Shown in pieces: positions 1 through 64,000 of a stretch of 64,000 nucleotides of DNA (position 1 is its first letter; each line of letters begins with the position of its first letter). Both the position numbers and the translations under genes were made by a program. The DNA is taken from NCBI RefSeq assembly GCF_035934735.1, contig NZ_CP142396.1, forward strand, positions 2,604,001 through 2,668,000, in the 5' to 3' direction. The DNA is from Sedimentibacter sp. MB31-C6 (GTDB taxonomy: Bacteria; Bacillota; Clostridia; Tissierellales; Sedimentibacteraceae). Under the pieces are notes generated by a model. That model saw only the letters and a list, made by a program, of their open reading frames with translations, searched no databases and had not been told where the DNA came from.

Positions 1-270
1 TTAGTACTTGGATTTAATATAGTTTTTATTGGATTTTACGCAGCTATAGAAAAACCATTATATTCAATGATTATTTCAACGGGAAGAGGATTAGTTGTTA
101 TTGTAGCTTCTCTATATTTTATGTCTAGTATATTTGGTGAAAGTGGAATTTGGATATCTTCATTTATATCAGAAACAATATGTTTAATAATTGCAACAAT
201 TATTTTCTTTAGATTTTTCTTTGAGGATTTATTTGTTAAATCTCATATCAAAAATAGTAATTGGATATGA
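1..270 (+). CDS. MATE-family multidrug efflux transporter, C-terminal fragment
   Basis: Frame 1 is open from the first base of the window to a TGA at 268-270, so this is the last 89 residues of a gene that begins upstream. The translation is almost wholly hydrophobic, with three probable membrane helices and a short basic tail. The stretch around residues 11-35 (GFYAAIEKPLYS, then ISTGRGLVV) resembles the last helices of MATE (NorM/DinF-like) cation-coupled drug exporters, where a short loop carrying an RG pair follows a helix ending near a K-P. Family assignment is by pattern and rests on the C-terminus only; another polyspecific exporter of the MOP superfamily is possible. Confidence 0.6.
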   Translation, partial: LVLGFNIVFIGFYAAIEKPLYSMIISTGRGLVVIVASLYFMSSIFGESGIWISSFISETICLIIATIIFFRFFFEDLFVKSHIKNSNWI

Positions 271-284
271 GATTGAGTAATAAT

Positions 285-1160
285 CTAAGGCCAGATATCA
301 TCTGGATTCACTCCAAATATTTGAACTACTTCAAATAAATCACTGTTTGCAATGTCTTTTGGTGTAACTAACCAATTTTTATCAGAGTCTATATCATAAC
401 CAAACTGCATAAATGGGTACCATACTAAATGGGAACACTGGGTTCCTTTAATAATTTCAGGTTTCGGGTTTTTGCTGCTAGTCAATCCAATTGTTAAACT
501 ATAAGGGATGTTATTTAAATTGTTTACAGCGAAATCCGCTATTTTATCTAAGGAATCTTGATGAGTATCCTTTAATTTTAACATTATAAAGGAAGGATAC
601 ATTCGCCATTTATTTATATTTTGAAATTGTGAGTTACTACCAAGTATAATGGCTTCCAGAGTTTTTCCTTTTTCTGAATCTGTTATTATTGCAGCATGAC
701 CGTGACGCCATCCAAGAGAATGTGTTGCCTTGGTTACTAATACATAGCCGTTTTTATAGGGTGCTAAATTAAAGTTATATGTTTTTTCCCCTTTATCATC
801 AATAAAAGATTCTTGACTTGTAATTATTCCTATTTTTTCACAGTATACATTACTTTCTTTAAAAAAGTTATCTTGAAATTGTAGTATTTCTGAAATACCA
901 CTTTCCTTATTTTTAAGGAGTTCATCAATAGCAACCTTTCCAAGCCCTGTTTGATAAAACAGAATTTTATAATCTTCATCAGACAATTCTTCTTTTGTAA
1001 GTATAGTATATATTTCTTTTTTATTATAATCTGGCCTAACATAACCAATGGGTTCTATAATAAATTCCATTACATTTATGACTAATAAAATAAAAATTAT
1101 AATATAAATAATGTAAAATAGTTTTTTCTTCTTTGTTAAACTAAGGTTTGAATTTGTCAT
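285..1160 (-). CDS. Membrane-anchored YiiX/YebB-like NlpC/P60 family cysteine hydrolase
   Basis: 291 residues. A basic N-terminus is followed by one strongly hydrophobic segment (about residues 14-34), suggesting a signal anchor with the rest outside the membrane. The C-terminal half has the permuted papain-like arrangement seen in YiiX/YebB-type NlpC/P60 proteins: the His comes first (GHAAI, H155) and the Cys later (QCSHLVW, C242), followed by a GxDxD-type stretch and a P-x-D-I near the end. Such proteins are putative amidases or peptidases of the cell envelope; the substrate is unknown. The start is supported by an AGAGGA six bases upstream of the ATG on the minus strand. It is convergent with the MATE fragment, with only 14 bases between the two stops. 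Confidence 0.65.
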   Translation of the reverse strand: MTNSNLSLTKKKKLFYIIYIIIFILLVINVMEFIIEPIGYVRPDYNKKEIYTILTKEELSDEDYKILFYQTGLGKVAIDELLKNKESGISEILQFQDNFFKESNVYCEKIGIITSQESFIDDKGEKTYNFNLAPYKNGYVLVTKATHSLGWRHGHAAIITDSEKGKTLEAIILGSNSQFQNINKWRMYPSFIMLKLKDTHQDSLDKIADFAVNNLNNIPYSLTIGLTSSKNPKPEIIKGTQCSHLVWYPFMQFGYDIDSDKNWLVTPKDIANSDLFEVVQIFGVNPDDIWP

Positions 1161-1405
1161 TTAAAATCCTCTTTTGCTCAAAATAGTTATGGAATTTCTA
1201 GAATTATGTTATTAACATATTATATAGGTGTTTCGTAAAATTATCAAGATATAACTTTTATAAACAAAGGTCTCAACTTATGTATTTTATATAATAAATA
1301 TCTAACTTCAACCTTTTAAAATTATAATAATTATGTTAAAATATAAGAGACAAAAAGATATCTTCTACTCAATAGACAGAGGGTATTAATTTAGCTTTTC
1401 GCGGA

Positions 1406-1474
1406 GAGGGCATATTCCTCATTTCGTTGAAATAGAATGATGTTTAAAGTATAATAATATTGGAGGAATATTAT
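1406..1474 (+). promoter_or_regulatory. Structured leader with the ribosome-binding site in a hairpin loop
   Basis: Upstream of the 35-residue peptide gene the sequence can form three small hairpins: GAGG/CCTC (1406-1420), ATTTC/GAAAT (1421-1433), and a perfect 8-bp hairpin ATAATATT/AATATTAT (1454-1474) whose five-base loop is GGAGG, the Shine-Dalgarno sequence. The start codon begins in the last two bases of the 3' arm. The pairs are seen directly; control of translation is inference. The rest of the 1161-1593 interval is AT-rich and shows nothing else recognisable apart from the small gene. Confidence 0.45.
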
Positions 1475-1580
1475 GAACAAGTATAATAAAAAAGCTAACA
1501 ATATTGTAAGGATTATATGTCTAATACTAGCTATAGGAATGGTCGCTACCACATTTTTAAGCTTGCTTACGTATTTCTAA
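1473..1580 (+). CDS. 35-residue single-pass membrane peptide (Prli42/DUF4044-like)
   Basis: ATG with GGAGG six bases upstream, ending at TAA 1578-1580; 35 codons. The peptide has a Lys/Asn-rich N-terminus of about 12 residues and then one hydrophobic helix (IVRIICLILAIGMVATTFLS) with a short tail. This plan, a basic head followed by a single helix in 30-40 residues, matches the small Firmicute proteins annotated as DUF4044 or stressosome-associated Prli42. The resemblance is in layout and composition only, so the name is tentative. The next gene starts 13 bases downstream, suggesting co-transcription with the C_GCAxxG_C_C gene. Confidence 0.6.
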   Translation: MNKYNKKANNIVRIICLILAIGMVATTFLSLLTYF

Positions 1581-1593
1581 AAAGGAGTAACTA

Positions 1594-2019
1594 ATGAAGA
1601 AAATTGTAGATAAAATAAATAAAAAAGAACTTGAATATAGTGAAGAAGAAAGACCACTATATCATTTAAATTGTGCAGAAATATTATTAATGGCTGCAAA
1701 TGAAAAGTACAACCTTGGTATAGAGCAAAATACTATTAAGGCTATATGTCCTTTTGGAGGTGGTATTCAATCTGAAAAAACTTGTGGAGCTCTACTTGGA
1801 GCTGTTGCTGCTTTAGGTGTGTTATATGCAGAAGAATTACCAACAACAAATGAAAAAATGAAAGAAATGACTAAGAAATTAGTAGAAGAATTTGAAAATG
1901 AATTTGGATCGTTGAATTGCGATTACATCAAGGAACATCATAGAAGTGAAGCTGAAAAATGTAATCCTGTAAAATTAAGAGCTGCAGAGGTTTTTGATAA
2001 AGTTATAAATGAAGATTAA
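1594..2019 (+). CDS. C_GCAxxG_C_C family protein (putative metal/redox Cys protein)
   Basis: 141 residues with the cysteine signature that names this family: C27 (NCAE), C52 (CPFGGG), C64 in TCGALLGAV, then C109 and C123. The family is widespread in anaerobes, is believed to bind a metal or Fe-S centre, and has no settled function. An AGGAG seven bases upstream supports the ATG. It follows the 35-residue peptide by 13 bases, and its end overlaps or abuts the helicase gene, so the three may form one transcript. Confidence 0.8.
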   Translation: MKKIVDKINKKELEYSEEERPLYHLNCAEILLMAANEKYNLGIEQNTIKAICPFGGGIQSEKTCGALLGAVAALGVLYAEELPTTNEKMKEMTKKLVEEFENEFGSLNCDYIKEHHRSEAEKCNPVKLRAAEVFDKVINED

Positions 2020-2035
2020 TCTTAACGGGTGTAAT

Positions 2036-4081
2036 ATGGAATATTTTGAATACTTTAAAAAAGCTTATAATGTTGAATTGAATAAACAACAAAGATATGC
2101 TGTTTCTTTTGACCAGGGCAATGCCCTGGTTTTATCTACTGCAGGCTCAGGTAAAACTACAGTTATAATATCAAGAGCTGGAAGATTGTTGTATGAAAGG
2201 AAATGCAATAAAAAAATATTGACTATAACATTTTCTAAAATGGCAGCATCAGATATGAAAAATAGATTTCAATTATACTTTGGTGACAAGTATAAATATC
2301 AAACAGAATTTTCAACTATTCATGCGTTTGCTTATAAAATCGTAAAAGAATTTTATAGAAGTAAAGGAATTGAATTTAATTTACTAACTAATAATTATCA
2401 AATATTAGGTGAAATACTTAAATCTCATTATTCCAAATCATATTTTAATTATATTAGTGATGAAGAAATTGAAACTTTAGCTTCTTCAATTGGATATATA
2501 AATAATATGATGTTGAAACCATCAGAATATAAAGACTATGGTATCGATATAAAAGAATTTGATCTAATATACAACAAATATCGTAATTATAAATCACAAA
2601 ACAAACTAATTGATTTTGATGATATGTTATTGTATGCATATAAAATACTTTTTAAATCTAATTTAATCAGAGATAAGATTAAAAATACATATCAATATAT
2701 ACAAATAGACGAAATGCAGGATACTTCTAAAATACAACATGAAATAATAAAATTAATATCCGGTAATAATTTATTTATGGTAGGAGATGACGATCAATCA
2801 ATTTATTCCTTTAGAGGTAGTTATCCTGACTTTATGTTTCAATTTAAAGATATTTATAAAGAAGGTAAAATTTTTTATTTAGATAATAACTTCAGAAGTG
2901 ATAAGAATATAGTTAATGGTGCGAAAAATTTTATTCAAGGAAATAAAAACAGATATTCTAAAGCTATTACTACAGAAAATCCTCAAGAAAAAGAAATTAA
3001 TATTTCCAAGGTTCAAAGTAGAAGAGAACAGTCAAAATACATAGTTAATGATATATTAAACATAAAAGGTAAAGCTTCAATAGGTATTCTATATAGATAC
3101 AATATGTCAGCAATGATATTAGCTAATAGTCTTTATGAAAACAATTTAAGTTTTTATATTAAAGAAGATAAAACTAAGTTTTTTAATAGTGTTGTTTTGC
3201 AAGATATATTGGCGTTTCTAAACTTATCTTTAGATCCTACAGATAGAGAGGCTTTTGCAAGAATTTATTATAAAAGTTACACATATTTTACTAAAAGTAT
3301 GTGTAAAAGGGTTCTGGAAAATCCTAATTTTGATATGACTGTATTTGATATTTTAAATAATATAAGAGGGTTAGATTATTATGTTTATGATAGGATAGAT
3401 ACTTTTAGAAGAGATATAAACTATATAAACAAGTTAAAACCAAAAGATATAATAAGATTTATAAAGTTAGACTTGGAATATATGAATTATATAGAAAGAA
3501 TGCAGGAAGAAGGACGTAACAATATGTCTAATTCGTTGCATATACTAGAAATATTAGACGAAATAGGCTCGAATTGTGATAACATAAAAGAGTTTATTAA
3601 TAAAATATATAAATTACAGGAAATAATAAAAAATGCTTCTATAAACAAAGAATCAAATATTACATTAACAACAATTCATAGTGCGAAGGGCTTAGAATAT
3701 GATTATGTATATATGATTGATAATATAGATGGAGAATTCCCTTTAGATAGAAAAAATATGTCCCATAAAGAATATGAAAAGTTTTTAGAAGAAGAAAGGC
3801 GTATATTTTACGTAGGTATGACTAGGGCAAAAAAGGTTTTAAAGATTTTAGTGCCAGGTGTTCCTTCATTATTTGTAAATGAACTTATTAATTCTAATAA
3901 AAAAAACAACATTAGAGATAGGAATATTCATGTAGGAAAACAGGTTAGTCATAATAAGTTTGGAAATGGAGTAGTTATTGATATAAACGATAATATAGTT
4001 TATATTAAATTTAACAATGAAAAAATTAAAAGTTTCGATTTGAGTTTATCATTAGAAAATAATATATTAGAGTTGCTTTAA
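2036..4081 (+). CDS. UvrD/PcrA-type superfamily 1 ATP-dependent DNA helicase
   Basis: About 681 residues. SF1A helicase motifs occur in order: Walker A STAGSGKTT (about 34-42), motif II DEMQD (about 225; DEAQD or DEFQD is usual), motif III GDDDQSIYSFRG (about 250), motif IV NNFRSD, motif V HSAKGLEYD (about 548) and motif VI YVGMTRAKK. The end (from about residue 633, GKQVSHNKFGNGVV) resembles the Tudor-like C-terminal domain of PcrA/UvrD that contacts RNA polymerase. Expected roles are 3'-5' unwinding in repair and replication-transcription conflict. At 681 residues it is slightly shorter than typical PcrA (about 720-740), so it may be a paralogue. ATG 2036 is preferred because a GGGTG lies just upstream; an in-frame ATG at 2009 inside the previous gene lacks any ribosome-binding site. 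Confidence 0.85.
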   Translation: MEYFEYFKKAYNVELNKQQRYAVSFDQGNALVLSTAGSGKTTVIISRAGRLLYERKCNKKILTITFSKMAASDMKNRFQLYFGDKYKYQTEFSTIHAFAYKIVKEFYRSKGIEFNLLTNNYQILGEILKSHYSKSYFNYISDEEIETLASSIGYINNMMLKPSEYKDYGIDIKEFDLIYNKYRNYKSQNKLIDFDDMLLYAYKILFKSNLIRDKIKNTYQYIQIDEMQDTSKIQHEIIKLISGNNLFMVGDDDQSIYSFRGSYPDFMFQFKDIYKEGKIFYLDNNFRSDKNIVNGAKNFIQGNKNRYSKAITTENPQEKEINISKVQSRREQSKYIVNDILNIKGKASIGILYRYNMSAMILANSLYENNLSFYIKEDKTKFFNSVVLQDILAFLNLSLDPTDREAFARIYYKSYTYFTKSMCKRVLENPNFDMTVFDILNNIRGLDYYVYDRIDTFRRDINYINKLKPKDIIRFIKLDLEYMNYIERMQEEGRNNMSNSLHILEILDEIGSNCDNIKEFINKIYKLQEIIKNASINKESNITLTTIHSAKGLEYDYVYMIDNIDGEFPLDRKNMSHKEYEKFLEEERRIFYVGMTRAKKVLKILVPGVPSLFVNELINSNKKNNIRDRNIHVGKQVSHNKFGNGVVIDINDNIVYIKFNNEKIKSFDLSLSLENNILELL

Positions 4082-4145
4082 TATGACAAGAATATATATT
4101 GTGCTTAATTAAAGCTAACTATATCATGGAAAGGAATGGAAAACA

Positions 4146-5009
4146 ATGTATACACAACCACTATATCGACCTCCAAGTGAGGCTAGAAGTTTAATAATTC
4201 AAATTACAGAAGGTTGTTCTCACAATAAATGCAGATTTTGCTATATGTATAAATGTAAGGACTTTAGATTAAAATCCAAAGAAGAAATAACAGAACATAT
4301 TGAATGGTTAAAGACTTATTATAAAGATCCTGAAAGGATTTTTCTAGCAGATGGAAATGTACTGTGTTTAAAAACAGAAAAACTACTTAATATTCTTAAA
4401 AAAATTAAAGATGAATTTCCAACGGCAAAGAGGATTAGTTCTTATTCAGGACCTAAAGATATCGTAAGAAAATCAGAGGAAGAATTAAAAACTATTAGAG
4501 AAGCAGGTTTAGAACTTCTATATATGGGAGTTGAAAGTGGATCAAATAAAGTACTATCAATGATGAATAAAGGTGTTAATCAGCAAGAAATGATTGAAGC
4601 AGGTCAGAAAGCAGTAAAATCAGGATTTAAATTATCTTGTATGATAATATCAGGGTTAGGTGGAGTTGAGCTTATGGAAGAACATGCTATTGAATCTGCA
4701 AAGGTCATATCTGCTATTAATCCTCATTATTTTTCATTACTTAGATTAGTTGTAGAAAAAGGGACTGAGTTAGAAGAAGATTTAAAACAAGGTAAATTTC
4801 ATTTATTGACTCCCCTACAAGTTTTAGACGAAAATATAATTATGTTGGAAAATATGGAATTGACGAATTGTATATTTAGGGCAAATCATGTATCTAATCA
4901 TGTTAATCAAGCAGGAACATTAAATCAGGATAAGGATAAATTAGTTACAAAATTGAAAAAATTAAGAGATAGTGATGATTTTACTCCTAATACTTTTGAT
5001 GTATTATAA
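4146..5009 (+). CDS. Radical SAM superfamily protein
   Basis: 287 residues. The N-terminus carries the 4Fe-4S/S-adenosylmethionine site as C24-x4-C29-x2-C32 (GCSHNKCRFC), a wider first spacing than the usual CxxxCxxC. A radical SAM barrel follows: ADGNVL, MGVESGS (the glycine-rich strand with E and S contacts) and a conserved ISGLGG strand. There is no recognisable extra cluster or B12 domain, so the reaction cannot be named. Such proteins often annotate as Elp3/MiaB-NifB-like or YgiQ-like. The ATG follows AAGGAATGG. The gene stands alone, about 65 bases after the helicase and 127 before the flavodiiron gene. Confidence 0.8.
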   Translation: MYTQPLYRPPSEARSLIIQITEGCSHNKCRFCYMYKCKDFRLKSKEEITEHIEWLKTYYKDPERIFLADGNVLCLKTEKLLNILKKIKDEFPTAKRISSYSGPKDIVRKSEEELKTIREAGLELLYMGVESGSNKVLSMMNKGVNQQEMIEAGQKAVKSGFKLSCMIISGLGGVELMEEHAIESAKVISAINPHYFSLLRLVVEKGTELEEDLKQGKFHLLTPLQVLDENIIMLENMELTNCIFRANHVSNHVNQAGTLNQDKDKLVTKLKKLRDSDDFTPNTFDVL

Positions 5010-5136
5010 TAATGTTTTAAAAATTAAATTCTAATTTCATTGGTGTCAGTTAATTAGGTATATCAAATAATGTTTAACCTTGAAAAATATGGGTAAAAAT
5101 AAAATATATTTAGGATAAGAATTACTAGGAGGAATT

Positions 5137-6357
5137 ATGAAATCTTTAAAATTAAAGGACAATATCTATTATATAGGAAGTCAAGACCCTGAACTTGAAG
5201 TGTTTGACATTATAATGCGTACTGAATTTGGAACGTCGTATAATTCATATTTAGTGAAAGGAAGCGAAAAAACGGCTTTAATTGAAACTGTTAAGTTTAA
5301 GTTTTTTGACGAATATATTGGAAAACTAAAAGAATTAGATATTAATGTTAATGATATAGACTATATAATCTTAAACCACACAGAACCCGATCATTCTGGT
5401 TCAATAGAAAAAATATTAGGAATGAATCCAAATATACAATTAGTTGGTTCTAAAACTGCAATTGAATTTATGAAACATATTGCAAATAGAGAATTCAACT
5501 CATTAGTTGTAAAGGATGGAGATGAATTGTCTTTAGGAGATAAGAATTTTAAGTTTTTTGATGCAAAATTTCTTCATTGGCCAGATACAATGTTTTCTTA
5601 TATAGAGGAAGATAAATTATTATTTTCGTGCGATGCCTTTGGTGCACATTATTCTATAGATACTGTTTTACTAAGTACTGTTATGAATAAGGAAGATTAT
5701 ATGAAGGCATTTAAATACTATTTTGATAATATTCTTGCGCCGTTTAAAAAATTCTTTATAGAAGCTATAAATAAGATAGAAGGTTTGCAAATAGAAATGG
5801 TATGTACAGGACACGGACCTGTACTTGATGAAAATCCTTGGGAAATTATAAATTTATCTAAAGAATTATCAACTGAAAATGAATCAGATAGTAAATTAGT
5901 TGTAATACCCTATGTATCTGCTTATGGATATACTAAGGAATTAGCAGAAGAAATAGCAAAGGGTGTTATGACAAATAACATAAAAGTTGAAATTTACGAT
6001 ATGGTCACTGAAAAGAAAGATAAAGTTCTTGAACGAACATATTGCTCAGATGGATTATTATTTGGAACTCCTACTATGGTAGGTGAAGCTTTAGAACCGA
6101 TATGGGAACTTTTAATTAGCATGTATCCTCCTGTATATAAGAATAAAATTGCATCAGCGTTTGGTTCATATGGATGGAGTGGCGAAGGTGTTCCCCATAT
6201 AATGGAAAGACTAAAGCAAATAAGAATGAAAATTTTTGGGAATGGTATAAAGGTAAGATTTAAACCATCAGATGAACAGTTAAAAGAAGTTTATGAATTT
6301 GGTGTTGAATTTGGAAAAGCTGTTTTATCTGGTAAAGTTCCGGCTGTTGATAAATAG
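5137..6357 (+). CDS. fprA: Flavodiiron protein (FprA family), O2/NO reductase
   Basis: 406 residues in the standard two-domain layout. The N-terminal metallo-beta-lactamase-like domain has the di-iron ligands in place: H81-x-E83-x-D85-H86 (NHTEPDHSGS), H147 (FLHWPD), D166 (SCDAFGAH) and H226 (GHGP). From about residue 250 a flavodoxin domain with an FMN-binding loop (PYVSAYGYT) follows. Family members reduce O2 to water, or NO to N2O, protecting anaerobes. The next gene, 30 bases downstream, is an NADH oxidoreductase of the rubredoxin-reductase type, the natural electron donor route. No rubredoxin gene is seen here, so the carrier must be encoded elsewhere or electrons pass directly. Confidence 0.93.
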   Translation: MKSLKLKDNIYYIGSQDPELEVFDIIMRTEFGTSYNSYLVKGSEKTALIETVKFKFFDEYIGKLKELDINVNDIDYIILNHTEPDHSGSIEKILGMNPNIQLVGSKTAIEFMKHIANREFNSLVVKDGDELSLGDKNFKFFDAKFLHWPDTMFSYIEEDKLLFSCDAFGAHYSIDTVLLSTVMNKEDYMKAFKYYFDNILAPFKKFFIEAINKIEGLQIEMVCTGHGPVLDENPWEIINLSKELSTENESDSKLVVIPYVSAYGYTKELAEEIAKGVMTNNIKVEIYDMVTEKKDKVLERTYCSDGLLFGTPTMVGEALEPIWELLISMYPPVYKNKIASAFGSYGWSGEGVPHIMERLKQIRMKIFGNGIKVRFKPSDEQLKEVYEFGVEFGKAVLSGKVPAVDK

Positions 6358-6387
6358 TAACTCATACTAAATTGGAGGGTTTGACAT

Positions 6388-7596
6388 ATGAATAATTGCC
6401 AATACATAGATAAAAAAGAAAAGTATATTATTATTGGATGTAGCGGAGCAGGAATGGGAGCTGCCGTTGAAATTAGAAAAAGAGATAAAGAAAGTGATAT
6501 TATAATTATTTCTAAAGAAGATGTTAAAGGATACTATAGACCTCGGTTGTCAAAAATTCTCAGTGATAGTAACATAACAATACAGTCTATCTCAATTAAG
6601 AAGGATGAATGGTATGAGAAAAACAATATAAAAGTAATGCTTAATAGAGAAGTTGAAAAAATAGAGCCAAAAAATAAAAAAGTAGTTTTTACTGATGGTG
6701 ATAATATAGAATATACAAAGCTAATAATTGCTTCTGGGGCAGAAGTGTTTATACCTCCTATTGTAGGTAGTAATAAGAAAGGCGTATTTACACTTAGATA
6801 TGCAAAGGACGTAAAAAACATAAAAGAATACGCAAATGGAAAGAAAACAGCTGCTGTTATAGGTGGAGGAATTCTAGGGCTAGAAATGGCTGACGGGTTA
6901 AATAAACTAGGACTTAAAGTAACTGTATTAGAAATGTCTGACAGAATATTGTCTAGACAGCTTGATGCGGATGCATCAAACATATTAGAAGAAAAAATTG
7001 ATGAAGCAGGAGTTAGATTTAGAACGAATTCGGCCACTAAAGAAATAAAGGGCGATGATAAAGTATCTGGAATACTACTAAATGATGGAGAAACAATTGA
7101 AACAGAAATAGTCATTATATCAACAGGAGTAAGAGCTAATAGTAAAATAGCTGAAGGCTCAGGAATAGAAATTAATAAGGCTATTGTAGTAAATGAAAAG
7201 ATGGAAACTACATTTTCAAATATATATGCTTGTGGTGATTGTGCAGAGTATAATGGTATAAATTATGCTTTATGGAGTGAGGCTTTAGAACAGGGCAAGG
7301 CTGCTGGAATAAATGCAACAGGAGATAAATATATATATGAGCAAATAATACCTTCAACAACTATGAATGCATTTAATACAAGTGTATTTTCAATAGGAGA
7401 TATAGGAACTAATAACAACAAAGATTACGATGAATTTGAAATAAATAATGACAAAGGCTATAAAAAAATGTACTTTTTGGATGGAGCTTTATCTGGGGGA
7501 ATATTAATAGGAGACACTTCTAAGTCACTGGAATTAAAACGTGGGTTTGAAAAAAGTAAAACTTTAAAGGAAATGATAGAAATATTTAAAGCATAA
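6388..7596 (+). CDS. FAD/NAD(P)-dependent oxidoreductase, NADH:rubredoxin reductase-like
   Basis: 402 residues of the pyridine nucleotide-disulfide oxidoreductase fold without a redox-active Cys pair. The first dinucleotide motif (IIIGCSGAGMGAA, about 14-26) binds FAD, the second (AAVIGGGILGLEMA) binds NAD(P)H, and the IYACGDCAEY strand closes the FAD site. This is the plan of NADH:rubredoxin oxidoreductase and nitrite-reductase-like flavoproteins. Its position 30 bases after fprA suggests it feeds electrons to the flavodiiron protein, probably through rubredoxin. The ATG follows GGAGGG, and a strong terminator follows the gene, so fprA and this gene form a two-gene unit. Confidence 0.85.
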   Translation: MNNCQYIDKKEKYIIIGCSGAGMGAAVEIRKRDKESDIIIISKEDVKGYYRPRLSKILSDSNITIQSISIKKDEWYEKNNIKVMLNREVEKIEPKNKKVVFTDGDNIEYTKLIIASGAEVFIPPIVGSNKKGVFTLRYAKDVKNIKEYANGKKTAAVIGGGILGLEMADGLNKLGLKVTVLEMSDRILSRQLDADASNILEEKIDEAGVRFRTNSATKEIKGDDKVSGILLNDGETIETEIVIISTGVRANSKIAEGSGIEINKAIVVNEKMETTFSNIYACGDCAEYNGINYALWSEALEQGKAAGINATGDKYIYEQIIPSTTMNAFNTSVFSIGDIGTNNNKDYDEFEINNDKGYKKMYFLDGALSGGILIGDTSKSLELKRGFEKSKTLKEMIEIFKA

Positions 7597-7618
7597 TTTT
7601 AATAAGTACATATATATC

Positions 7619-7658
7619 AATACGAAACTTTATTCATTAATAGTTTCGTATTTTTTTA
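7619..7658 (+). terminator. Rho-independent terminator after the flavodiiron/reductase pair
   Basis: A 10-bp perfect stem ATACGAAACT (7620-7629) / AGTTTCGTAT (7642-7651) with a 12-base loop is followed by a run of T residues. Confidence 0.9.
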
Positions 7659-7674
7659 TTTTTGAAGACATGTT

Positions 7675-7707
7675 ATGACAAAATATTTTCTATTAGTACT
7701 CTATAAT
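7675..7707 (+). promoter_or_regulatory. spoIIGA promoter with widely spaced elements and a Spo0A-like box
   Basis: ATGACA (7675-7680) and TATAAT (7702-7707) are separated by 21 bases instead of 17. The Bacillus subtilis spoIIG promoter is known for -35 and -10 elements about 22 bases apart, activated by phosphorylated Spo0A bound near -35. TGACAAA (7676-7682; TTTGTCA on the other strand) resembles a 0A box, consensus TGNCGAA or TTTGTCA-like. The sequence is seen; Spo0A binding is inferred from the gene and geometry. Confidence 0.5.
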
Positions 7708-7745
7708 GAATATTGTTACTGATTAAAAACGATTGTGGGATATAG

Positions 7746-8642
7746 ATGGAATATTATATTGAATATATCTTTGCCGAGAATTTCTTAATTGATTTTATAC
7801 TATTATATATAACTGGAAAACTAATTAAAAGAAAAATAGTATATAAAAGATTAATTGTTGCTTCTATACTAGGGGCAATTTACGTAATACTTACAGCATT
7901 TATTGGCAAAGAATTTATGACATACTTCATAGTTAAATTTAGTGTATCGATTTTGATGATTATGGTAGCGTATGATTCCAAAAGCTTGATTACAAATATA
8001 AAGGTAATAATATGCTTTTATATTGTTACTATTATTATGGTTGGAATTATTACTTCTTTATATTATCTTACTTTTGATAGACTTACTGTAAATATTATTA
8101 TTCTATCAATGTTTACTGGTTATGTAGCTTTAAGGATTTTTTTTAGTGAAATTAAAAGTAGAATGAATAAAAGCAATTATATGCGTAAAGTAACAATAAA
8201 GTTAAACAATAAAATAAAAACTTTGACTGCTTTTATTGATACAGGAAATGAACTTGTTGATCCAATTACTGGTAAACCCGTAATTATAGTTAATATTGAA
8301 TGCTTAAGTGAAATGTTAGGAGAAGAAGTAAAAAAAGAGATTTTAGATTTTTATAATGATAGTGAAAAAAATTATCGAAATCTTTTTTTAGAAAAAAATA
8401 GTAAACTCAGAATTAGAGTTGTGAAGTACAATACTATTAGTAGTGAAAAAGAACAAATGGTATGTGTTGTGCCAGATGATATTACAATCTTAAGTAATGA
8501 TAAAAATATCATAAATGCAGATGCTATCATTGGTATTTATCCACAAAAGATAAGTAAGAATGAAGATTATGAAGCGCTGCTGTTTAAAAAATTACTGGAT
8601 TGGGAGAGTGATGCTGTAAATGAAAAGGCAATTTTATTTTAA
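7746..8642 (+). CDS. spoIIGA: SpoIIGA, membrane aspartic protease that processes pro-sigma-E
   Basis: 298 residues. The first half has about five membrane helices; the cytoplasmic half contains the aspartic-protease triad loop [12 protein letters not shown] (D165) followed by TGKPVIIV, as in Bacillus SpoIIGA. In family members the protease is switched on in the mother cell by SpoIIR signalling from the forespore and removes the pro-sequence of sigma-E. Its substrate is encoded immediately downstream, overlapping by 23 bases, which suggests translational coupling. The start is an ATG without a strong Shine-Dalgarno sequence (GTGGGA about 8 bases upstream). Confidence 0.93.
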
Positions 8643-9342
8643 TATTTTTTTAAGAAAACTAATTAATTATGTAATAGATAAGGTAGAAATTGCAAAGGAT
8701 ATATTTTATATAGGAGGAAGTGATACACTTCCGCCGCCTTTATCACATGAAGAAGAAAAAGAAATATTAAGTAAGTTAAAAGACTCGGATGAAGCTAAAA
8801 ACACACTTATAGAACATAATCTGAGACTTGTCGTTTATTTGGCAAAAAAATTTGAGTCTACAGGTATTAATGTTGAAGATTTAATATCAATAGGTACAAT
8901 TGGATTGATTAAGGCTGTAAACACTTTTAAGGTAGAAAAAAATATTAAACTTGCTACCTATGCTTCAAAATGCATTGAAAATGAAATTTTAATGTATTTA
9001 AGACGTGTAGGAAAAGCTAAAACAGAAATTTCATTGGATGAACCTTTGAATATTGACTGGGATGGTAATGAACTTCTTTTATCGGATATTTTAGGGACAG
9101 AAGAGGATATTGTTTTTAGAGATATGGAAAATGAAGTTGATTTAAATTTACTTAAGGATTCAATAAAAAAATTAAATAAAAGAGAATATATGATAATGAA
9201 ATTAAGGTTTGGATTAAATAATTCTAGGAGTTTTACACAAAAGGAAGTTGCTGATATGCTTGGAATTTCCCAATCATATATATCACGTCTTGAAAAAAAG
9301 ATACTGAATAGGCTGAAAAAGGAAATAAGTAAAGCAGTATAA
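8620..9342 (+). CDS. sigE: RNA polymerase sporulation sigma factor sigma-E (pro-form)
   Basis: 240 residues. The first about 30 residues are a hydrophobic/basic pro-sequence with membrane affinity, followed by the conserved junction [14 protein letters not shown], where SpoIIGA is expected to cut. Regions 2 ([36 protein letters not shown]) and 4 ([12 protein letters not shown] and the helix-turn-helix [23 protein letters not shown]) are intact. It directs early mother-cell transcription during sporulation. The ATG lies inside the end of spoIIGA. Confidence 0.95.
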
Positions 9343-9403
9343 AAAGTATATGCAGGGAAATAATCATATAAGGGGGATAATATATTAAAGGGGAAAAACG
9401 ACG

Positions 9404-10180
9404 ATGATAAACAAAGTAGTAATATGTGGCGTTAATACTTCTCAGTTGCCAACAATTAAACCTTCGGATATGAGGGATATGATTAAGAAAATTCAAGAAG
9501 GCGATAACGAGCTGAGGGAAGAGTTTATTAATGGTAATTTAAGGCTTGTTTTAAGCGTAATTCAAAGGTTTAATAATAAAAATGAGCCTGTAGACGATTT
9601 GTTTCAAATTGGTTGCGTCGGTTTAATAAAGGCTATTGATAATTTTGATTTGTCACTAGATGTAAGATTCTCTACATATGCTGTGCCAATGATAATAGGT
9701 GAAATTAGACGTTATTTAAGAGATAATAATTCTATTAGGGTTTCAAGATCAATGAAAGACACAGCGTATAAAGCGTTACAAGTAAGAGAAAGACTTACTA
9801 CAGTAAATTCCCAGGAACCAACAATTACAGAGATAGCTGCTGAAATTGGTGTTGATAAGGAAGAAATTATATTTGCATTAGAATCTATACAAGAACCAGT
9901 TTCATTGTTTGAACCAATTTACAATGATGGCGGGGATGCTTTATATGTAGTAGATCAAGTCAAAGATGAGAAAAATACTGATGAAAAGTGGGTTGAAAAA
10001 ATAACTTTGGAGGATAGTATAAGTAATCTTTCGGATAGAGAAAAGCAAATTGTTGATATGCGATTTTATAAGGGAAAAACTCAAATGGAAGTAGCTGAAG
10101 AAATTGGAATATCACAAGCGCAAGTTTCAAGATTAGAAAAATCTGCACTAACTCAACTAAAAAAGGGTTTTAAAAATTAA
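9404..10180 (+). CDS. sigG: RNA polymerase sporulation sigma factor sigma-G (forespore-specific)
   Basis: 258 residues, close throughout to Bacillus SigG: N-terminal NKVVICGVNTSQLP, core NGNLRLVLSVIQRFNNK, region 2 FSTYAVPMIIGEIRRYLRDNN, region 3 VSLFEPIYNDGGD, and region 4 with KTQMEVAEEIGISQAQVSRLEKSA. It drives late forespore genes. The spoIIGA-sigE-sigG order is the classic cluster. The 61-base gap from sigE carries AAAGGGG before the ATG and room for a separate forespore promoter, which I could not assign. Confidence 0.95.
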   Translation: MINKVVICGVNTSQLPTIKPSDMRDMIKKIQEGDNELREEFINGNLRLVLSVIQRFNNKNEPVDDLFQIGCVGLIKAIDNFDLSLDVRFSTYAVPMIIGEIRRYLRDNNSIRVSRSMKDTAYKALQVRERLTTVNSQEPTITEIAAEIGVDKEEIIFALESIQEPVSLFEPIYNDGGDALYVVDQVKDEKNTDEKWVEKITLEDSISNLSDREKQIVDMRFYKGKTQMEVAEEIGISQAQVSRLEKSALTQLKKGFKN

Positions 10181-10263
10181 TCAGATTGTCATAATTATGA
10201 TATATAGTACATATTGTATATTAATATATCTTAATTGTGACTTTTTAATTGGGGGAATGCTAA

Positions 10264-10536
10264 TTGACCAGTTATTGGGAACTACTTGATAAAGAGGTTA
10301 TAAACATAAAAAATGGTGAGGTAATGGGTAGATTCGACGATGTGGAAATTGATACTCAAAAAGGCAGTATATCAGCATTTTATATAGAGGAAGCAAGTAA
10401 ATTTATGGGATTTCTAGGTAAATCCACATCAAAAAGAGTTAAATGGGATGAGATAATTAGAATAGGGATTGATGTTGTTATAGTAAATGTAAATGATGAT
10501 ATTAATAATAGGGCTATAAAGGAAATGCTGGACTAA
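10264..10536 (+). CDS. YlmC/YmxH family sporulation-associated PRC-barrel protein
   Basis: 90 residues forming one PRC-barrel-like beta domain: ELLDKEVINIKNGEVMGRFDDVEID, then AFYIEE and KRVKWDEIIRIGIDVVIVNV. This matches the short YlmC/YmxH proteins found beside sigG or other sporulation genes in Clostridia; their molecular role is unknown. The start is TTG at 10264 with GGGGGA eight bases upstream; the ATG at 10257 is out of frame. The stop overlaps by four bases the end of the convergent dxr gene. Confidence 0.8.
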   Translation: MTSYWELLDKEVINIKNGEVMGRFDDVEIDTQKGSISAFYIEEASKFMGFLGKSTSKRVKWDEIIRIGIDVVIVNVNDDINNRAIKEMLD

Positions 10537-10561
10537 AACGAACTTATGGCTCGTTTTGTCC
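10530..10561. terminator. Hairpin at the convergent ends of the ymxH-like gene and dxr
   Basis: GGAC-T-AAAACGA (10530-10541) pairs with TCGTTTTGTCC (10551-10561) with one bulged T and a loop of nine bases. It overlaps the stop codons of both convergent genes, so part of it codes for the last residues of Dxr. There is no clean T-run on either side, so efficiency as a bidirectional terminator is uncertain. Confidence 0.4.
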
Positions 10562-11678
10562 ATTCTTCTGCTTCTAAGATTGTTTCTATTGTTTCTATTT
10601 TTTTTGGATTGTGCTTTTGCATAATCCTTTCATTTATGTCTCCAATATCTAAAAAACTTATTTTTCTATTTAAAAATAAATTAACTAAAGCTTCATTTGC
10701 AGCATTAAGAACTGTTGGCATTGTACCGCCTATATCTAGTGCATCAAAAGCAAGTCTGAGGCATTTAAATACTTCTAGATTTGCTTTTTCAAAGGTTAAC
10801 TGCCCAATTTCTAATAAGGATAAGCTTTTAAAACTATTTTTTATTCTATCAGGATAAAACAAGGCAAATTGTATAGGTACTTTCATGTCAGGCATACCTA
10901 ACTGGGTTATTGTGGAATGATCCCAGTATTCTATTCCTGAATGAACAATGCTTTGAGGATGTACTACAACTTCAATTTGCTTTGGTTTTACATCAAACAA
11001 GTATTTAGCTTCAATAACTTCTAAGCCTTTATTCATTAATGTTGCAGAATCTATGGTTATTTTTTTCCCCATAGACCAATTAGGGTGATTTAAAGCATCT
11101 TCTAAAGTTACATTTTTTAAGTATTCTATACTTCTTCCTCTGAAAGGTCCTCCAGAAGCTGTCAAGATAATTTTATTTATAGTTTTTTTATGATTAGACA
11201 TTAAACATTGAAATATGGCGCTATGTTCGCTATCAATGGGAAGAATTTGAGAGTTGTATTTTTTAGCTAAATTAATTATATATTTTCCTCCCGTAACTAA
11301 TGTTTCCTTATTAGCCAATGCAATAGTTTTACTTTTTTTAATAGCTGCTACGGTAGGTTTTAATCCTATCATTCCGGATATTGCAGTTACAATAATTTCG
11401 CTTTTGTAATATATTGCAGATTCTATAAGTCCATTCATACCATGGATAATTTCTGTTTTGATATTTGAGGGAAGTCTCTTTTTTAATTTTAATGCATTTT
11501 CTTCTTTCATAACACAACATAGCTCAGGTGAAAATTCTAGTATTTGTTTTTCTAGTAAATCAATGTTGTTATTTCCAGTTATCGCACATACATTTAACTT
11601 TTCTTTGTGTTCTCTAACTACATCAAGAGTTTGGGTACCTATTGAGCCTGTTGAACCTAAAATACTAATGTGTTTCAT
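10533..11678 (-). CDS. dxr: 1-deoxy-D-xylulose-5-phosphate reductoisomerase
   Basis: 381 residues. Motifs: NADPH-binding GSTGSIGTQTLDVV at the N-terminus, DSEHSAIFQCL (metal-binding Asp/Glu of the active site), ASGGPFRG, and IDSATLMNKGLEVIEA with the second metal ligand set. It converts DXP to 2-C-methyl-D-erythritol 4-phosphate, the committed step of the non-mevalonate isoprenoid pathway. In many Firmicutes dxr sits with cdsA and rseP; here it stands alone on the minus strand between the sporulation cluster and hom. The ATG follows GGAGGA on the minus strand. Confidence 0.95.
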   Translation of the reverse strand: MKHISILGSTGSIGTQTLDVVREHKEKLNVCAITGNNNIDLLEKQILEFSPELCCVMKEENALKLKKRLPSNIKTEIIHGMNGLIESAIYYKSEIIVTAISGMIGLKPTVAAIKKSKTIALANKETLVTGGKYIINLAKKYNSQILPIDSEHSAIFQCLMSNHKKTINKIILTASGGPFRGRSIEYLKNVTLEDALNHPNWSMGKKITIDSATLMNKGLEVIEAKYLFDVKPKQIEVVVHPQSIVHSGIEYWDHSTITQLGMPDMKVPIQFALFYPDRIKNSFKSLSLLEIGQLTFEKANLEVFKCLRLAFDALDIGGTMPTVLNAANEALVNLFLNRKISFLDIGDINERIMQKHNPKKIETIETILEAEEWTKRAISSF

Positions 11679-11788
11679 GATTCCTCCGTTGAGAATTACT
11701 ATATTGAATAAAAAATTTGAATAAGTTCATTTAATTCTAAACTATTTTTCAGAATTGTTTACAACGATCTATTTTATTCTATCATAAA

Positions 11789-12964
11789 TTAACTGAATCT
11801 TGCAAAGAAGAATTTGTTATCGATAGATTTTATTTTATTAAAGATATTTTGTGCTTTTTCTAATGTTATTTCTTTTGTTATTCCACCCTGAGCTGAAGAA
11901 ATTTTAAAGGTATTTTCTAAAATATCTAATAATAATTCTGTAACTTTTTTATTTGTATATCGAACATAGTACTTTCCTTTTATGAGTTGAGGATTGCAGA
12001 TTAATTTTCTTTCAAAATTACTACAGTTTATTAAATCTTTCTTTGTATAAATATCTAGAATATCTTGTACAATTGCATTACCTGTAGGAAGCTTTCCTGC
12101 CCCTTGACCATAGAATTTAAGTACACCTATTGTTTCACCAACAAGAGTTCCTATATTGAAGTTATCATTTATATTTGCTTCAATAGTATTGTTTTTAAAT
12201 AATACAGGTTCAACACTGGAACAGTACTCGTTCTTCCTTTTTATAGTTAATGCTAATAATTTTAGTATTAATTTTTTTTCTTTAAAGTAGTTAATGTCAG
12301 ATTTTGTTATATTTCTAATACCATGGGTTGGTATGTTTTCTTCATCTACAATGCTTTGGAATGCTATAGATGAAGTAATTGCAAGTTTTCGTTGTATATC
12401 AATACCATCTATATCTGCAGAAGGATCTGCTTCAGCATAACCTTTTTTTTGAGCTATTGTTAATATATCATTAAAATCATATGATTTATCATACATATTG
12501 TAAAGTATAAAATTAGAAGTTCCGTTAAATATACCAGATACTTCAGATATTTCATCAATTCTTTTTACACGTTTTAAAGAATCTAGCCAAGGAATACCTC
12601 CGCATACACTTGCCTCGTATAAAAATGCTACATTATTTCTTTTTGCTGCTTCAGTAAATTCATTGAGATACTTAGATACTACAGCTTTATTTGCTGTAAC
12701 AACGTGTTTTCCGGAATTTAATGATTTTAATATGTATTCATAAGCTGGTTGTATGCCACCCATAACTTCTACTATTAAATCTATGTTATCGTCTTCAAAT
12801 ATATCATCAGGATTTATTGTCATTTGATTTAATTTGATTTTATTTTTGTTTCTAATTAAAATTTTGCTTATTACAATTTCCTTTTCTTGAAAGTTCTTAT
12901 TTTGTGATATTATTTCATATATTCCGGACCCTACTGTTCCGAAACCTAACAATCCTATTTTCAT
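11789..12964 (-). CDS. hom: Homoserine dehydrogenase
   Basis: 391 residues from the ATG at 12964 (MKIGLLGFGTVG), which follows AGAAGGAG on the minus strand. A longer reading from 13108 would add 48 poorly conserved residues and is rejected. Visible are the Rossmann motif GLLGFGTVGSG, the active-site region ANKAVVSK, EASVCGGIPWL, GIFNGTSNFIL and the metal/substrate stretch YAEADPSADIDGIDIQRKLAI. It reduces aspartate semialdehyde to homoserine. The enzyme is shorter than the about 430-residue type with a full C-terminal ACT domain; the last 70 residues look like a reduced ACT fold. It is divergent from thrC, so the threonine pathway genes are split over two units. Confidence 0.93.
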   Translation of the reverse strand: MKIGLLGFGTVGSGIYEIISQNKNFQEKEIVISKILIRNKNKIKLNQMTINPDDIFEDDNIDLIVEVMGGIQPAYEYILKSLNSGKHVVTANKAVVSKYLNEFTEAAKRNNVAFLYEASVCGGIPWLDSLKRVKRIDEISEVSGIFNGTSNFILYNMYDKSYDFNDILTIAQKKGYAEADPSADIDGIDIQRKLAITSSIAFQSIVDEENIPTHGIRNITKSDINYFKEKKLILKLLALTIKRKNEYCSSVEPVLFKNNTIEANINDNFNIGTLVGETIGVLKFYGQGAGKLPTGNAIVQDILDIYTKKDLINCSNFERKLICNPQLIKGKYYVRYTNKKVTELLLDILENTFKISSAQGGITKEITLEKAQNIFNKIKSIDNKFFFARFS

Positions 12965-13052
12965 ATATACTCCTTCTGTCAAATTAATACTTGCAATTAT
13001 ACTATATAAGAGATTAGAATGCAACATCAAAATGTTTTTTATAAAAAAACAC

Positions 13053-13081
13053 TTGTAATAATTTTGAGAACAGTATATTAT
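13053..13081 (+). promoter_or_regulatory. Candidate sigma-A promoter for thrC-thrB-pheB
   Basis: TTGTAA (13053-13058), 17 bases, TATTAT (13076-13081). A leader of about 80 bases follows, containing an extra GGAGGAG unconnected to a gene; no T-box features (AGGGTGG-type antiterminator) are visible. Confidence 0.45.
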
Positions 13082-13168
13082 ATATAACGTAGGAAAAAAC
13101 GCCTTCACTTCATTTGGAGGAGATATAGGCGCAATGTATTAAAGATAACTTGACTTGGAGGAATAGAG

Positions 13169-14656
13169 ATGCTGATGAGTTATGAAAGTACTAGGAATTC
13201 AAATTTAAAGGTAACTGCTTCAGAAGCTGTATTAAATGGTATTGCCCATGATGGTGGATTATTTGTTATGAGAAATTTAAAGGATAAAAAAATAGATATA
13301 GAAAAGTTACTATATAAAAGCTACGCAGAAATTTCACGAAAAGTGTTAAAATTAATGCTTGATGATTTTCCAGAAGAAAAAATCAATGATTGTATATCAA
13401 AAGCTTATACTAAAAAATTCAGTACAGAAGAAATAACGCCTGTTGTAAAGGTAGGAGGGTGTTATATTACTGAATTGTTTCATGGTCCTACTTCCGCTTT
13501 TAAAGATGTAGCACTTTCAATTTTACCGCATTTAATAACAGCGTCTTATGAGATGAATGATAGACAGGATGAAGTAATAATACTTACTGCAACCTCAGGA
13601 GATACAGGGAAGGCTGCCTTAGAGGGATTCAAGGATATAAAAGGTACAAAAATAATAGTTTTTTATCCTGAAAACGGAGTTAGTCAAGTTCAGAAAGCTC
13701 AAATGGTTACACAGGAAGGATCAAATACGCATGTATGCGCTATAAAAGGAAATTTTGATGACGCTCAATCTGGAGTAAAAAAATTATTTACTGATAAAAA
13801 TTTGATTGAAAATTTGATGGAATACAATAAGGTTTTTTCTTCAGCAAATTCTATAAATATTGGGAGACTTATACCCCAAATAGTATATTATTTTTACACA
13901 TATGTTAAATTAATAGAAAAAGATATAATTAAGTTAAAAGATAAAATTAATTTTTCAGTTCCTACAGGAAATTTTGGAAATATTTTAGCTGGTTATTATG
14001 CTAAACAAATGGGGTTGCCAATTAACAAGCTTATATGTGCCTCAAATGAAAATAATGTATTATTTGATTTTATTAATACGGGAATTTATGATAGAAACAG
14101 ACAGTTTTATAAAACAATTTCTCCATCTATGGATATAATTGTATCTAGTAATTTAGAAAGATTATTATATTTCTTATATGATAAAGACAATAATGAAGTG
14201 AAGAAGTTAATGGATGATCTTAGTTTAAAGGGTAGATATGAAGTTAATGAAAAAGTAAAAAATAAAATTTCTTCAGAATTCTATGGAGGATGTGTTTTTG
14301 CTAAAGATACAGAAACTACAATTAAAGAAGTATTTGAAAAATATGGTTATTTACTAGATACACATACGGCTGTAGCATATAAAACTCTTGAAGATTATAA
14401 AGATGAAACTGGTGATAATACTATTAGTGTAGTTTTATCTACAGCAAGTCCTTTTAAATTTTCTAGAAGTGTTTACAAAGCTTTATTTGATACTGAAGAG
14501 CAACAAGAACTTGAAATAATGTACGAGCTTTCTAAGAAAACAGGAATAGAAATACCTACTAACTTACAAGGACTAGAGAACAAGCCAGTGATACATAACA
14601 AGGTATGCGAAATTGATAAAATGGAGGAATATGTAAGAACAATAGTAAAACAATAA
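13169..14656 (+). CDS. thrC: Threonine synthase
   Basis: 495 residues of the long (class I-like) threonine synthase type: N-terminal YESTRNSNLKVTASEAVLNGIAHDGGLFV, PLP lysine K112 in GPTSAFKDVAL, phosphate-binding loop TATSGDTGKAALEGF, and SVPTGNFGNILAGYYAK. It converts O-phosphohomoserine to threonine. The ATG follows GGAGG with a seven-base spacer; an alternative ATG two codons later is possible. The next gene, thrB, supplies the substrate. Confidence 0.95.
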   Translation: MLMSYESTRNSNLKVTASEAVLNGIAHDGGLFVMRNLKDKKIDIEKLLYKSYAEISRKVLKLMLDDFPEEKINDCISKAYTKKFSTEEITPVVKVGGCYITELFHGPTSAFKDVALSILPHLITASYEMNDRQDEVIILTATSGDTGKAALEGFKDIKGTKIIVFYPENGVSQVQKAQMVTQEGSNTHVCAIKGNFDDAQSGVKKLFTDKNLIENLMEYNKVFSSANSINIGRLIPQIVYYFYTYVKLIEKDIIKLKDKINFSVPTGNFGNILAGYYAKQMGLPINKLICASNENNVLFDFINTGIYDRNRQFYKTISPSMDIIVSSNLERLLYFLYDKDNNEVKKLMDDLSLKGRYEVNEKVKNKISSEFYGGCVFAKDTETTIKEVFEKYGYLLDTHTAVAYKTLEDYKDETGDNTISVVLSTASPFKFSRSVYKALFDTEEQQELEIMYELSKKTGIEIPTNLQGLENKPVIHNKVCEIDKMEEYVRTIVKQ

Positions 14657-14721
14657 CAATTATTAATATGAAATAGGTTTATAAAAATATAATAAAATGA
14701 CAGAAGAATGGAGAAGTTAAA

Positions 14722-15597
14722 ATGGTTAAAGTAACGGTGCCTGCTTCTACTGCTAATTTAGGACCAGGTTTTGATACCTTAGGTATTGCTTTGAATTTAT
14801 ATAATACATATATTTTTGAAGAGAAAGAAAGAGGATTAATAATTGAAGGATGCCTTGACGTATATAAAAATAAAGATAATCTAGTATATAAAGCATTTAT
14901 GTATACAGCTAAAGAAATTGGCTATGAAATAAAGGGAATAAAAATTACTATGAATACAAATATACCCCTTTCTAGAGGACTTGGTAGTAGCTCAGCTTGT
15001 ATTGTTGGAGGAGTATTTGGAGCAAATGCCTTACTTAAGGGTAATTTAAGTAAGGATGAATTATTTAAAATTGCAGTTAAAATAGAAGGACATCCAGATA
15101 ATATTGCTCCTGCTGTATATGGAGGATTGACTGCATCTATGATGGATGACGGGATACCATATTGTATTAAATACAATATTAATGAAAAATTGATGTTTTG
15201 TGCATTAATACCTGATTTTGAAACGCCTACAGTTGAATCTAGAAAACTTCTTCCCAAAGAGGTAGATTTCAGAGATGCAATATTCAATTTATCAAGAGTT
15301 GCAGTTTTATTAAAGGCATTAGAAGAAGCAAATATGCAATTAATAAATAAATCATTAAAGGATAAATTGCACCAAAGGTATAGACAAAAATTAATTAATG
15401 AATTTGATGAAGTAGAAAAAATTTGTATAGATAATGGGTCAATTGCATTTTTTGTTAGTGGCTCAGGACCAACATTAATGAACATTATTATAAATATTGA
15501 TTTTGCAAATAATATAAAAAATAATATAATAAATTTAAAAGATAATTGGAGAATTAAAATTTTACAATCTGATAAAATCGGTGTTACCGTAATATAA
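14722..15597 (+). CDS. thrB: Homoserine kinase
   Basis: 291 residues of the GHMP kinase family: N-terminal VTVPASTANLGPGFDTLGIAL, ATP loop PLSRGLGSSSACIVGG, EGHPDNIAPAVYGG, and the C-terminal VSGSGPTLM strand. It phosphorylates homoserine to O-phosphohomoserine. It lies 65 bases after thrC, which uses its product, and 16 bases before the ACT-domain gene. Confidence 0.95.
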   Translation: MVKVTVPASTANLGPGFDTLGIALNLYNTYIFEEKERGLIIEGCLDVYKNKDNLVYKAFMYTAKEIGYEIKGIKITMNTNIPLSRGLGSSSACIVGGVFGANALLKGNLSKDELFKIAVKIEGHPDNIAPAVYGGLTASMMDDGIPYCIKYNINEKLMFCALIPDFETPTVESRKLLPKEVDFRDAIFNLSRVAVLLKALEEANMQLINKSLKDKLHQRYRQKLINEFDEVEKICIDNGSIAFFVSGSGPTLMNIIINIDFANNIKNNIINLKDNWRIKILQSDKIGVTVI

Positions 15598-15613
15598 GAA
15601 GAGAGGTGGCATA

Positions 15614-16051
15614 ATGCTAAAAAAATATCTAATAGTAAGTAAAAAAATATTGCCGGAGGTGTATGATAAGGTAATTGAAGCTCGAAACTTAATTAATAGT
15701 GGAAGTGTAAAAGGTATAAGTGAAGCTGTAAAAAGGGTTGGCATTAGCAGAAGTACATATTATAAGTATAAGGATTATGTATTTTCTCCTGATGAAAACT
15801 CAATTGGTAGAAAAGCAGTAGTTTCAATGATGTTAAGGCATGAAAAGGGAGTTCTTTCTAATGTTTTAAATTGTTTATCTGGTTCAAAAGTAAGCATATT
15901 GACTATTAATCAAAGTATTCCAATTAACGGCAAGGCTTCGGTTAATGTTTCTTTAGATATATCTGACATTGTACAATCTATTGATGAAATGATTGCAGAA
16001 TTGAAAAAAATAAAGGGAGTAAGCTCAGTTAAGTTGTTATCAATTGAGTAG
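15614..16051 (+). CDS. pheB: ACT domain-containing protein, PheB/UPF0735 family
   Basis: 145 residues. The N-terminal half has a helix-turn-helix-like stretch (ISEAVKRVGISRSTYYKYKDYV) and the C-terminal half a single ACT domain (GVLSNVLNCLSGSKVSILTINQSIPINGKASVNVSLDI). PheB-type proteins accompany hom/thr or phe genes in Firmicutes and are thought to sense an amino acid; a catalytic role has not been established. Here it closes the thrC-thrB unit, so sensing of threonine or a pathway intermediate is an inference. GAGAGGTGG precedes the ATG. Confidence 0.85.
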   Translation: MLKKYLIVSKKILPEVYDKVIEARNLINSGSVKGISEAVKRVGISRSTYYKYKDYVFSPDENSIGRKAVVSMMLRHEKGVLSNVLNCLSGSKVSILTINQSIPINGKASVNVSLDISDIVQSIDEMIAELKKIKGVSSVKLLSIE

Positions 16052-16059
16052 TGGTAAGA

Positions 16060-17271
16060 ATGTATGGGTTAGTATTAGAAGGGGGAGGAGCCAGAGGTGC
16101 CTATCATGTAGGAGCGTATAAAGCTTTAAAGGAATTAAATATTGAAATAGGTGGTATTTCTGGCACTTCTATTGGTGCTTTAAATGGTGCTTTAATGGTT
16201 CAAGGTGATGATAAAATTTTAGAAGATATTTGGTATAAAACAAATTCTTCTGATTTATTTGATATTGACGAGAGTGCCATCATTAATCTAAAAACTTTTA
16301 ATTTGCAAGAAATAAATCTCCCCTATTTATTAAATATTTCTAAAGAAATTTTAAACAATAGAGGGTTGGATACTTCGAAAATCAGAGCCCTTTTGGAAAC
16401 TTATATTAATGAAGATAAAATTAGAATATCTGATAAAGATTTTGGTATAGTAACATACAATTTAACTGATAAAAAACCAATGGAGCTTTTAAAGGAAGAG
16501 ATACCTTATGGCAGACTTATTGATTTTTTAATAGCAAGTGCTAATTTACCAGCATTTAAAATAGAAGAAATGGACGGAAAAAAATATTTAGACGGTGGAT
16601 TTTACGACAATCTACCAATTGGTGTACTTGCAAAAAAAGGATATACAGATTTTATAGCAGTAAGAACTTTAGCAATAGGCATTGTAAAAAAGGTAAAGTT
16701 AAAGAATATTAAAGTAACATATATACAGCCTGTGGAAAGCCTTGGAGGTGTAATAGGAGCATTAGACTTCAATAGGGAACGGTCCGAAGAATTTATTAAT
16801 TTAGGCTATTATGATACTATGAAAGTATTTAAAAAACTTAAGGGTTATAAATATTATTGTTATCCTTATAAAGGAAATTTTATAGAATTCATGTCAGAGT
16901 TTATTATACTTAAAAAAGGTAGAATTAGAAATATTGGCATAATATTGGGTTATGAGGACTTACCAGTAGAAAGAATGTTATTTGAGAAAATAATGCCTAG
17001 ATTAGAAAATATCCTTGAAATGAAAGAAAACAATGATTATCAAGATATTATAATCAGATTAGTAGAACAAATTGCTGATAAATATGAAGATATTGAAAGA
17101 TTTAAAATCTATAATATGTTAGAGTTTCTTAATCTAGTAGTTTGTAAGTTCAAAGAATGTCCTTTGAAGTATACAAAAAATGTGCCAGCATTTATAAAAC
17201 ATAATAAAATATTGTCATTAGCAGTTAAGGAAAGTTTGATAATTGAAATTTTTGCAAAACTATTTATATGA
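16060..17271 (+). CDS. Patatin-like phospholipase family protein
   Basis: About 403 residues. The patatin catalytic elements are present: oxyanion loop EGGGARGAYHVGAYKAL at the N-terminus, nucleophile elbow GTSIG (S37), and the Asp motif DGGFYDN (D178), forming the Ser-Asp dyad. Such proteins are acyl hydrolases acting on membrane lipids or lipid droplets; substrate unknown. The C-terminal half beyond about residue 240 has no motif I recognise. The ATG at 16060 (MYGLVLEGGG) fits the family; an in-frame GTG at 16051 overlaps the pheB stop. Confidence 0.85.
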   Translation: MYGLVLEGGGARGAYHVGAYKALKELNIEIGGISGTSIGALNGALMVQGDDKILEDIWYKTNSSDLFDIDESAIINLKTFNLQEINLPYLLNISKEILNNRGLDTSKIRALLETYINEDKIRISDKDFGIVTYNLTDKKPMELLKEEIPYGRLIDFLIASANLPAFKIEEMDGKKYLDGGFYDNLPIGVLAKKGYTDFIAVRTLAIGIVKKVKLKNIKVTYIQPVESLGGVIGALDFNRERSEEFINLGYYDTMKVFKKLKGYKYYCYPYKGNFIEFMSEFIILKKGRIRNIGIILGYEDLPVERMLFEKIMPRLENILEMKENNDYQDIIIRLVEQIADKYEDIERFKIYNMLEFLNLVVCKFKECPLKYTKNVPAFIKHNKILSLAVKESLIIEIFAKLFI

Positions 17272-17300
17272 CAACTTGTAAGGTTTTTAATTATTATAAT

Positions 17301-17350
17301 ACGCTAGCTAAGATCTCTAATTTCAAGTGTATGAGATGCTTAGCTAGCGT
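17301..17350. terminator. Long hairpin between convergent patatin and amidase genes
   Basis: ACGCTAGCTAAG (17301-17312) pairs perfectly with CTTAGCTAGCGT (17339-17350), and the stem continues with ATCTC/GAGAT after a one-base bulge, giving about 17 bp. No T-run follows on the plus strand; the minus-strand side is AT-rich. It probably ends both convergent transcripts. Confidence 0.55.
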
Positions 17351-17389
17351 TCAGGCTGAAATAAAGAAATTGTTCATATTCTTTATTTA

Positions 17390-18805
17390 TTAATTTAAGA
17401 AATAATCAATTATACCATCTGCAATCTTTTGTACCATTAGGTTTTGAAAACTTGCGTCGTGAATATTCATTTCTTCTTTAGGATTTGACATAAAACCAAT
17501 TTCTATTAGAGCGGCAGGGGTGTTAGTTTCTCTCAACACTTCATAATTTCTATCTAATATACCATCTCTATATACACCATTAATCGTTACAGCGTTTAAA
17601 TAAATTGATTCTGCTAAATCGTACCCATGTTTTGTATCTTTGTAATTTATAGTATTATAATACGTTGATAAACCAAAGTAATCACTGTTTCCCAGCGAGT
17701 TATGATGAATTGACAGTAATATATCTGCATTAAGATTATCTGCCATTTTACCTCTCGCTGTGTTGTTAATATAGGTATCATCATTTCGCGTCATATAAAC
17801 TGTCGCACCAAGTTTTTCTAATTTATCTTTAAGCTTATAAGCCACAGTTAAATTTATATGTTTTTCATATTTCCCTGTGAAACTAATAGCACCAGGATCT
17901 TTTCCTCCGTGGCCAGGGTCGAGTAAAATTTTTTTGCCTCGTAAAGGATTAATTGTTTTCAAATAATCATTGCTGCACCAACCAACTTGTCCATTATCAT
18001 AAAGAACTTTATCCCATCCGTTTTCTGTTGCAATAACTTTAACAGAAGAGTTTGTTTTTATTGTAGTTATTTTTTCATTATCTGATGATGGTCCCGTTCT
18101 TAAATTCAAGTTATCAGAAGTAAGTTTATACCCATAATGACCTTCTGAGTAATAATTCAAATCATAGGTAGTAAGCCACCCTGCAACATAACCAGTTTGT
18201 TTATTTGGTAGTTCTACTTTTAACCAGCCATTACTTTCACCTAAAACAATATAGGAATCATTTTTATTTCCTTGTACAATTATATTACTATTAGTAGAAG
18301 CATCATCTCTAATATTTATCATATCATGTAAGAGATACACTTCTTCTAGCTCCTTAGAAACAATATTTGTTAACCAACTAGCTACATAATATTCTGAACC
18401 ATTATATTCAATAATATGCCAGCTATGGTAAGTATCAATATATTTTGCCTTTTCATTTGGCAATAATTGTCCTACAATTTTAGAACCGGTTGTAGGAGAT
18501 GTACGAATATTGATTCTGTAATTAGAATAGTTCACAACATATCTTGAAGCAGGGACATTAATAAAATATTTTTCTATCCAGCCATTTTTTCCATCTTCGG
18601 TTTTAACTTTATACCAATCATTATTTTCTTCTATTATTTTAACTTTGGTATTCAATTTTAAAATATCATTTACTGAAGAAGTATAATTAGGCTCGTTATA
18701 AATACCTATATTAGAAATATTGGTGTAACCTGTAATAGTTTCGCCATATGTAACAGTTATAGTAAAAGTTAAAATAAGAAACAGCAATATTAAAAATTTT
18801 TTCAT
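17390..18805 (-). CDS. Secreted N-acetylmuramoyl-L-alanine amidase with four SH3-like domains
   Basis: 471 residues: signal peptide (about 1-21, KKFLILLFLILTFTITVTYG), then four bacterial SH3-like repeats (starting near residues 23, 88, 155 and 224; the second to fourth carry an INIR or LNLR core and all but one a GW or SW turn near the end), then an Amidase_3 domain to the C-terminus. Zn and catalytic residues are visible: DPGHGGKDPG, the Glu in GKYEKHIN, SIHHN, and the Glu of LIEIGF. It cleaves the lactyl-amide bond of peptidoglycan stem peptides outside the membrane; the SH3 repeats presumably bind the wall. The minus-strand ATG follows GAGGGAGA. Confidence 0.93.
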   Translation of the reverse strand: MKKFLILLFLILTFTITVTYGETITGYTNISNIGIYNEPNYTSSVNDILKLNTKVKIIEENNDWYKVKTEDGKNGWIEKYFINVPASRYVVNYSNYRINIRTSPTTGSKIVGQLLPNEKAKYIDTYHSWHIIEYNGSEYYVASWLTNIVSKELEEVYLLHDMINIRDDASTNSNIIVQGNKNDSYIVLGESNGWLKVELPNKQTGYVAGWLTTYDLNYYSEGHYGYKLTSDNLNLRTGPSSDNEKITTIKTNSSVKVIATENGWDKVLYDNGQVGWCSNDYLKTINPLRGKKILLDPGHGGKDPGAISFTGKYEKHINLTVAYKLKDKLEKLGATVYMTRNDDTYINNTARGKMADNLNADILLSIHHNSLGNSDYFGLSTYYNTINYKDTKHGYDLAESIYLNAVTINGVYRDGILDRNYEVLRETNTPAALIEIGFMSNPKEEMNIHDASFQNLMVQKIADGIIDYFLN

Positions 18806-18964
18806 ATTTCATCTCCCTCGTATAAGAACTATGTACTTTGTAAATTACAGAAATTATAACATAAATAGACAAAAAAACCATTACAAATACATTACATAGT
18901 TAGAAAATGAGAATAAATTAAACAGCTAAAAAGTAACACAATATTAAATTTGAACAAAAATAAC

Positions 18965-18993
18965 TTGATACAATATGTTCATTATTATATAAT
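18965..18993 (+). promoter_or_regulatory. Sigma-A promoter for cysS
   Basis: TTGATA (18965-18970), exactly 17 bases, TATAAT (18988-18993). The 18806-19164 gap otherwise holds only AT-rich sequence: an expected leader of about 165 bases with no T-box motif, no terminator and no ORF with a ribosome-binding site. Confidence 0.75.
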
Positions 18994-19164
18994 GTTATAA
19001 CAAAAGAGAAAAAATAGGAGAATAGCAGAGAATTAATTAGTGAGCAATAGAATACAATAGAAAAAACAAATGAAATAGAAATATGTAATACATAATTTAT
19101 AGTAAGTAAATTGTTAATAATTGTAATCAATCGTTAAAATAAATAATTGTTATAGGAGGATTTA

Positions 19165-20580
19165 ATGAAACTTTATAATACATTATCAAGATCCATAGAA
19201 GATTTTCAACCGATAGATAATAATTTAGTTAAAATGTACACTTGTGGTCCTACGGTTTATAACTATGCCCACTTAGGAAATTTAAGAATGTATATACATG
19301 AAGATGTTTTGGAAAAAGCTCTAAGATATATTGGATATAATGTAAAAAGGGTAATGAATATTACAGATGTTGGACACTTGGAATCAGATGCAGATGAAGG
19401 TGAAGACAAAATGTTGAAAGGAGCTAAAAGAGAAAACAAAACTGTTTGGGAACTAGCTCAATATTATGCAGATGCTTTTTTTTCTGACATAGAAAAATTA
19501 AATATTAAAAAAGCTGATGTAGTTGCTAAGGCAACAGATTATATTAATAATTATATAGGATTTATTGAGGGGTTGGAGAATAAAGGTTTTACATACATAG
19601 CTAATGGAAATGTGTATTTTGATATAACCAAAGTAGAAAATTATACTAAGCTTTCTGGAATGGATTTAGATCAATTAAGAACTGCTTCTAGAGATGATGT
19701 TTCTATAGATGTACATAAAAAGAATCCTCAGGACTTCGTTCTTTGGTTTACTAAATCTAAATTTGAAAATCAAGCAATGAAATGGGATTCACCATGGGGA
19801 GTTGGTTATCCTGGCTGGCATATAGAATGTTCAGTAATAAGTCTTATAAATTTAGGGGAACAAATGGATATACATTGTGGAGGTGTAGATCATATACCAG
19901 TTCATCATACTAATGAAATAGCTCAAACAGAAAGTTATACAGGTAAAGATTGGGTTAAATATTGGTGGCATGGTGAATTTCTAATAGACAATGAAGGGAA
20001 AATGAGTAAATCAAGTGGAGAATTCCTTACGTTATCTCTGTTGGAGAAAAAAGGATTTAATCCTCTTTCATATAGATATTTTGTTTTAAATTCTCATTAT
20101 AGAAAACAACTTGCGTTTTCCTTTGATTCACTTAAATCTTCTGAAAATGCATATTTAAAATTAAGAAATAGAATAAAAATTATAAAGAAAAATAAAAGAG
20201 AAGACGAATTAGTAAATGATGGTGTAAATAAATATAAAAAAGAGTTTAAAAGTTGTATTGAAGATGATTTAAATACAGCAAATGGTATTACTGTTTTATA
20301 TAATATGTTGAAGGATGATGATTTAAATAACAATGAAAAATTATTTCTTATTGAAGATTTTGATCAAGTTTTATCCTTAGATTTGTTGAAGAATGAAGAT
20401 GAATCAGAATATATTAATGAAGATGAAGTAAAACGTATAGAAGAAATGATACAAAAAAGAACAGAAGCAAAGAAAAACAAAAACTATCAACTTGCTGATT
20501 CTATTAGAGCGGCTTTGCTAGAAAAAGGTGTTATTTTGGAAGATACAAGACAAGGTGTTAATTGGAAAAGGGTAAGGTAA
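19165..20580 (+). CDS. cysS: Cysteinyl-tRNA synthetase
   Basis: 471 residues, class I synthetase. Zn/active-site start MYTCGPTVYNYAHLGNLRMY (HIGH motif present as HLGN), second Zn region GYPGWHIECSVIS, GGVDHIPVHHTNEIAQTES, and the KMSKS loop as GKMSKSSG. It charges tRNA-Cys. GGAGG lies six bases upstream of the ATG. It heads the cysS-mrnC-rlmB-yacP-sigH cluster conserved in Firmicutes; each following gene overlaps or abuts its neighbour. Confidence 0.95.
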   Translation: MKLYNTLSRSIEDFQPIDNNLVKMYTCGPTVYNYAHLGNLRMYIHEDVLEKALRYIGYNVKRVMNITDVGHLESDADEGEDKMLKGAKRENKTVWELAQYYADAFFSDIEKLNIKKADVVAKATDYINNYIGFIEGLENKGFTYIANGNVYFDITKVENYTKLSGMDLDQLRTASRDDVSIDVHKKNPQDFVLWFTKSKFENQAMKWDSPWGVGYPGWHIECSVISLINLGEQMDIHCGGVDHIPVHHTNEIAQTESYTGKDWVKYWWHGEFLIDNEGKMSKSSGEFLTLSLLEKKGFNPLSYRYFVLNSHYRKQLAFSFDSLKSSENAYLKLRNRIKIIKKNKREDELVNDGVNKYKKEFKSCIEDDLNTANGITVLYNMLKDDDLNNNEKLFLIEDFDQVLSLDLLKNEDESEYINEDEVKRIEEMIQKRTEAKKNKNYQLADSIRAALLEKGVILEDTRQGVNWKRVR

Positions 20581-21050
20581 TGGGAAAAACTAATAATGAA
20601 ATAATGAGAAAAATGAATTCCATTGTGTCATATAAGAATTTCATGCATTCACCTGCACAACTTGCTTATGCAGGTGATGCTGTTTATGAGCTACTTGTGA
20701 GAAGTTATATTGTTGATAATTATGAATGTAGTGTAAATAAAATGCATAGAATTGCAGTAAAGTTTGTTAAGGCAAAGGCTCAAGCCAATATAATTAAGGA
20801 GTTAGATTATATATTAACTGATGAAGAAAGGAAAGTTGTTAAAAGAGGAAGGAATTCAAAAGTTACTTCTTCTCCTAAAAACGTTGATTTCATGGATTAT
20901 AGATATGCAACAGGATTTGAAGCATTGTTTGGTTACTTATATTTAAATCATGAAATTGATAGATTACTAGAATTGTTTAATAAAACGATAGAAATATTAA
21001 AGAAGGAAGATAAAGATGAGGATAATAGAGGGAAGAAATCCAGTGATTGA
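20580..21050 (+). CDS. mrnC: Mini-ribonuclease III (MrnC)
   Basis: 156 residues from the ATG that overlaps the cysS stop (TAATG); a TTG 18 bases earlier is possible but lacks support. A single RNase III catalytic domain without the double-stranded RNA-binding domain: SPAQLAYAGDAVYELLVRSYI, RNSKVTSSPKNVDFMDYRYATGFEALFGYLYL. In Bacillus it matures 23S rRNA ends. It overlaps rlmB by 35 bases. Confidence 0.93.
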   Translation: MGKTNNEIMRKMNSIVSYKNFMHSPAQLAYAGDAVYELLVRSYIVDNYECSVNKMHRIAVKFVKAKAQANIIKELDYILTDEERKVVKRGRNSKVTSSPKNVDFMDYRYATGFEALFGYLYLNHEIDRLLELFNKTIEILKKEDKDEDNRGKKSSD

Positions 21051-21744
21051 AGCTTTAAAAAGCGATTCTCAAATTGATAAAATTTTAATCAATAGAGAAA
21101 CTTTGGGTTCTGTGACGAGGATACTTCAATTAGCAAAGGAAAAGAATATAACAGTTAAATACGTAAATAAAATTGCTCTTGATAAATTAAGTGAAAACGG
21201 AAGGCATCAAGGAGTTATAGCTGAGGCGATGGAATATGAATATAAGGAAATTGACGATGTTTTGGAATATGCATTAAAAAAAGGAGAAAAACCATTTATT
21301 GTAATTCTTGATGAAATAACAGATGTTCATAATTTAGGCGCAATCATAAGAAGTGCAGAATGTTTAGGAGTGCATGGCATTATAATTCCAAAACGAAGAG
21401 CTGCACAGGTCAATGGAATTGTTGCAAAATCTTCTGCTGGAGCTATTGAATATTTACCAGTTGTTAGAGTTAATAATATAAGTAAAACTTTAGATGAATT
21501 AAAAGATAAAGGACTGTGGATTTTTGGCGCAGATATGGATGCAAAAAAATATATTTATGATGAAAAATATGATGTTCCTATAGGCTTAGTAATAGGAAGT
21601 GAAGGAAAAGGTATAGGTAGGTTAGTTAAAGAAAAATGTGATATTTTAATAAAGATTCCAATGAACGGAAATGTTAATTCGTTAAATGCTTCTTGCGCTA
21701 CTTCTATAATTATTTATGAAGTTATTAAGCAAAGAGGAATTTAA
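21016..21744 (+). CDS. rlmB: 23S rRNA (guanosine-2'-O-)-methyltransferase RlmB family
   Basis: 242 residues of the SpoU/TrmH family: N-terminal substrate-binding part (IIEGRNPVIEALKS), then the trefoil-knot methyltransferase with its three motifs, LDEITDVHNLGAIIRSAE, VIGSEGKGI and IPMNGNVNSLNASCA. It is expected to methylate 23S rRNA 2'-O-guanosine. GAAGGAAG precedes the ATG inside the end of mrnC. Confidence 0.93.
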   Translation: MRIIEGRNPVIEALKSDSQIDKILINRETLGSVTRILQLAKEKNITVKYVNKIALDKLSENGRHQGVIAEAMEYEYKEIDDVLEYALKKGEKPFIVILDEITDVHNLGAIIRSAECLGVHGIIIPKRRAAQVNGIVAKSSAGAIEYLPVVRVNNISKTLDELKDKGLWIFGADMDAKKYIYDEKYDVPIGLVIGSEGKGIGRLVKEKCDILIKIPMNGNVNSLNASCATSIIIYEVIKQRGI

Positions 21745-21745
21745 A

Positions 21746-22264
21746 ATGGCACGAATGAAAAAGGAGTATTTATTTATTGATGGATATAATATTATTAATC
21801 AATGGTCATATTATAGGGATGTAGCTAAAAATATTGAAAATAGCAGGAATAAGCTTATTGAATTATTAATTGAATATCAAGCATATAAGGGTATAAAGGT
21901 GGTTGTCGTATTTGATGCACATCTTGTAAAGGGAAGTTTGGAAAAAATAGAAAAATATGCTGGCATTGAAGTTGTATATACTAAAGAAAACGAAACAGCA
22001 GATAGCTATATAGAAAAACAGCTTGATAAAATTGGAAGATATGAACGTGTACAAGTAGCTACTTCTGACAATTCAATACAACAAATAGTTTTAGCCAGAG
22101 GTGGTACACGAATTTCTGCTAAAGAAATGTTGTTAGAGTTAGAAAATACAAAATTAGATATTAGGACAAAAACAGAACAAACTCGACAGAAAGGAACAAA
22201 TGTTGACCAAGTCTTAGATTCTGAAACGTTGAAAAAGCTTGAAAAATTAAGAAAAAGCATATGA
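21746..22264 (+). CDS. yacP: NYN domain ribonuclease, YacP/Rae1 family
   Basis: About 172 residues from the ATG at 21746, which has AGAGGAA upstream and lies two bases after the rlmB stop; an in-frame ATG at 21716 inside rlmB is less likely. NYN (PIN-like) nuclease features: FIDGYNIINQW with the first acidic residue, VVFDAH, and TADSYIEKQL with VQVATSDNSIQQIVLARGG. In Bacillus Rae1 (YacP) cleaves mRNA in the ribosomal A site. It sits in the expected order before sigH. Confidence 0.9.
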   Translation: MARMKKEYLFIDGYNIINQWSYYRDVAKNIENSRNKLIELLIEYQAYKGIKVVVVFDAHLVKGSLEKIEKYAGIEVVYTKENETADSYIEKQLDKIGRYERVQVATSDNSIQQIVLARGGTRISAKEMLLELENTKLDIRTKTEQTRQKGTNVDQVLDSETLKKLEKLRKSI

Positions 22265-22324
22265 CTGGTTGACGAATTATATCTATCTAATTTATAATTT
22301 TAATATTAACTTAATGGGGGAAAT

Positions 22325-22981
22325 ATGGTAAGTTCAATTGGGTTATTCAACGATTTTATCTATGAAAGTGAAAAATATGAGGGGCTTTCTGATAAAGAAC
22401 TTATTCAAAAAATTAGGAATTGCGATAACAAAGCAGAAAGATATTTATGCAAACGATATGCGTTTATTGTAAAAAAAATAGTTAGTTCGTTTTTCATTAT
22501 GGGGGGAAGTGTAGACGATTTATTTCAGGAAGCTATGATTGGCTTTCTAAAAGCCGTGAATAGTTATAATATAGAATATGATTGTAACTTCAGAAGCTTT
22601 GCTGAACTATGTATTCGCAGACAAATTGTTTCTGCTATAAGAAAAACTAAAAATAATGATTTATTAAACAGATGTATTTCAATTTATGATACAATAAATT
22701 CGGAAGATGGGGAAATCGTTTTTGACAAATTGCAGGATAAGGATAGTCTTAATCCAGAAGATGTTTTTATAAGTAAAGAAGAAATTTCCACATATCAAAC
22801 ATTTACAACAGAAATTTTATCAAATTTAGAAAAATCAGTACTAAGGGAATTCGGAAAAGGTAAAACATATGAAGAAATAGCTTTAACATTACATAGAGAT
22901 ATTAAATCAATTGATAATGCTTTACAGAGAATTAAGAAAAAAATAAGAAATAATAAAGAGAAATTCTCAAAAGATAAATAG
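22325..22981 (+). CDS. sigH: RNA polymerase sigma factor sigma-H
   Basis: 218 residues. Region 2 (RYAFIVKKIVSSFF, DDLFQEAMIGFLKAVNSYN, FRSFAELCIRRQIVSAIR) and region 4 (LSNLEKSVLREFGKGKTYEEIALTLHRDIKSIDNALQRIKKK) match Bacillus SigH, which serves the transition to sporulation. The acidic linker SEDGEIVFDKLQDKDSLNPED is typical. GGGGGA precedes the ATG. In related genomes tuf or rpmG follows directly; here a catabolic cassette intervenes. Confidence 0.94.
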   Translation: MVSSIGLFNDFIYESEKYEGLSDKELIQKIRNCDNKAERYLCKRYAFIVKKIVSSFFIMGGSVDDLFQEAMIGFLKAVNSYNIEYDCNFRSFAELCIRRQIVSAIRKTKNNDLLNRCISIYDTINSEDGEIVFDKLQDKDSLNPEDVFISKEEISTYQTFTTEILSNLEKSVLREFGKGKTYEEIALTLHRDIKSIDNALQRIKKKIRNNKEKFSKDK

Positions 22982-23010
22982 ATGTTGTTTTTAAAATTAG
23001 TAAAAAAATA

Positions 23011-23039
23011 TTGACAATGTTTTCACTATGTTGTATAAT
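23011..23039 (+). promoter_or_regulatory. Consensus sigma-A promoter upstream of the symporter cassette
   Basis: TTGACA (23011-23016), 17 bases, TATAAT (23034-23039): a perfect match. Transcription would start near 23046, about 235 bases before the symporter gene. Confidence 0.85.
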
Positions 23040-23071
23040 AATCTATGAAACGAAACAATATTTTTATAATT

Positions 23072-23190
23072 TAATATTAAGACTGCTTAATTTGCGATAA
23101 TGTTGTGAAAGTATGTAAAGCAATATTATAAAACAAATTTAAACCAGCGAATATGTCTATTTGAATAGATGTGTTTATGCTGGTTTTTTT
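23072..23190 (+). ncRNA. Candidate cis-regulatory leader RNA with intrinsic terminator
   Basis: Between the promoter and the symporter gene lies a foldable domain: TAATAT (23072-23077) and TGCTT (23084-23088) pair with the continuous 3' strand AAGCA-ATATTA (23118-23128), leaving a six-base bulge and a large inner loop. A strong terminator follows: AAACCAGC (23141-23148) / GCTGGTTT (23179-23186), an inner TCTAT/ATAGA hairpin, and a run of seven T. This layout suggests an attenuator or riboswitch, or a stand-alone small RNA of about 145 bases. It matches no riboswitch class I recognise. Confidence 0.5.
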
Positions 23191-23238
23191 ATTGTAGAAT
23201 TCAACTTAGCGTCTAAATAATTTTTATTATTTCGGTTT

Positions 23239-23257
23239 TTAGCGTTTATAACGCTAA
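23239..23257 (+). promoter_or_regulatory. Perfect hairpin just before the symporter ribosome-binding site
   Basis: TTAGCGTT (23239-23246), loop TAT, AACGCTAA (23250-23257), ending 13 bases before GGAGG. A partial extra copy of the left arm (TTAGCGT) lies about 30 bases upstream and could compete for pairing. Function is not evident; an operator or translation-control hairpin is possible. Confidence 0.35.
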
Positions 23258-23280
23258 TAATATAAAATAAGGAGGAATAT

Positions 23281-24564
23281 ATGGAAAAGAAAAAATTTGA
23301 ACTTAAGTTGTATCACAAAATTTTTATCGGCCTAATATTAGGTGTAATCGTAGGAATCATTTTTAGTAATATGGGTGGCCCTGACAATCCAACCATAGCA
23401 AAGATTTTAGAAGTATGTGTTTTCGTTGGTAATTTATTTTTAAGGTTGATTAAAATGGGTATTGTTCCGTTAGTATTTTTCTCTATAACTAGTGGAGTAA
23501 TCAGTTTAGGTGACATTAAAAGACTTGCTAATACTGGAGTGAGAACAATTTTACTATTCTTAGGGACTTCAGCAGGTGCAGTAACAATTGGTTTAATAAT
23601 TGCTAATATTATAAAACCAGGTTCAGCAATGGATTTAGGAAGTGTTGCAGCTGATAGTATTGAGATGAAAGAACTACCTGGTTTTCTTGATTCTGTATTA
23701 GATTTCTTCCCAGAAAATCCTATAGCTTCCATGGCTAATGGAACTATGCTTCATATTATTTCATTCTCTATATTTGTAGGTATAGCACTTATTATGGTTG
23801 GAGAAAGAGCAAAGCCTGTAACTGATTTTATTGAAATTTGTTCAGAAACAATGTTTAAAATAATAGACATAGTTGTAAAGTTTACACCTTATGGGGTTTT
23901 TGGATTAATGGCAAATGCAACAGCACAATTTGGTGTTGAAATCTTTGGACCTATACTTAAGTTTATAATTGCAGATTATTTATCAGCAATAACATTTACT
24001 ATTGTTGTTTTATGGGTTATATGTTTAGGCCTAATTGTGAAAGTCAATCCAATTAAATTCTTTAAAAAAGCATTTGAACCATGGTTAATTGCATTTAGTA
24101 CATGTACATCTTCTGCAGCGTTACCAGTAGCTATGAAACTTTCTAAAGATGTTGGTATACCAGAAGAAAATTCAAGTTTTGTACTACCATTAGGTGCAAC
24201 AATGAACATGAATGGTACTTGTATTTATTTTGGAATTATAGTTGTTTTTGCAAGTCAGCTTTATGGTATGGATTTAAGCATTGCAACACAAATTATGTTA
24301 GTATTCCAAGCTACATTATTAGCAGTAGGTTGTGCTGCTGTTCCGTCTATAGGACTGGTTATCAGTATAACTTTATTAGAAAGTATGGGACTACCATTAG
24401 AGGCAATTGCCTTAGTTGCTGGTATTTATCGTATAGTTGATCAGATTCATACAGCTACAAACTCTCATGGAGATTTAATCGTTGCAGCAGTTGTATCTAA
24501 ACTAGAAGGTACATTTGACTATGAAAGATTTAATACAGAAAAAGTTGATATAACAAAAGCGTAA
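23281..24564 (+). CDS. SLC1-type dicarboxylate/amino acid:cation symporter
   Basis: 427 residues, mostly hydrophobic, of the DAACS (GltP/DctA/GltPh) family. Hallmarks: the serine-rich re-entrant loop in STCTSSAALPVAMK, the unwound-helix motif GATMNMNGT, and the second re-entrant region VPSIGLV. These transporters import glutamate, aspartate, neutral amino acids or C4-dicarboxylates with Na+ or H+. The specific substrate cannot be read from the sequence; the downstream aminotransferase and BKACE suggest an amino acid. AGGAGG lies seven bases before the ATG. Confidence 0.9.
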   Translation: MEKKKFELKLYHKIFIGLILGVIVGIIFSNMGGPDNPTIAKILEVCVFVGNLFLRLIKMGIVPLVFFSITSGVISLGDIKRLANTGVRTILLFLGTSAGAVTIGLIIANIIKPGSAMDLGSVAADSIEMKELPGFLDSVLDFFPENPIASMANGTMLHIISFSIFVGIALIMVGERAKPVTDFIEICSETMFKIIDIVVKFTPYGVFGLMANATAQFGVEIFGPILKFIIADYLSAITFTIVVLWVICLGLIVKVNPIKFFKKAFEPWLIAFSTCTSSAALPVAMKLSKDVGIPEENSSFVLPLGATMNMNGTCIYFGIIVVFASQLYGMDLSIATQIMLVFQATLLAVGCAAVPSIGLVISITLLESMGLPLEAIALVAGIYRIVDQIHTATNSHGDLIVAAVVSKLEGTFDYERFNTEKVDITKA

Positions 24565-24585
24565 TTAAAATCAGGAGGTATAATA

Positions 24586-25944
24586 ATGAGTTTAAACAAA
24601 GCACCAAAAAATGAAGTGTTTTATCGTAATCAAAATTGGAATTATCCAAAAGTAGTAAAGGGAGAAGGAGTTTTCCTTTATGGAGAGAATGGTAAGAAAT
24701 ATTTAGATGCATGTTCAGGTTCTGCAGTTGCTAATATTGGTCATGGAAACAAAGAAGTTGCAGAATATACAAAAGAGCAAATGGAAAAAGTTGCATTTAC
24801 TCATTTGTCAAGATGGACTGTTGATACTATAGAGGACTGTGCGCATAAATTAGCTCAATGGACTCCTGGCGATTTAAATCATGTATACTTTGTATCAGGT
24901 GGTTCAGAAGCAACAGAGACTGCACTTAAGCTTGCAAGACAATATTTTGTTGAAAGAGATGGAAAATCAAGTAAATGGAAAGTAATTTCAAAATGGAATT
25001 CATTCCATGGTAATACAATTGGTTCATTATCTATGACTGGAATAACAGGTAGGAAGAAAATTTATGATCCAATATTAGTGCAATTCCCTAAAATTCCGCA
25101 ATTCTATCATTATAGAAACATGTGGGGTTGTGATACTTTAGAAGAGACAAGTATTAAATGTGCTCAAGCTTTAGAAACAGAAATACTAAGACAAGGTCCT
25201 GAAAATGTTATGGCATTTATCAGTGAACCTGTAGTTGGTTCAGCTGCACCTGGTGTACATCCAACACCTATATACTTTGAAATGGTAAGAGAAATTTGTA
25301 ATAGATATGATGTGTTATGGATTGATGATGAAGTTATGGCTGGTTGTGGAAGAACAGGAAAGAAAATGGCTATAGAACATTATGGCAATGTAGTACCAGA
25401 TATTATTTGTACTGCTAAAGGAATGAGCTGTGGTTATACACCTATTGGAACAGCAACTGTTAGCGATGAAATTCATAATACAATTATGGTTAACGGTTCT
25501 GGTAGCTTCCATCATGGACATACATATGCTGGTAATCCATTGTCAGCGGGTATTGCTTGGAAGGTTATGAGTATCATTGAAAGAGAAGGATATGTTGAAA
25601 ATAGTGCTAAACAAGGTCAATACCTAATGGAAAAAATGCAAGATTTATACAAATATCCTATAGTAGGAGACATCAGAGGTAAAGGCTTAATGATTGGTGT
25701 AGAATTTGTTAAAGATAAAGCTACTAAAGAGCCGTTTGATGCAAAAGAAAAAGTAAATAGCAAGATTACTAACTATTGTCTTGACGCTGGCATTGTACCA
25801 TATCCTGGTGGTGGCTCAGTAGATGGAGTAAGAGGTGATCATGTTTTAATAGCTCCACCAATCAATATAGCAAAAGAAGAAGTTGATATATTATTTGAAG
25901 GACTTGAAACAGCTATTAAGAAAACATGTGATGAAATATTATAA
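24586..25944 (+). CDS. Class III (omega-type) PLP-dependent aminotransferase
   Basis: 452 residues. Fold type I, class III signatures: YLDACSGSAVANIGHGN at the N-terminus, SGGSEATETALKLARQY (cofactor phosphate), WNSFHGNTIGSLSMTG, the cofactor Asp in LWIDDEVMAGCGRTGK, Schiff-base lysine K278 in TAKGMSCGYTPIG, and GSFHHGHTYAGNPL. Relatives act on omega- or beta-amino groups (beta-alanine, GABA, taurine, ornithine types). Next to a BKACE gene, deamination of a beta-amino acid to a beta-keto acid is a reasonable inference, but the substrate is unknown. It starts 21 bases after the symporter. Confidence 0.88.
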   Translation: MSLNKAPKNEVFYRNQNWNYPKVVKGEGVFLYGENGKKYLDACSGSAVANIGHGNKEVAEYTKEQMEKVAFTHLSRWTVDTIEDCAHKLAQWTPGDLNHVYFVSGGSEATETALKLARQYFVERDGKSSKWKVISKWNSFHGNTIGSLSMTGITGRKKIYDPILVQFPKIPQFYHYRNMWGCDTLEETSIKCAQALETEILRQGPENVMAFISEPVVGSAAPGVHPTPIYFEMVREICNRYDVLWIDDEVMAGCGRTGKKMAIEHYGNVVPDIICTAKGMSCGYTPIGTATVSDEIHNTIMVNGSGSFHHGHTYAGNPLSAGIAWKVMSIIEREGYVENSAKQGQYLMEKMQDLYKYPIVGDIRGKGLMIGVEFVKDKATKEPFDAKEKVNSKITNYCLDAGIVPYPGGGSVDGVRGDHVLIAPPINIAKEEVDILFEGLETAIKKTCDEIL

Positions 25945-25968
25945 TATATATGTTTATGGAGGTGGCTT

Positions 25969-26787
25969 ATGGAAAAGCTAATATTAACAATCGCACCAAC
26001 TGGGAATGTCCCAACTAAGGAAAATAACCCAAATGCACCATTAACTGTTGATGAAATAGTTGCGGATATAAAGAAATGTAAGGACCTTGGAGCTGCAGTT
26101 GCGCACATACATGTAAGAGATGAAAACCTTAAGCCTACAAGTGACAGAAAATTATTTAAAGAAGTATTAAATAAACTTGATGAGGATAAAGTTGACATAA
26201 TCAAACAAGTATCTACAGGTGCTAGAGGTGGGGAAAATACCATAGCATGGAGAAGTCAAATGCTTGATTTACCAAATGCTGATATGGCTAGTTTGTCTAC
26301 TGGGTCTTCAAACTTCCCTAGTGCTGTAAATGCTAATTCGCTTGAATTAGTTGAAGCATTAGCAAAGAAGATGTTAGATAATAATATTAAACCAGAAATT
26401 GAAGTATTTGATACTGCAATGCTATTCCAAGCATTATTTTATCAAAAAAAGGGCATTTTAAAAGGGCCACTTCACTTTAATTTTGTTTTAGATGTTAAGG
26501 GTTCAATGCCAGCAACGCCTAAAAATTTAATGTTCTTAGTTGATAATCTTCCAAAAGATGCTACATGGAATATATCTGGTATTGGCAACTCTCAAGTTCA
26601 AATGATAACTATGGCAATAGCAATGGGTGGTCATGTAAGAACAGGACTTGAAGATGTTTTGAAATACAATAAAACTACTTTAGCAACAAATGAAATGTTA
26701 TTGCAAAGAGTAATAAATATAGCTAACGCAGTAGGAAGAGAAATAGCAACTGCTGATGAAGCAAGGAAAATTTTAAATTTAAATTAA
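25969..26787 (+). CDS. Beta-keto acid cleavage enzyme (BKACE, Kce/DUF849 family)
   Basis: 272 residues, the usual family length. The Zn-binding H46-x-H48 (AHIHVRDE) fall at the positions known for 3-keto-5-aminohexanoate cleavage enzyme, and the C-terminal GGHVRTGLED supplies the Glu ligand (about residue 228). STGARGG and the final ANAVGREIATADEARKIL are also typical. BKACEs condense a beta-keto acid with acetyl-CoA to give acetoacetate plus a CoA ester. The first known member acts in lysine fermentation, but no other lysine-pathway gene (kamA, kamD, kdd, kal) lies here, so a different keto acid is likely. GGAGGTGG precedes the ATG; a terminator follows. Confidence 0.9.
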   Translation: MEKLILTIAPTGNVPTKENNPNAPLTVDEIVADIKKCKDLGAAVAHIHVRDENLKPTSDRKLFKEVLNKLDEDKVDIIKQVSTGARGGENTIAWRSQMLDLPNADMASLSTGSSNFPSAVNANSLELVEALAKKMLDNNIKPEIEVFDTAMLFQALFYQKKGILKGPLHFNFVLDVKGSMPATPKNLMFLVDNLPKDATWNISGIGNSQVQMITMAIAMGGHVRTGLEDVLKYNKTTLATNEMLLQRVINIANAVGREIATADEARKILNLN

Positions 26788-26806
26788 AGATATCGTAAAA
26801 AAAGAG

Positions 26807-26844
26807 AAACAGGGATGCAATAGCTATTGTACCCCTGTTTTTTT
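26807..26844 (+). terminator. Rho-independent terminator of the symporter/BKACE operon
   Basis: AAACAGGG (26807-26814) pairs with CCCTGTTT (26833-26840), with an inner CAATAG/CTATTG palindrome and a T-run to 26844. Confidence 0.92.
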
Positions 26845-26853
26845 ATATAAATC

Positions 26854-26882
26854 TTGACATAGGCTTTTAAAAAATATATATT
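26854..26882 (+). promoter_or_regulatory. Sigma-A promoter for the DUF3870-like gene
   Basis: TTGACA (26854-26859), 17 bases, TATATT (26877-26882), about 40 bases before the ATG. Confidence 0.75.
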
Positions 26883-26922
26883 ATTATTATTGATTTGGAC
26901 ATTATATTTATGGGAGGTTTCT

Positions 26923-27282
26923 ATGAGAGAAGGATATAAGACTAATTATAATGATAACACTGTATATTTTATATCATATGCTAGACTTCCAGAAAACATA
27001 CCTGCAGCGTTATTTAATGGATATGTAGGATTAGGTTTAGTAATAAATTATGAAACTGGAATAATAGAAGACAATAGCTGTACTTTAGTTACAAAAGAAG
27101 CGAAAAAGTTTTTAAATGACTTAATAATAGGATATAATATTTATGAAAATGATGGAGTTGAACCTTTGATTAATGAAATCAAATCTAGATTTCATGGAGC
27201 TTCACAGAAAAGTTTATGCGCAATACTAAGAGACGGATATAAAAAATTCTGTAAGTGGAAAATAGAAAATCACATTAAGTGA
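26923..27282 (+). CDS. DUF3870-like protein of unknown function
   Basis: 119 residues from the ATG at 26923, which has GGGAGG five bases upstream; an upstream in-frame ATG at 26890 lies at the expected transcription start and is rejected. The sequence reads like one small alpha/beta domain: YFISYARLP, a VGLGLVINYETGIIEDNSCTLVT hairpin, FLNDLIIGYNI, and IKSRFHGASQKSLCAILRDGYKKF. These blocks fit the DUF3870 family as I recall it; no activity is known. It has its own promoter, just after the BKACE operon, and may belong to the same process. Confidence 0.7.
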   Translation: MREGYKTNYNDNTVYFISYARLPENIPAALFNGYVGLGLVINYETGIIEDNSCTLVTKEAKKFLNDLIIGYNIYENDGVEPLINEIKSRFHGASQKSLCAILRDGYKKFCKWKIENHIK

Positions 27283-27296
27283 TAATAAAAAGAATA

Positions 27297-27318
27297 AGGC
27301 GGAGTTATGACTCCGCCT
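27297..27318. terminator. GC-rich hairpin after the DUF3870-like gene
   Basis: AGGCGGAGT (27297-27305) pairs perfectly with ACTCCGCCT (27310-27318) around a TATG loop. No T-run follows on the plus strand, so termination may be incomplete; the stability of the stem is high for this AT-rich DNA. Confidence 0.6.
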
Positions 27319-27357
27319 GAAAAGTTAGAAGCTTATATTATTTGATGCAATTTGCTA

Positions 27358-27386
27358 TTGACAATAAATTTTGTTAATAGTAAAAT
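27358..27386 (+). promoter_or_regulatory. Sigma-A promoter for tRNA-Thr-tuf1, within an inverted repeat
   Basis: TTGACA (27358-27363), 17 bases, TAAAAT (27381-27386); transcription would begin about 7 bases before the tRNA. An imperfect inverted repeat, CTATTGACAA (27355-27364) and TTGTTAATAG (27371-27380), spans the -35 element and spacer and could be an operator. Confidence 0.8.
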
Positions 27387-27399
27387 AGTATTGAAAAAT

Positions 27400-27475
27400 G
27401 CCTGTGTAGCTCAGGAGGTAGAGCACTTGCATGGTAAGTAAGAGGTCACCGGTTCAAATCCGGTCGTAGGCTCCA
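27400..27475 (+). tRNA. tRNA-Thr (anticodon GGT)
   Basis: 76 bases with CCA encoded. Acceptor arm GCCTGTG/CGTAGGC (two G-U pairs), D arm around AGCTCAGGAGGTAGAGC, anticodon stem CTTGC/GTAAG with loop ATGGTAA giving anticodon GGT, and T arm ACCGG-TTCAAAT-CCGGT. It is followed after 26 bases by tuf1 with no terminator or second promoter, so tRNA and EF-Tu mRNA are likely one transcript, as in the thrT-tufB arrangement of Escherichia coli. Confidence 0.95.
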
Positions 27476-27501
27476 ATGAAAAATCCTAGGAGGAAATAAA
27501 A

Positions 27502-28695
27502 ATGGCAAAGCAAAAATTTGAAAGAAACAAACCCCATGTTAACGTAGGAACAATAGGCCACGTTGACCATGGTAAAACAACACTAACAGCAGCAATAACA
27601 ATAACATTAAATAAGAGAAACGGAACTGGAGAAGCAGTAGCATTTGACAATATAGATAAAGCTCCAGAAGAAAGAGAAAGAGGAATCACAATATCAACAT
27701 CACACGTTGAGTATGAAACAGCAAATAGACACTATGCACACGTTGATTGTCCAGGCCATGCTGACTATGTAAAGAATATGATTACAGGAGCAGCACAGAT
27801 GGATGGAGGAATCTTAGTAGTATCAGCAGCAGATGGACCAATGCCTCAAACAAGAGAGCATATCTTACTAGCAAGACAGGTTGGAGTACCATCATTAGTA
27901 GTATTTTTAAACAAAGCAGATATGGTAGATGATCCAGAATTAATCGAATTAGTAGAGATGGAAGTTAGAGAACTTTTATCAGAATATGAATTTGATGGAG
28001 ATAATACACCAATTATAGTAGGCTCAGCATTAAAAGCATTAGAAGATCCAGATAGTGAATGGGGAGACAAAATAGTAGAATTAATGCAGGCAGTAGATGA
28101 TACAGTACCTACACCAGAAAGAGACCAAGACAAACCATTCTTGATGCCAGTAGAAGATGTATTCTCAATCACAGGAAGAGGCACAGTTGCAACAGGAAGA
28201 GTTGAAAGAGGAATATTAAAGGTACAAGATAAAGTACAAATTGTTGGATTAAATGATGAACCAACAGAAACAGTATGTACAGGAGTAGAAATGTTCAAGA
28301 AATTATTGGATCAAGCAGAAGCAGGAGACAATATAGGAGCATTACTAAGAGGAGTGCAAAGAAGTGACATCCAAAGAGGTCAAGTATTAGCAAAACCAGG
28401 AACAATAACTCCACATACAAAGTTCAATGCAGAAGTATATGTATTAACAAAAGAAGAAGGTGGAAGACATACACCATTCTTTAATGGATATAGACCACAG
28501 TTTTATTTTAGAACAACAGATATAACAGGACAAATAGACTTAGAAGAAGGCGTAGAAATGTGTATGCCAGGAGATAACGCAACATTTGTAGTAGAATTAA
28601 TCCATCCAATAGCAATAGAAGAAGGATTAAGATTTGCTATTAGAGAAGGCGGAAGAACAGTTGGTTCTGGAGTTGTTACTAAAATTATTCAATAA
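27502..28695 (+). CDS. tuf: Elongation factor Tu, copy 1
   Basis: 397 residues. G-domain motifs [30 protein letters not shown] and SALKAL, then domains 2 and 3 ending [10 protein letters not shown]. It delivers aminoacyl-tRNA to the ribosome. It is nearly identical to copy 2 (43866): only four bases differ over 1,194, at 27996, 28005, 28048 and 28075, giving one Pro/Ser and one Val/Leu change. Identity extends from the ribosome-binding site to a few bases after the stop and then ends. AGGAGG precedes the ATG. Confidence 0.98.
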
Positions 28696-28748
28696 TAATT
28701 GCTAAGTACAGTCTTTGTTATAAAGCATCAATTTATGCAAAAAAACTA

Positions 28749-28777
28749 TTGACAAGTTTTATTAAATATTGTAGAAT
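28749..28777 (+). promoter_or_regulatory. Sigma-A promoter pointing into a terminator after tuf1
   Basis: TTGACA (28749-28754), 17 bases, TAGAAT (28772-28777). A terminator begins only about 17 bases after the expected start, so most transcripts would be about 45 bases long unless termination is relieved. Confidence 0.6.
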
Positions 28778-28799
28778 AAGTTGCTGATAAATTTTTATT

Positions 28800-28831
28800 A
28801 AGCTTTTGCTTTTGGCAGAAGCTTTTTTTAA
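28800..28831 (+). terminator. Rho-independent terminator between tuf1 and rpmG
   Basis: AAGCTTTTGC pairs with GCAGAAGCTT (one G-U pair) around a short loop and is followed by seven T. It serves tuf1 read-through and the promoter at 28749. Confidence 0.88.
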
Positions 28832-28881
28832 TGATTAACATATGTTTAATAAAAATTTAAGATAATCACATAATAAAAATA

Positions 28882-28910
28882 TTGACAGGTCAACAGTTTT
28901 ATGATATCTT
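28882..28910 (+). promoter_or_regulatory. Sigma-A promoter for rpmG-secE-nusG-rplK-rplA
   Basis: TTGACA (28882-28887), 17 bases, TATCTT (28905-28910), about 50 bases upstream of rpmG. Confidence 0.65.
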
Positions 28911-28963
28911 AAATTGGATAATGAGTCTTATTGTGTAAATAAGGACCTTGGAGGTGTGAAAAA

Positions 28964-29113
28964 ATGAGAGTTGCAGTTAAATTAGCTTGTACAGAATGCA
29001 AACAAAGAAACTATGACACTACGAAAAACAAAAGAGAAAATCCTGAAAGAATAGAGTTAAACAAGTATTGCAAATTCTGTAGAAAGCATACTCTTCATAA
29101 AGAAACAAAATAA
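28964..29113 (+). CDS. rpmG: 50S ribosomal protein L33
   Basis: 49 residues, beginning [17 protein letters not shown] and ending HTLHKETK. Two CxxC pairs (CTEC, CKFC) mark the Zn-binding C+ form of bL33. GGAGGTG lies seven bases before the ATG. It heads the rpmG-secE-nusG run conserved in bacteria. Confidence 0.96.
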
Positions 29114-29133
29114 CCATATTGAGGTGTTAGTAA

Positions 29134-29346
29134 ATGTCAAATAGAGAAAATGAAAAACCAAAATTTACAACTCGAGTAAAGAGCTATTTCAGGGGTGTAA
29201 AATCAGAGTTAAGAAAAGTAAATTGGCCTACAAAGAAAGAATTGACAAACTATACAGTAGTAGTTCTTGTGACAACTTTGGCTATGACTTTAGTAATTTG
29301 GGGACTAGATCTTGTATTTGAAAATTTAGTTGCATTAATTGTTTAA
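29134..29346 (+). CDS. secE: Preprotein translocase subunit SecE
   Basis: 70 residues: a charged N-terminus, the conserved SELRKVNWPTKKELTNYT amphipathic segment, and one transmembrane helix (about 47-68). SecE clamps SecY in the translocase; SecY is encoded at 56383. The order rpmG-secE-nusG is standard. Confidence 0.96.
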   Translation: MSNRENEKPKFTTRVKSYFRGVKSELRKVNWPTKKELTNYTVVVLVTTLAMTLVIWGLDLVFENLVALIV

Positions 29347-29363
29347 AAAGGAGCTAAGCAGGT

Positions 29364-29891
29364 ATGAAACAAGAATCACAAGGATCAAGATGGTATGTCG
29401 TTCATACATATTCGGGACATGAAAATAAAGTAAAAGCGAATATTGAAAAGCTTGTTGAAAACAGAGAAATGCAGGATATAATTTTTGAAGTTAGAGTGCC
29501 TGTAGAAGAAGTATCCGAAGTTAAAAATGGCAAAAAGAAAATTAAAGAAAGAAAAATGTTCCCTAGTTATGTAATAATTAAAATGATTATGACCGATGAA
29601 TCTTGGTATCTTGTAAGAAACACAAGGGGTGTTACAGGTTTTGTAGGTCCGGGGTCTAAACCGGTTCCATTGACTGATGAAGAAGTAAAGGCACTTGGAG
29701 TTATAGAAAGACTTCCTGTTATAGAATTAAATGCAGGAGATACTATAAAAGTTAAAGAAGGTCCTTTTGAAGAATTTATAGGTACTGTAGAAAGCATTAG
29801 TCAAGAAAAAAGAAAAATTAAAGCTTTTGTATCAATGTTTGGAAGAGAGACTCTTATCGAACTTGATTATGATCAGATTGAGAAAGTATAA
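29364..29891 (+). CDS. nusG: Transcription termination/antitermination factor NusG
   Basis: 175 residues: NGN domain from SRWYVVHTYSGHENKVKANIEK to the MTDESWYLVRNTRGVTGFVG strand, then a KOW domain (IKVKEGPFEEFIGTVESI). It binds RNA polymerase and, with S10, links transcription to translation. AAGGAG lies upstream of the ATG; secE ends 17 bases before. Confidence 0.96.
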   Translation: MKQESQGSRWYVVHTYSGHENKVKANIEKLVENREMQDIIFEVRVPVEEVSEVKNGKKKIKERKMFPSYVIIKMIMTDESWYLVRNTRGVTGFVGPGSKPVPLTDEEVKALGVIERLPVIELNAGDTIKVKEGPFEEFIGTVESISQEKRKIKAFVSMFGRETLIELDYDQIEKV

Positions 29892-29948
29892 AAACTTTTC
29901 AATAAATAAGATGATACCGTCGTTTTACGATTAAGGAGGTGCAACGAT

Positions 29949-30374
29949 ATGGCTAAAAAGGTAACAGCTATAGTTAAACTGCAGATTCCAGCAGGAAAGG
30001 CTACTCCAGCTCCACCAGTTGGTACAGCATTAGGACCTCACGGTGTGAATATAATGGGATTTTGTAAAGAATTTAATGCTAAAACAGCAGATCAAGCAGG
30101 TATGATAATACCAGTTGTATTAACTGTTTATCAAGATAGATCTTTTACATTCATCACAAAAACTCCGCCAGTAGCAGTTCTAATTAAAAAAGCAGTTGGT
30201 ATCGAAAGTGGTTCCGGCGAACCAAATAAAAAGAAGGTAGCAAATTTGTCTAAAGAAAAATGTGAAGAAATTGCTAATATAAAAATGCCGGATTTAAATG
30301 CTAATACTATTGAAGCTGCTATGAAATTAGTAGCAGGTACTGCAAGAAGTATGGGCGTAACAGTTGAGGAATAA
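29949..30374 (+). CDS. rplK: 50S ribosomal protein L11
   Basis: 141 residues: [23 protein letters not shown] at the N-terminus and the RNA-binding C-terminal domain with [14 protein letters not shown] and GTARSMGV. It binds the GTPase-associated region of 23S rRNA. GGAGGTG precedes the ATG. Confidence 0.97.
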
Positions 30375-30385
30375 TTTTTAGGCAA

Positions 30386-30418
30386 AGCAGTGGGAGGCTA
30401 AATGGCTGATTGACCACA
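30386..30418 (+). promoter_or_regulatory. Candidate L1 autoregulatory site in the rplK-rplA spacer
   Basis: GTGG (30390-30393) followed by GAGG can pair with CCAC (30414-30417) around an asymmetric loop containing GGCTGA. Such a GTGGGAGG...CCAC element just before the rplA ribosome-binding site recurs in Firmicutes and mimics the L1 site on 23S rRNA. Seen as pairing; L1 binding is inferred. Confidence 0.5.
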
Positions 30419-30433
30419 AAGGAGGTAAACTAA

Positions 30434-31132
30434 ATGCCAAAAAGAGGTAAAAAATATCAAGACAGTATTAAGACAGTTGAAAAATTAAAGTTATATGACT
30501 TAGAAGAAGCTGTAGAAGTAATGTTAGGTACAGCAAAAGCTAATTTTGATGAGACTATTGAGGCTCATATAAGATTAGGAGTAGATTCTAGACATGCAGA
30601 CCAACAAGTAAGAGGCGCTGTAGTTCTACCACACGGAACAGGAAAAACTGTACGTGTATTAGTATTTGCAAAAGGCGATAAAGCTAAGGAAGCTGAAGAA
30701 GCTGGAGCAGATTACGTAGGTGAAGCTGATTTAGCTGATAAAATACAAAAAGAGAATTGGTTTGATTTTGATGTAGTTATAGCTACTCCTGATATGATGG
30801 GTGTAGTTGGTAAACTTGGTAGAGTATTAGGACCTAAAGGGTTAATGCCAAATCCAAAATCAGGAACAGTAACTTTTGATGTTGCAAAGGCTATTCAGGA
30901 GATTAAAGCAGGTAAAGTTGAATATAGACTTGATAAAACAAACATTATTCACGTTCCTGTTGGAAAAAAATCTTTCGGTACAGAAAAATTAGTTGATAAT
31001 TTAAAGACTATTATGGATGCAATTGTAAAGGCAAAACCAGCCGCTGCTAAAGGTAAATACTTGAGAAGTGTTGCAATAGCTAGCACGATGGGTCCTGGAG
31101 TTAAAATTAATCCAACAAAGTTAATGGATTAA
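30434..31132 (+). CDS. rplA: 50S ribosomal protein L1
   Basis: 232 residues with MPKRGKKYQ at the start, [27 protein letters not shown] and the C-terminal [10 protein letters not shown]. It forms the L1 stalk and is a translational repressor in many bacteria. GGAGG precedes the ATG. The next promoter starts 21 bases after the stop, so rplJ-rplL is a separate unit. Confidence 0.97.
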
Positions 31133-31153
31133 TAATTAATCATTTAATCTGTA

Positions 31154-31182
31154 TTGACAAAAAATGGAACTATTGATATAAT
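31154..31182 (+). promoter_or_regulatory. Consensus sigma-A promoter of rplJ-rplL
   Basis: TTGACA (31154-31159), 17 bases, TATAAT (31177-31182): a perfect match. Transcription would start near 31189. Confidence 0.88.
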
Positions 31183-31188
31183 TCAAGC

Positions 31189-31291
31189 GACAATTAAATA
31201 GATACCGCAGACCGTTGGTGCTCAAAGAGTTTAAATATCCAACCGAGGTGAGATATAAATTAATTTCTCTTCGTCTGCGGAGAGATTTTTT
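31189..31291 (+). promoter_or_regulatory. Ribosomal protein L10 leader (attenuator)
   Basis: CCGCAGAC (31205-31212) can pair perfectly with GTCTGCGG (31273-31280), enclosing the GTTGG...CCAAC hairpin typical of the L10 leader. The same 3' bases are needed for the terminator stem TCTCTTCG (31266-31273) / CGGAGAGA (31278-31285), which is followed by six T. The two structures are mutually exclusive, so L10 bound to the first fold could shift the balance between termination and read-through. Confidence 0.8.
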
Positions 31292-31296
31292 GTATG

Positions 31297-31590
31297 CCCT
31301 AACCCAATTATTTCGAGCGATAGCGAAGAAAGAATTGTTGGTAGGTCAACCGCAACGAATTCCCAATTTTTGCGAACGATAGTGAGCAAAAAAATTGGTG
31401 AATGAGACTGCGATATCCCTAACCCTATTTTTACGAGCGTTAGCGAAGAAAAAATAGCGGTAGGTCAACCGCAACGAATTCCCAATTTTTGCGAACGATA
31501 GTGAGCAAAAAAATTGGTGAATGAGACTGCGATATCCCTAACCCAATTATTTCGAGCGATAGCGAAGAAAGAATTGTTGGTAGGTCAAAA
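31297..31590 (+). repeat. A-B-A-B-A array of hairpin-forming repeats in the rplJ leader
   Basis: Two full periods (31297-31416, 120 bases; 31417-31535, 119 bases) and a third truncated one (from 31536). Each begins CCCTAACCC. Element A contains CGAGCGATAGCGAAG (CGAGCGTTAGCGAAG in the middle copy) and ends TAGGTCAA; element B contains GCGAACGATAGTGAGC and ends GACTGCGATAT. A1 and A3 are identical for about 53 bases, and B1 and B2 are identical throughout. All five fold as hairpins with CCTA(A)CC/GGTAGG (A) or CCAATTTTT/AAAAATTGG (B) stems. No ORF is present. A further CCCTAACC stub lies at 31597. The array falls between the L10 terminator and the rplJ ribosome-binding site. Confidence 0.9.
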
Positions 31591-31643
31591 TTAGATCCCT
31601 AACCGGATAAATGTATGCCGCTTATAAGGAGGTGTAAACGGAT

Positions 31644-32147
31644 ATGAATCAATCAGTATTAGAACAAAAAAAGCAAGTTGTTAATGATATTACAGATAAG
31701 TTAAATAAGGCTAAATCTATTGTATTAGTAGAATACAAGGGGTTATCAGTTGAAAAGGCTACTGAATTAAGAGATAAGTGCAGAGAAGCAGGCGTTGAAT
31801 ATAAAGTATACAAAAATACTATGATGCGTTTTGCGTTTAAGGAATTAGGTTATGAAGATTTCAATGTAAACTTAGAAGGACCTAATGCAATAGCTTTATC
31901 TTATGAAGATGAAGTATCTGCAGCTAAAGTAACAAATGATTTTGCTAAAACAAGTGATGCTATAAAAATAAAAGCTGGTATTGCTGATGGTAAGTTAATG
32001 GATGCTGATGAAGTTAAAACTTTAGCTAATGTTCCATCAAGAGAAATTCTTATTGCTCAGTTGGCAGGTGTATTACAAGGAAATATTAGAAATCTTGCAT
32101 ATATACTTGATCAAGTTGGCAAAAAAAATGAAGAAGTAGCAAACTAA
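31644..32147 (+). CDS. rplJ: 50S ribosomal protein L10
   Basis: 167 residues: N-terminal rRNA-binding domain (KAKSIVLVEYKGLSVEKATELRDKCREAGVEYKVYKNTMMRFA) and a C-terminal helix for L12 dimers (REILIAQLAGVLQGNIRNLAYILDQVGKKNEE). It anchors the L12 stalk. The ATG follows AAGGAGGTG. Its leader is about 455 bases long and carries the attenuator and the repeat array. Confidence 0.97.
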   Translation: MNQSVLEQKKQVVNDITDKLNKAKSIVLVEYKGLSVEKATELRDKCREAGVEYKVYKNTMMRFAFKELGYEDFNVNLEGPNAIALSYEDEVSAAKVTNDFAKTSDAIKIKAGIADGKLMDADEVKTLANVPSREILIAQLAGVLQGNIRNLAYILDQVGKKNEEVAN

Positions 32148-32172
32148 TTATAAAATATAGGAGGTAATTAAA

Positions 32173-32556
32173 ATGGCAAGTGAAAAAATAACAAAATTTG
32201 TTGAAGAAATAAAAGAACTTACAGTTTTAGAATTAAATGAATTAGTAAAAGCAATTGAAGAGGAATTTGGAGTATCAGCAGCGGCTCCAGTAGCAATAGC
32301 AGGTGGAGCTGCAGCAGGTGGAGCAGCTCCTGCTGAAGAAGCAAAATCAGAATTTGATGTAGTATTAACATCTGCTGGATCTTCAAAAATTAAAGTTATA
32401 AAAGTAGTAAGAGAATTAACTGGTCTTGGTTTAAAGGAAGCTAAAGAAGCAGTTGATGGAGCACCTACTACATTAAAAACTGGTATAGCAAAAGATGAAG
32501 CTGACAAGATGAAAGAAGCATTAGAAGCAGAAGGCGCATCAGTAGAAGTTAAATAA
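32173..32556 (+). CDS. rplL: 50S ribosomal protein L7/L12
   Basis: 127 residues: N-terminal dimerisation domain ([19 protein letters not shown]), an Ala/Gly-rich hinge (about 37-55), and the factor-binding C-terminal domain ([38 protein letters not shown]). It forms the multi-copy stalk that recruits translation GTPases. Followed by a terminator. Confidence 0.97.
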
Positions 32557-32573
32557 CATTCATATCAAAAATT

Positions 32574-32605
32574 AAAAAGACTTTACAATTTAGTAAAGTC
32601 TTTTT
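32574..32605 (+). terminator. Rho-independent terminator after rplL
   Basis: AAAAAGACTTTAC (32574-32586) pairs perfectly with GTAAAGTCTTTTT (32593-32605), 13 bp with a six-base loop and T-rich 3' arm. Confidence 0.92.
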
Positions 32606-32756
32606 ACTCATTTCTTAAATTGAATTTTACAATTAATATGATTAGAGTATAATTTTCTTATAATTGTAAATAATAGTGCATGGTTTTATTCTTTTCACAG
32701 ATATATTAATCAAGATAATATAAATAAATTTAATTTAATAAATAACAAAAAATATA

Positions 32757-32785
32757 TTGACATAAAATTTATGTAATGTTATTAT
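32757..32785 (+). promoter_or_regulatory. Sigma-A promoter for rpoB-rpoC
   Basis: TTGACA (32757-32762), 17 bases, TATTAT (32780-32785). A weaker second candidate, TTTACA (32626-32631), 16 bases, TATAAT (32648-32653), lies upstream. Apart from these and the rplL terminator, the 32557-32863 gap is featureless AT-rich sequence. Confidence 0.75.
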
Positions 32786-32863
32786 TATATAATGCAATAA
32801 ATATTGAATGTTGGCATAGAATTTGTATGTCAGAAAAATAATTATTAACTAAGGGGTGAAAAA

Positions 32864-35800
32864 ATGCCGCATCCTGTGAAAATAGGTAATAGAGTTAGGA
32901 TGTCCTACTCTAGAATTAATGAAGTTTTAGAACTACCAGATCTTATTGAAGTACAGAAAAAGTCTTACGAATGGTTTCTTAATGAGGGGCTAAGAGAAGT
33001 TTTTGATGATATTTCTCCTATTGAGGACTATACAGGGAATTTGATTCTGGAATTTGTTGATCATTCATTATTTGGTGATCCAAAATTTAGCCAACTTGAA
33101 TGTAAGGAAAGAGACGCCACTTATTCAGTTCCTTTAAAACTTAAGGTAAGATTAATTAACAAAGAAACTGGAGAGATTAAGGAACAAGAAGCATTTATGG
33201 GTGATTTCCCATTGATGACTGAAAAAGGCACATTTATTATTAATGGTGCAGAACGTGTTATAGTAAGTCAGTTGGTGCGTTCACCAGGCGTTTATTTCAA
33301 TATGGCGAGGGATAAAATTGGTAAGGAGTTATATTCAGCTACAGTAATTCCAAATAGAGGTGCATGGCTTGAATATGAAACTGATTCCAATGATATTGTC
33401 TATGTAAGAGTTGACCGAACAAGGAAACTTCCTATTACTGTGCTTGTTAGAGCGATGGGTCTTTCCACGAATTCTCAGATAATCGAAAATATTGGTGAAA
33501 CAGAACAACTTTTGAAATCTTTTGAAAAGGACAACACTACAAATACTGATGAAGCTCTCATTGAAATTTATAAAAGATTAAGACCTGGAGAGCCTCCTAC
33601 TATAGATAGTGCAACCTCTTTAATTAATTCTTTATTTTTTGACCCAAAAAGGTATGATTTAGCTAAGGTTGGACGTTATAAATTTAATAAAAAGCTAAGT
33701 CTTGAAAATAGAATAATTGGCAAAAGATCAGCTGAAAATGTTGTAGATAAAGAAACTGGCGAAATATTGATACATAAAGACGAAGTTATTGATAAAAAGA
33801 CAATAGAGAAGTTAGAATTAGCAGGTATCTTTTCTATTGATATATATAATAATGAGGATAGTATTACAAGAGTTCTGAGCAATAAATTTGTTGATCCATC
33901 TATATTTGGACTAGATTTAGATTTTGAAAAACTTGGTTTGAAGGAACGGGTTTATTATCCTTCAATGAAACAAATATTAGATGAAAACAATTCTATTGAT
34001 GAAATAGAAAGAGCAATAGCTGATAATGTAAAGAAACTTTCTCCAAGACATATAATTATAGATGATATGATGGCATCGGTAAATTATCAATTTGGATTAT
34101 TTAAGGGAGTAGGAAATACTGACGACATTGACCATCTTGGTAACAGAAGAATAAGATCTGTGGGCGAACTTTTACAAAATCAAGTAAGAGTTGGTTTATC
34201 AAGAATGGAAAGAGTAGTTAGAGAAAGAATGACTATTCAAGATGTAGATGTAGTAACACCACAAGTGTTGATTAATATTAGACCTGTATCTGCTGCTATA
34301 AAAGAATTTTTTGGAAGCAGTCAGCTTTCTCAGTTTATGGATCAAACTAATCCATTAGCTGAACTTACTCATAAAAGAAGAATGTCAGCTCTTGGGCCAG
34401 GTGGTTTAAGTAGAGATAGAGCAAGTTTTGAAGTAAGGGACGTGCATCATTCTCATTATGGAAGAATGTGCCCTATTGAAACACCTGAAGGTCCTAATAT
34501 AGGACTGATAAATTCTTTAGCTACTTATGCGAGAATAAATGATTATGGTTTCTTAGAGTCACCATATCAAAGAGTTGATAAAGAAACTGGACAGGTAACA
34601 AATATAATTGATTATATTACTGCAGATGTAGAGGATACTAAGATAATTGCTCAGTCTAATGAACCTTTGAATGAAGATGGAACCTTTGTTAATAGTCGTG
34701 TTGTGGCTAGAGGTATTGACGGTATAAATGAAATAGTATCAAAGGATCAAGTTGATTATATGGAGGTTTCTCCTAAACAAGTTATTTCTGTAGGAACAGG
34801 CATGATTCCTTTCCTTGAAAACGATGATGCTAATCGTGCTTTAATGGGTGCTAACATGCAAAGACAGGCTGTTCCTCTTATGATAACAGAGGCTCCTATT
34901 ATTGGAACTGGATTAGAATACAAAGCTGCAAAGGACTCTGGTGTAGTAATAGTTTCAGAACACGATGGAACTGCTATATCTGTATCTGCATCAGAAATTA
35001 TGATTAGAAGAAAAGATAATGGAATGATTGACAAATATCCTTTGTTAAAGTTTAAGCGTTCAAATCAAGGGACTTGTGTTAATCAAAGACCTATAATAAA
35101 TAATGGTGATGAAATAAAAAGAGGGCAAATTATAGCTGATGGTCCTTCAACTGAAAATGGAGATATTGCAATAGGAAAAAATCTTCTTATTGGATTTATG
35201 ACATGGGAAGGATACAACTATGAAGACGCTATATTGTTAAATGAAAAACTAGTAATGGATGATGTTTTGACATCAATTCATATAGAAGAATATGAATCTG
35301 AGGCAAGGGATACAAAACTCGGTCCTGAAGAAATTACTAGAGACATACCAAATGTAGGAGATGATTCTCTAAAAGATTTGGACGAGAGAGGTATTATCAG
35401 AATTGGTGCTGAGGTTGAATCAGGAGATATTCTTGTAGGTAAAGTAACTCCTAAAGGAGAAACTGAACTTACAGCAGAGGAAAGACTTCTTAGAGCTATA
35501 TTCGGAGAAAAGGCAAGAGAGGTTAGAGATACATCTCTTAAAGTACCACATGGGGAAGCTGGTATTATAGTAGATGTTAAAGTATTTACGAGAGAAAATG
35601 GAGATGAATTAAGTCCAGGAGTAAGTAAACTTGTAAGAGTTTATATTGCCACTAAACGAAAGATTAATGTTGGTGATAAAATGTGCGGTCGTCATGGTAA
35701 TAAAGGTGTTGTATCTCGAATATTACCAGAAGAGGATATGCCATATCTTCCTGATGGAACTCCATTACAAGTAGTTTTAAATCCTCTTGGAGTGCCTTCT

Positions 35801-36592
35801 CGTATGAATATTGGTCAGGTTCTAGAAGTTCATTTAGGGTTTGCAGCAAAGAAACTTGGATGGAATGTAGCAACTCCAGTATTTGATGGTGCTTCTGAAG
35901 ATGATATCTGGGATGCTCTTGAATTAGCTGGATATCCTAGGAGTGGTAAAATAGATTTAAGAGATGGACGATCAGGTGAGTTTTTTGATGGTCCAGTAAC
36001 TGTTGGATATATGTATATGCTGAAGTTGCATCACCTTGTAGCTGATAAAATACATGCTCGTTCAACTGGACCGTATTCTCTAGTAACTCAACAGCCATTA
36101 GGCGGAAAGGCTCAGTTTGGTGGCCAAAGATTCGGTGAAATGGAGGTTTGGGCTCTAGAGGCTTATGGAGCGGCTCATACTTTGCAGGAAATATTGACGG
36201 TTAAATCAGACGATGTTACTGGTAGAGTTAAAACATATGAAGCAATAGTTAAGGGTGAAAATATTCCTGAGCCAGGTATTCCTGAATCCTTTAAGGTTTT
36301 AGTAAAAGAATTACAGAGTTTGTCTCTTGATATTAAGATTATTACCAGCGATCAAGATGAAGTTGAAATAGTTGATTCTATGGATAATGATGATGAAGAT
36401 CTTCCAGTTGAAAGTGAAGATTTAAAGGAAATGCATTATGAAGAATCAGAAGGTATGACTGAAATAGATGTAACTGAAGATTCTGAAAATGTAGTAGAAG
36501 AAACAAGCGGAATTGAAGACATTATTGATATTACTGATGTTGATGAAATGGATATAGATAATGATGATTTATACAACGATGATGATGAGTAA
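32864..36592 (+). CDS. rpoB: DNA-directed RNA polymerase subunit beta
   Basis: 1242 residues. Typical blocks: [21 protein letters not shown] at the start, the rifampicin region [68 protein letters not shown], and the C-terminal [19 protein letters not shown]. The last about 80 residues are an acidic tail rich in D and E. The rifampicin-contact residues look wild type. GGGGTGA precedes the ATG. Confidence 0.98.
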
Positions 36593-36636
36593 TAATGAGA
36601 ATCAATTGAAAAATTATAAAGAAGGGAGCGAACTCC

Positions 36637-39600
36637 TTGGTAGATTATAATAATTTTGAATCGATAAGAATAGGATTATCTTCTCCTGATAAAATAAGAT
36701 CATGGTCAAGAGGAGAAGTTAAAAAACCAGAAACAATTAACTACCGTACACTGAAACCTGAAAAGGATGGTCTTTTCTGTGAAAAGATATTTGGACCTAC
36801 TAAAGATTGGGAATGTCATTGCGGAAAATACAAGAGAGTTAGATATAAGGGAGTAGTTTGTGATCGTTGCGGCGTTGAAGTAACAAAAGCAAAAGTAAGA
36901 AGAGAAAGAATGGGTCATATTGAGTTAGCTGCGCCAGTTTCTCATATTTGGTATTTTAAGGGAATACCTTCGAGACTTGGTTTAATGCTTGATATGTCGC
37001 CAAGAGCTTTAGAGAAGGTGTTATACTTTGCTCAGTATGTTGTTACAGAAGCAGGAAATACTTCTTTATCTGAAAAGCAGTTATTGACTGAAATGGAGTA
37101 CAGAGAATATAAAGATCATTATAAGAATGCCTTTAAGGCTGAAATGGGTGCAGAAGCAATTAAAAAACTTTTGCAAAAAATTGATCTTGAAAAAGAATCT
37201 GTGGAGTTAAAAAGTCAACTAAAGGACAGCAAAGGTCAAAAGAAGGTTCGAATAACTCGTAGACTTGAAGTAGTCGAGGCTTTTAGAGTATCAGGAAATA
37301 AACCTGAGTGGATGATTCTTGAAGCAGTACCAGTTATTCCTCCTGAATTAAGACCAATGGTTCAATTAGATGGTGGACGTTTTGCAACTTCTGATTTAAA
37401 TGATTTATACAGAAGAGTAATTAATAGAAATAATAGATTAAAAAGGTTACTCGATTTAGGAGCGCCGGATATAATTGTAAGAAACGAAAAAAGAATGTTA
37501 CAAGAGGCCGTTGATGCTTTAATCGATAATGGTAGACGGGGAAGACCTGTTACTGGACCGGGTAATAGACCATTAAAATCATTATCTGATATGTTAAAGG
37601 GTAAGCAAGGTCGTTTTAGACAGAACCTACTCGGAAAAAGAGTTGACTATTCTGGTCGTTCAGTTATTGTTGTTGGACCAGAACTTAAATTTAATCAATG
37701 TGGTTTGCCTAAAAAGATGGCTTTGGAACTTTTTAAACCTTTTGTAATGAAGAAATTAGTTGAAAGTGGAGTAGCCCATAATATAAAGAGTGCTAAGAAA
37801 AAAGTTGAAAAGGTTGATAATGCTGTATGGGATGTTTTAGATGAAATAATTAAGGATCACACTGTAATGTTAAACCGTGCGCCTACATTGCATAGACTCG
37901 GTATTCAATCTTTTGAGCCAGTATTAGTTGAAGGTAAGGCAATTAAATTGCATCCATTAGTTTGTACTGCGTACAATGCAGACTTTGATGGAGACCAAAT
38001 GGCAGTTCATGTTCCTTTGTCAGTTGAAGCACAGGCAGAATCAAGATTTTTGATGATGTCAGTAAATAATATATTGGCACCTAAGGATGGAAGACCAATT
38101 ACAACTCCTACTCAAGACATGGTACTTGGTAGTTATTATATGACCCTTGAAATTGAAGGTTCCAAGGGCGAAGGTATGATATTTAAAGATTTTGATGAAA
38201 TGATTATGGCATATTTCAACAAAATAGTTGACTTGCATGCAAGAGTCAAGGTAAAAAAAGTTGTTGACGGCAGCATAAAACTAGTTGAAAGTACAGTGGG
38301 AAGATTTATATTAAATGAAGATATTCCACAAGACTTGGGTTTTGTTAATAGAGAAAAAGATAAATTCTCTCTTGAAATAGATATGACTGTTACAAAAAAA
38401 CATTTAGAAGAAATAATCTATAGATGTTTCAGAAAACATGGTAATGCTGAAACGGCAGATGTTTTGGATAGTATAAAATCAAAAGGATATAAATTTTCAA
38501 CTATTGGAGCAATTACTATAAGTGTTAGTGATATAACAGTTCCTGATGAAAAGAGAATTCTTTTGGAAAAAGCAGAAAAACAAGTCCTTGAATATGAGAA
38601 AAAGTATAGAAGAGGATTGATGACAGATGAAGAAAGATATGAGAATGTTATAAAAATATGGAATCAAACTACAGAAGATGTTACGGAAGCTCTTATGAAT
38701 AATCTAGATGAGTTAAACAGCATTTATATAATGTCTGTATCTGGTGCCCGTGGAGGTCGTAATCAAATTAAGCAGCTTGCTGGTATGCGTGGACTTATGG
38801 CTAGTGCTTCTGGTAAAACAGTTGAAGTTCCAGTTAAATCAAATTTCCGTGAAGGACTTACAGTTCTTGAGTTCTTCTTATCTGCTACAGGTGCTCGTAA
38901 AGGTTTAACGGATACTGCTTTAAGAACTGCAGATTCAGGCTATTTAACAAGAAGGCTTGTTGATGTAAGTCAGGATGTTATAATCAGAGAATTAGACTGT
39001 GGAACAACTGATGGAATAGATGTTGAGTCTTTTGTAGATGGAAAAGAAGTAATTGAAGAATTAAGTGAAAGATGCGCAGATAGATATTCTTCGAAAGATA
39101 TAACACACCCTAAAACAGGGGAAATTATGGTTAGGACTGGGGAACTTATAACAGAAGAAATGTCCAAAAAAATTCAGGAATCTGGTATTAAATCTGTAAA
39201 GGTAAGATCAGTTTTAACTTGTAAAACAAAACATGGTGTTTGTGCTAAATGTTATGGAACTAACTTGGCTACTGGAAAACTTGTGCATGTAGGAGGAGCT
39301 GTAGGTATTATAGCAGCTCAGTCTATTGGGGAACCTGGTACACAGTTAACAATGCGTACATTCCATACTGGAGGTATAGCTGCAGCTGCAGATATTACAC
39401 AAGGTTTGCCGCGTATAGAAGAATTATTTGAAGCAAGAAAACCTAAAGGTCAAGCTATTATTTCAGAACTATCTGGAAGAGTAACTATAACTGAAAAAGC
39501 TCATAAGAGAGAAGCAACTATAACAAATAATGCAGAAGTTGAAAGTAAAACATACCTTATTCCTTATGGATCTAAGTTGTTAGTTACAGAGGGAGATGAA

Positions 39601-40155
39601 ATAGAAGCAGGTGATAAAATTACTGATGGTTCTATTAATCCTCATGATATATTAAAGATTAAAGGTATAAAGGCGTTGCACTCATATATTTTGATGGAAG
39701 TGCAAAGAGTTTATAGAATGCAAGGTGTTGATATTAGCGATAAGCACGTAGAAGTTATTATCAGACAGATGTTAAATAAGATTAGAATTGAAGAATCTGG
39801 AGATACTACATTGTTACCAGGAAGTCTTGTTTCTATAGATGAATTTAATCAACAAAATGAAGAAGCTATTAAAGAAGGTAAAGAGCCAGCTAATGGAGAA
39901 GTTGCATTATTGGGTATAACAAAATCATCATTGGCAACAGATTCATTCTTAGCGTCAGCATCATTCCAAGAAACTACAAGAGTTTTAACGGATGCAGCTA
40001 CTAAGGGAAAAGTTGATAATTTAATAGGGCTTAAAGAGAATGTTATAATTGGTAAACTTATACCTGCTGGAACTGGAATGAAAAAATATAGAAATATAGG
40101 TATTACAATCCCTGATAGTATTAAAAAAGAAGAAGATTTAGTTATGGAAGAGTAA
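36637..40155 (+). CDS. rpoC: DNA-directed RNA polymerase subunit beta'
   Basis: 1172 residues with the first Zn site ([20 protein letters not shown]), active-site loop [12 protein letters not shown], the lid/rudder region [21 protein letters not shown], and the second Zn site ([13 protein letters not shown]). The start is TTG at 36637 with GAAGGGAG upstream. It follows rpoB by 44 bases and is followed by a hairpin terminator. Confidence 0.98.
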
Positions 40156-40162
40156 TAAATTT

Positions 40163-40196
40163 AGGGAAGGGCAAAGTACCTTCCCTTATCATTTTT
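40163..40196 (+). terminator. Terminator-like hairpin after rpoC
   Basis: AGGGAAGG (40163-40170) pairs with CCTTCCCT (40179-40186); a T-rich stretch follows after a short interruption. Confidence 0.7.
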
Positions 40197-40215
40197 AAGA
40201 AATAAAAAAAATAAT

Positions 40216-40244
40216 TTGACATCTAAAATGTAAGATGGTAAAAT
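40216..40244 (+). promoter_or_regulatory. Sigma-A promoter of the str operon (L7Ae-like, rpsL, rpsG, fusA, tuf2)
   Basis: TTGACA (40216-40221), 17 bases, TAAAAT (40239-40244). The following leader can fold with GACAAA (near 40279) paired to TTTGTC (near 40309) around an inner CTTTT/AAAAG stem. Confidence 0.75.
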
Positions 40245-40341
40245 ACTTTAGTGTTTTAAACCTCAAATAAATTAATGTGACAAAGTTCTTTTAAATAAAA
40301 GTATTAATTTGTCTTAGTTAATATCTTTGAAAGGTGATAAA

Positions 40342-40578
40342 ATGATTAATAAAGAAAAAAAAATAGTAATAGGCAAAAAGCAGACTATGAGATCAATATC
40401 TAAGGATGAAGTTGAAAAGGTACTTGTTTCAAAGGATGCTGATTTGCATGTAACTCAACCTATCGTAGATGTTTGCAATAATCAAGGAATCGAAATTGAG
40501 TATTTCGATACTATGAAAGAATTGGGAACAGCTTGCGGTATTGATGTAAACGCAGCGGCGGCTGCCGTTTTAAAATAG
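40342..40578 (+). CDS. L7Ae-like ribosomal/RNA-binding protein (YbxF family)
   Basis: 78 residues from the ATG at 40342, which has AAAGGTGAT upstream; a TTG 15 bases earlier is disregarded. The fold is short L7Ae: GKKQTMRSISKDEVEKVLVSKDAD, then VDVCNNQGIEIEYFDTMKELGTACGIDVNAAAAAVL. Bacillus YbxF binds kink-turn RNA. It commonly precedes rpsL in Firmicutes, as here, with a 24-base gap. Confidence 0.88.
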   Translation: MINKEKKIVIGKKQTMRSISKDEVEKVLVSKDADLHVTQPIVDVCNNQGIEIEYFDTMKELGTACGIDVNAAAAAVLK

Positions 40579-40602
40579 ATAATAAAAGAAGGAGGTGCAA
40601 AG

Positions 40603-41019
40603 ATGCCTACTATTAACCAGTTAGTGAGAAAAGGAAGAAAACAGGTAACATATAAGTCCAATTCTCCAGCATTGAATGTAAGTTATAACACACTTCAAAA
40701 GAAAATGAATGAAGTAAATTCTCCACAAAAAAGAGGAGTATGTACATCAGTAAAAACTGTAACACCTAAAAAACCTAACTCAGCTCTTAGAAAAATTGCA
40801 AGAGTTAAATTAACAACAGGTGTAGAAGTTAGTGCATATATTCCAGGAGAAGGTCACAACTTACAAGAACATAGTGTTGTTCTTATAAGAGGTGGTAGAG
40901 TTAAAGACTTACCAGGGGTTAGATATCATATTATTAGAGGTACCCTTGATACAGCTGGTGTTAGCAAGAGAAAACAAGCTAGGTCTAAATATGGAGCCAA
41001 ATTGGAAAAGAAAAAATAA
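40603..41019 (+). CDS. rpsL: 30S ribosomal protein S12
   Basis: 138 residues: [12 protein letters not shown] at the start, the decoding-centre loops [15 protein letters not shown] and the [17 protein letters not shown] block. The lysines altered in streptomycin resistance are wild type. GGAGGTG precedes the ATG. Confidence 0.97.
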
Positions 41020-41271
41020 TTAGATGATTCCGGCACACTATGCAGATTATGATGTGTATAGCGCCATAATATATATATACAATATCTTACTTTTCACTAT
41101 TTCGTGAATTGTCAGAAGTTGTTACATTTGTGTTTACAGTTATCTTGTATTTTATGATTTTTTAATGAAATGCTCAGAAATTGTTACAGAAATGAATGCA
41201 TTTTGTGCACAACGGCATTTATTATTGTCGAGTACCTATGAATTAAATTTATTATTAAGGAGGGAAGTATA
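41020..41271 (+). other. Long rpsL-rpsG spacer with a hairpin and a direct repeat
   Basis: 252 bases, unusually long for this junction. Near the start GGC-ACAC...GTGT...GCC can fold. Two near-identical 15-base blocks, TCAGAAGTTGTTACA (41112-41126) and TCAGAAATTGTTACA (41174-41188), lie 62 bases apart. No promoter with good elements and no ORF is visible. In E. coli this spacer is the S7 control site, so a similar role is conceivable. Confidence 0.5.
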
Positions 41272-41742
41272 GTGCCAAGAAAAGGTCACATACCTAAAAG
41301 AGCAGTAATGGAAGATCCTATTTATAAGGATAAAGTAGTTACTAAGTTGATTAATCAACTAATGTACGATGGTAAAAAAGGCGTAGCCCAAACCATTGTA
41401 TATGATGCATTTGATATGATAAAAGAGAAAACAGGTGAAGATCCTTTAGAGATTTTTACTAAAGCTATGAATAATATTATGCCAGTTCTTGAAGTAAAAG
41501 CAAGAAGAGTTGGTGGTGCAACTTATCAAGTACCAATAGAAGTAAGACCAGAGAGAAGACAAACTTTAGGGTTAAGATGGTTAGTAAGTTATTCTCGTAA
41601 AAGAGGAGAAAGAACTATGCGTGAAAGGTTAGCAAAAGAAATAATGGATGCTGCCAATAACGTAGGAGCAAGTGTTAAGAAAAGAGAAGACACACATAAA
41701 ATGGCAGACGCTAATAAAGCATTTGCACACTTTAGATGGTAA
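41272..41742 (+). CDS. rpsG: 30S ribosomal protein S7
   Basis: 156 residues starting at a GTG with AAGGAGGG upstream: [48 protein letters not shown], and ending AFAHFRW. It organises the 3' major domain of 16S rRNA and represses the str operon in E. coli. Confidence 0.97.
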
Positions 41743-41786
41743 TCTAAGTAGTAAAGTTTTATTTGCAGCTTGAAGGAGGGAAATTA

Positions 41787-43847
41787 ATGAGAGAATATCC
41801 TTTAGACAAAACGAGGAATATTGGAATAATGGCGCATATTGATGCAGGGAAAACTACATGCACCGAAAGAATCCTGTTCTATACTGGCAAAATTCATAAA
41901 GTAGGAGAAACTCATGAAGGTGCAGCTCAAATGGACTGGATGGAGCAAGAGCAGGAAAGAGGAATTACAATAACTTCAGCTGCTACTACTTGTAAATGGA
42001 ATGATGTAAGAATAAACATTATCGATACACCTGGTCACGTAGATTTCACTGTTGAAGTTGAAAGGTCATTAAGAGTGTTAGATGGTGCTGTAGCAATATT
42101 TGACGCAAAGATGGGGGTTGAGCCTCAATCAGAAACTGTTTGGAGACAGGCAGATAAATATAATGTACCAAGAATATGTTTTATTAATAAAATGGATAAA
42201 TTAGGAGCAAATTTCTTTTATTCAGTAAGCACAATGGTAGATAGACTAAAAGCAAATGCTGTACCAATTCAGATTCCTATAGGAACTGAAGAAAATTTTC
42301 ACATTATTATAGATTTAGTTGAAATGAAAGCTGTAAGATATAATAATGAAGAAGGAACAGCTATAGAAGTTATTGAAATACCAGAAGATTATATGGAACA
42401 AGCGAATGAATATAGAGACAAACTTTTAGAATCAGTATCTGATTTTGACGAAAATATAATGGAAAAATATTTAAATGGTGAAGAAATTGCAGTTGATGAA
42501 TTAAAAGCAGCTATAAGAAAAGAAACTATCAACAATGAAATAGTTCCAGTTCTATGTGGCTCAGCTTATAAGCACAAAGGCGTAAAACTGTTGTTAGATG
42601 CAGTTATTAATTATTTACCAAATCCAATAGAAGTTCCTCAAATGAAAGGTTTTGATCCGAAAACAAATGAAGAAATAGTAAGAGAAGTTTCAGATGATGC
42701 TCCATTAGCAGCATTAGCATTTAAAATAATGGTTGATCCATTTGTAGGTAAACTTACTTTCTTTAGAGTTTATTCAGGTACATTAGTTTCAGGAAGTTAT
42801 GTATTAAACTCTACTAAGAATAAGAAGGAAAGAATCGGAAGATTACTTCAAATGCATGCTAATAAGCGTGAAGAAATCAAAGAATCTTATACAGGGGATA
42901 TAGATGCAGCAGTTGGCTTAAAGCAAACTACAACAGGAGATACTTTGTGTGATGCAGATCACCCTATATTACTTGAATCTATGGAATTCCCAGAACCTGT
43001 TATTGAAGTAGCTATTGAACCGAAAACTAAAGCAGGACAGGAAAAAATGGGTATCGGTCTTCAGAAACTAGCAGAAGAGGATCCAACATTTAAAACATAT
43101 ACTAACCCTGATACAGGACAGACAATTATTGCAGGTATGGGCGAACTTCATTTGGAAATAATTGTAGATAGACTTTTGAGAGAATTCAAAGTTGAAGCAA
43201 ATGTAGGTAAGCCTCAAGTTTCTTACAAGGAAACAATTACAAGTACTGCAGATGTTGATTGCAAGTATGCTAGACAATCTGGTGGTAAAGGACAATATGG
43301 TCATGTTAAAATTACCATTGAGCCTCAAGAATCAGGTGAAGGTTTTACTTTTGTTAATGCAATCACAGGTGGAGTAATACCAAGAGAATATATACCAGCA
43401 GTTGAAGCCGGTATAAAAGGAGCAGCTGAAAATGGTATAGTTGCTGGATATCCAGTTATTGACTTTAAAATAACATTATATGATGGTTCATATCATGAAG
43501 TTGACTCAAGTGAAATGGCATTTAAAATTGCTGGTTCTATGGCTTTTAAACAAGCTATGGAAAAAGCATCACCAGCTTTACTAGAACCTTATATGAAAGT
43601 CGAAATAACAACACCAGAAGAATATTTAGGTGATGTTATGGGAGATGTTAATTCAAGAAGAGGTAGAATAGAAGGCTTTAGTGATAGAAATGGTGTAAAG
43701 GTTGTTGATTCATTTGTACCATTATCTGAAATGTTTGGATATGCTACTACATTGAGATCAATGACTCAAGGTAGAGCAAGTTATGCAATGGAATTCCATC
43801 ACTATGAAAAAGTGCCTAATAGCGTAGCTGAAAAATTAGTTAAATAA
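41787..43847 (+). CDS. fusA: Elongation factor G
   Basis: 686 residues from the ATG at 41787 with GGAGGG upstream (a TTG-initiated extension of eight residues is rejected). GTPase motifs [32 protein letters not shown]; domains II-V follow, with YGHVKI and [22 protein letters not shown]. It catalyses translocation. tuf2 starts 18 bases after the stop. Confidence 0.97.
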
Positions 43848-43865
43848 AAATGGGAGGAAATAAAA

Positions 43866-45059
43866 ATGGCAAAGCAAAAATTTGAAAGAAACAAACCCCA
43901 TGTTAACGTAGGAACAATAGGCCACGTTGACCATGGTAAAACAACACTAACAGCAGCAATAACAATAACATTAAATAAGAGAAACGGAACTGGAGAAGCA
44001 GTAGCATTTGACAATATAGATAAAGCTCCAGAAGAAAGAGAAAGAGGAATCACAATATCAACATCACACGTTGAGTATGAAACAGCAAATAGACACTATG
44101 CACACGTTGATTGTCCAGGCCATGCTGACTATGTAAAGAATATGATTACAGGAGCAGCACAGATGGATGGAGGAATCTTAGTAGTATCAGCAGCAGATGG
44201 ACCAATGCCTCAAACAAGAGAGCATATCTTACTAGCAAGACAGGTTGGAGTACCATCATTAGTAGTATTTTTAAACAAAGCAGATATGGTAGATGATCCA
44301 GAATTAATCGAATTAGTAGAGATGGAAGTTAGAGAACTTTTATCAGAATATGAATTTGACGGAGATAACACACCAATTATAGTAGGCTCAGCATTAAAAG
44401 CATTAGAAGATTCAGATAGTGAATGGGGAGACAAAATATTAGAATTAATGCAGGCAGTAGATGATACAGTACCTACACCAGAAAGAGACCAAGACAAACC
44501 ATTCTTGATGCCAGTAGAAGATGTATTCTCAATCACAGGAAGAGGCACAGTTGCAACAGGAAGAGTTGAAAGAGGAATATTAAAGGTACAAGATAAAGTA
44601 CAAATTGTTGGATTAAATGATGAACCAACAGAAACAGTATGTACAGGAGTAGAAATGTTCAAGAAATTATTGGATCAAGCAGAAGCAGGAGACAATATAG
44701 GAGCATTACTAAGAGGAGTGCAAAGAAGTGACATCCAAAGAGGTCAAGTATTAGCAAAACCAGGAACAATAACTCCACATACAAAGTTCAATGCAGAAGT
44801 ATATGTATTAACAAAAGAAGAAGGTGGAAGACATACACCATTCTTTAATGGATATAGACCACAGTTTTATTTTAGAACAACAGATATAACAGGACAAATA
44901 GACTTAGAAGAAGGCGTAGAAATGTGTATGCCAGGAGATAACGCAACATTTGTAGTAGAATTAATCCATCCAATAGCAATAGAAGAAGGATTAAGATTTG
45001 CTATTAGAGAAGGCGGAAGAACAGTTGGTTCTGGAGTTGTTACTAAAATTATTCAATAA
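43866..45059 (+). CDS. tuf: Elongation factor Tu, copy 2
   Basis: 397 residues, same domain plan as copy 1 at 27502. The four differing bases (44360, 44369, 44412, 44439) are all in the end of the G domain; this copy has Ser and Leu where copy 1 has Pro and Val. It closes the str operon 18 bases after fusA and is followed by a terminator. The near identity implies recent gene conversion. Confidence 0.98.
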
Positions 45060-45116
45060 TAATTAAAGAACAATTGATATTAATAACTTCATTTTAGAAG
45101 TTATAACTATAAAAAG

Positions 45117-45149
45117 TCGTAAGGTTTAATATAATCTTACGATTTTTTT
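45117..45149 (+). terminator. Rho-independent terminator of the str operon
   Basis: TCGTAAG (45117-45123) pairs with CTTACGA (45136-45142) and is followed by seven T. A smaller TAACTTC/GAAGTTA hairpin lies just upstream. Confidence 0.9.
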
Positions 45150-45317
45150 ATTATATAGGAACGTCCTTGCGAATGTATATTAGTATTAATTATTATATAT
45201 GATTAATTATTGTCATAGATTATTAAAGTAGTTTTATGTGTAGAAAAATGTATTTAAATATTTCATATTAAATGTTATAATAACTAAGATATATTAAAAT
45301 AAAGGTTGGATGGTAAT

Positions 45318-46709
45318 ATGGATTATAAAAATATAATGAAATTAATATCAGAAAATATTTATAGTGGTATATTTATAGTTGATAAAAAAGGTATTGTTAT
45401 TTTTTATAATAAGTCAGCCAATGATCTAGCAGGAGTAAATATAGAAAATGCAATAGGTAAGCATATTCTGGAGATTTTTCCTAAATTGACAAATGAGACA
45501 AGCACTATTATTAGGGCTTTAACTACTGGACGTGGAATTAAAAATTATATTCAAAATTATTATAATTATCAGAGTAAACAAGTAACTATATTATCCACTA
45601 CTATTCCATATTATGAAAACGGTCAACTTGAAGGTGCTATTGAAATATTTTCAGATGTTGACAAATATACGAATATTAGTCGAAATGGTTATAATATATC
45701 AAATGAGGTACAATTAGTAGAAAAAGCAAACTATACATTGGATAATATAATTGGAAATAGTTCTGAGATAAATAAAATCAAAAATAAAATTCTTAAAATA
45801 GCAAATAGCAAGTCTCCAGTTTTAGTTTATGGTGAAACAGGTACAGGCAAAGAACTGTTAGTTCAGAGTATTCACAATGAAAGTTATAGAAGAGACATGC
45901 CATTTATAGCCCAAAATTGTGCTGCAATACCAGAAACTCTTCTGGAAAGTATTTTATTTGGTACAACTCTAGGAAGTTTTACAGGGGCAAAAAACTCAAA
46001 AGGGTTAATCGAAGCGGCAAATGGTGGTACATTGTTTTTAGATGAAATAAATTCTATGGATATAACTCTTCAAGCTAAACTTTTAAGATTCCTAGAAGAA
46101 GGAAATATAAGAAGAATTGGTGAAAACAAATTGAGAAAGGTTGATGTACGTGTTATAGCAGCTTTAAATGAAAATCCTAATGATGCAATAACATCAGGTA
46201 AAATAAGGAAAGATTTATTTTTCAGGTTAAATGTTATAAACTTTAGTTTACCTCCTTTAAGAAATAATAAAGAAGATATAATAGAACTTTCAAATTATTT
46301 TATATATGAGTTAAATCAAGAGTTAAGAAAGAATATAATTGGTTTTTCTGAAGAAGTTTTAGATTTCTTTTATTATTATGATTGGCCAGGGAATACTAGG
46401 GAACTTAAACATGTTATTGAACATGCTATGAATATTACTGAAAAAAGTATTTTAACTGTGAAGGATTTACCAGAGTACTTAATAAAAAGCAATGAAGTTA
46501 AAGAATATCCTAACTTGGTAATTAAACATAGTAATCAATCTTTAAATGAACAATTAAAACAATTTGAGAAACGAATAATTTGTCAAGCTTTAACAGAAAA
46601 TAATCATAATATAACAAGGACATCTAAGAAACTTGATATACCAAGGCAAACTTTATATTATAAAATGGATAAACTAGGGATAAAGGTTGACAAAATTCTG
46701 GACAACTAA
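45318..46709 (+). CDS. PAS domain sigma-54-dependent transcriptional activator (RocR-like)
   Basis: About 463 residues. N-terminal PAS-like sensor (about 1-115: SENIYSGIFIVDKKGIVIFYNKSAN), AAA+ domain with Walker A GETGTGKE (about 172), the sigma-54 contact loop as GSFTGA (about 219; GAFTGA is usual), Walker B GGTLFLDEI, the arginine-finger region RKDLFFRLNV, and a C-terminal Fis-type helix-turn-helix (NITRTSKKLDIPRQTLYYKM). The LFGTTLGSFTGA block resembles RocR, the activator of arginine catabolism. ATG 45318 is preferred over a TTG at 45306. It is a lone gene between the str and S10 clusters; its target is not evident here. Confidence 0.9.
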   Translation: MDYKNIMKLISENIYSGIFIVDKKGIVIFYNKSANDLAGVNIENAIGKHILEIFPKLTNETSTIIRALTTGRGIKNYIQNYYNYQSKQVTILSTTIPYYENGQLEGAIEIFSDVDKYTNISRNGYNISNEVQLVEKANYTLDNIIGNSSEINKIKNKILKIANSKSPVLVYGETGTGKELLVQSIHNESYRRDMPFIAQNCAAIPETLLESILFGTTLGSFTGAKNSKGLIEAANGGTLFLDEINSMDITLQAKLLRFLEEGNIRRIGENKLRKVDVRVIAALNENPNDAITSGKIRKDLFFRLNVINFSLPPLRNNKEDIIELSNYFIYELNQELRKNIIGFSEEVLDFFYYYDWPGNTRELKHVIEHAMNITEKSILTVKDLPEYLIKSNEVKEYPNLVIKHSNQSLNEQLKQFEKRIICQALTENNHNITRTSKKLDIPRQTLYYKMDKLGIKVDKILDN

Positions 46710-46719
46710 AGTATAGAAT

Positions 46720-46746
46720 AAAGTAATTGCATAATCAATTACTTTT
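46720..46746 (+). terminator. Terminator-like hairpin after the sigma-54 activator gene
   Basis: AAAGTAATTG (46720-46729) pairs perfectly with CAATTACTTT (46736-46745); four T at the end of the 3' arm, then mixed sequence. Confidence 0.65.
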
Positions 46747-46861
46747 GATTGTTATAGAAGCTTTAAAAATAGCGAGTATTGTATAAAAAGAATGTTTTAC
46801 AGGAAATCATATGAACTAAATGTAACAAGTGTTAAGATTGCGAAACAATTAAAAAAAACAC

Positions 46862-46890
46862 TTGATTTATGTGTATTTTTGGTATATTAT
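46862..46890 (+). promoter_or_regulatory. Sigma-A promoter of the S10 ribosomal operon
   Basis: TTGATT (46862-46867), 17 bases, TATTAT (46885-46890). Expected start near 46897, about 175 bases before rpsJ. Confidence 0.7.
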
Positions 46891-46896
46891 AATCAA

Positions 46897-47060
46897 GCTT
46901 GCCACATGCGATGACGCAAAAGGTTGCTGATTTTTCAGGGAATTTTTGCAGAGTATGTCCTGTTAGAAAACAGGGCGACCGGTATTGCTTTTAAAAAAAA
47001 TAAGAAACACCCGGCTGGGTGTATCGAGCAATCCCGAGTTGTATGGTTGACATACGAAAA
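46897..47060 (+). promoter_or_regulatory. Structured 5' leader of the S10 operon
   Basis: Several hairpins are visible: CCTGTT/AACAGG with an AGAA loop (near 46960-46976), ACACCC/GGGTGT with a GGCT loop (near 47008-47023), a longer-range ATTGCT/AGCAAT pairing flanked by CGG/CCG that encloses the previous one, and GTATG/CATAC just before the ribosome-binding site. There is no terminator, so control by a ribosomal protein would be translational or by an unseen mechanism. This fills most of the 46710-47073 gap. Confidence 0.5.
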
Positions 47061-47073
47061 AGGAGGTAAAAAA

Positions 47074-47385
47074 ATGGCAAACACACAAAAAATAAGAATC
47101 AGGTTAAAAGCTTATGATCATCAATTAATCGATCAATCTGCACAAAAAATTGTAGAAACAGCAAAGACAACTGGTGCTACAGTTGCTGGACCAATTCCAC
47201 TGCCTACGGAAAAACAGGTAATTACTATACTTAGAGCTGTACACAAGTACAAAGATTCCAGAGAGCAGTTTGAGCAAAGAACTCACAAAAGATTAATTGA
47301 CATAACTAACCCTACTCCAAAAACTGTAGATTCATTAATGAAGCTTAATTTGCCAGCAGGAGTAGATATTGAAATTAAATTGTAA
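47074..47385 (+). CDS. rpsJ: 30S ribosomal protein S10
   Basis: 103 residues from the ATG at 47074 with AGGAGG upstream: [63 protein letters not shown]. An in-frame upstream reading from 46924 is leader sequence. It heads the S10 operon and doubles as NusE. Confidence 0.97.
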
Positions 47386-47392
47386 CGAGGAT

Positions 47393-47506
47393 ACATCGTT
47401 GAAACGATGTGATGAAATTGCAAGGCAATTTCTTCGATGTTTTAATAGCAAGTAGAGAAAAAATATAATATACACTCTGCTTAGGATGATTACTCAAAGA
47501 GTAATC
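47393..47506 (+). other. rpsJ-rplC spacer with three consecutive hairpins
   Basis: Within a 148-base spacer, where about 20-30 bases are usual, three perfect small hairpins occur: ACATCGT/ACGATGT with a TGAA loop (47393-47410), GAAATTGC/GCAATTTC with loop AAG (47414-47432), and GATTACTC/GAGTAATC with loop AAA (47488-47506). No convincing promoter or T-run is seen, so this is a folded intercistronic region of unknown role. Confidence 0.6.
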
Positions 47507-47533
47507 CGCTGTAAGAAAATAGGAGGTGTAAGA

Positions 47534-48166
47534 ATGAAAGCAATTCTTGGTAAAAAAGTCGGAATGACACAAGTATTTACAGAACAAGGTAATGTAGTCC
47601 CTGTAACAGTAGTTGAATCTGGCGAAATGGTTGTTGTGCAAAAGAAGACTGTTGAAAAAGATGGATATAATGCTATTCAAGTTGGATTTGGAAACATAAA
47701 ACCTATAAATGTTACTAAACCTATAAAGGGTCATTTTGAAAAATCTAAAGTAGAACCTAAGAAATACTTAAGAGAATTTAAGGTTGATAACATTGATGAC
47801 TATGAAGTTGGTCAAAAAATTGGTGTTGAAATATTTGAAGCTGGAGAGTTAGTAGACGTAATTGGAATTTCTAAAGGTAAAGGCTTTGCCGGCAGTATTA
47901 AAAGACATGGACATCACAGAGGACCTATGAGTCATGGTTCTAAATTTCACAGATTAAGAGGTTCTTTAGGAGCTTCTGCTTATCCAGCAAAAGTTGTTAA
48001 AGGAACTAAAGCTCATGGACATATGGGTCATGAGAGAGTAACAGTATTAAACCTTGAAGTAATTAAAGTAGATACAGATAAGAATGCTATTTTATTAAAA
48101 GGTGCAATACCAGGACCTAAAAAAGGTTTGGTAAGCATAAGAGAAGCAATCAGATTTAAGAAATAA
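47534..48166 (+). CDS. rplC: 50S ribosomal protein L3
   Basis: 210 residues from the ATG at 47534 ([15 protein letters not shown]) after AGGAGGTG; a longer in-frame reading from 47486 runs into the hairpin spacer and is rejected. Core block [24 protein letters not shown] is the rRNA-binding loop. Confidence 0.97.
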
Positions 48167-48189
48167 TTAAAGGGAAAGGAGGATTAAAG

Positions 48190-48813
48190 ATGCCAAAGGT
48201 AGCTCTTTATGATAAAACAGGTAGCCAAATAGGTGATATGGATTTAAATGATAACATATTTGGAGTTGAAGTTAATACACATGTGATGTATGAAGCTGTA
48301 AAGAATTATTTAGCTAATCAAAGACAGGGAACTCAATCAGCTAAAACAAGAGCTGAAGTTAGAGGCGGTGGTAGAAAGCCTTGGAGACAAAAAGGAACAG
48401 GTCGAGCAAGACAAGGTAGTATTAGATCACCACAATGGAAAGGCGGCGGAGTTGTATTTGCTCCTAAACCAAGAGATTATAGCTACAAACTTCCTAAGAA
48501 AATTAAAAGATTGGCTCTTAAATCAGCATTAAGTTCTAAGGTTGTAGATAAAGAAATAATTGTTGTTGAAAGTTTGGAACTAGAACAAGCAAAAACAAAA
48601 GAAATGGTTAAGGTATTAAAAAATCTTAACTCTGGTAAAAAAACATTAATAGTTATTCCTGATAGAGATGAAGCTGTTGTAAGATCAGCTGCAAATATTC
48701 ATGGAGTGAAAACAGCTTATGTAAATACAATTAATGTTTATGACATTTTAAACTGTGATACTTTCTTAATAACAAAGGATGCAGTTAATAAAGTGGAGGA
48801 GGTGTACGCATAA
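48190..48813 (+). CDS. rplD: 50S ribosomal protein L4
   Basis: 207 residues: the exit-tunnel loop [33 protein letters not shown] is intact. In E. coli L4 represses the S10 operon by binding its leader. Stop overlaps the rplW start by one base. Confidence 0.97.
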
Positions 48814-49103
48814 TGCGCGATCCACACGATGTAATAATAAGACCAATAGTAACAGAAGCCAGCATGGATGCAATGGCAGATAAGAAGTATACTTTTGTTG
48901 TTGATAAAAGGTCTAATAAAACAGAAATTAAAAATGCAGTGGAACAGGTTTTTGGCGTTAAAGTTGCGCAAGTTAACACTATGAATATGCTCGGAAAGAA
49001 AAAAAGAATGGGCGCTAATATAGGTAAAAGAGCTGATTGGAAAAAAGCTATAGTGACTTTGACTGAAGATAGTAAAACAATAGAATATTTTGAAGGAATT
49101 TAA
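48813..49103 (+). CDS. rplW: 50S ribosomal protein L23
   Basis: 96 residues: [47 protein letters not shown], ending [19 protein letters not shown]23 docks trigger factor and SRP at the tunnel exit. Its ATG shares a base with the rplD stop and has GGAGGTG upstream. Confidence 0.97.
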
Positions 49104-49136
49104 AGATAGAAAATTGAAAAAAAGGAGGAAAATCTC

Positions 49137-49970
49137 ATGGGTATTAGAAAATACAGACCAACCTCTCCAGCGTTGAGACAGATGACTGTGTCAACATTTG
49201 AAGAAATTACAACTAATGAGCCAGAGAAATCTCTTTTAGCTCCTTTGAAAAGCAAAGCAGGAAGAAATGCTTATGGCAGAATAACAGTACGTCATAAAGG
49301 TGGCGGAGAAAAGAGAAAATATAGAATCATAGATTTTAAAAGAAACAAAGATGGAGTACCGGGAAAGGTTGCAACGATTGAGTATGATCCAAATAGAAGC
49401 GCAAATATAGCACTTATAAATTATGTTGATGGTGAAAAAAGATACATTATTGCTCCTCATAAGTTAACAGTAGGAGATATGATAGTTTCAGGACCGGATG
49501 CAGATATAAAAGTAGGAAATGCACTTCCTGTAAGAAATATACCTGTAGGAACAATGATTCATAACATTGAGCTTAAACCTGGTAAAGGTGGCCAAATGGT
49601 AAGATCAGCAGGAAACGCTGCTCAGCTTATGGCTAAGGAAGGTAAATATGCTCAAGTAAGATTACCTAGTGGTGAAGTAAGAATGATAAGCATGGATTGC
49701 AGAGCAACAATCGGTCAAGTAGGTAATTTGGATTATGAAAATATATCTATAGGTAAAGCTGGTAGGAAAAGACACATGGGAATCAGACCTACAGTAAGAG
49801 GTAGTGTAATGAATCCTAACGATCACCCTCACGGTGGTGGAGAAGGAAGGGCTCCTATAGGAAGACCTTCACCAGTAACTCCTTGGGGAAAACCAGCACT
49901 TGGATACAAAACTCGTAAGAAAAATAAGAAATCTGATAAGATGATTGTAAAGAGAAGAAACGTAAAATAA
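49137..49970 (+). CDS. rplB: 50S ribosomal protein L2
   Basis: 277 residues: [46 protein letters not shown], and the peptidyl-transferase-proximal [38 protein letters not shown] precedes the ATG. Confidence 0.98.
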
Positions 49971-50000
49971 TTTGGTTTTTTTGAAAGGAGGAAATAGTGA

Positions 50001-50282
50001 ATGGGTAGATCATTAAAGAAGGGGCCTTATTGTGAGCCAAGTCTTCTGAAAAAGATCGTGGATATGAATGAAGCTAATAGTAAAAAGGTTTTAAAAACTT
50101 GGTCAAGAAGATCAACAATATTCCCCGAAATGGTAGGCCACACATTAGCTATACATGATGGCAGAAAGCACGTTCCTGTATATATAACAGAAGATATGGT
50201 TGGACACAAATTAGGTGAATTTGCTCCAACAAGAACTTATAGAGGACACGATAAGACTGATAAATCTTCAAGAGTTAAGTAA
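50001..50282 (+). CDS. rpsS: 30S ribosomal protein S19
   Basis: 93 residues: [77 protein letters not shown] precedes the ATG. Confidence 0.97.
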
Positions 50283-50300
50283 TGAAGGGAGGTAGCTAAA

Positions 50301-50636
50301 ATGGAAGCTAGGGCAGTTGCTAAATATATAAGAGTATCACCTAGAAAAATGAGATTCGTATGTGATATGGTAAGAGGTAAAAATGTTGATGAAGCATTAA
50401 CTATTTTAAAATTCCATCAAAGCAAAGGAGCTAGAATTTTAGAAAAGGTAGTTAAATCAGCTACAGCTAATGCAGAAAACAACTTTGAACTAGATAGAGA
50501 TAAATTATATGTTTCACAAGCTTATGCTAATCAAGGACCAACTTTAAAAAGATGGAGACCTAGAGCAAAAGGTTCAGCATATAAAATCTTGAAAAGAAGC
50601 AGCCACGTAGGTGCAGTAGTTAAAGAAAGAGAATAG
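50301..50636 (+). CDS. rplV: 50S ribosomal protein L22
   Basis: 111 residues: [29 protein letters not shown] and the tunnel hairpin [25 protein letters not shown], wild type at sites altered in macrolide resistance. Eighteen bases after rpsS, with GGGAGG upstream of the ATG. Confidence 0.97.
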
Positions 50637-50651
50637 CAAAGGAGGTAGAAA

Positions 50652-51392
50652 ATGGGTCAGAAGGTAAATCCTCATGGACTTAGAGTTGGCGTTATTAAGG
50701 ATTGGGACTCTAAGTGGTATGCAGACAAAAAGAATTTTAGTTTAAATTTGTCTGAAGACTATAAAATCCGTGAATATATAAAAGAAACATTTTTCCAAGC
50801 AGGAATTGCAAAAATAGAAATCGAAAGATTTGCCAGCAGAATTAAGGTAAGTGTGTTTACTGCTAAACCAGGTATGATTATAGGAAAAGGCGGATCTGGA
50901 GTTGAACAATTAAAAAAACATGTTGAAGAGTTAACTGGTAAAACAGTTATAATAAATGTTGAAGAAGTAAAGGTTCCTGAATTGAATGGTCAATTGGTTG
51001 CAGAAAATATAGCTAGTCAGTTAGAAAAGCGTATTTCATTCAGAAGAGCAATGAAGCAATCAATGCAAAGAACAATGAAAATGGGAGCTGTAGGAATTAA
51101 AACATCAGCATCAGGAAGATTAAATGGTGCAGATATGGCTAGGACAGAAGGTTATAATGATGGTAAAATCCCTCTTCATACTTTAAGAGCCGATATTAGT
51201 TATGGCTTTGCAGAAGCTAATACTACTTTTGGAAAAGTTGGTATTAAAGTTTGGATATGTAGAGGAGAAATATTGAAAAAATCAGGTTCTTTATTATCTG
51301 ACAACCAAGAACCAACAAAGGCACCAAGAGATAGTAGAGATAATAGAAAAAAAAGAAGACCAAATAACAACTTTAAAAGAGATAAAAAGTAA
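50652..51392 (+). CDS. rpsC: 30S ribosomal protein S3
   Basis: 246 residues: [27 protein letters not shown]-domain [24 protein letters not shown], and [29 protein letters not shown] basic tail of about 30 residues rich in R, K, N and D extends the C-terminus beyond the shorter bacterial forms. AGGAGG precedes the ATG. Confidence 0.97.
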
Positions 51393-51421
51393 TAAGTCCT
51401 GAAGGAAGGAGGAAGATTAAT

Positions 51422-51865
51422 ATGTTAATGCCTAAAAGAGTAAAACGCCGTAAGGTTCAAAGAGGAAGAATGACAGGAGTAGCAACAAGAGGTAATACTG
51501 TTACTTATGGCGAATATGGGCTTCAAGCACAAGAACCAGCTTGGATAACATCAAATCAAATTGAAGCTGCCAGAAGAGCAATGACAAGATATGTTAAAAG
51601 AGGCGGTCAAATTTGGATTAAAATATTCCCAGATAAACCAGTAACAAAAAAACCAGCCGAAACTCGTATGGGTAAGGGAAAGGGATCGCCTGAATACTGG
51701 GTAGCAGTCGTAAAACCAGGCAGAGTATTATTCGAAATGTCAGGGGTTTCTGAAGAAGTTGCGAGAGAAGCAATGAGACTTGCCATGCATAAATTGCCTA
51801 TTAAGTGCAAATTTATCACCAAAGACCAGGCAGTAGAAAAGGATGGTGAAGCAAATGAAAGCTAA
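51422..51865 (+). CDS. rplP: 50S ribosomal protein L16
   Basis: 147 residues: [82 protein letters not shown]. Its end overlaps the rpmC start. Confidence 0.97.
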
Positions 51866-52058
51866 AGATTTAAGAAATAAATCAGTTGATGAGTTGAACA
51901 AATCAGTTTTAGATTTAAAAACAGAACTTTTTAATCTAAGATTTCAACTTGCAACAGGTGAGCTTGATAATCCAATGAGAATTAATAAAGTAAAGAAAGA
52001 TATTGCACGTGTAAAAACAGTTCTAAGAGAACGTGAGTTAAACATAAATGCAGAGTAG
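51855..52058 (+). CDS. rpmC: 50S ribosomal protein L29
   Basis: 67 residues from ATG 51855 ([22 protein letters not shown]) with GGTGA five bases upstream. An in-frame ATG at 51843 has no spaced ribosome-binding site. Two-helix protein at the tunnel exit; overlaps rplP by 11 bases, suggesting coupling. Confidence 0.95.
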
Positions 52059-52079
52059 TATGAAAGGAGGATATTAACT

Positions 52080-52334
52080 TTGGAAAGAGGCAACAGAAAA
52101 GTAATAGTAGGAAAAGTAGTTAGCGATAAAATGGATAAGACTATAGTAGTTGCTACCGAAAGGCTTGTAGCACATCCTCTTTATAAGAAACAAATAAAAA
52201 CGACCAATAAATATAAAGCACATGATGAAAACAACCAATGCAAAATTGGCGATACAGTAAAAATAATGGAGACTAGACCATTATCTAAAGATAAAAGATG
52301 GAGATTGGTTGAAATACTTGAGGAAGCTAAATAA
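52080..52334 (+). CDS. rpsQ: 30S ribosomal protein S17
   Basis: 84 residues from a TTG start with AAAGGAGG nine bases upstream: [60 protein letters not shown]. Confidence 0.96.
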
Positions 52335-52367
52335 CCCTAAGACAATTGAAGGGAGGTTTTGAAGGAT

Positions 52368-52736
52368 ATGATACAAACAGAATCAAGGTTAAGAGTAGCA
52401 GATAATTCTGGAGCTAAGGAAGTCCTTGTAATAAAAGTATTAGGCGGTTCTGGGAGAAAATACGGAAACGTTGGAGATATAATTGTATGTGCGGTTAAAA
52501 CTGCAACACCTGGTGGAGTTGTTAAGAAAGGTGATGTTGTTAAAGCAGTAATTGTAAGAACTAAGTTTGGCGTTAGAAGAAATGATGGCACATATATTAA
52601 GTTTGATGAGAATGCTGCTGTAATTATTAAGGATGATAAAACACCTGTAGGAACTCGTATATTTGGTCCTATAACAAGAGAGTTGAGAGATGGAAAGTTT
52701 ATGAAAATAATCTCACTAGCACCGGAAGTACTTTAA
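52368..52736 (+). CDS. rplN: 50S ribosomal protein L14
   Basis: 122 residues from ATG 52368 ([27 protein letters not shown]), the standard length. A TTG at 52359 would add three residues and is not needed. GGGAGG lies 11 bases upstream. Confidence 0.97.
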
Positions 52737-52752
52737 TGGGAGGTGTATAAGA

Positions 52753-53061
52753 ATGCACGTTAAGAAAGGCGATAAAGTAGTAGTTATAGCAGGTAGTGAT
52801 AAAGGTAAAACAGGAAAAATACTTTCTAGTTTACCAAAGCTAAATAGAGTAATCGTTGAAGGCGTGAATATGGTTACTAAGCATCAAAAAGCTACTAGAG
52901 AGATGCAACAAGCAGGAATATTGCATCGTGAAGGCGCTATAGATGCTTCAAATGTTATGATATACTGCGACAAATGCAAATCAGGCGTTAGAACTGAAAT
53001 TAAAATAAATAATGGTAAAAAAGTTAGAGCATGTAAGAAGTGCGGTCAATTGTTTGAATAA
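52753..53061 (+). CDS. rplX: 50S ribosomal protein L24
   Basis: 102 residues: KOW domain KKGDKVVVIAGSDKGKTGKILSSLPKLNRVIVEGVN and a C-terminal CDKCKSGVRTEIK...RACKKCGQLFE with two CxxC pairs, so a Zn-binding form. Confidence 0.97.
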   Translation: MHVKKGDKVVVIAGSDKGKTGKILSSLPKLNRVIVEGVNMVTKHQKATREMQQAGILHREGAIDASNVMIYCDKCKSGVRTEIKINNGKKVRACKKCGQLFE

Positions 53062-53085
53062 TGCTCGAAGGGAGGTACGAACTAT

Positions 53086-53625
53086 ATGGCTAGACTAAAA
53101 GAGACATATAAAGATCAAGTAGTGCCGGCGCTTATGGAAAAGTTCCAATATGAAAGCATTATGCAGGCACCTAAAATAGAAAAGATAGTAATAAATATGG
53201 GCGTTGGTGAGGCTAAAGAAAATCAAAAGTTTTTAGACAACGCTGTAGAAGAAATGACAATTATTGCAGGACAAAAACCTGTTGTTACAAAAGCCAGAAA
53301 ATCAATATCTAACTTTAAACTTAGAGAAGGTATGGCAGTAGGATGTAAGGTAACCTTAAGAGGAAACCACATGTACGAATTCTTTGATAAGTTGGTTAAT
53401 GTTGCTTTACCAAGAGTTAGAGACTTTAGAGGAGTTTCAAAAACAGCTTTTGATGGCAGGGGAAACTATGCTTTAGGAATAAAGGAACAGTTGATTTTTC
53501 CTGAAATAAATTATGATAAAATCGATAAAATAAGAGGTATGGATGTAATTATAACAACAACAGCTAATACTGACGAAGAAGCTCGTGAGCTTTTGAAATT
53601 ATTAGGAATGCCTTTTAGTAAGTAA
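53086..53625 (+). CDS. rplE: 50S ribosomal protein L5
   Basis: 179 residues: [86 protein letters not shown]. It binds 5S rRNA. Confidence 0.97.
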
Positions 53626-53638
53626 GGGAGGATTAAAA

Positions 53639-53824
53639 ATGGCAAAAACATCTCTAAAAGTAAAACAACAGAGAAAACAAAAGTATTCAACTAGAGAATA
53701 CTCAAGATGCAAAATTTGTGGAAGACCTCATGCTTATTTAAGGAAATTCGGTATATGCCGTATATGCTTTAGAGAACTGGCTTATAAAGGTCAAATACCT
53801 GGGGTTAAAAAGGCTAGTTGGTAA
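53639..53824 (+). CDS. rpsZ: 30S ribosomal protein S14, Zn-binding type Z
   Basis: 61 residues: [60 protein letters not shown] split by two CxxC pairs, the short Zn-dependent S14 form. GGAGG precedes the ATG. Confidence 0.97.
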
Positions 53825-53853
53825 AATTTTAAAAATGGAAGGAGGTTACTTGC

Positions 53854-54252
53854 ATGGTAATGACAGATCCTATCGCAGATATGTTAACTAGAATAAGAAA
53901 TGCAAATCATTCAAAACACGAATTTGTAGATATACCAGCTTCTAAGATAAAGAAAGAGATAGCAAATATCTTAGTAGAAGAAGGTTATATAAAGGGCTTT
54001 GATGTTATAGATGATGGAAAGCAAGGCGTTGTAAGAGTAGAGCTTAAATATCAGCAAAATAAAGAAAGAGTTATAACTGGAATTAAGAGAATATCTAAAC
54101 CTGGTCTTAGAGTTTATGTTGGAAAAAATGAAACTCCAAAAGTATTAGGTGGATTAGGAATAGCTATACTTTCCACATCACAAGGAATTGTAACAGATAA
54201 AAAAGCAAGAACACAGGGAGTTGGCGGAGAAGTAATCTGCTACGTATGGTAA
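53854..54252 (+). CDS. rpsH: 30S ribosomal protein S8
   Basis: 132 residues: [35 protein letters not shown] and C-terminal [34 protein letters not shown] 53854 is eight bases from AAGGAGG; ATG 53860 is an alternative. S8 represses the spc operon in E. coli. Confidence 0.97.
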
Positions 54253-54276
54253 TAATGACGAATAGGAGGTGCTAAG

Positions 54277-54816
54277 ATGTCAAGAATAGGTGTAAAACCT
54301 GTAAATATACCTGCTAATGTTGAAGTGAAAATTGATAAAAACAATTACGCAGTTGTTAAAGGACCGAAAGGACAGCTTGAACAACAGTTACCAAAGTCAA
54401 TGATAATAGAAGTTCAAGGAACAGAAATCATTGTTTCAAGACCATCAGAAGTTAAAGAACATAAATCACTTCATGGTTTAACAAGAACTCTCATTAATAA
54501 CATGGTAATAGGTGTAAATGAAGGATATCAAAAAACACTTGAGATTGTAGGTGTTGGATATAGGGCACAAAAACAAGGAAATAAATTATTATTAAATTTA
54601 GGTTTTTCTCATCCTGTTGAAATGGAAGATCCAAAAGGAATTGAAACAACAGTTGAGGGAACAAATAAGATAACAATTAAGGGAATAGATAAACAACAAG
54701 TAGGTAATTATGCAGCAGTAATTAGAGATTGGAGAAGACCTGAACCTTATAAAGGAAAAGGAATCAAATATTCTGATGAAGTTGTAAGACGTAAAGCAGG
54801 TAAAACTGGTAAATAA
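54277..54816 (+). CDS. rplF: 50S ribosomal protein L6
   Basis: 179 residues: [63 protein letters not shown], and the C-terminal [24 protein letters not shown]. Confidence 0.97.
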
Positions 54817-54837
54817 TTAAGAAAGGAGTGAGTATTA

Positions 54838-55206
54838 GTGCTTAATAAAAAAGATAAAAATCAAACTAGATTAAAAAGACACTATAGAATGAGAAAAAAT
54901 ATCGTAGGAACTCCTGATAGACCAAGATTAAATGTTTATAGAAGCTCTAAGCACATATACGCTCAAGTAATTGATGACGCTACAGGAATAACTCTTGTTT
55001 CAGCATCGACACAAGAAAAAGAGTTGAAAGATAAAGTGGCTGAGCTTACTAAATCTGATGCAGCTAAATTAATTGGCAAGACAGTAGGAGAAAGAGCGAA
55101 GGAAAAAGGTATAGATACAGTTATTTTTGATAGAGGCGGTTATTTATATCACGGCAGGGTTAAATTACTTGCTGATGGAGCAAGAGAAAGCGGACTTGAA
55201 TTTTAA
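54838..55206 (+). CDS. rplR: 50S ribosomal protein L18
   Basis: 122 residues starting at GTG with AAAGGAGTGAG upstream: [63 protein letters not shown]. Binds 5S rRNA. Confidence 0.97.
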
Positions 55207-55220
55207 TAAGGAGGTTAGTC

Positions 55221-55727
55221 ATGGAGCGTGGACGTATAGATGCAAGCCAACTGGATTTGAAAGAAAAAGTTATTAGCATCAACCGTGTTACTAAAGTTGT
55301 AAAAGGTGGTAGAAACTTTAGATTTAGTGTGTTGGTTGTTGTTGGTGATGAAAATGGCCATGTAGGAATTGGTATGGCAAAGGCTATAGAAATTCCTGAT
55401 GCTATTAAAAAGGCAATCCAAGATGCTAAAAAAAGAATGATTGAAGTACCACTGATTAACACAACAGTACCACATGAAATAATTGGCAGATATGGTGCAG
55501 GCAGAGTTCTTGTAAAACCAGCAAAAGAAGGTACTGGTATTATAGCTGGTGGTCCTGTTCGTTCAGTATTAGAACTTGCAGGAATTAAAGACATAAGAAC
55601 TAAATCATTGGGTTCAAATAACCCTAGAAATGTTGTTAATGCAACAATTGAAGCCTTAAGATCCCTTAAAAAACCTGAGGATGTAGCTAGAGTTAGAGGG
55701 AAATCAGTGGAAGAAATTTTAGGTTAA
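55221..55727 (+). CDS. rpsE: 30S ribosomal protein S5
   Basis: 168 residues: [82 protein letters not shown]. Located 14 bases after rplR. Confidence 0.97.
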
Positions 55728-55739
55728 GAGGTGAAAATT

Positions 55740-55919
55740 ATGGCAACAATTAAAATAAAACAAATAAGAAGCATAATTTCAAAAACACCAAATCAAATAA
55801 AGAATATTAAAGCTTTAGGTTTGAAAAGAATAGGCCATGTTGTAGAAAAAGAAGATTCTCCTCAAATTAGAGGAATGATTAGAAAAGTTGAACACATGGT
55901 TGAGGTAATAGAAGAATAA
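55740..55919 (+). CDS. rpmD: 50S ribosomal protein L30
   Basis: 59 residues from ATG 55740 (MATIKIKQIRSIISKTPNQIKNIKALGLKRIGHVV). A GTG at 55731 lies within the ribosome-binding site GAGGTG and is rejected. Confidence 0.95.
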   Translation: MATIKIKQIRSIISKTPNQIKNIKALGLKRIGHVVEKEDSPQIRGMIRKVEHMVEVIEE

Positions 55920-55940
55920 AACTATAAGGAGGTGTAATAG

Positions 55941-56381
55941 ATGAAACTTCATGAATTAAAGCCTAATCCTGGTAGTGTAAAAAATAGAAAAAGATTAGGA
56001 AGAGGAACAGCAACTGGACAGGGAAAAACTGCTGGTAGAGGAATGAACGGACAAAAATCTCGTTCAGGCGGCGGAGTAAGACCTGGTTTTGAAGGTGGAC
56101 AAATGCCTCTTTACAGGAGACTTCCAAAGAGAGGATTTACAAATATTTTTGGAACTCATTATTCTGAAATTAATGTTGAAACATTAAACAAGTTTGAGGA
56201 TGGTACTGAGATTACTCCTGAAATTCTTAAATCAGAAGGTATAATTAAAAAACAACTTGACGGCGTTAAAGTTTTGGGCAACGGTGAACTTGCTAAAAAG
56301 CTTACAGTAAAAGCTCATAAATTCAGCAAATCTGCAGTAGAAAAGATTGAAGCTGCCGGTGGAAAAGTTGAGGTGATTTAA
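55941..56381 (+). CDS. rplO: 50S ribosomal protein L15
   Basis: 146 residues: [66 protein letters not shown] is the basic N-terminal extension into 23S rRNA (cited in parts: [29 protein letters not shown]). GGAGGTG precedes the ATG. Confidence 0.96.
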
Positions 56382-56382
56382 G

Positions 56383-57651
56383 TTGTTTGAAACTTTAAAA
56401 AATGCATGGAAGATACCTGATTTAAGAAAAAAAATAATATTCACACTTATGATGATGTTAGTTTACAGACTGGGTGCTGTTATACCTGTACCAGGTATTG
56501 ACAGAAGTGTAATTGACTCAATGTTCTCTGGCGGTACAGGTGGATTGTTAGATTTCTTTGACTTAATGTCAGGGGGAGCTTTTAAAGATTTTACTATATT
56601 TGCATTGAACATTTATCCATATATCACTTCATCAATTATACTTCAGCTTTTGTCGATTGCAATTCCAAAACTTGAAGAAATATTTAAGCGTGAAGATGGA
56701 AAGAAAAAAATGGCTCAATGGACTAGATATATTACAGTTGTCTTAGCATTGATTCAAGCTACAGCTTATAGTGTTGGATTTTTTAATTCAGCTATAATAG
56801 ATCAAAGCTTTTTATCAATTATGACTGTTATAATTGTACTTACAGCAGGAACAGCATTTTTGATGTGGCTAGGTGAGTTAATAACTGAAAAAGGTGTCGG
56901 TAACGGTATATCATTAATTATATTTACTGGTATAATCTCAAGATACCCAGTTGATGTAGGAACTGTAGTTTATAAATTAGGAGCTGGATCGGTTAATATT
57001 ATAGAAGTATTACTTTTCTTAGTATTTGCATTTGTAATAGTTGTTGGAGTTATCGCAATTCAACAAGGTGAAAGAAAAGTTCCAGTGCAGTATGCAAAAA
57101 GAGTTGTAGGAAGAAAAATGTACGGTGGACAAAGCACACATATTCCAATGAAGGTGTTAATGGCTGGAGTTATGCCAGTAATATTCTCATCAACCTTGTT
57201 AGCAATTCCACAAACATTAGCTTTCTTTTTTCCAGGCATGGCTGAGGGTGTACAAAAGTACTTTTCAGTAGCAGGAAGCCCGGGAGTATATATTTATACA
57301 ATATTAAATATTTTATTGATAATATTCTTCACATATTTCTACACAGCGGTACAATTCAATCCTTTTGAGTATTCGAATACGCTGAAAGAAAATGGTGGTT
57401 TCATACCTGGAATAAGACCAGGAAGGTCAACAGCAGAATATTTAAATAAAGTATTAAACAGAATAACAATAGCAGGAGCTATAGCACTTGCAGTAATAGC
57501 GACAATACCAACCTTGATATTTTCATTTACGAATTTACAGATTAACTTTGGCGGAACGTCACTGTTGATTGTAGTAGGTGTTGCTCTTGAAACAATGAAG
57601 CAGATAGAAGCTCAAATGTTGATGAGACACTATAAAGGATTCTTGAAATAA
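56383..57651 (+). CDS. secY: Preprotein translocase subunit SecY
   Basis: 422 residues with ten membrane helices. Start is TTG with GAGGTGAT upstream, two bases after the rplO stop. Typical blocks: YRLGAVIPVPGID, YPYITSSIILQLL, GNGISLIIFTGI, cytoplasmic loop VQYAKRVVGRKMYGGQSTHIPMKVLMAGVMPVIF, and GGTSLLIVVGVALETMKQIEAQMLMRHYKGF. It forms the channel with SecE (29134). Confidence 0.97.
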   Translation: MFETLKNAWKIPDLRKKIIFTLMMMLVYRLGAVIPVPGIDRSVIDSMFSGGTGGLLDFFDLMSGGAFKDFTIFALNIYPYITSSIILQLLSIAIPKLEEIFKREDGKKKMAQWTRYITVVLALIQATAYSVGFFNSAIIDQSFLSIMTVIIVLTAGTAFLMWLGELITEKGVGNGISLIIFTGIISRYPVDVGTVVYKLGAGSVNIIEVLLFLVFAFVIVVGVIAIQQGERKVPVQYAKRVVGRKMYGGQSTHIPMKVLMAGVMPVIFSSTLLAIPQTLAFFFPGMAEGVQKYFSVAGSPGVYIYTILNILLIIFFTYFYTAVQFNPFEYSNTLKENGGFIPGIRPGRSTAEYLNKVLNRITIAGAIALAVIATIPTLIFSFTNLQINFGGTSLLIVVGVALETMKQIEAQMLMRHYKGFLK

Positions 57652-57664
57652 AGGGAGGTAGAAA

Positions 57665-58312
57665 ATGAGAACAATTTTGTTGGGACCACCAGGAGCTGGT
57701 AAGGGAACTCAAGCAGAAACAATTGTAAATGAATTTTCAATACCACATATATCAACAGGTGATATATTTAGACAAAATATTAAAGAGGGAACAACTCTTG
57801 GTAAAAAAGCAAAAGAGTATATGGATTTAGGTTTATTAGTTCCTGATGAATTGACTGTTGAGTTAGTGAAAGATAGATTGCTAAAGGATGACTGTAGAAA
57901 TGGATTTTTGTTAGACGGTTTTCCAAGAACGATAGTTCAAGCAGATGCTCTTGAAGAAGCTTTAAATAGTATGAATCAAAAACTAGATTATGTTATTAAT
58001 ATTGAAGTTAATGCAAATCTTCTAGTTGAAAGAGCTGTTGGAAGAAGGATATGTAAAGATTGCGGTCAAACATATCATATGACATTTAATAAACCAATAA
58101 AAGATGGAATTTGCGATAAATGTAGCGGTGAATTACTACAAAGAAAAGACGATACTGAAGAAACTGTTACAAAACGAATTAATGTTTATAAGGAACAAAC
58201 GGAGCCTCTTATTAAATATTATACTCAAAAAGGTATAATTGTTAATATAGATGGAGAAAAACCAATTTCTGAGGTTGGCGAGGAAATAGTTGCAAAATTG
58301 AGGGGCAAATAG
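57665..58312 (+). CDS. adk: Adenylate kinase
   Basis: 215 residues: P-loop [33 protein letters not shown], and a Zn-binding LID with CKDCGQTYH and CDKCSGEL, the long Gram-positive form. It interconverts ATP+AMP and 2 ADP. The secY-adk-map order is standard. Confidence 0.97.
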
Positions 58313-58313
58313 T

Positions 58314-59060
58314 ATGATTATCCTCAAGACTAAAAGAGAAATAGAAATTATGAAAAAAGCCGGAAGTTTAGTTGCACAGTCACATGAACTTGTTAGAAGG
58401 CATATTAAACCAGGCGTAACAACAATGGAGCTTGATCAACTTGTTGAAAATTTTTTAAGGTCAAAAAATGCTATACCAACATTTAAAGGTTATGGTGGGT
58501 TTCCCTTTTCAATATGTGCTTCTGTAAATGAAGAAGTAGTACATGGATTTCCAAGTGATAGGAAACTCGTTGAGGGAGATATCATTAGCATCGATATTGG
58601 TGCTACTTTCGAAGGATATGTCGGAGATAGTGCAAAAACATTCTTTGTAGGAAATGTTGATGATGAAAAAAGACAATTAGTCGAGGTTACGAGACAATGT
58701 TTTTATGAAGGAATTAAATTTGCTAAAAAGTCTTTTAGGCTGTCTGATATATCACATGCCATACAAGAGTATGCAGAAAGTGCAGGGTTTTCAGTTGTAA
58801 GAGATTATGTAGGTCATGGAGTTGGGAAGGAAATGCATGAATCACCGCAAATTCCTAACTTTGGAAAACCTGGTAAAGGACCGCGGCTGCAAGAAGGAAT
58901 GGTCCTTGCAATTGAACCGATGATTAATGCAGGAACGTATAACGTAAAAGTAATTGACAACAATTGGACTGTAGTAACTGTAGATGGTAGGCCATCAGCT
59001 CACTATGAACATACAATAGCAATAACAGATGGTGAACCAGAACTTTTAACTGTATTATAG
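58314..59060 (+). CDS. map: Methionine aminopeptidase type I
   Basis: 248 residues. Metal ligands of the pita-bread fold: [17 protein letters not shown] (two Asp), [14 protein letters not shown] (His), AIEPM (Glu) and the last Glu in [17 protein letters not shown]. Removes initiator Met from nascent chains. The ATG is one base after the adk stop. Confidence 0.97.
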
Positions 59061-59070
59061 GGGTGATTTT

Positions 59071-59394
59071 TTGGAATTAACAACAGATTTAAAAATAGGT
59101 CAGGTAGTCAAATCCAAGGCAGGAAGAGACAAGGGTAGAGTTTTCGTAATTTGCGAAAAAGTTGATGAAAGTTATGTATTAGTATGTGATGGAGATCTTA
59201 GAAAATTAAAATCACCAAAAAAGAAAAAAATAAAACATTTAGTTATTTATAATACAGTATTGACAGAATTTGCTGAGAAATTACAAAATAACAAAAATCT
59301 AAATGATGCATTTATAAGAAGTATTCTTATTACTTATAATAATAATGCATCTAAAGAATGGAGGTTGAGTGATCAATGTCCAAGAAAGATGTAA
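59071..59394 (+). CDS. KOW domain RNA-binding protein (L14e-like)
   Basis: 107 residues from a TTG start with GGGGTGA upstream. The first half is a KOW/SH3-like barrel ([46 protein letters not shown] read in parts) resembling archaeal/eukaryotic L14e-type proteins, and the rest is a variable tail. Such a gene commonly stands between map and infA in Clostridia; its role at the ribosome is unproven. The end overlaps the infA start by 19 bases. Confidence 0.8.
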
Positions 59395-59594
59395 TAGAAG
59401 TCGAAGGAAAAGTCCTAGAAGCACTGCCTAACGCTATGTTCAAAGTAGAGCTTCAAAATGGGCATCAGATTTTAGCGCATATTTCTGGAAAACTGAGGAT
59501 GAATTATATCAGGATTTTACCGGGAGATACAGTAGCAGTTGAATTATCACCGTATGATTTGACTAGAGGAAGAATAACCTGGAGGAAAAAGTAA
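59376..59594 (+). CDS. infA: Translation initiation factor IF-1
   Basis: 72 residues: [68 protein letters not shown] (single OB fold; read in parts). TGGAGG lies 11 bases before the ATG. Confidence 0.97.
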
Positions 59595-59720
<126 letters not shown>

Positions 59721-59780
59721 TCTAGAATAGAAAATGTTGAAATAAATTAAGTAACTACTATGGTAGGAGGTGTAAGCTTA

Positions 59781-60146
59781 ATGGCCAGAATAGCTGGTGT
59801 TGATTTACCAAGAGATAAAAGAGTTGAAGTAGGTTTGACTTATATATTTGGTATTGGTAGACCAACTTCTAATAAAATACTCAAAGCTGCAGGGATTAGT
59901 CCTGACACTAGAGTAAAAGATTTAACAGAAGACGAAGTATCAAAATTAAGAACTGAAATAGATAAGCACCCTGTTGAAGGTGACTTAAGAAGAGAAGTAG
60001 CGTTAAATATTAAAAGATTGAAAGAAATTAACTGCTACAGAGGATTGAGACACAAAAGAGGATTGCCTGTCAGAGGACAAAATACAAAGAATAATGCAAG
60101 AACAAGAAAAGGTCCTAAGAGAGTTTCAGGAAAAAAATCTAAGTAA
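59781..60146 (+). CDS. rpsM: 30S ribosomal protein S13
   Basis: 121 residues from ATG 59781 ([22 protein letters not shown]) after AGGAGGTG; a seven-residue upstream extension is rejected. C-terminal [21 protein letters not shown]. Confidence 0.97.
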
Positions 60147-60160
60147 AAGGAGGGACTTAA

Positions 60161-60559
60161 GTGGCAGCTAAAAAACAACAAAAAACTAGAGTAAGAAGAA
60201 AAGAACGTAAAAACATTGAAAAAGGCCAGGCACATATTAAGTCTACTTTTAACAATACACTTGTAACTTTGACTGACTTGCAAGGAAATGCTATTGCATG
60301 GGCTAGTTCAGGACAATTAGGATTCAAAGGATCAAGAAAATCTACTCCATATGCTGCTTCAATGGTTGCTGAAGAAGCAGCTAAAAGAGCTATGGAACAT
60401 GGCTTGAAAACAGTAGAAGTATATGTTAAGGGACCAGGCTCAGGACGAGAAGCAGCTATAAGATCTTTACAAGCAGCTGGACTTGAAGTTAATTTAATAA
60501 AAGATGTTACTCCAATACCACATAACGGTTGTAGACCACCAAAACGTAGAAGAGTATAA
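60161..60559 (+). CDS. rpsK: 30S ribosomal protein S11
   Basis: 132 residues from GTG with AAAGGAGGG upstream: [85 protein letters not shown]. Confidence 0.97.
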
Positions 60560-60577
60560 TAGAAATGAGGTGAAATG

Positions 60578-61201
60578 ATGGCAAGATATACTGGACCTGT
60601 ATGTAGAATTTGCAGAAGAGAAGGTTTAAAGTTATATTTGAAAGGTGATAGATGCTATACTGATAAATGTTCAATAGGCAGAAGAAATTATGCACCTGGA
60701 CAACATGGACAAAGCAATAAAAAACTTACAAACCATGGAATGCAATTAAGAGAAAAACAAAAAGTTAGAAAATATTATGGTGTTTTAGAAGGCCAATTTA
60801 GCGAATATTATAATATGGCTAATAAAATGTCAGGTAAATCAGGTGAAAACCTACTTAAAATTTTAGAGCTAAGATTAGACAATATTATATATAGATTAGG
60901 TTTTGCAAGTTCAAGACCTGAAGCAAGACAATTGGTAGTTCATGGTCATTTTACTATTAATGGTAAAAAGGCTGATATTCCATCTATGATTCTTAAAGTT
61001 GGTGATGTTATTCAAGTAAAAGAAAAGAGCCAAAGTTCAGCAAAGTTTAAAGCTTTTGTAGAAAACCACAAAGGAACTGCGCCACAATGGCTTCAGGTAG
61101 AACCTGATAATTTTACTGGTAGAATAGTTGCTGAACCAGCAAAAGAAGATATAGAAATACCAATAGCAGAACATCTAATTGTTGAGTGGTACTCTAAATA
61201 A
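60578..61201 (+). CDS. rpsD: 30S ribosomal protein S4
   Basis: 207 residues from ATG 60578 ([16 protein letters not shown]), five bases after GAGGTG; the adjacent ATG at 60575 is too close. CxxC pairs in the N-terminal region indicate the Zn-binding form. S4 domain: [30 protein letters not shown]. Confidence 0.97.
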
Positions 61202-61256
61202 TAGCTATTAAGAATTATTACCCTCGGCAAAAAAACAGATCTAAGGAGGGTTTGGG

Positions 61257-62204
61257 ATGATAGAAATTGAAAAACCTAACATTACGTTAAATGAAAAAAA
61301 TGATGAAAACACTTATGGAAAAATAGTAGTTGAACCACTTGAAAGAGGTTATGGAACAACACTTGGAAATTCACTCAGAAGAATACTTCTTTCATCATTG
61401 CCAGGAGCAGCTGTTACCTCTATAAACATTCAAGGTGTGTTGCATGAATTTTCAACTATACCTGGAGTTAGAGAAGATGTAACAGAAATAATTCTTAATA
61501 TTAAGAATCTTGCTGCTAAAATGAATGTGCAGGGGCCTGTTCAACTATTAATAGATGCAAAAGGCCCTAAGGTAGTTACAGCAGGAGATATAATAACAGG
61601 TGGGGATGTTGAAATTATTAATGAAGACCTGCATATTGCTACTTTGGAAGAAGGTTCCGAACTCATAATAGAAATGGAAATGGAACAGGGAAGAGGCTAT
61701 GCAGTAGCTGAAAGAAATAAAAAGGAAAACCAATCTATTGGAGTAATTCCTATTGATTCAATATTTACACCTGTTAAAAAGGTCAATTTCTCAGTTGAAG
61801 ACACAAGAGTTGGTAATAGAACTGACTTTGACAAATTAACCATTGAAATATGGACTGATGGAACTATAGAACCTGAAGAAGCAGTTTCCCTAGGTGCGAA
61901 AATATTAAATGAACATCTAAACTTGTTTATATCATTAACAGAGCATCTTAATGAAGTAGAAATAATGATTGAAAAAGAAGAAGATGAAAAAGAGAAAGTT
62001 TTAGAAATGACTATAGAGGAACTTGATTTATCAGTTAGATCTTACAATTGTTTAAAGAGAGCTGGAATAAATACTGTTGAGGAGCTTACATACAAAACAG
62101 AGGAAGATATGATGAAAGTAAGAAACCTTGGCAAGAAATCTTTAGATGAAGTTGCAAAGAAACTTGAGGAATTAGGGTTATCTCTAAGAAAAAATGATAA
62201 TTAG
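61257..62204 (+). CDS. rpoA: DNA-directed RNA polymerase subunit alpha
   Basis: 315 residues: N-terminal dimerisation domain ([31 protein letters not shown]), an acidic linker, and the C-terminal domain ([48 protein letters not shown]) that contacts UP elements and activators. Located between rpsD and rplQ as usual. Confidence 0.98.
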
Positions 62205-62224
62205 CAGTAAAAGGAGGACTAAGC

Positions 62225-62566
62225 ATGGGTAGTCACAGAAAACTTGGTTTCAAGACTGACCATAGAGTAGCTATGTTGAGAAACATGTCTGCAGACCTAA
62301 TTAATAATGGCAGAATTGTTACAACAGTAACAAGAGCTAAAGAAGTAAGAAGAGTTGCAGAAAAAATGATTACTCTTGGTAAAAGAGGAGACCTACATGC
62401 AAGACGTCAAGCATTAGCGTATATGTATGACAAAAATGCCGTATATAAGCTATTTGAAGAAGTTGCTCCTAACTACAAGGATAGAAATGGTGGATACACA
62501 AGAATTCTAAAATTGGGACCTCGCAAAGGCGATGGAGCAGAAATGGCTATAATTGAATTGGTATAA
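62225..62566 (+). CDS. rplQ: 50S ribosomal protein L17
   Basis: 113 residues: [61 protein letters not shown] (read in parts) ending [25 protein letters not shown] precedes the ATG. Last gene of the S10-spc-alpha superoperon; a terminator follows. Confidence 0.97.
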
Positions 62567-62584
62567 ATATATTTAAACATAAAT

Positions 62585-62611
62585 GGGTTAAGATTATTCT
62601 TAATCCTTTTT
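62585..62611 (+). terminator. Rho-independent terminator after rplQ
   Basis: GGGTTAAGA (62585-62593) pairs with TCTTAATCC (62598-62606, one G-U) and is followed by five T. Confidence 0.9.
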
Positions 62612-62638
62612 GTTTTATATCACCATATAAATTTTGTG

Positions 62639-62667
62639 TTGTAAAACTTCATGAATAATGGTATTAT
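62639..62667 (+). promoter_or_regulatory. Candidate sigma-A promoter for ecfA1-ecfA2
   Basis: TTGTAA (62639-62644), 17 bases, TATTAT (62662-62667), about 60 bases upstream of ecfA1. Confidence 0.55.
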
Positions 62668-62728
62668 CATAATTGGCAGGAAATCAATGTATTACATAAT
62701 AATATAAAATTATAATAAAGGTGTTATA

Positions 62729-63553
62729 ATGGAAGATATAATTAATATAGAAAATGTTAAATATAAATATAACAAAGAAGATGTTGTATATGCTGTAGAT
62801 GGAGTTTGTTTGAAAGTTAAAAAAGGTGAGTTTACTGCAATTATAGGTCATAATGGTTCTGGTAAATCAACATTGGCTAAACTTATTAACTCCATATTGC
62901 TTCCTACAGAAGGTAAAATATATGTTAAAGGTATGGATACCTCAGATGAAAGTAAATTATGGGATATAAGGCAAACTGCAGGGATGGTTTTTCAAAACCC
63001 TGATAATCAGTTAGTTGCAACTATAGTCGAAGAAGATATAGCTTTTGGTCCTGAAAATCAAGGAGTAGAGTCATCAGAAATCAGACGCAGAGTAGATGAT
63101 GCTCTTAACGCAGTGGGAATGTATGAGTTTAGAAAAAGACCTCCACATTTATTATCAGGAGGTCAAAAACAAAGAGTTGCAATTGCAGGTATATTAGCAT
63201 TGAACTCAGATTGTATAATTTTAGATGAGCCAACAGCTATGCTTGATCCATCAGGCAGAGCTGAGGTAATGGATACTTTAAAAAAGCTAAATGAACAAGG
63301 AAAAACAATACTTTTAATAACACATTATATGGATGAGGCAGTAGAAGCTGATAGAGTAGTTATAATGGATAAGGGTAATATAAAACTAGATGGTACACCT
63401 AAAGAAGTTTTTAGAAATATTAGTGAAATAAAAAAATTCGGGTTAGATGTACCTCAAGTTACTGAACTTGCTCAAGAATTAAGTAAAGAAGGGCTTAATA
63501 TACCTTCTGATATAGTTAGTATAGAGGAACTGGTGGATTTATTATGTCAATAA
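62729..63553 (+). CDS. ecfA1: ECF transporter energy-coupling ATPase EcfA1
   Basis: 274 residues. ABC ATPase motifs: Walker [11 protein letters not shown]-loop [24 protein letters not shown], signature LSGGQKQR, Walker [12 protein letters not shown] and H-loop ITHYMDEA. The Q-loop text is typical of EcfA. With EcfA2 and EcfT it powers uptake of vitamins and metals by several S components. The last bases overlap ecfA2 by 10. Confidence 0.95.
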
Positions 63554-64000
63554 AAGCAGAAAATATTAAATATGTATATAGTGAGGGAACACCTTTTAGA
63601 ACATTAGCTTTAGATAATGTTAACTTAGAGATAACAGAAGGAGATTTTTTAGGAATTATTGGACATACAGGTTCTGGGAAATCAACTCTTATACAGTTGT
63701 TTAACGGATTGGAAAAGGCAACTGAAGGAAGAATGTTAGTTAATGGTACAGTAATAGGTGAAGATAAGAAAAAACTAAGTTTTATACGTCAAATAGTAGG
63801 GCTTGTTTTTCAATACCCAGAATATCAGCTTTTTGAAGAAACTGTAGAAAAAGATGTTGCCTTTGGACCAATGAATCTTAATTTATCACAGAATGAAATT
63901 GATATGAGGGTAAAGGAAGCTTTAGAGTTAGTAGGGTTTAATTATGAAAAAATAAAGAATGCTTCTCCTTTTGACTTATCTGGAGGACAAAAAAGAAGAG
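63544..64000 (+). CDS. ecfA2: ECF transporter energy-coupling ATPase EcfA2 (truncated by window end)
   Basis: ATG at 63544 inside the end of ecfA1; 152 codons visible, open to the window edge. Walker [11 protein letters not shown]-loop [22 protein letters not shown] and the start of the signature LSGGQKRR are present. EcfT and truA are expected beyond the edge. Confidence 0.93.

Follow-up and report, generated by a model that had tools for sequence, protein, structure and literature searches.

The array of repeated hairpins in the leader of the L10-L12 operon raises the question of whether it belongs to the regulation of this operon or has come to lie there for another reason. In the window (the whole stretch of 64,000 nucleotides of Sedimentibacter DNA analysed here), genes that we take from their ORF sequences to be L11, L1, L10, L12 and RNA polymerase beta follow one another on the forward strand. 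The direct-repeat search located an A-B-A-B-A array at 31297-31588 (+), between the L10-leader attenuator and the rplJ ribosome-binding site, just where the first-pass annotation had placed it. The attenuator, which is the host site and lies outside the repeat, is the L10 leader at 31187..31301 (+; Rfam RF00557, 62.5 bits), and its T-run is immediately 5' of the array. Downstream, as context only, rplJ (L10) occupies 31644..32147 (+) as an ORF of 167 aa. The closest RplJ relatives in named genomes belong to Sedimentibacter or to unclassified Tissierellia or Clostridiales bins. Farther downstream, at window positions 46903-46978, an S10-Clostridia ribosomal protein leader (RF03136, 40 bits) was also observed.

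The make-up of the array agreed with the earlier description. Hairpins A1 (31297..31349, +) and A3 (31536..31588, +) are 100% identical over 53 nt, and hairpins B1 (31350..31414, +) and B2 (31470..31533, +) have the same sequence in the alignment. Hairpin A2 (31417..31469, +), which belongs with A1 to direct-repeat family D2, matches A1 at 72% without gaps. The loops that had been quoted for A and B were both found in the sequence, with CGAGCGTTAGCGAAG as the variant loop of A2. A 116-nt stretch of the array is repeated at 96% with a spacing of 119. A3 has no B of its own, and a stub of a further A (ATCCCTAACC; direct-repeat family D3) follows at 31595..31604 (+). In terms of R1, a covariance model that spans a single A-B unit with both its hairpins (118 positions), A1 and B1 make up the unit at 31295-31414 (126.6 bits), A2 and B2 make up the unit at 31415-31533 (111.2 bits), and A3 gives a partial match at 31537-31584 (37.8 bits).

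The hairpin folding claimed for the units was also borne out. The 325-nt array stretch folds better than 100 of 100 shuffles (z = -5.62), and the z values of A1 and B1 are -2.95 and -5.77, respectively. As had been noted, there is no ORF of 60 aa or more over the array to explain it. The view that the array stands outside the described families was likewise upheld, in that no family of Rfam 15 reaches its gathering score over the array; the listing up to E = 10 contained one chance-level miRNA match there (E = 3.1, at A2). The double-hairpin repeat family is apparently undescribed, since no description of this repeat was found in the open-access (PMC) literature, a coverage outside which most subscription journals lie. 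An assembly artefact is an unlikely source of the array, because the genome consists of two contigs and many further genomes also contain the unit. Since the array lies 3' of the terminator, it is carried only by transcripts that pass the attenuator.

The first-pass annotation treated the array as a feature of the L10-L12 operon, and advised a covariance model and a search of the same and related genomes. Both have now been carried out, and the operon turned out to be one site of an order-wide repeat. Model R1 recovered the units of the array and found 32 copies in the own genome, where blastn with the array as the query gave 25 matches. According to a comparison of coordinates with the rRNA and tRNA maps, 23 of these 32 copies lie inside rRNA/tRNA operons, in the 16S leader and in the 16S-tRNA-Ala, tRNA-Ala-23S, 23S-5S, 5S-tRNA-Asn and tRNA-tRNA spacers. 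Of the other nine, three belong to the rplJ leader, two follow the rplS terminator, one lies behind a Moco riboswitch and one behind a T-box (copy at 1673225; T-box at 1672964-1673204), and two are weak. An extra fragment behind a second T-box of this genome (L023) was recognised by blastn and by eye. In other genomes, the unit often lies behind T-boxes. The supposed specificity for L10-L12 was thus not sustained, and an L10-operon-specific array was rejected, copies being found genome-wide.

The units are not confined to the rplJ leader in related genomes, either. In the family, 24 of 27 genomes have R1 matches, the number per genome ranging from 0 to 62 and three genomes being without a match. 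In the order, matches occur in 88 of 199 genomes and 29 of 78 genera, some of them single and weak, which establishes a repeat family of order-wide spread. In the class (292 genomes, E <= 1e-6), three genomes gave matches under stricter filters by which weak matches were lost: besides the own genome, these were a second member of its order and a genome from outside it (one match). A pattern scan of IMG/VR yielded 10 stretches on 9 viral contigs, each with an R1 match; a second IMG/VR pattern yielded no stretches, and a blastn match was absent from the phage and plasmid record collections. In nine of the ten viral stretches, the unit has a truncated copy of a gene start before it and the complete gene after it; judged by eye, the protein is presumably a phage tail protein in seven cases and a ClpP-like prohead protease in two. 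At the phage or prophage loci L199-L203, L211, L313 and L315-L322, a diverged duplicate of a gene start is followed by the unit and then by the complete gene.

The base of hairpin A is TGACCTA/TAGGTCA, and its top varies. Hairpin B follows after 2 nt; its base is CGCA/TGCG, and its stem contains tandem G.A mismatches, often with a second set next to the loop. The unit has no T-run of its own at the 3' end. The tandem G.A motif was inspected by eye as a possible kink-turn, but the three-base bulge that a kink-turn has next to its G.A pairs is absent, and this reading was dropped. Half models revealed copies that consist of A alone; at two places in G110 (1940889 and 2801422), such a copy directly follows a further T-box, and A may therefore be the core. 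In one related operon (L035:2679-2854), the A hairpin of the rplJ leader has an extra insertion in its loop, a nested repeat.

The fold is conserved. In an alignment of 18 units, 91.4% of the cells are paired and 17 of 43 pairs show changes on both sides. None of 500 shuffles was as good on pairing together with both-side changes, and slid structures pair at 32-44%; the number of further pair types was not above that of the shuffles (229/500). As read from this alignment, the stem changes are compensatory. In the well-aligned stem columns (at least 90% Watson-Crick, copies of at least 60 bits), G-T was counted 55 times and A-C 38 times in 4976 cells, and at rising score cut-offs the G-T/A-C counts in columns of at least 90% Watson-Crick were 32/22, 16/12 and 8/9. 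All pair columns, misaligned cells included, gave 211 G-T and 110 A-C in 7950 cells, and this unrestricted 211:110 looks like a mild G-T excess, as expected for RNA. There was no difference by context (64:34 near rRNA/tRNA, 123:64 elsewhere).

If a stem is maintained at the RNA level, G-U pairs are better tolerated in it than A-C. The acceptor stems of 119 tRNAs from the studied loci contained 53 G-U and 4 A-C in 833 pairs, a control that makes the comparison suggestive only, because it is one strongly constrained structure. Since G-T is about as rare as A-C in the unit and many changes lead from one Watson-Crick pair to another, these counts suggest that the fold may matter in DNA, or that one arm may be copied onto the other, rather than that an RNA fold is kept at each site. 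Neutral decay after insertion would be expected to give the same stem counts, and arm-to-arm copying during replication could produce paired changes without selection.

The placement of the unit was analysed with 196 unique copies from 208 rows out of 105 + 138 matches. This set, which is not random, was drawn from the own genome, from the best-scoring copies elsewhere and from 80 requested places (63 new); entries that repeated one place because loci overlapped, and weak matches from the tail of the list, mostly below 50 bits, were left out. Another copy precedes 34 of the 196, and 162 are first copies. Sixty first copies have a tRNA or rRNA gene no more than 400 nt away, and 56 of these copies are on the RNA strand. 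Among the other 102, of which 30 come from one genome (G010), the script assigned 58 to a position directly behind an intrinsic terminator, 14 to a position directly behind a stop codon and 30 to neither; some of these 30 were near misses by eye (L225, L280) and others were not. Random positions in the same loci (n = 3060) gave 3.2% for terminators and 2.3% for stop codons. When the starts were shifted 15-60 nt upstream, 1-8 (terminator) and 2-7 (stop) of the 102 remained, and the antisense view from the 3' end gave 5/102 and 2/102, respectively. A stricter terminator rule retained 48 of the 196 copies, versus 45 of 3920 random positions and none in antisense. In 41 of the 47 strict-rule cases among the 102, the unit starts 6-10 nt behind the stem. 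At the stop-codon sites (10 of 14 examined), the upstream genes include those for L23, L10, EF-Tu, ArgRS and MetRS, and also those for 2,4-diaminopentanoate dehydrogenase and for HD-domain, ComFB, DsbD-like and FtsW/RodA proteins. The unit is thus placed in sense behind terminators, attenuators and stop codons and between tRNA and rRNA genes.

Attenuators are frequent among these terminators. At 31 of 60 loci scanned with Rfam, which were picked mostly for a visible upstream terminator although a third batch included other sites, a regulatory leader stands directly upstream on the strand of the unit. These leaders are 24 T-boxes, two L10 leaders, two FMN, one SAM, one Moco and one glycine riboswitch. 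When the T-box matches listed for five genomes were compared with the unit lists, at least 28 of 130 T-boxes carried a unit, namely at least 2/23 in G000 (one a fragment), 10/30 in G010, 1/27 in G025, 9/26 in G083 and 6/24 in G110. The last genome has 137 strong intergenic terminators in 400 kb, or about 1000 genome-wide by extrapolation. Among the 23 of its 40 matches that were fetched, eight first copies lie behind a terminator found by the script, with four T-boxes and one L10 leader. Set against about 1000 terminators, this share of T-boxes and L10 leaders therefore indicates an attenuator preference of some tens-fold, as a rough figure. So strong a bias towards attenuators, compared with ordinary terminators, calls for something beyond neutral insertion and counts against the mobile-element reading preferred below. 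At L173:1186-1841 in G010, two consecutive T-boxes were seen with a unit between them.

Several observations bear on whether the unit moves. Both 16S-23S spacers of L026 in the own genome contain a unit, and the same point is empty in L027 and L028, the flanks being otherwise alike. In a test with 175 copies, from which those below 60 bits or of odd length had been dropped, 100 of 136 copies had their nearest relative within their own genome, compared with a mean of 12.3 and at most 24 for shuffled labels; this figure overstates mobility, because it includes tandem and rRNA-operon copies, which are able to homogenise by recombination. The relatives of the L10 operon form a mosaic, in that L029, L035 and L036 have units in the rplJ leader, L031, L034 and L036 have one directly after rplJ, and L030 (S. 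hydroxybenzoicus), L032 and L037 have the leader but no R1 match. Sedimentibacter saalensis is among the carriers of a unit directly after rplJ. A site after the L23 gene is common to five genomes (four by script, L280 by eye; Pfam on one), and some sites may therefore be old, kept copies.

The empty sister spacers, the 0-62 copies per genome and the clustering within genomes point to a small mobile element. Of the options offered by the first-pass annotation, the one of a small non-coding mobile element that is tolerated in the leader is thus favoured. No target duplication is evident at the one clean pair of empty and filled sites, which also did not fix the exact ends of the unit. Longer flank similarity exceeded the 99% control at 12 of 147 sites, and at three of these it is plainly that of tRNA or 5S sequences. 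A MITE is recognised by terminal inverted repeats that span the element, and the unit has none; the start TGACCTA and the end ACTGCG each pair inside their own hairpin. A search with the half models for an autonomous parent, with the A and B halves apart around a gene, found none in G000, G025 and G110. At L161, L168, L171 and L174 (G026), tandem units were observed antisense to the rRNA operon, together with an adjoining short 5S-like fragment and flanking repeats of ~60 nt.

We consider, with a probability of about 0.58, that in this array a small non-coding and probably non-autonomous mobile element, REP/BOX-like, is repeated in tandem, an element the insertion of which is linked to transcription and which is tolerated in the rplJ leader. 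The unit would move as a DNA hairpin, in a single strand or a cruciform, and would enter the coding strand where transcription pauses or ends, where the polymerase is paused and the strand may be exposed. Such entry would account for the fixed orientation of the unit. Arrays of the A-B-A-B-A type might grow afterwards by unequal recombination. The copy in the rplJ leader is most likely tolerated in the untranslated stretch from the attenuator to the ribosome-binding site, and any effect on the expression of L10 and L12 would be secondary. It counts against this reading that no mobilising gene was found, none of the Y1 loci examined being flanked by the unit. A further-reaching form of this idea, which we put forward only tentatively, is that the mobile hairpin follows the map of transcription. 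It would insert in sense exactly at pauses and RNA ends, such as the T-runs of attenuators and the ends of genes, tRNAs and rRNAs, through the exposed coding strand or as cDNA joined to an RNA 3' end, and might in this way have colonised attenuators and the translation apparatus across the order and in some phages.

Hairpin repeats are common in bacteria and are usually described from dispensable spacers. A sense repeat behind T-boxes and riboswitches and in rRNA spacers would probe the exposure of transcription ends to recombination, and the same repeat would add RNA structure to some of the most-expressed transcripts. With 0 to 62 copies in one family, mobility and cost can be tested by strain comparison.

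Other explanations of the same facts were considered. It is rather improbable that the unit is a REP/IS200-like element that a host Y1 (HUH) transposase moves as a single strand into the lagging-strand template, its sense orientation arising because genes mostly run with the fork. The two-hairpin palindromic unit and the DNA-like stem statistics would fit such a route, as would the Y1 genes found in 20 of the 27 genomes, whose 256-281 aa are sizes typical of REP-associated Y1 enzymes. However, seven genomes with 4 to 46 copies have no Y1 match, two of them being 94% and 97% complete, and no R1 match was found at seven Y1 loci (8 of 47 Y1 matches). The Y1 genes of the own genome are flanked by a different repeat, no isolated A and B halves are paired around a gene in three genomes, and a Y1 remnant in G026 lies ~0.8 kb from a unit that is present on one side only, with another ORF between. 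The unit at this remnant is a single one, directly behind a terminator-like T-run. At L289:1899-2960 of the own genome, Y1 genes were observed with a repeat family of their own around AACCGTCCCC, unrelated to the A-B unit. An RNA-mediated route, in which a reverse transcriptase copies the RNA of the unit and then changes over to the free 3' end of some abundant RNA (a terminated leader, tRNA, rRNA or decay fragment), the cDNA then recombining there, would leave a sense unit exactly behind the RNA 3' end. The distance of 6-10 nt behind the stem, seen in 41 of 47 terminator-borne units, is about where terminated RNAs end; attenuated leaders, tRNAs and rRNAs are favoured, and upstream sequence is duplicated at some sites, such as the phage genes. 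The route would also explain the flank similarity at 12 of 147 sites. We nevertheless regard this route as quite unlikely, given that the 14 of 102 stop-codon sites are not known RNA 3' ends and that the stem statistics are DNA-like.

A function of the RNA itself would explain part of the placement. The two hairpins could act as a signal for RNA processing or stabilisation, such as the target of a double-strand endonuclease, by which an RNA unit lying upstream (attenuator leader, tRNA, rRNA or upstream cistron) is set apart from the next, and selection would retain this signal in highly expressed transcripts. The sense orientation of 56 of the 60 first copies near rRNA or tRNA, the position of units at the boundaries of RNAs and genes and the numerous translation genes concerned (rRNA, tRNA, L10, L19, L23, EF-Tu, ArgRS and MetRS) speak for such a module. 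Sister spacers and related species lack the unit at the same place, however, three of 27 family genomes have no match, the stems hardly favour G-T over A-C, and the host genes include unrelated ones (DAP dehydrogenase, ComFB, DsbD-like). We therefore think this explanation improbable. That the array extends the L10 leader regulator and serves the L10-L12 operon only is hardly credible. Its position in the rplJ leader, shared by units in some relatives, would suit such a role, but the unit occurs at many unrelated loci, the three relatives L030, L032 and L037 have the leader without it, and the RF00557 match stops where the array starts, so that the array itself is unmatched by the L10_leader model.

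The preferred reading, a mobile hairpin element tolerated in the leader, can be compared with known systems. REP and BIME sequences are palindromic extragenic elements with pairs of hairpins, present in many copies in transcribed spacers and gene 3' ends. The A-B unit is likewise palindromic, extragenic and present in many copies per genome, but it is longer (118 nt), has another sequence and is commonest in rRNA/tRNA operons here. REP hairpins have a conserved GTAG-type tetranucleotide at the foot; the unit has a GGTAGG, which lies inside the 3' arm of A and not at the hairpin foot. In contrast to REP/BIME with RAYT, no RAYT (Y1) gene flanked by units was found at the loci examined (9 of 47 Y1 matches; G026 one-sided). 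Palindrome-associated elements of the IS200/IS605 type have two terminal hairpins, no evident target duplication and a defined orientation. The unit resembles them in its two hairpins, in the lack of an evident target duplication and in its orientation, but no insertion sequence with matching ends was found in G000, G025 and G110. Group IIC introns insert directly behind intrinsic terminators, a site that the unit shares; unlike them, it is ~118 nt long without an ORF, and the Rfam scans gave no intron match.

The pneumococcal BOX, RUP and SPRITE elements are, in the part of the source available, small non-coding modular hairpin repeats of one species group that are partly found in transcripts, and one BOX element is joined there to two T boxes (PMC3049150). 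Compared by description with these elements of Streptococcus pneumoniae, the A-B unit is also small, non-coding and a modular hairpin. According to the same part of that source, BOX, RUP and SPRITE are over-represented between convergent genes and show no clear functional classes, whereas the A-B unit stands in sense, behind attenuators and in rRNA/tRNA operons (PMC3049150). The mobile attenuators of Naville and Gautheret, among which the accessible portion of the paper includes BIMEs acting as attenuators, are similar in that a mobile sequence meets attenuation in 5' leaders (PMC2965389). In that portion, the mobile part is the terminator itself, whereas the A-B unit lies behind a host attenuator and has no 3' T-run (PMC2965389).

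As far as the available part of one survey goes, repeat clusters inside rRNA precursors were set aside (PMC2267715), and elements of this kind could therefore have been passed over. The rRNA operons of the own genome showed two further features. The 16S genes at L026:2787-4584 and L026:11095-12891 contain an AT-rich insertion of ~290 nt between 16S positions 69 and 86; the same insertion is shorter in L285 and in L165 (G025), and is absent from L027 and L028. A Clostridiales-2 RNA (RF02937, 60.7 bits) lies at L026:19518-19612, directly behind an rRNA/tRNA operon.
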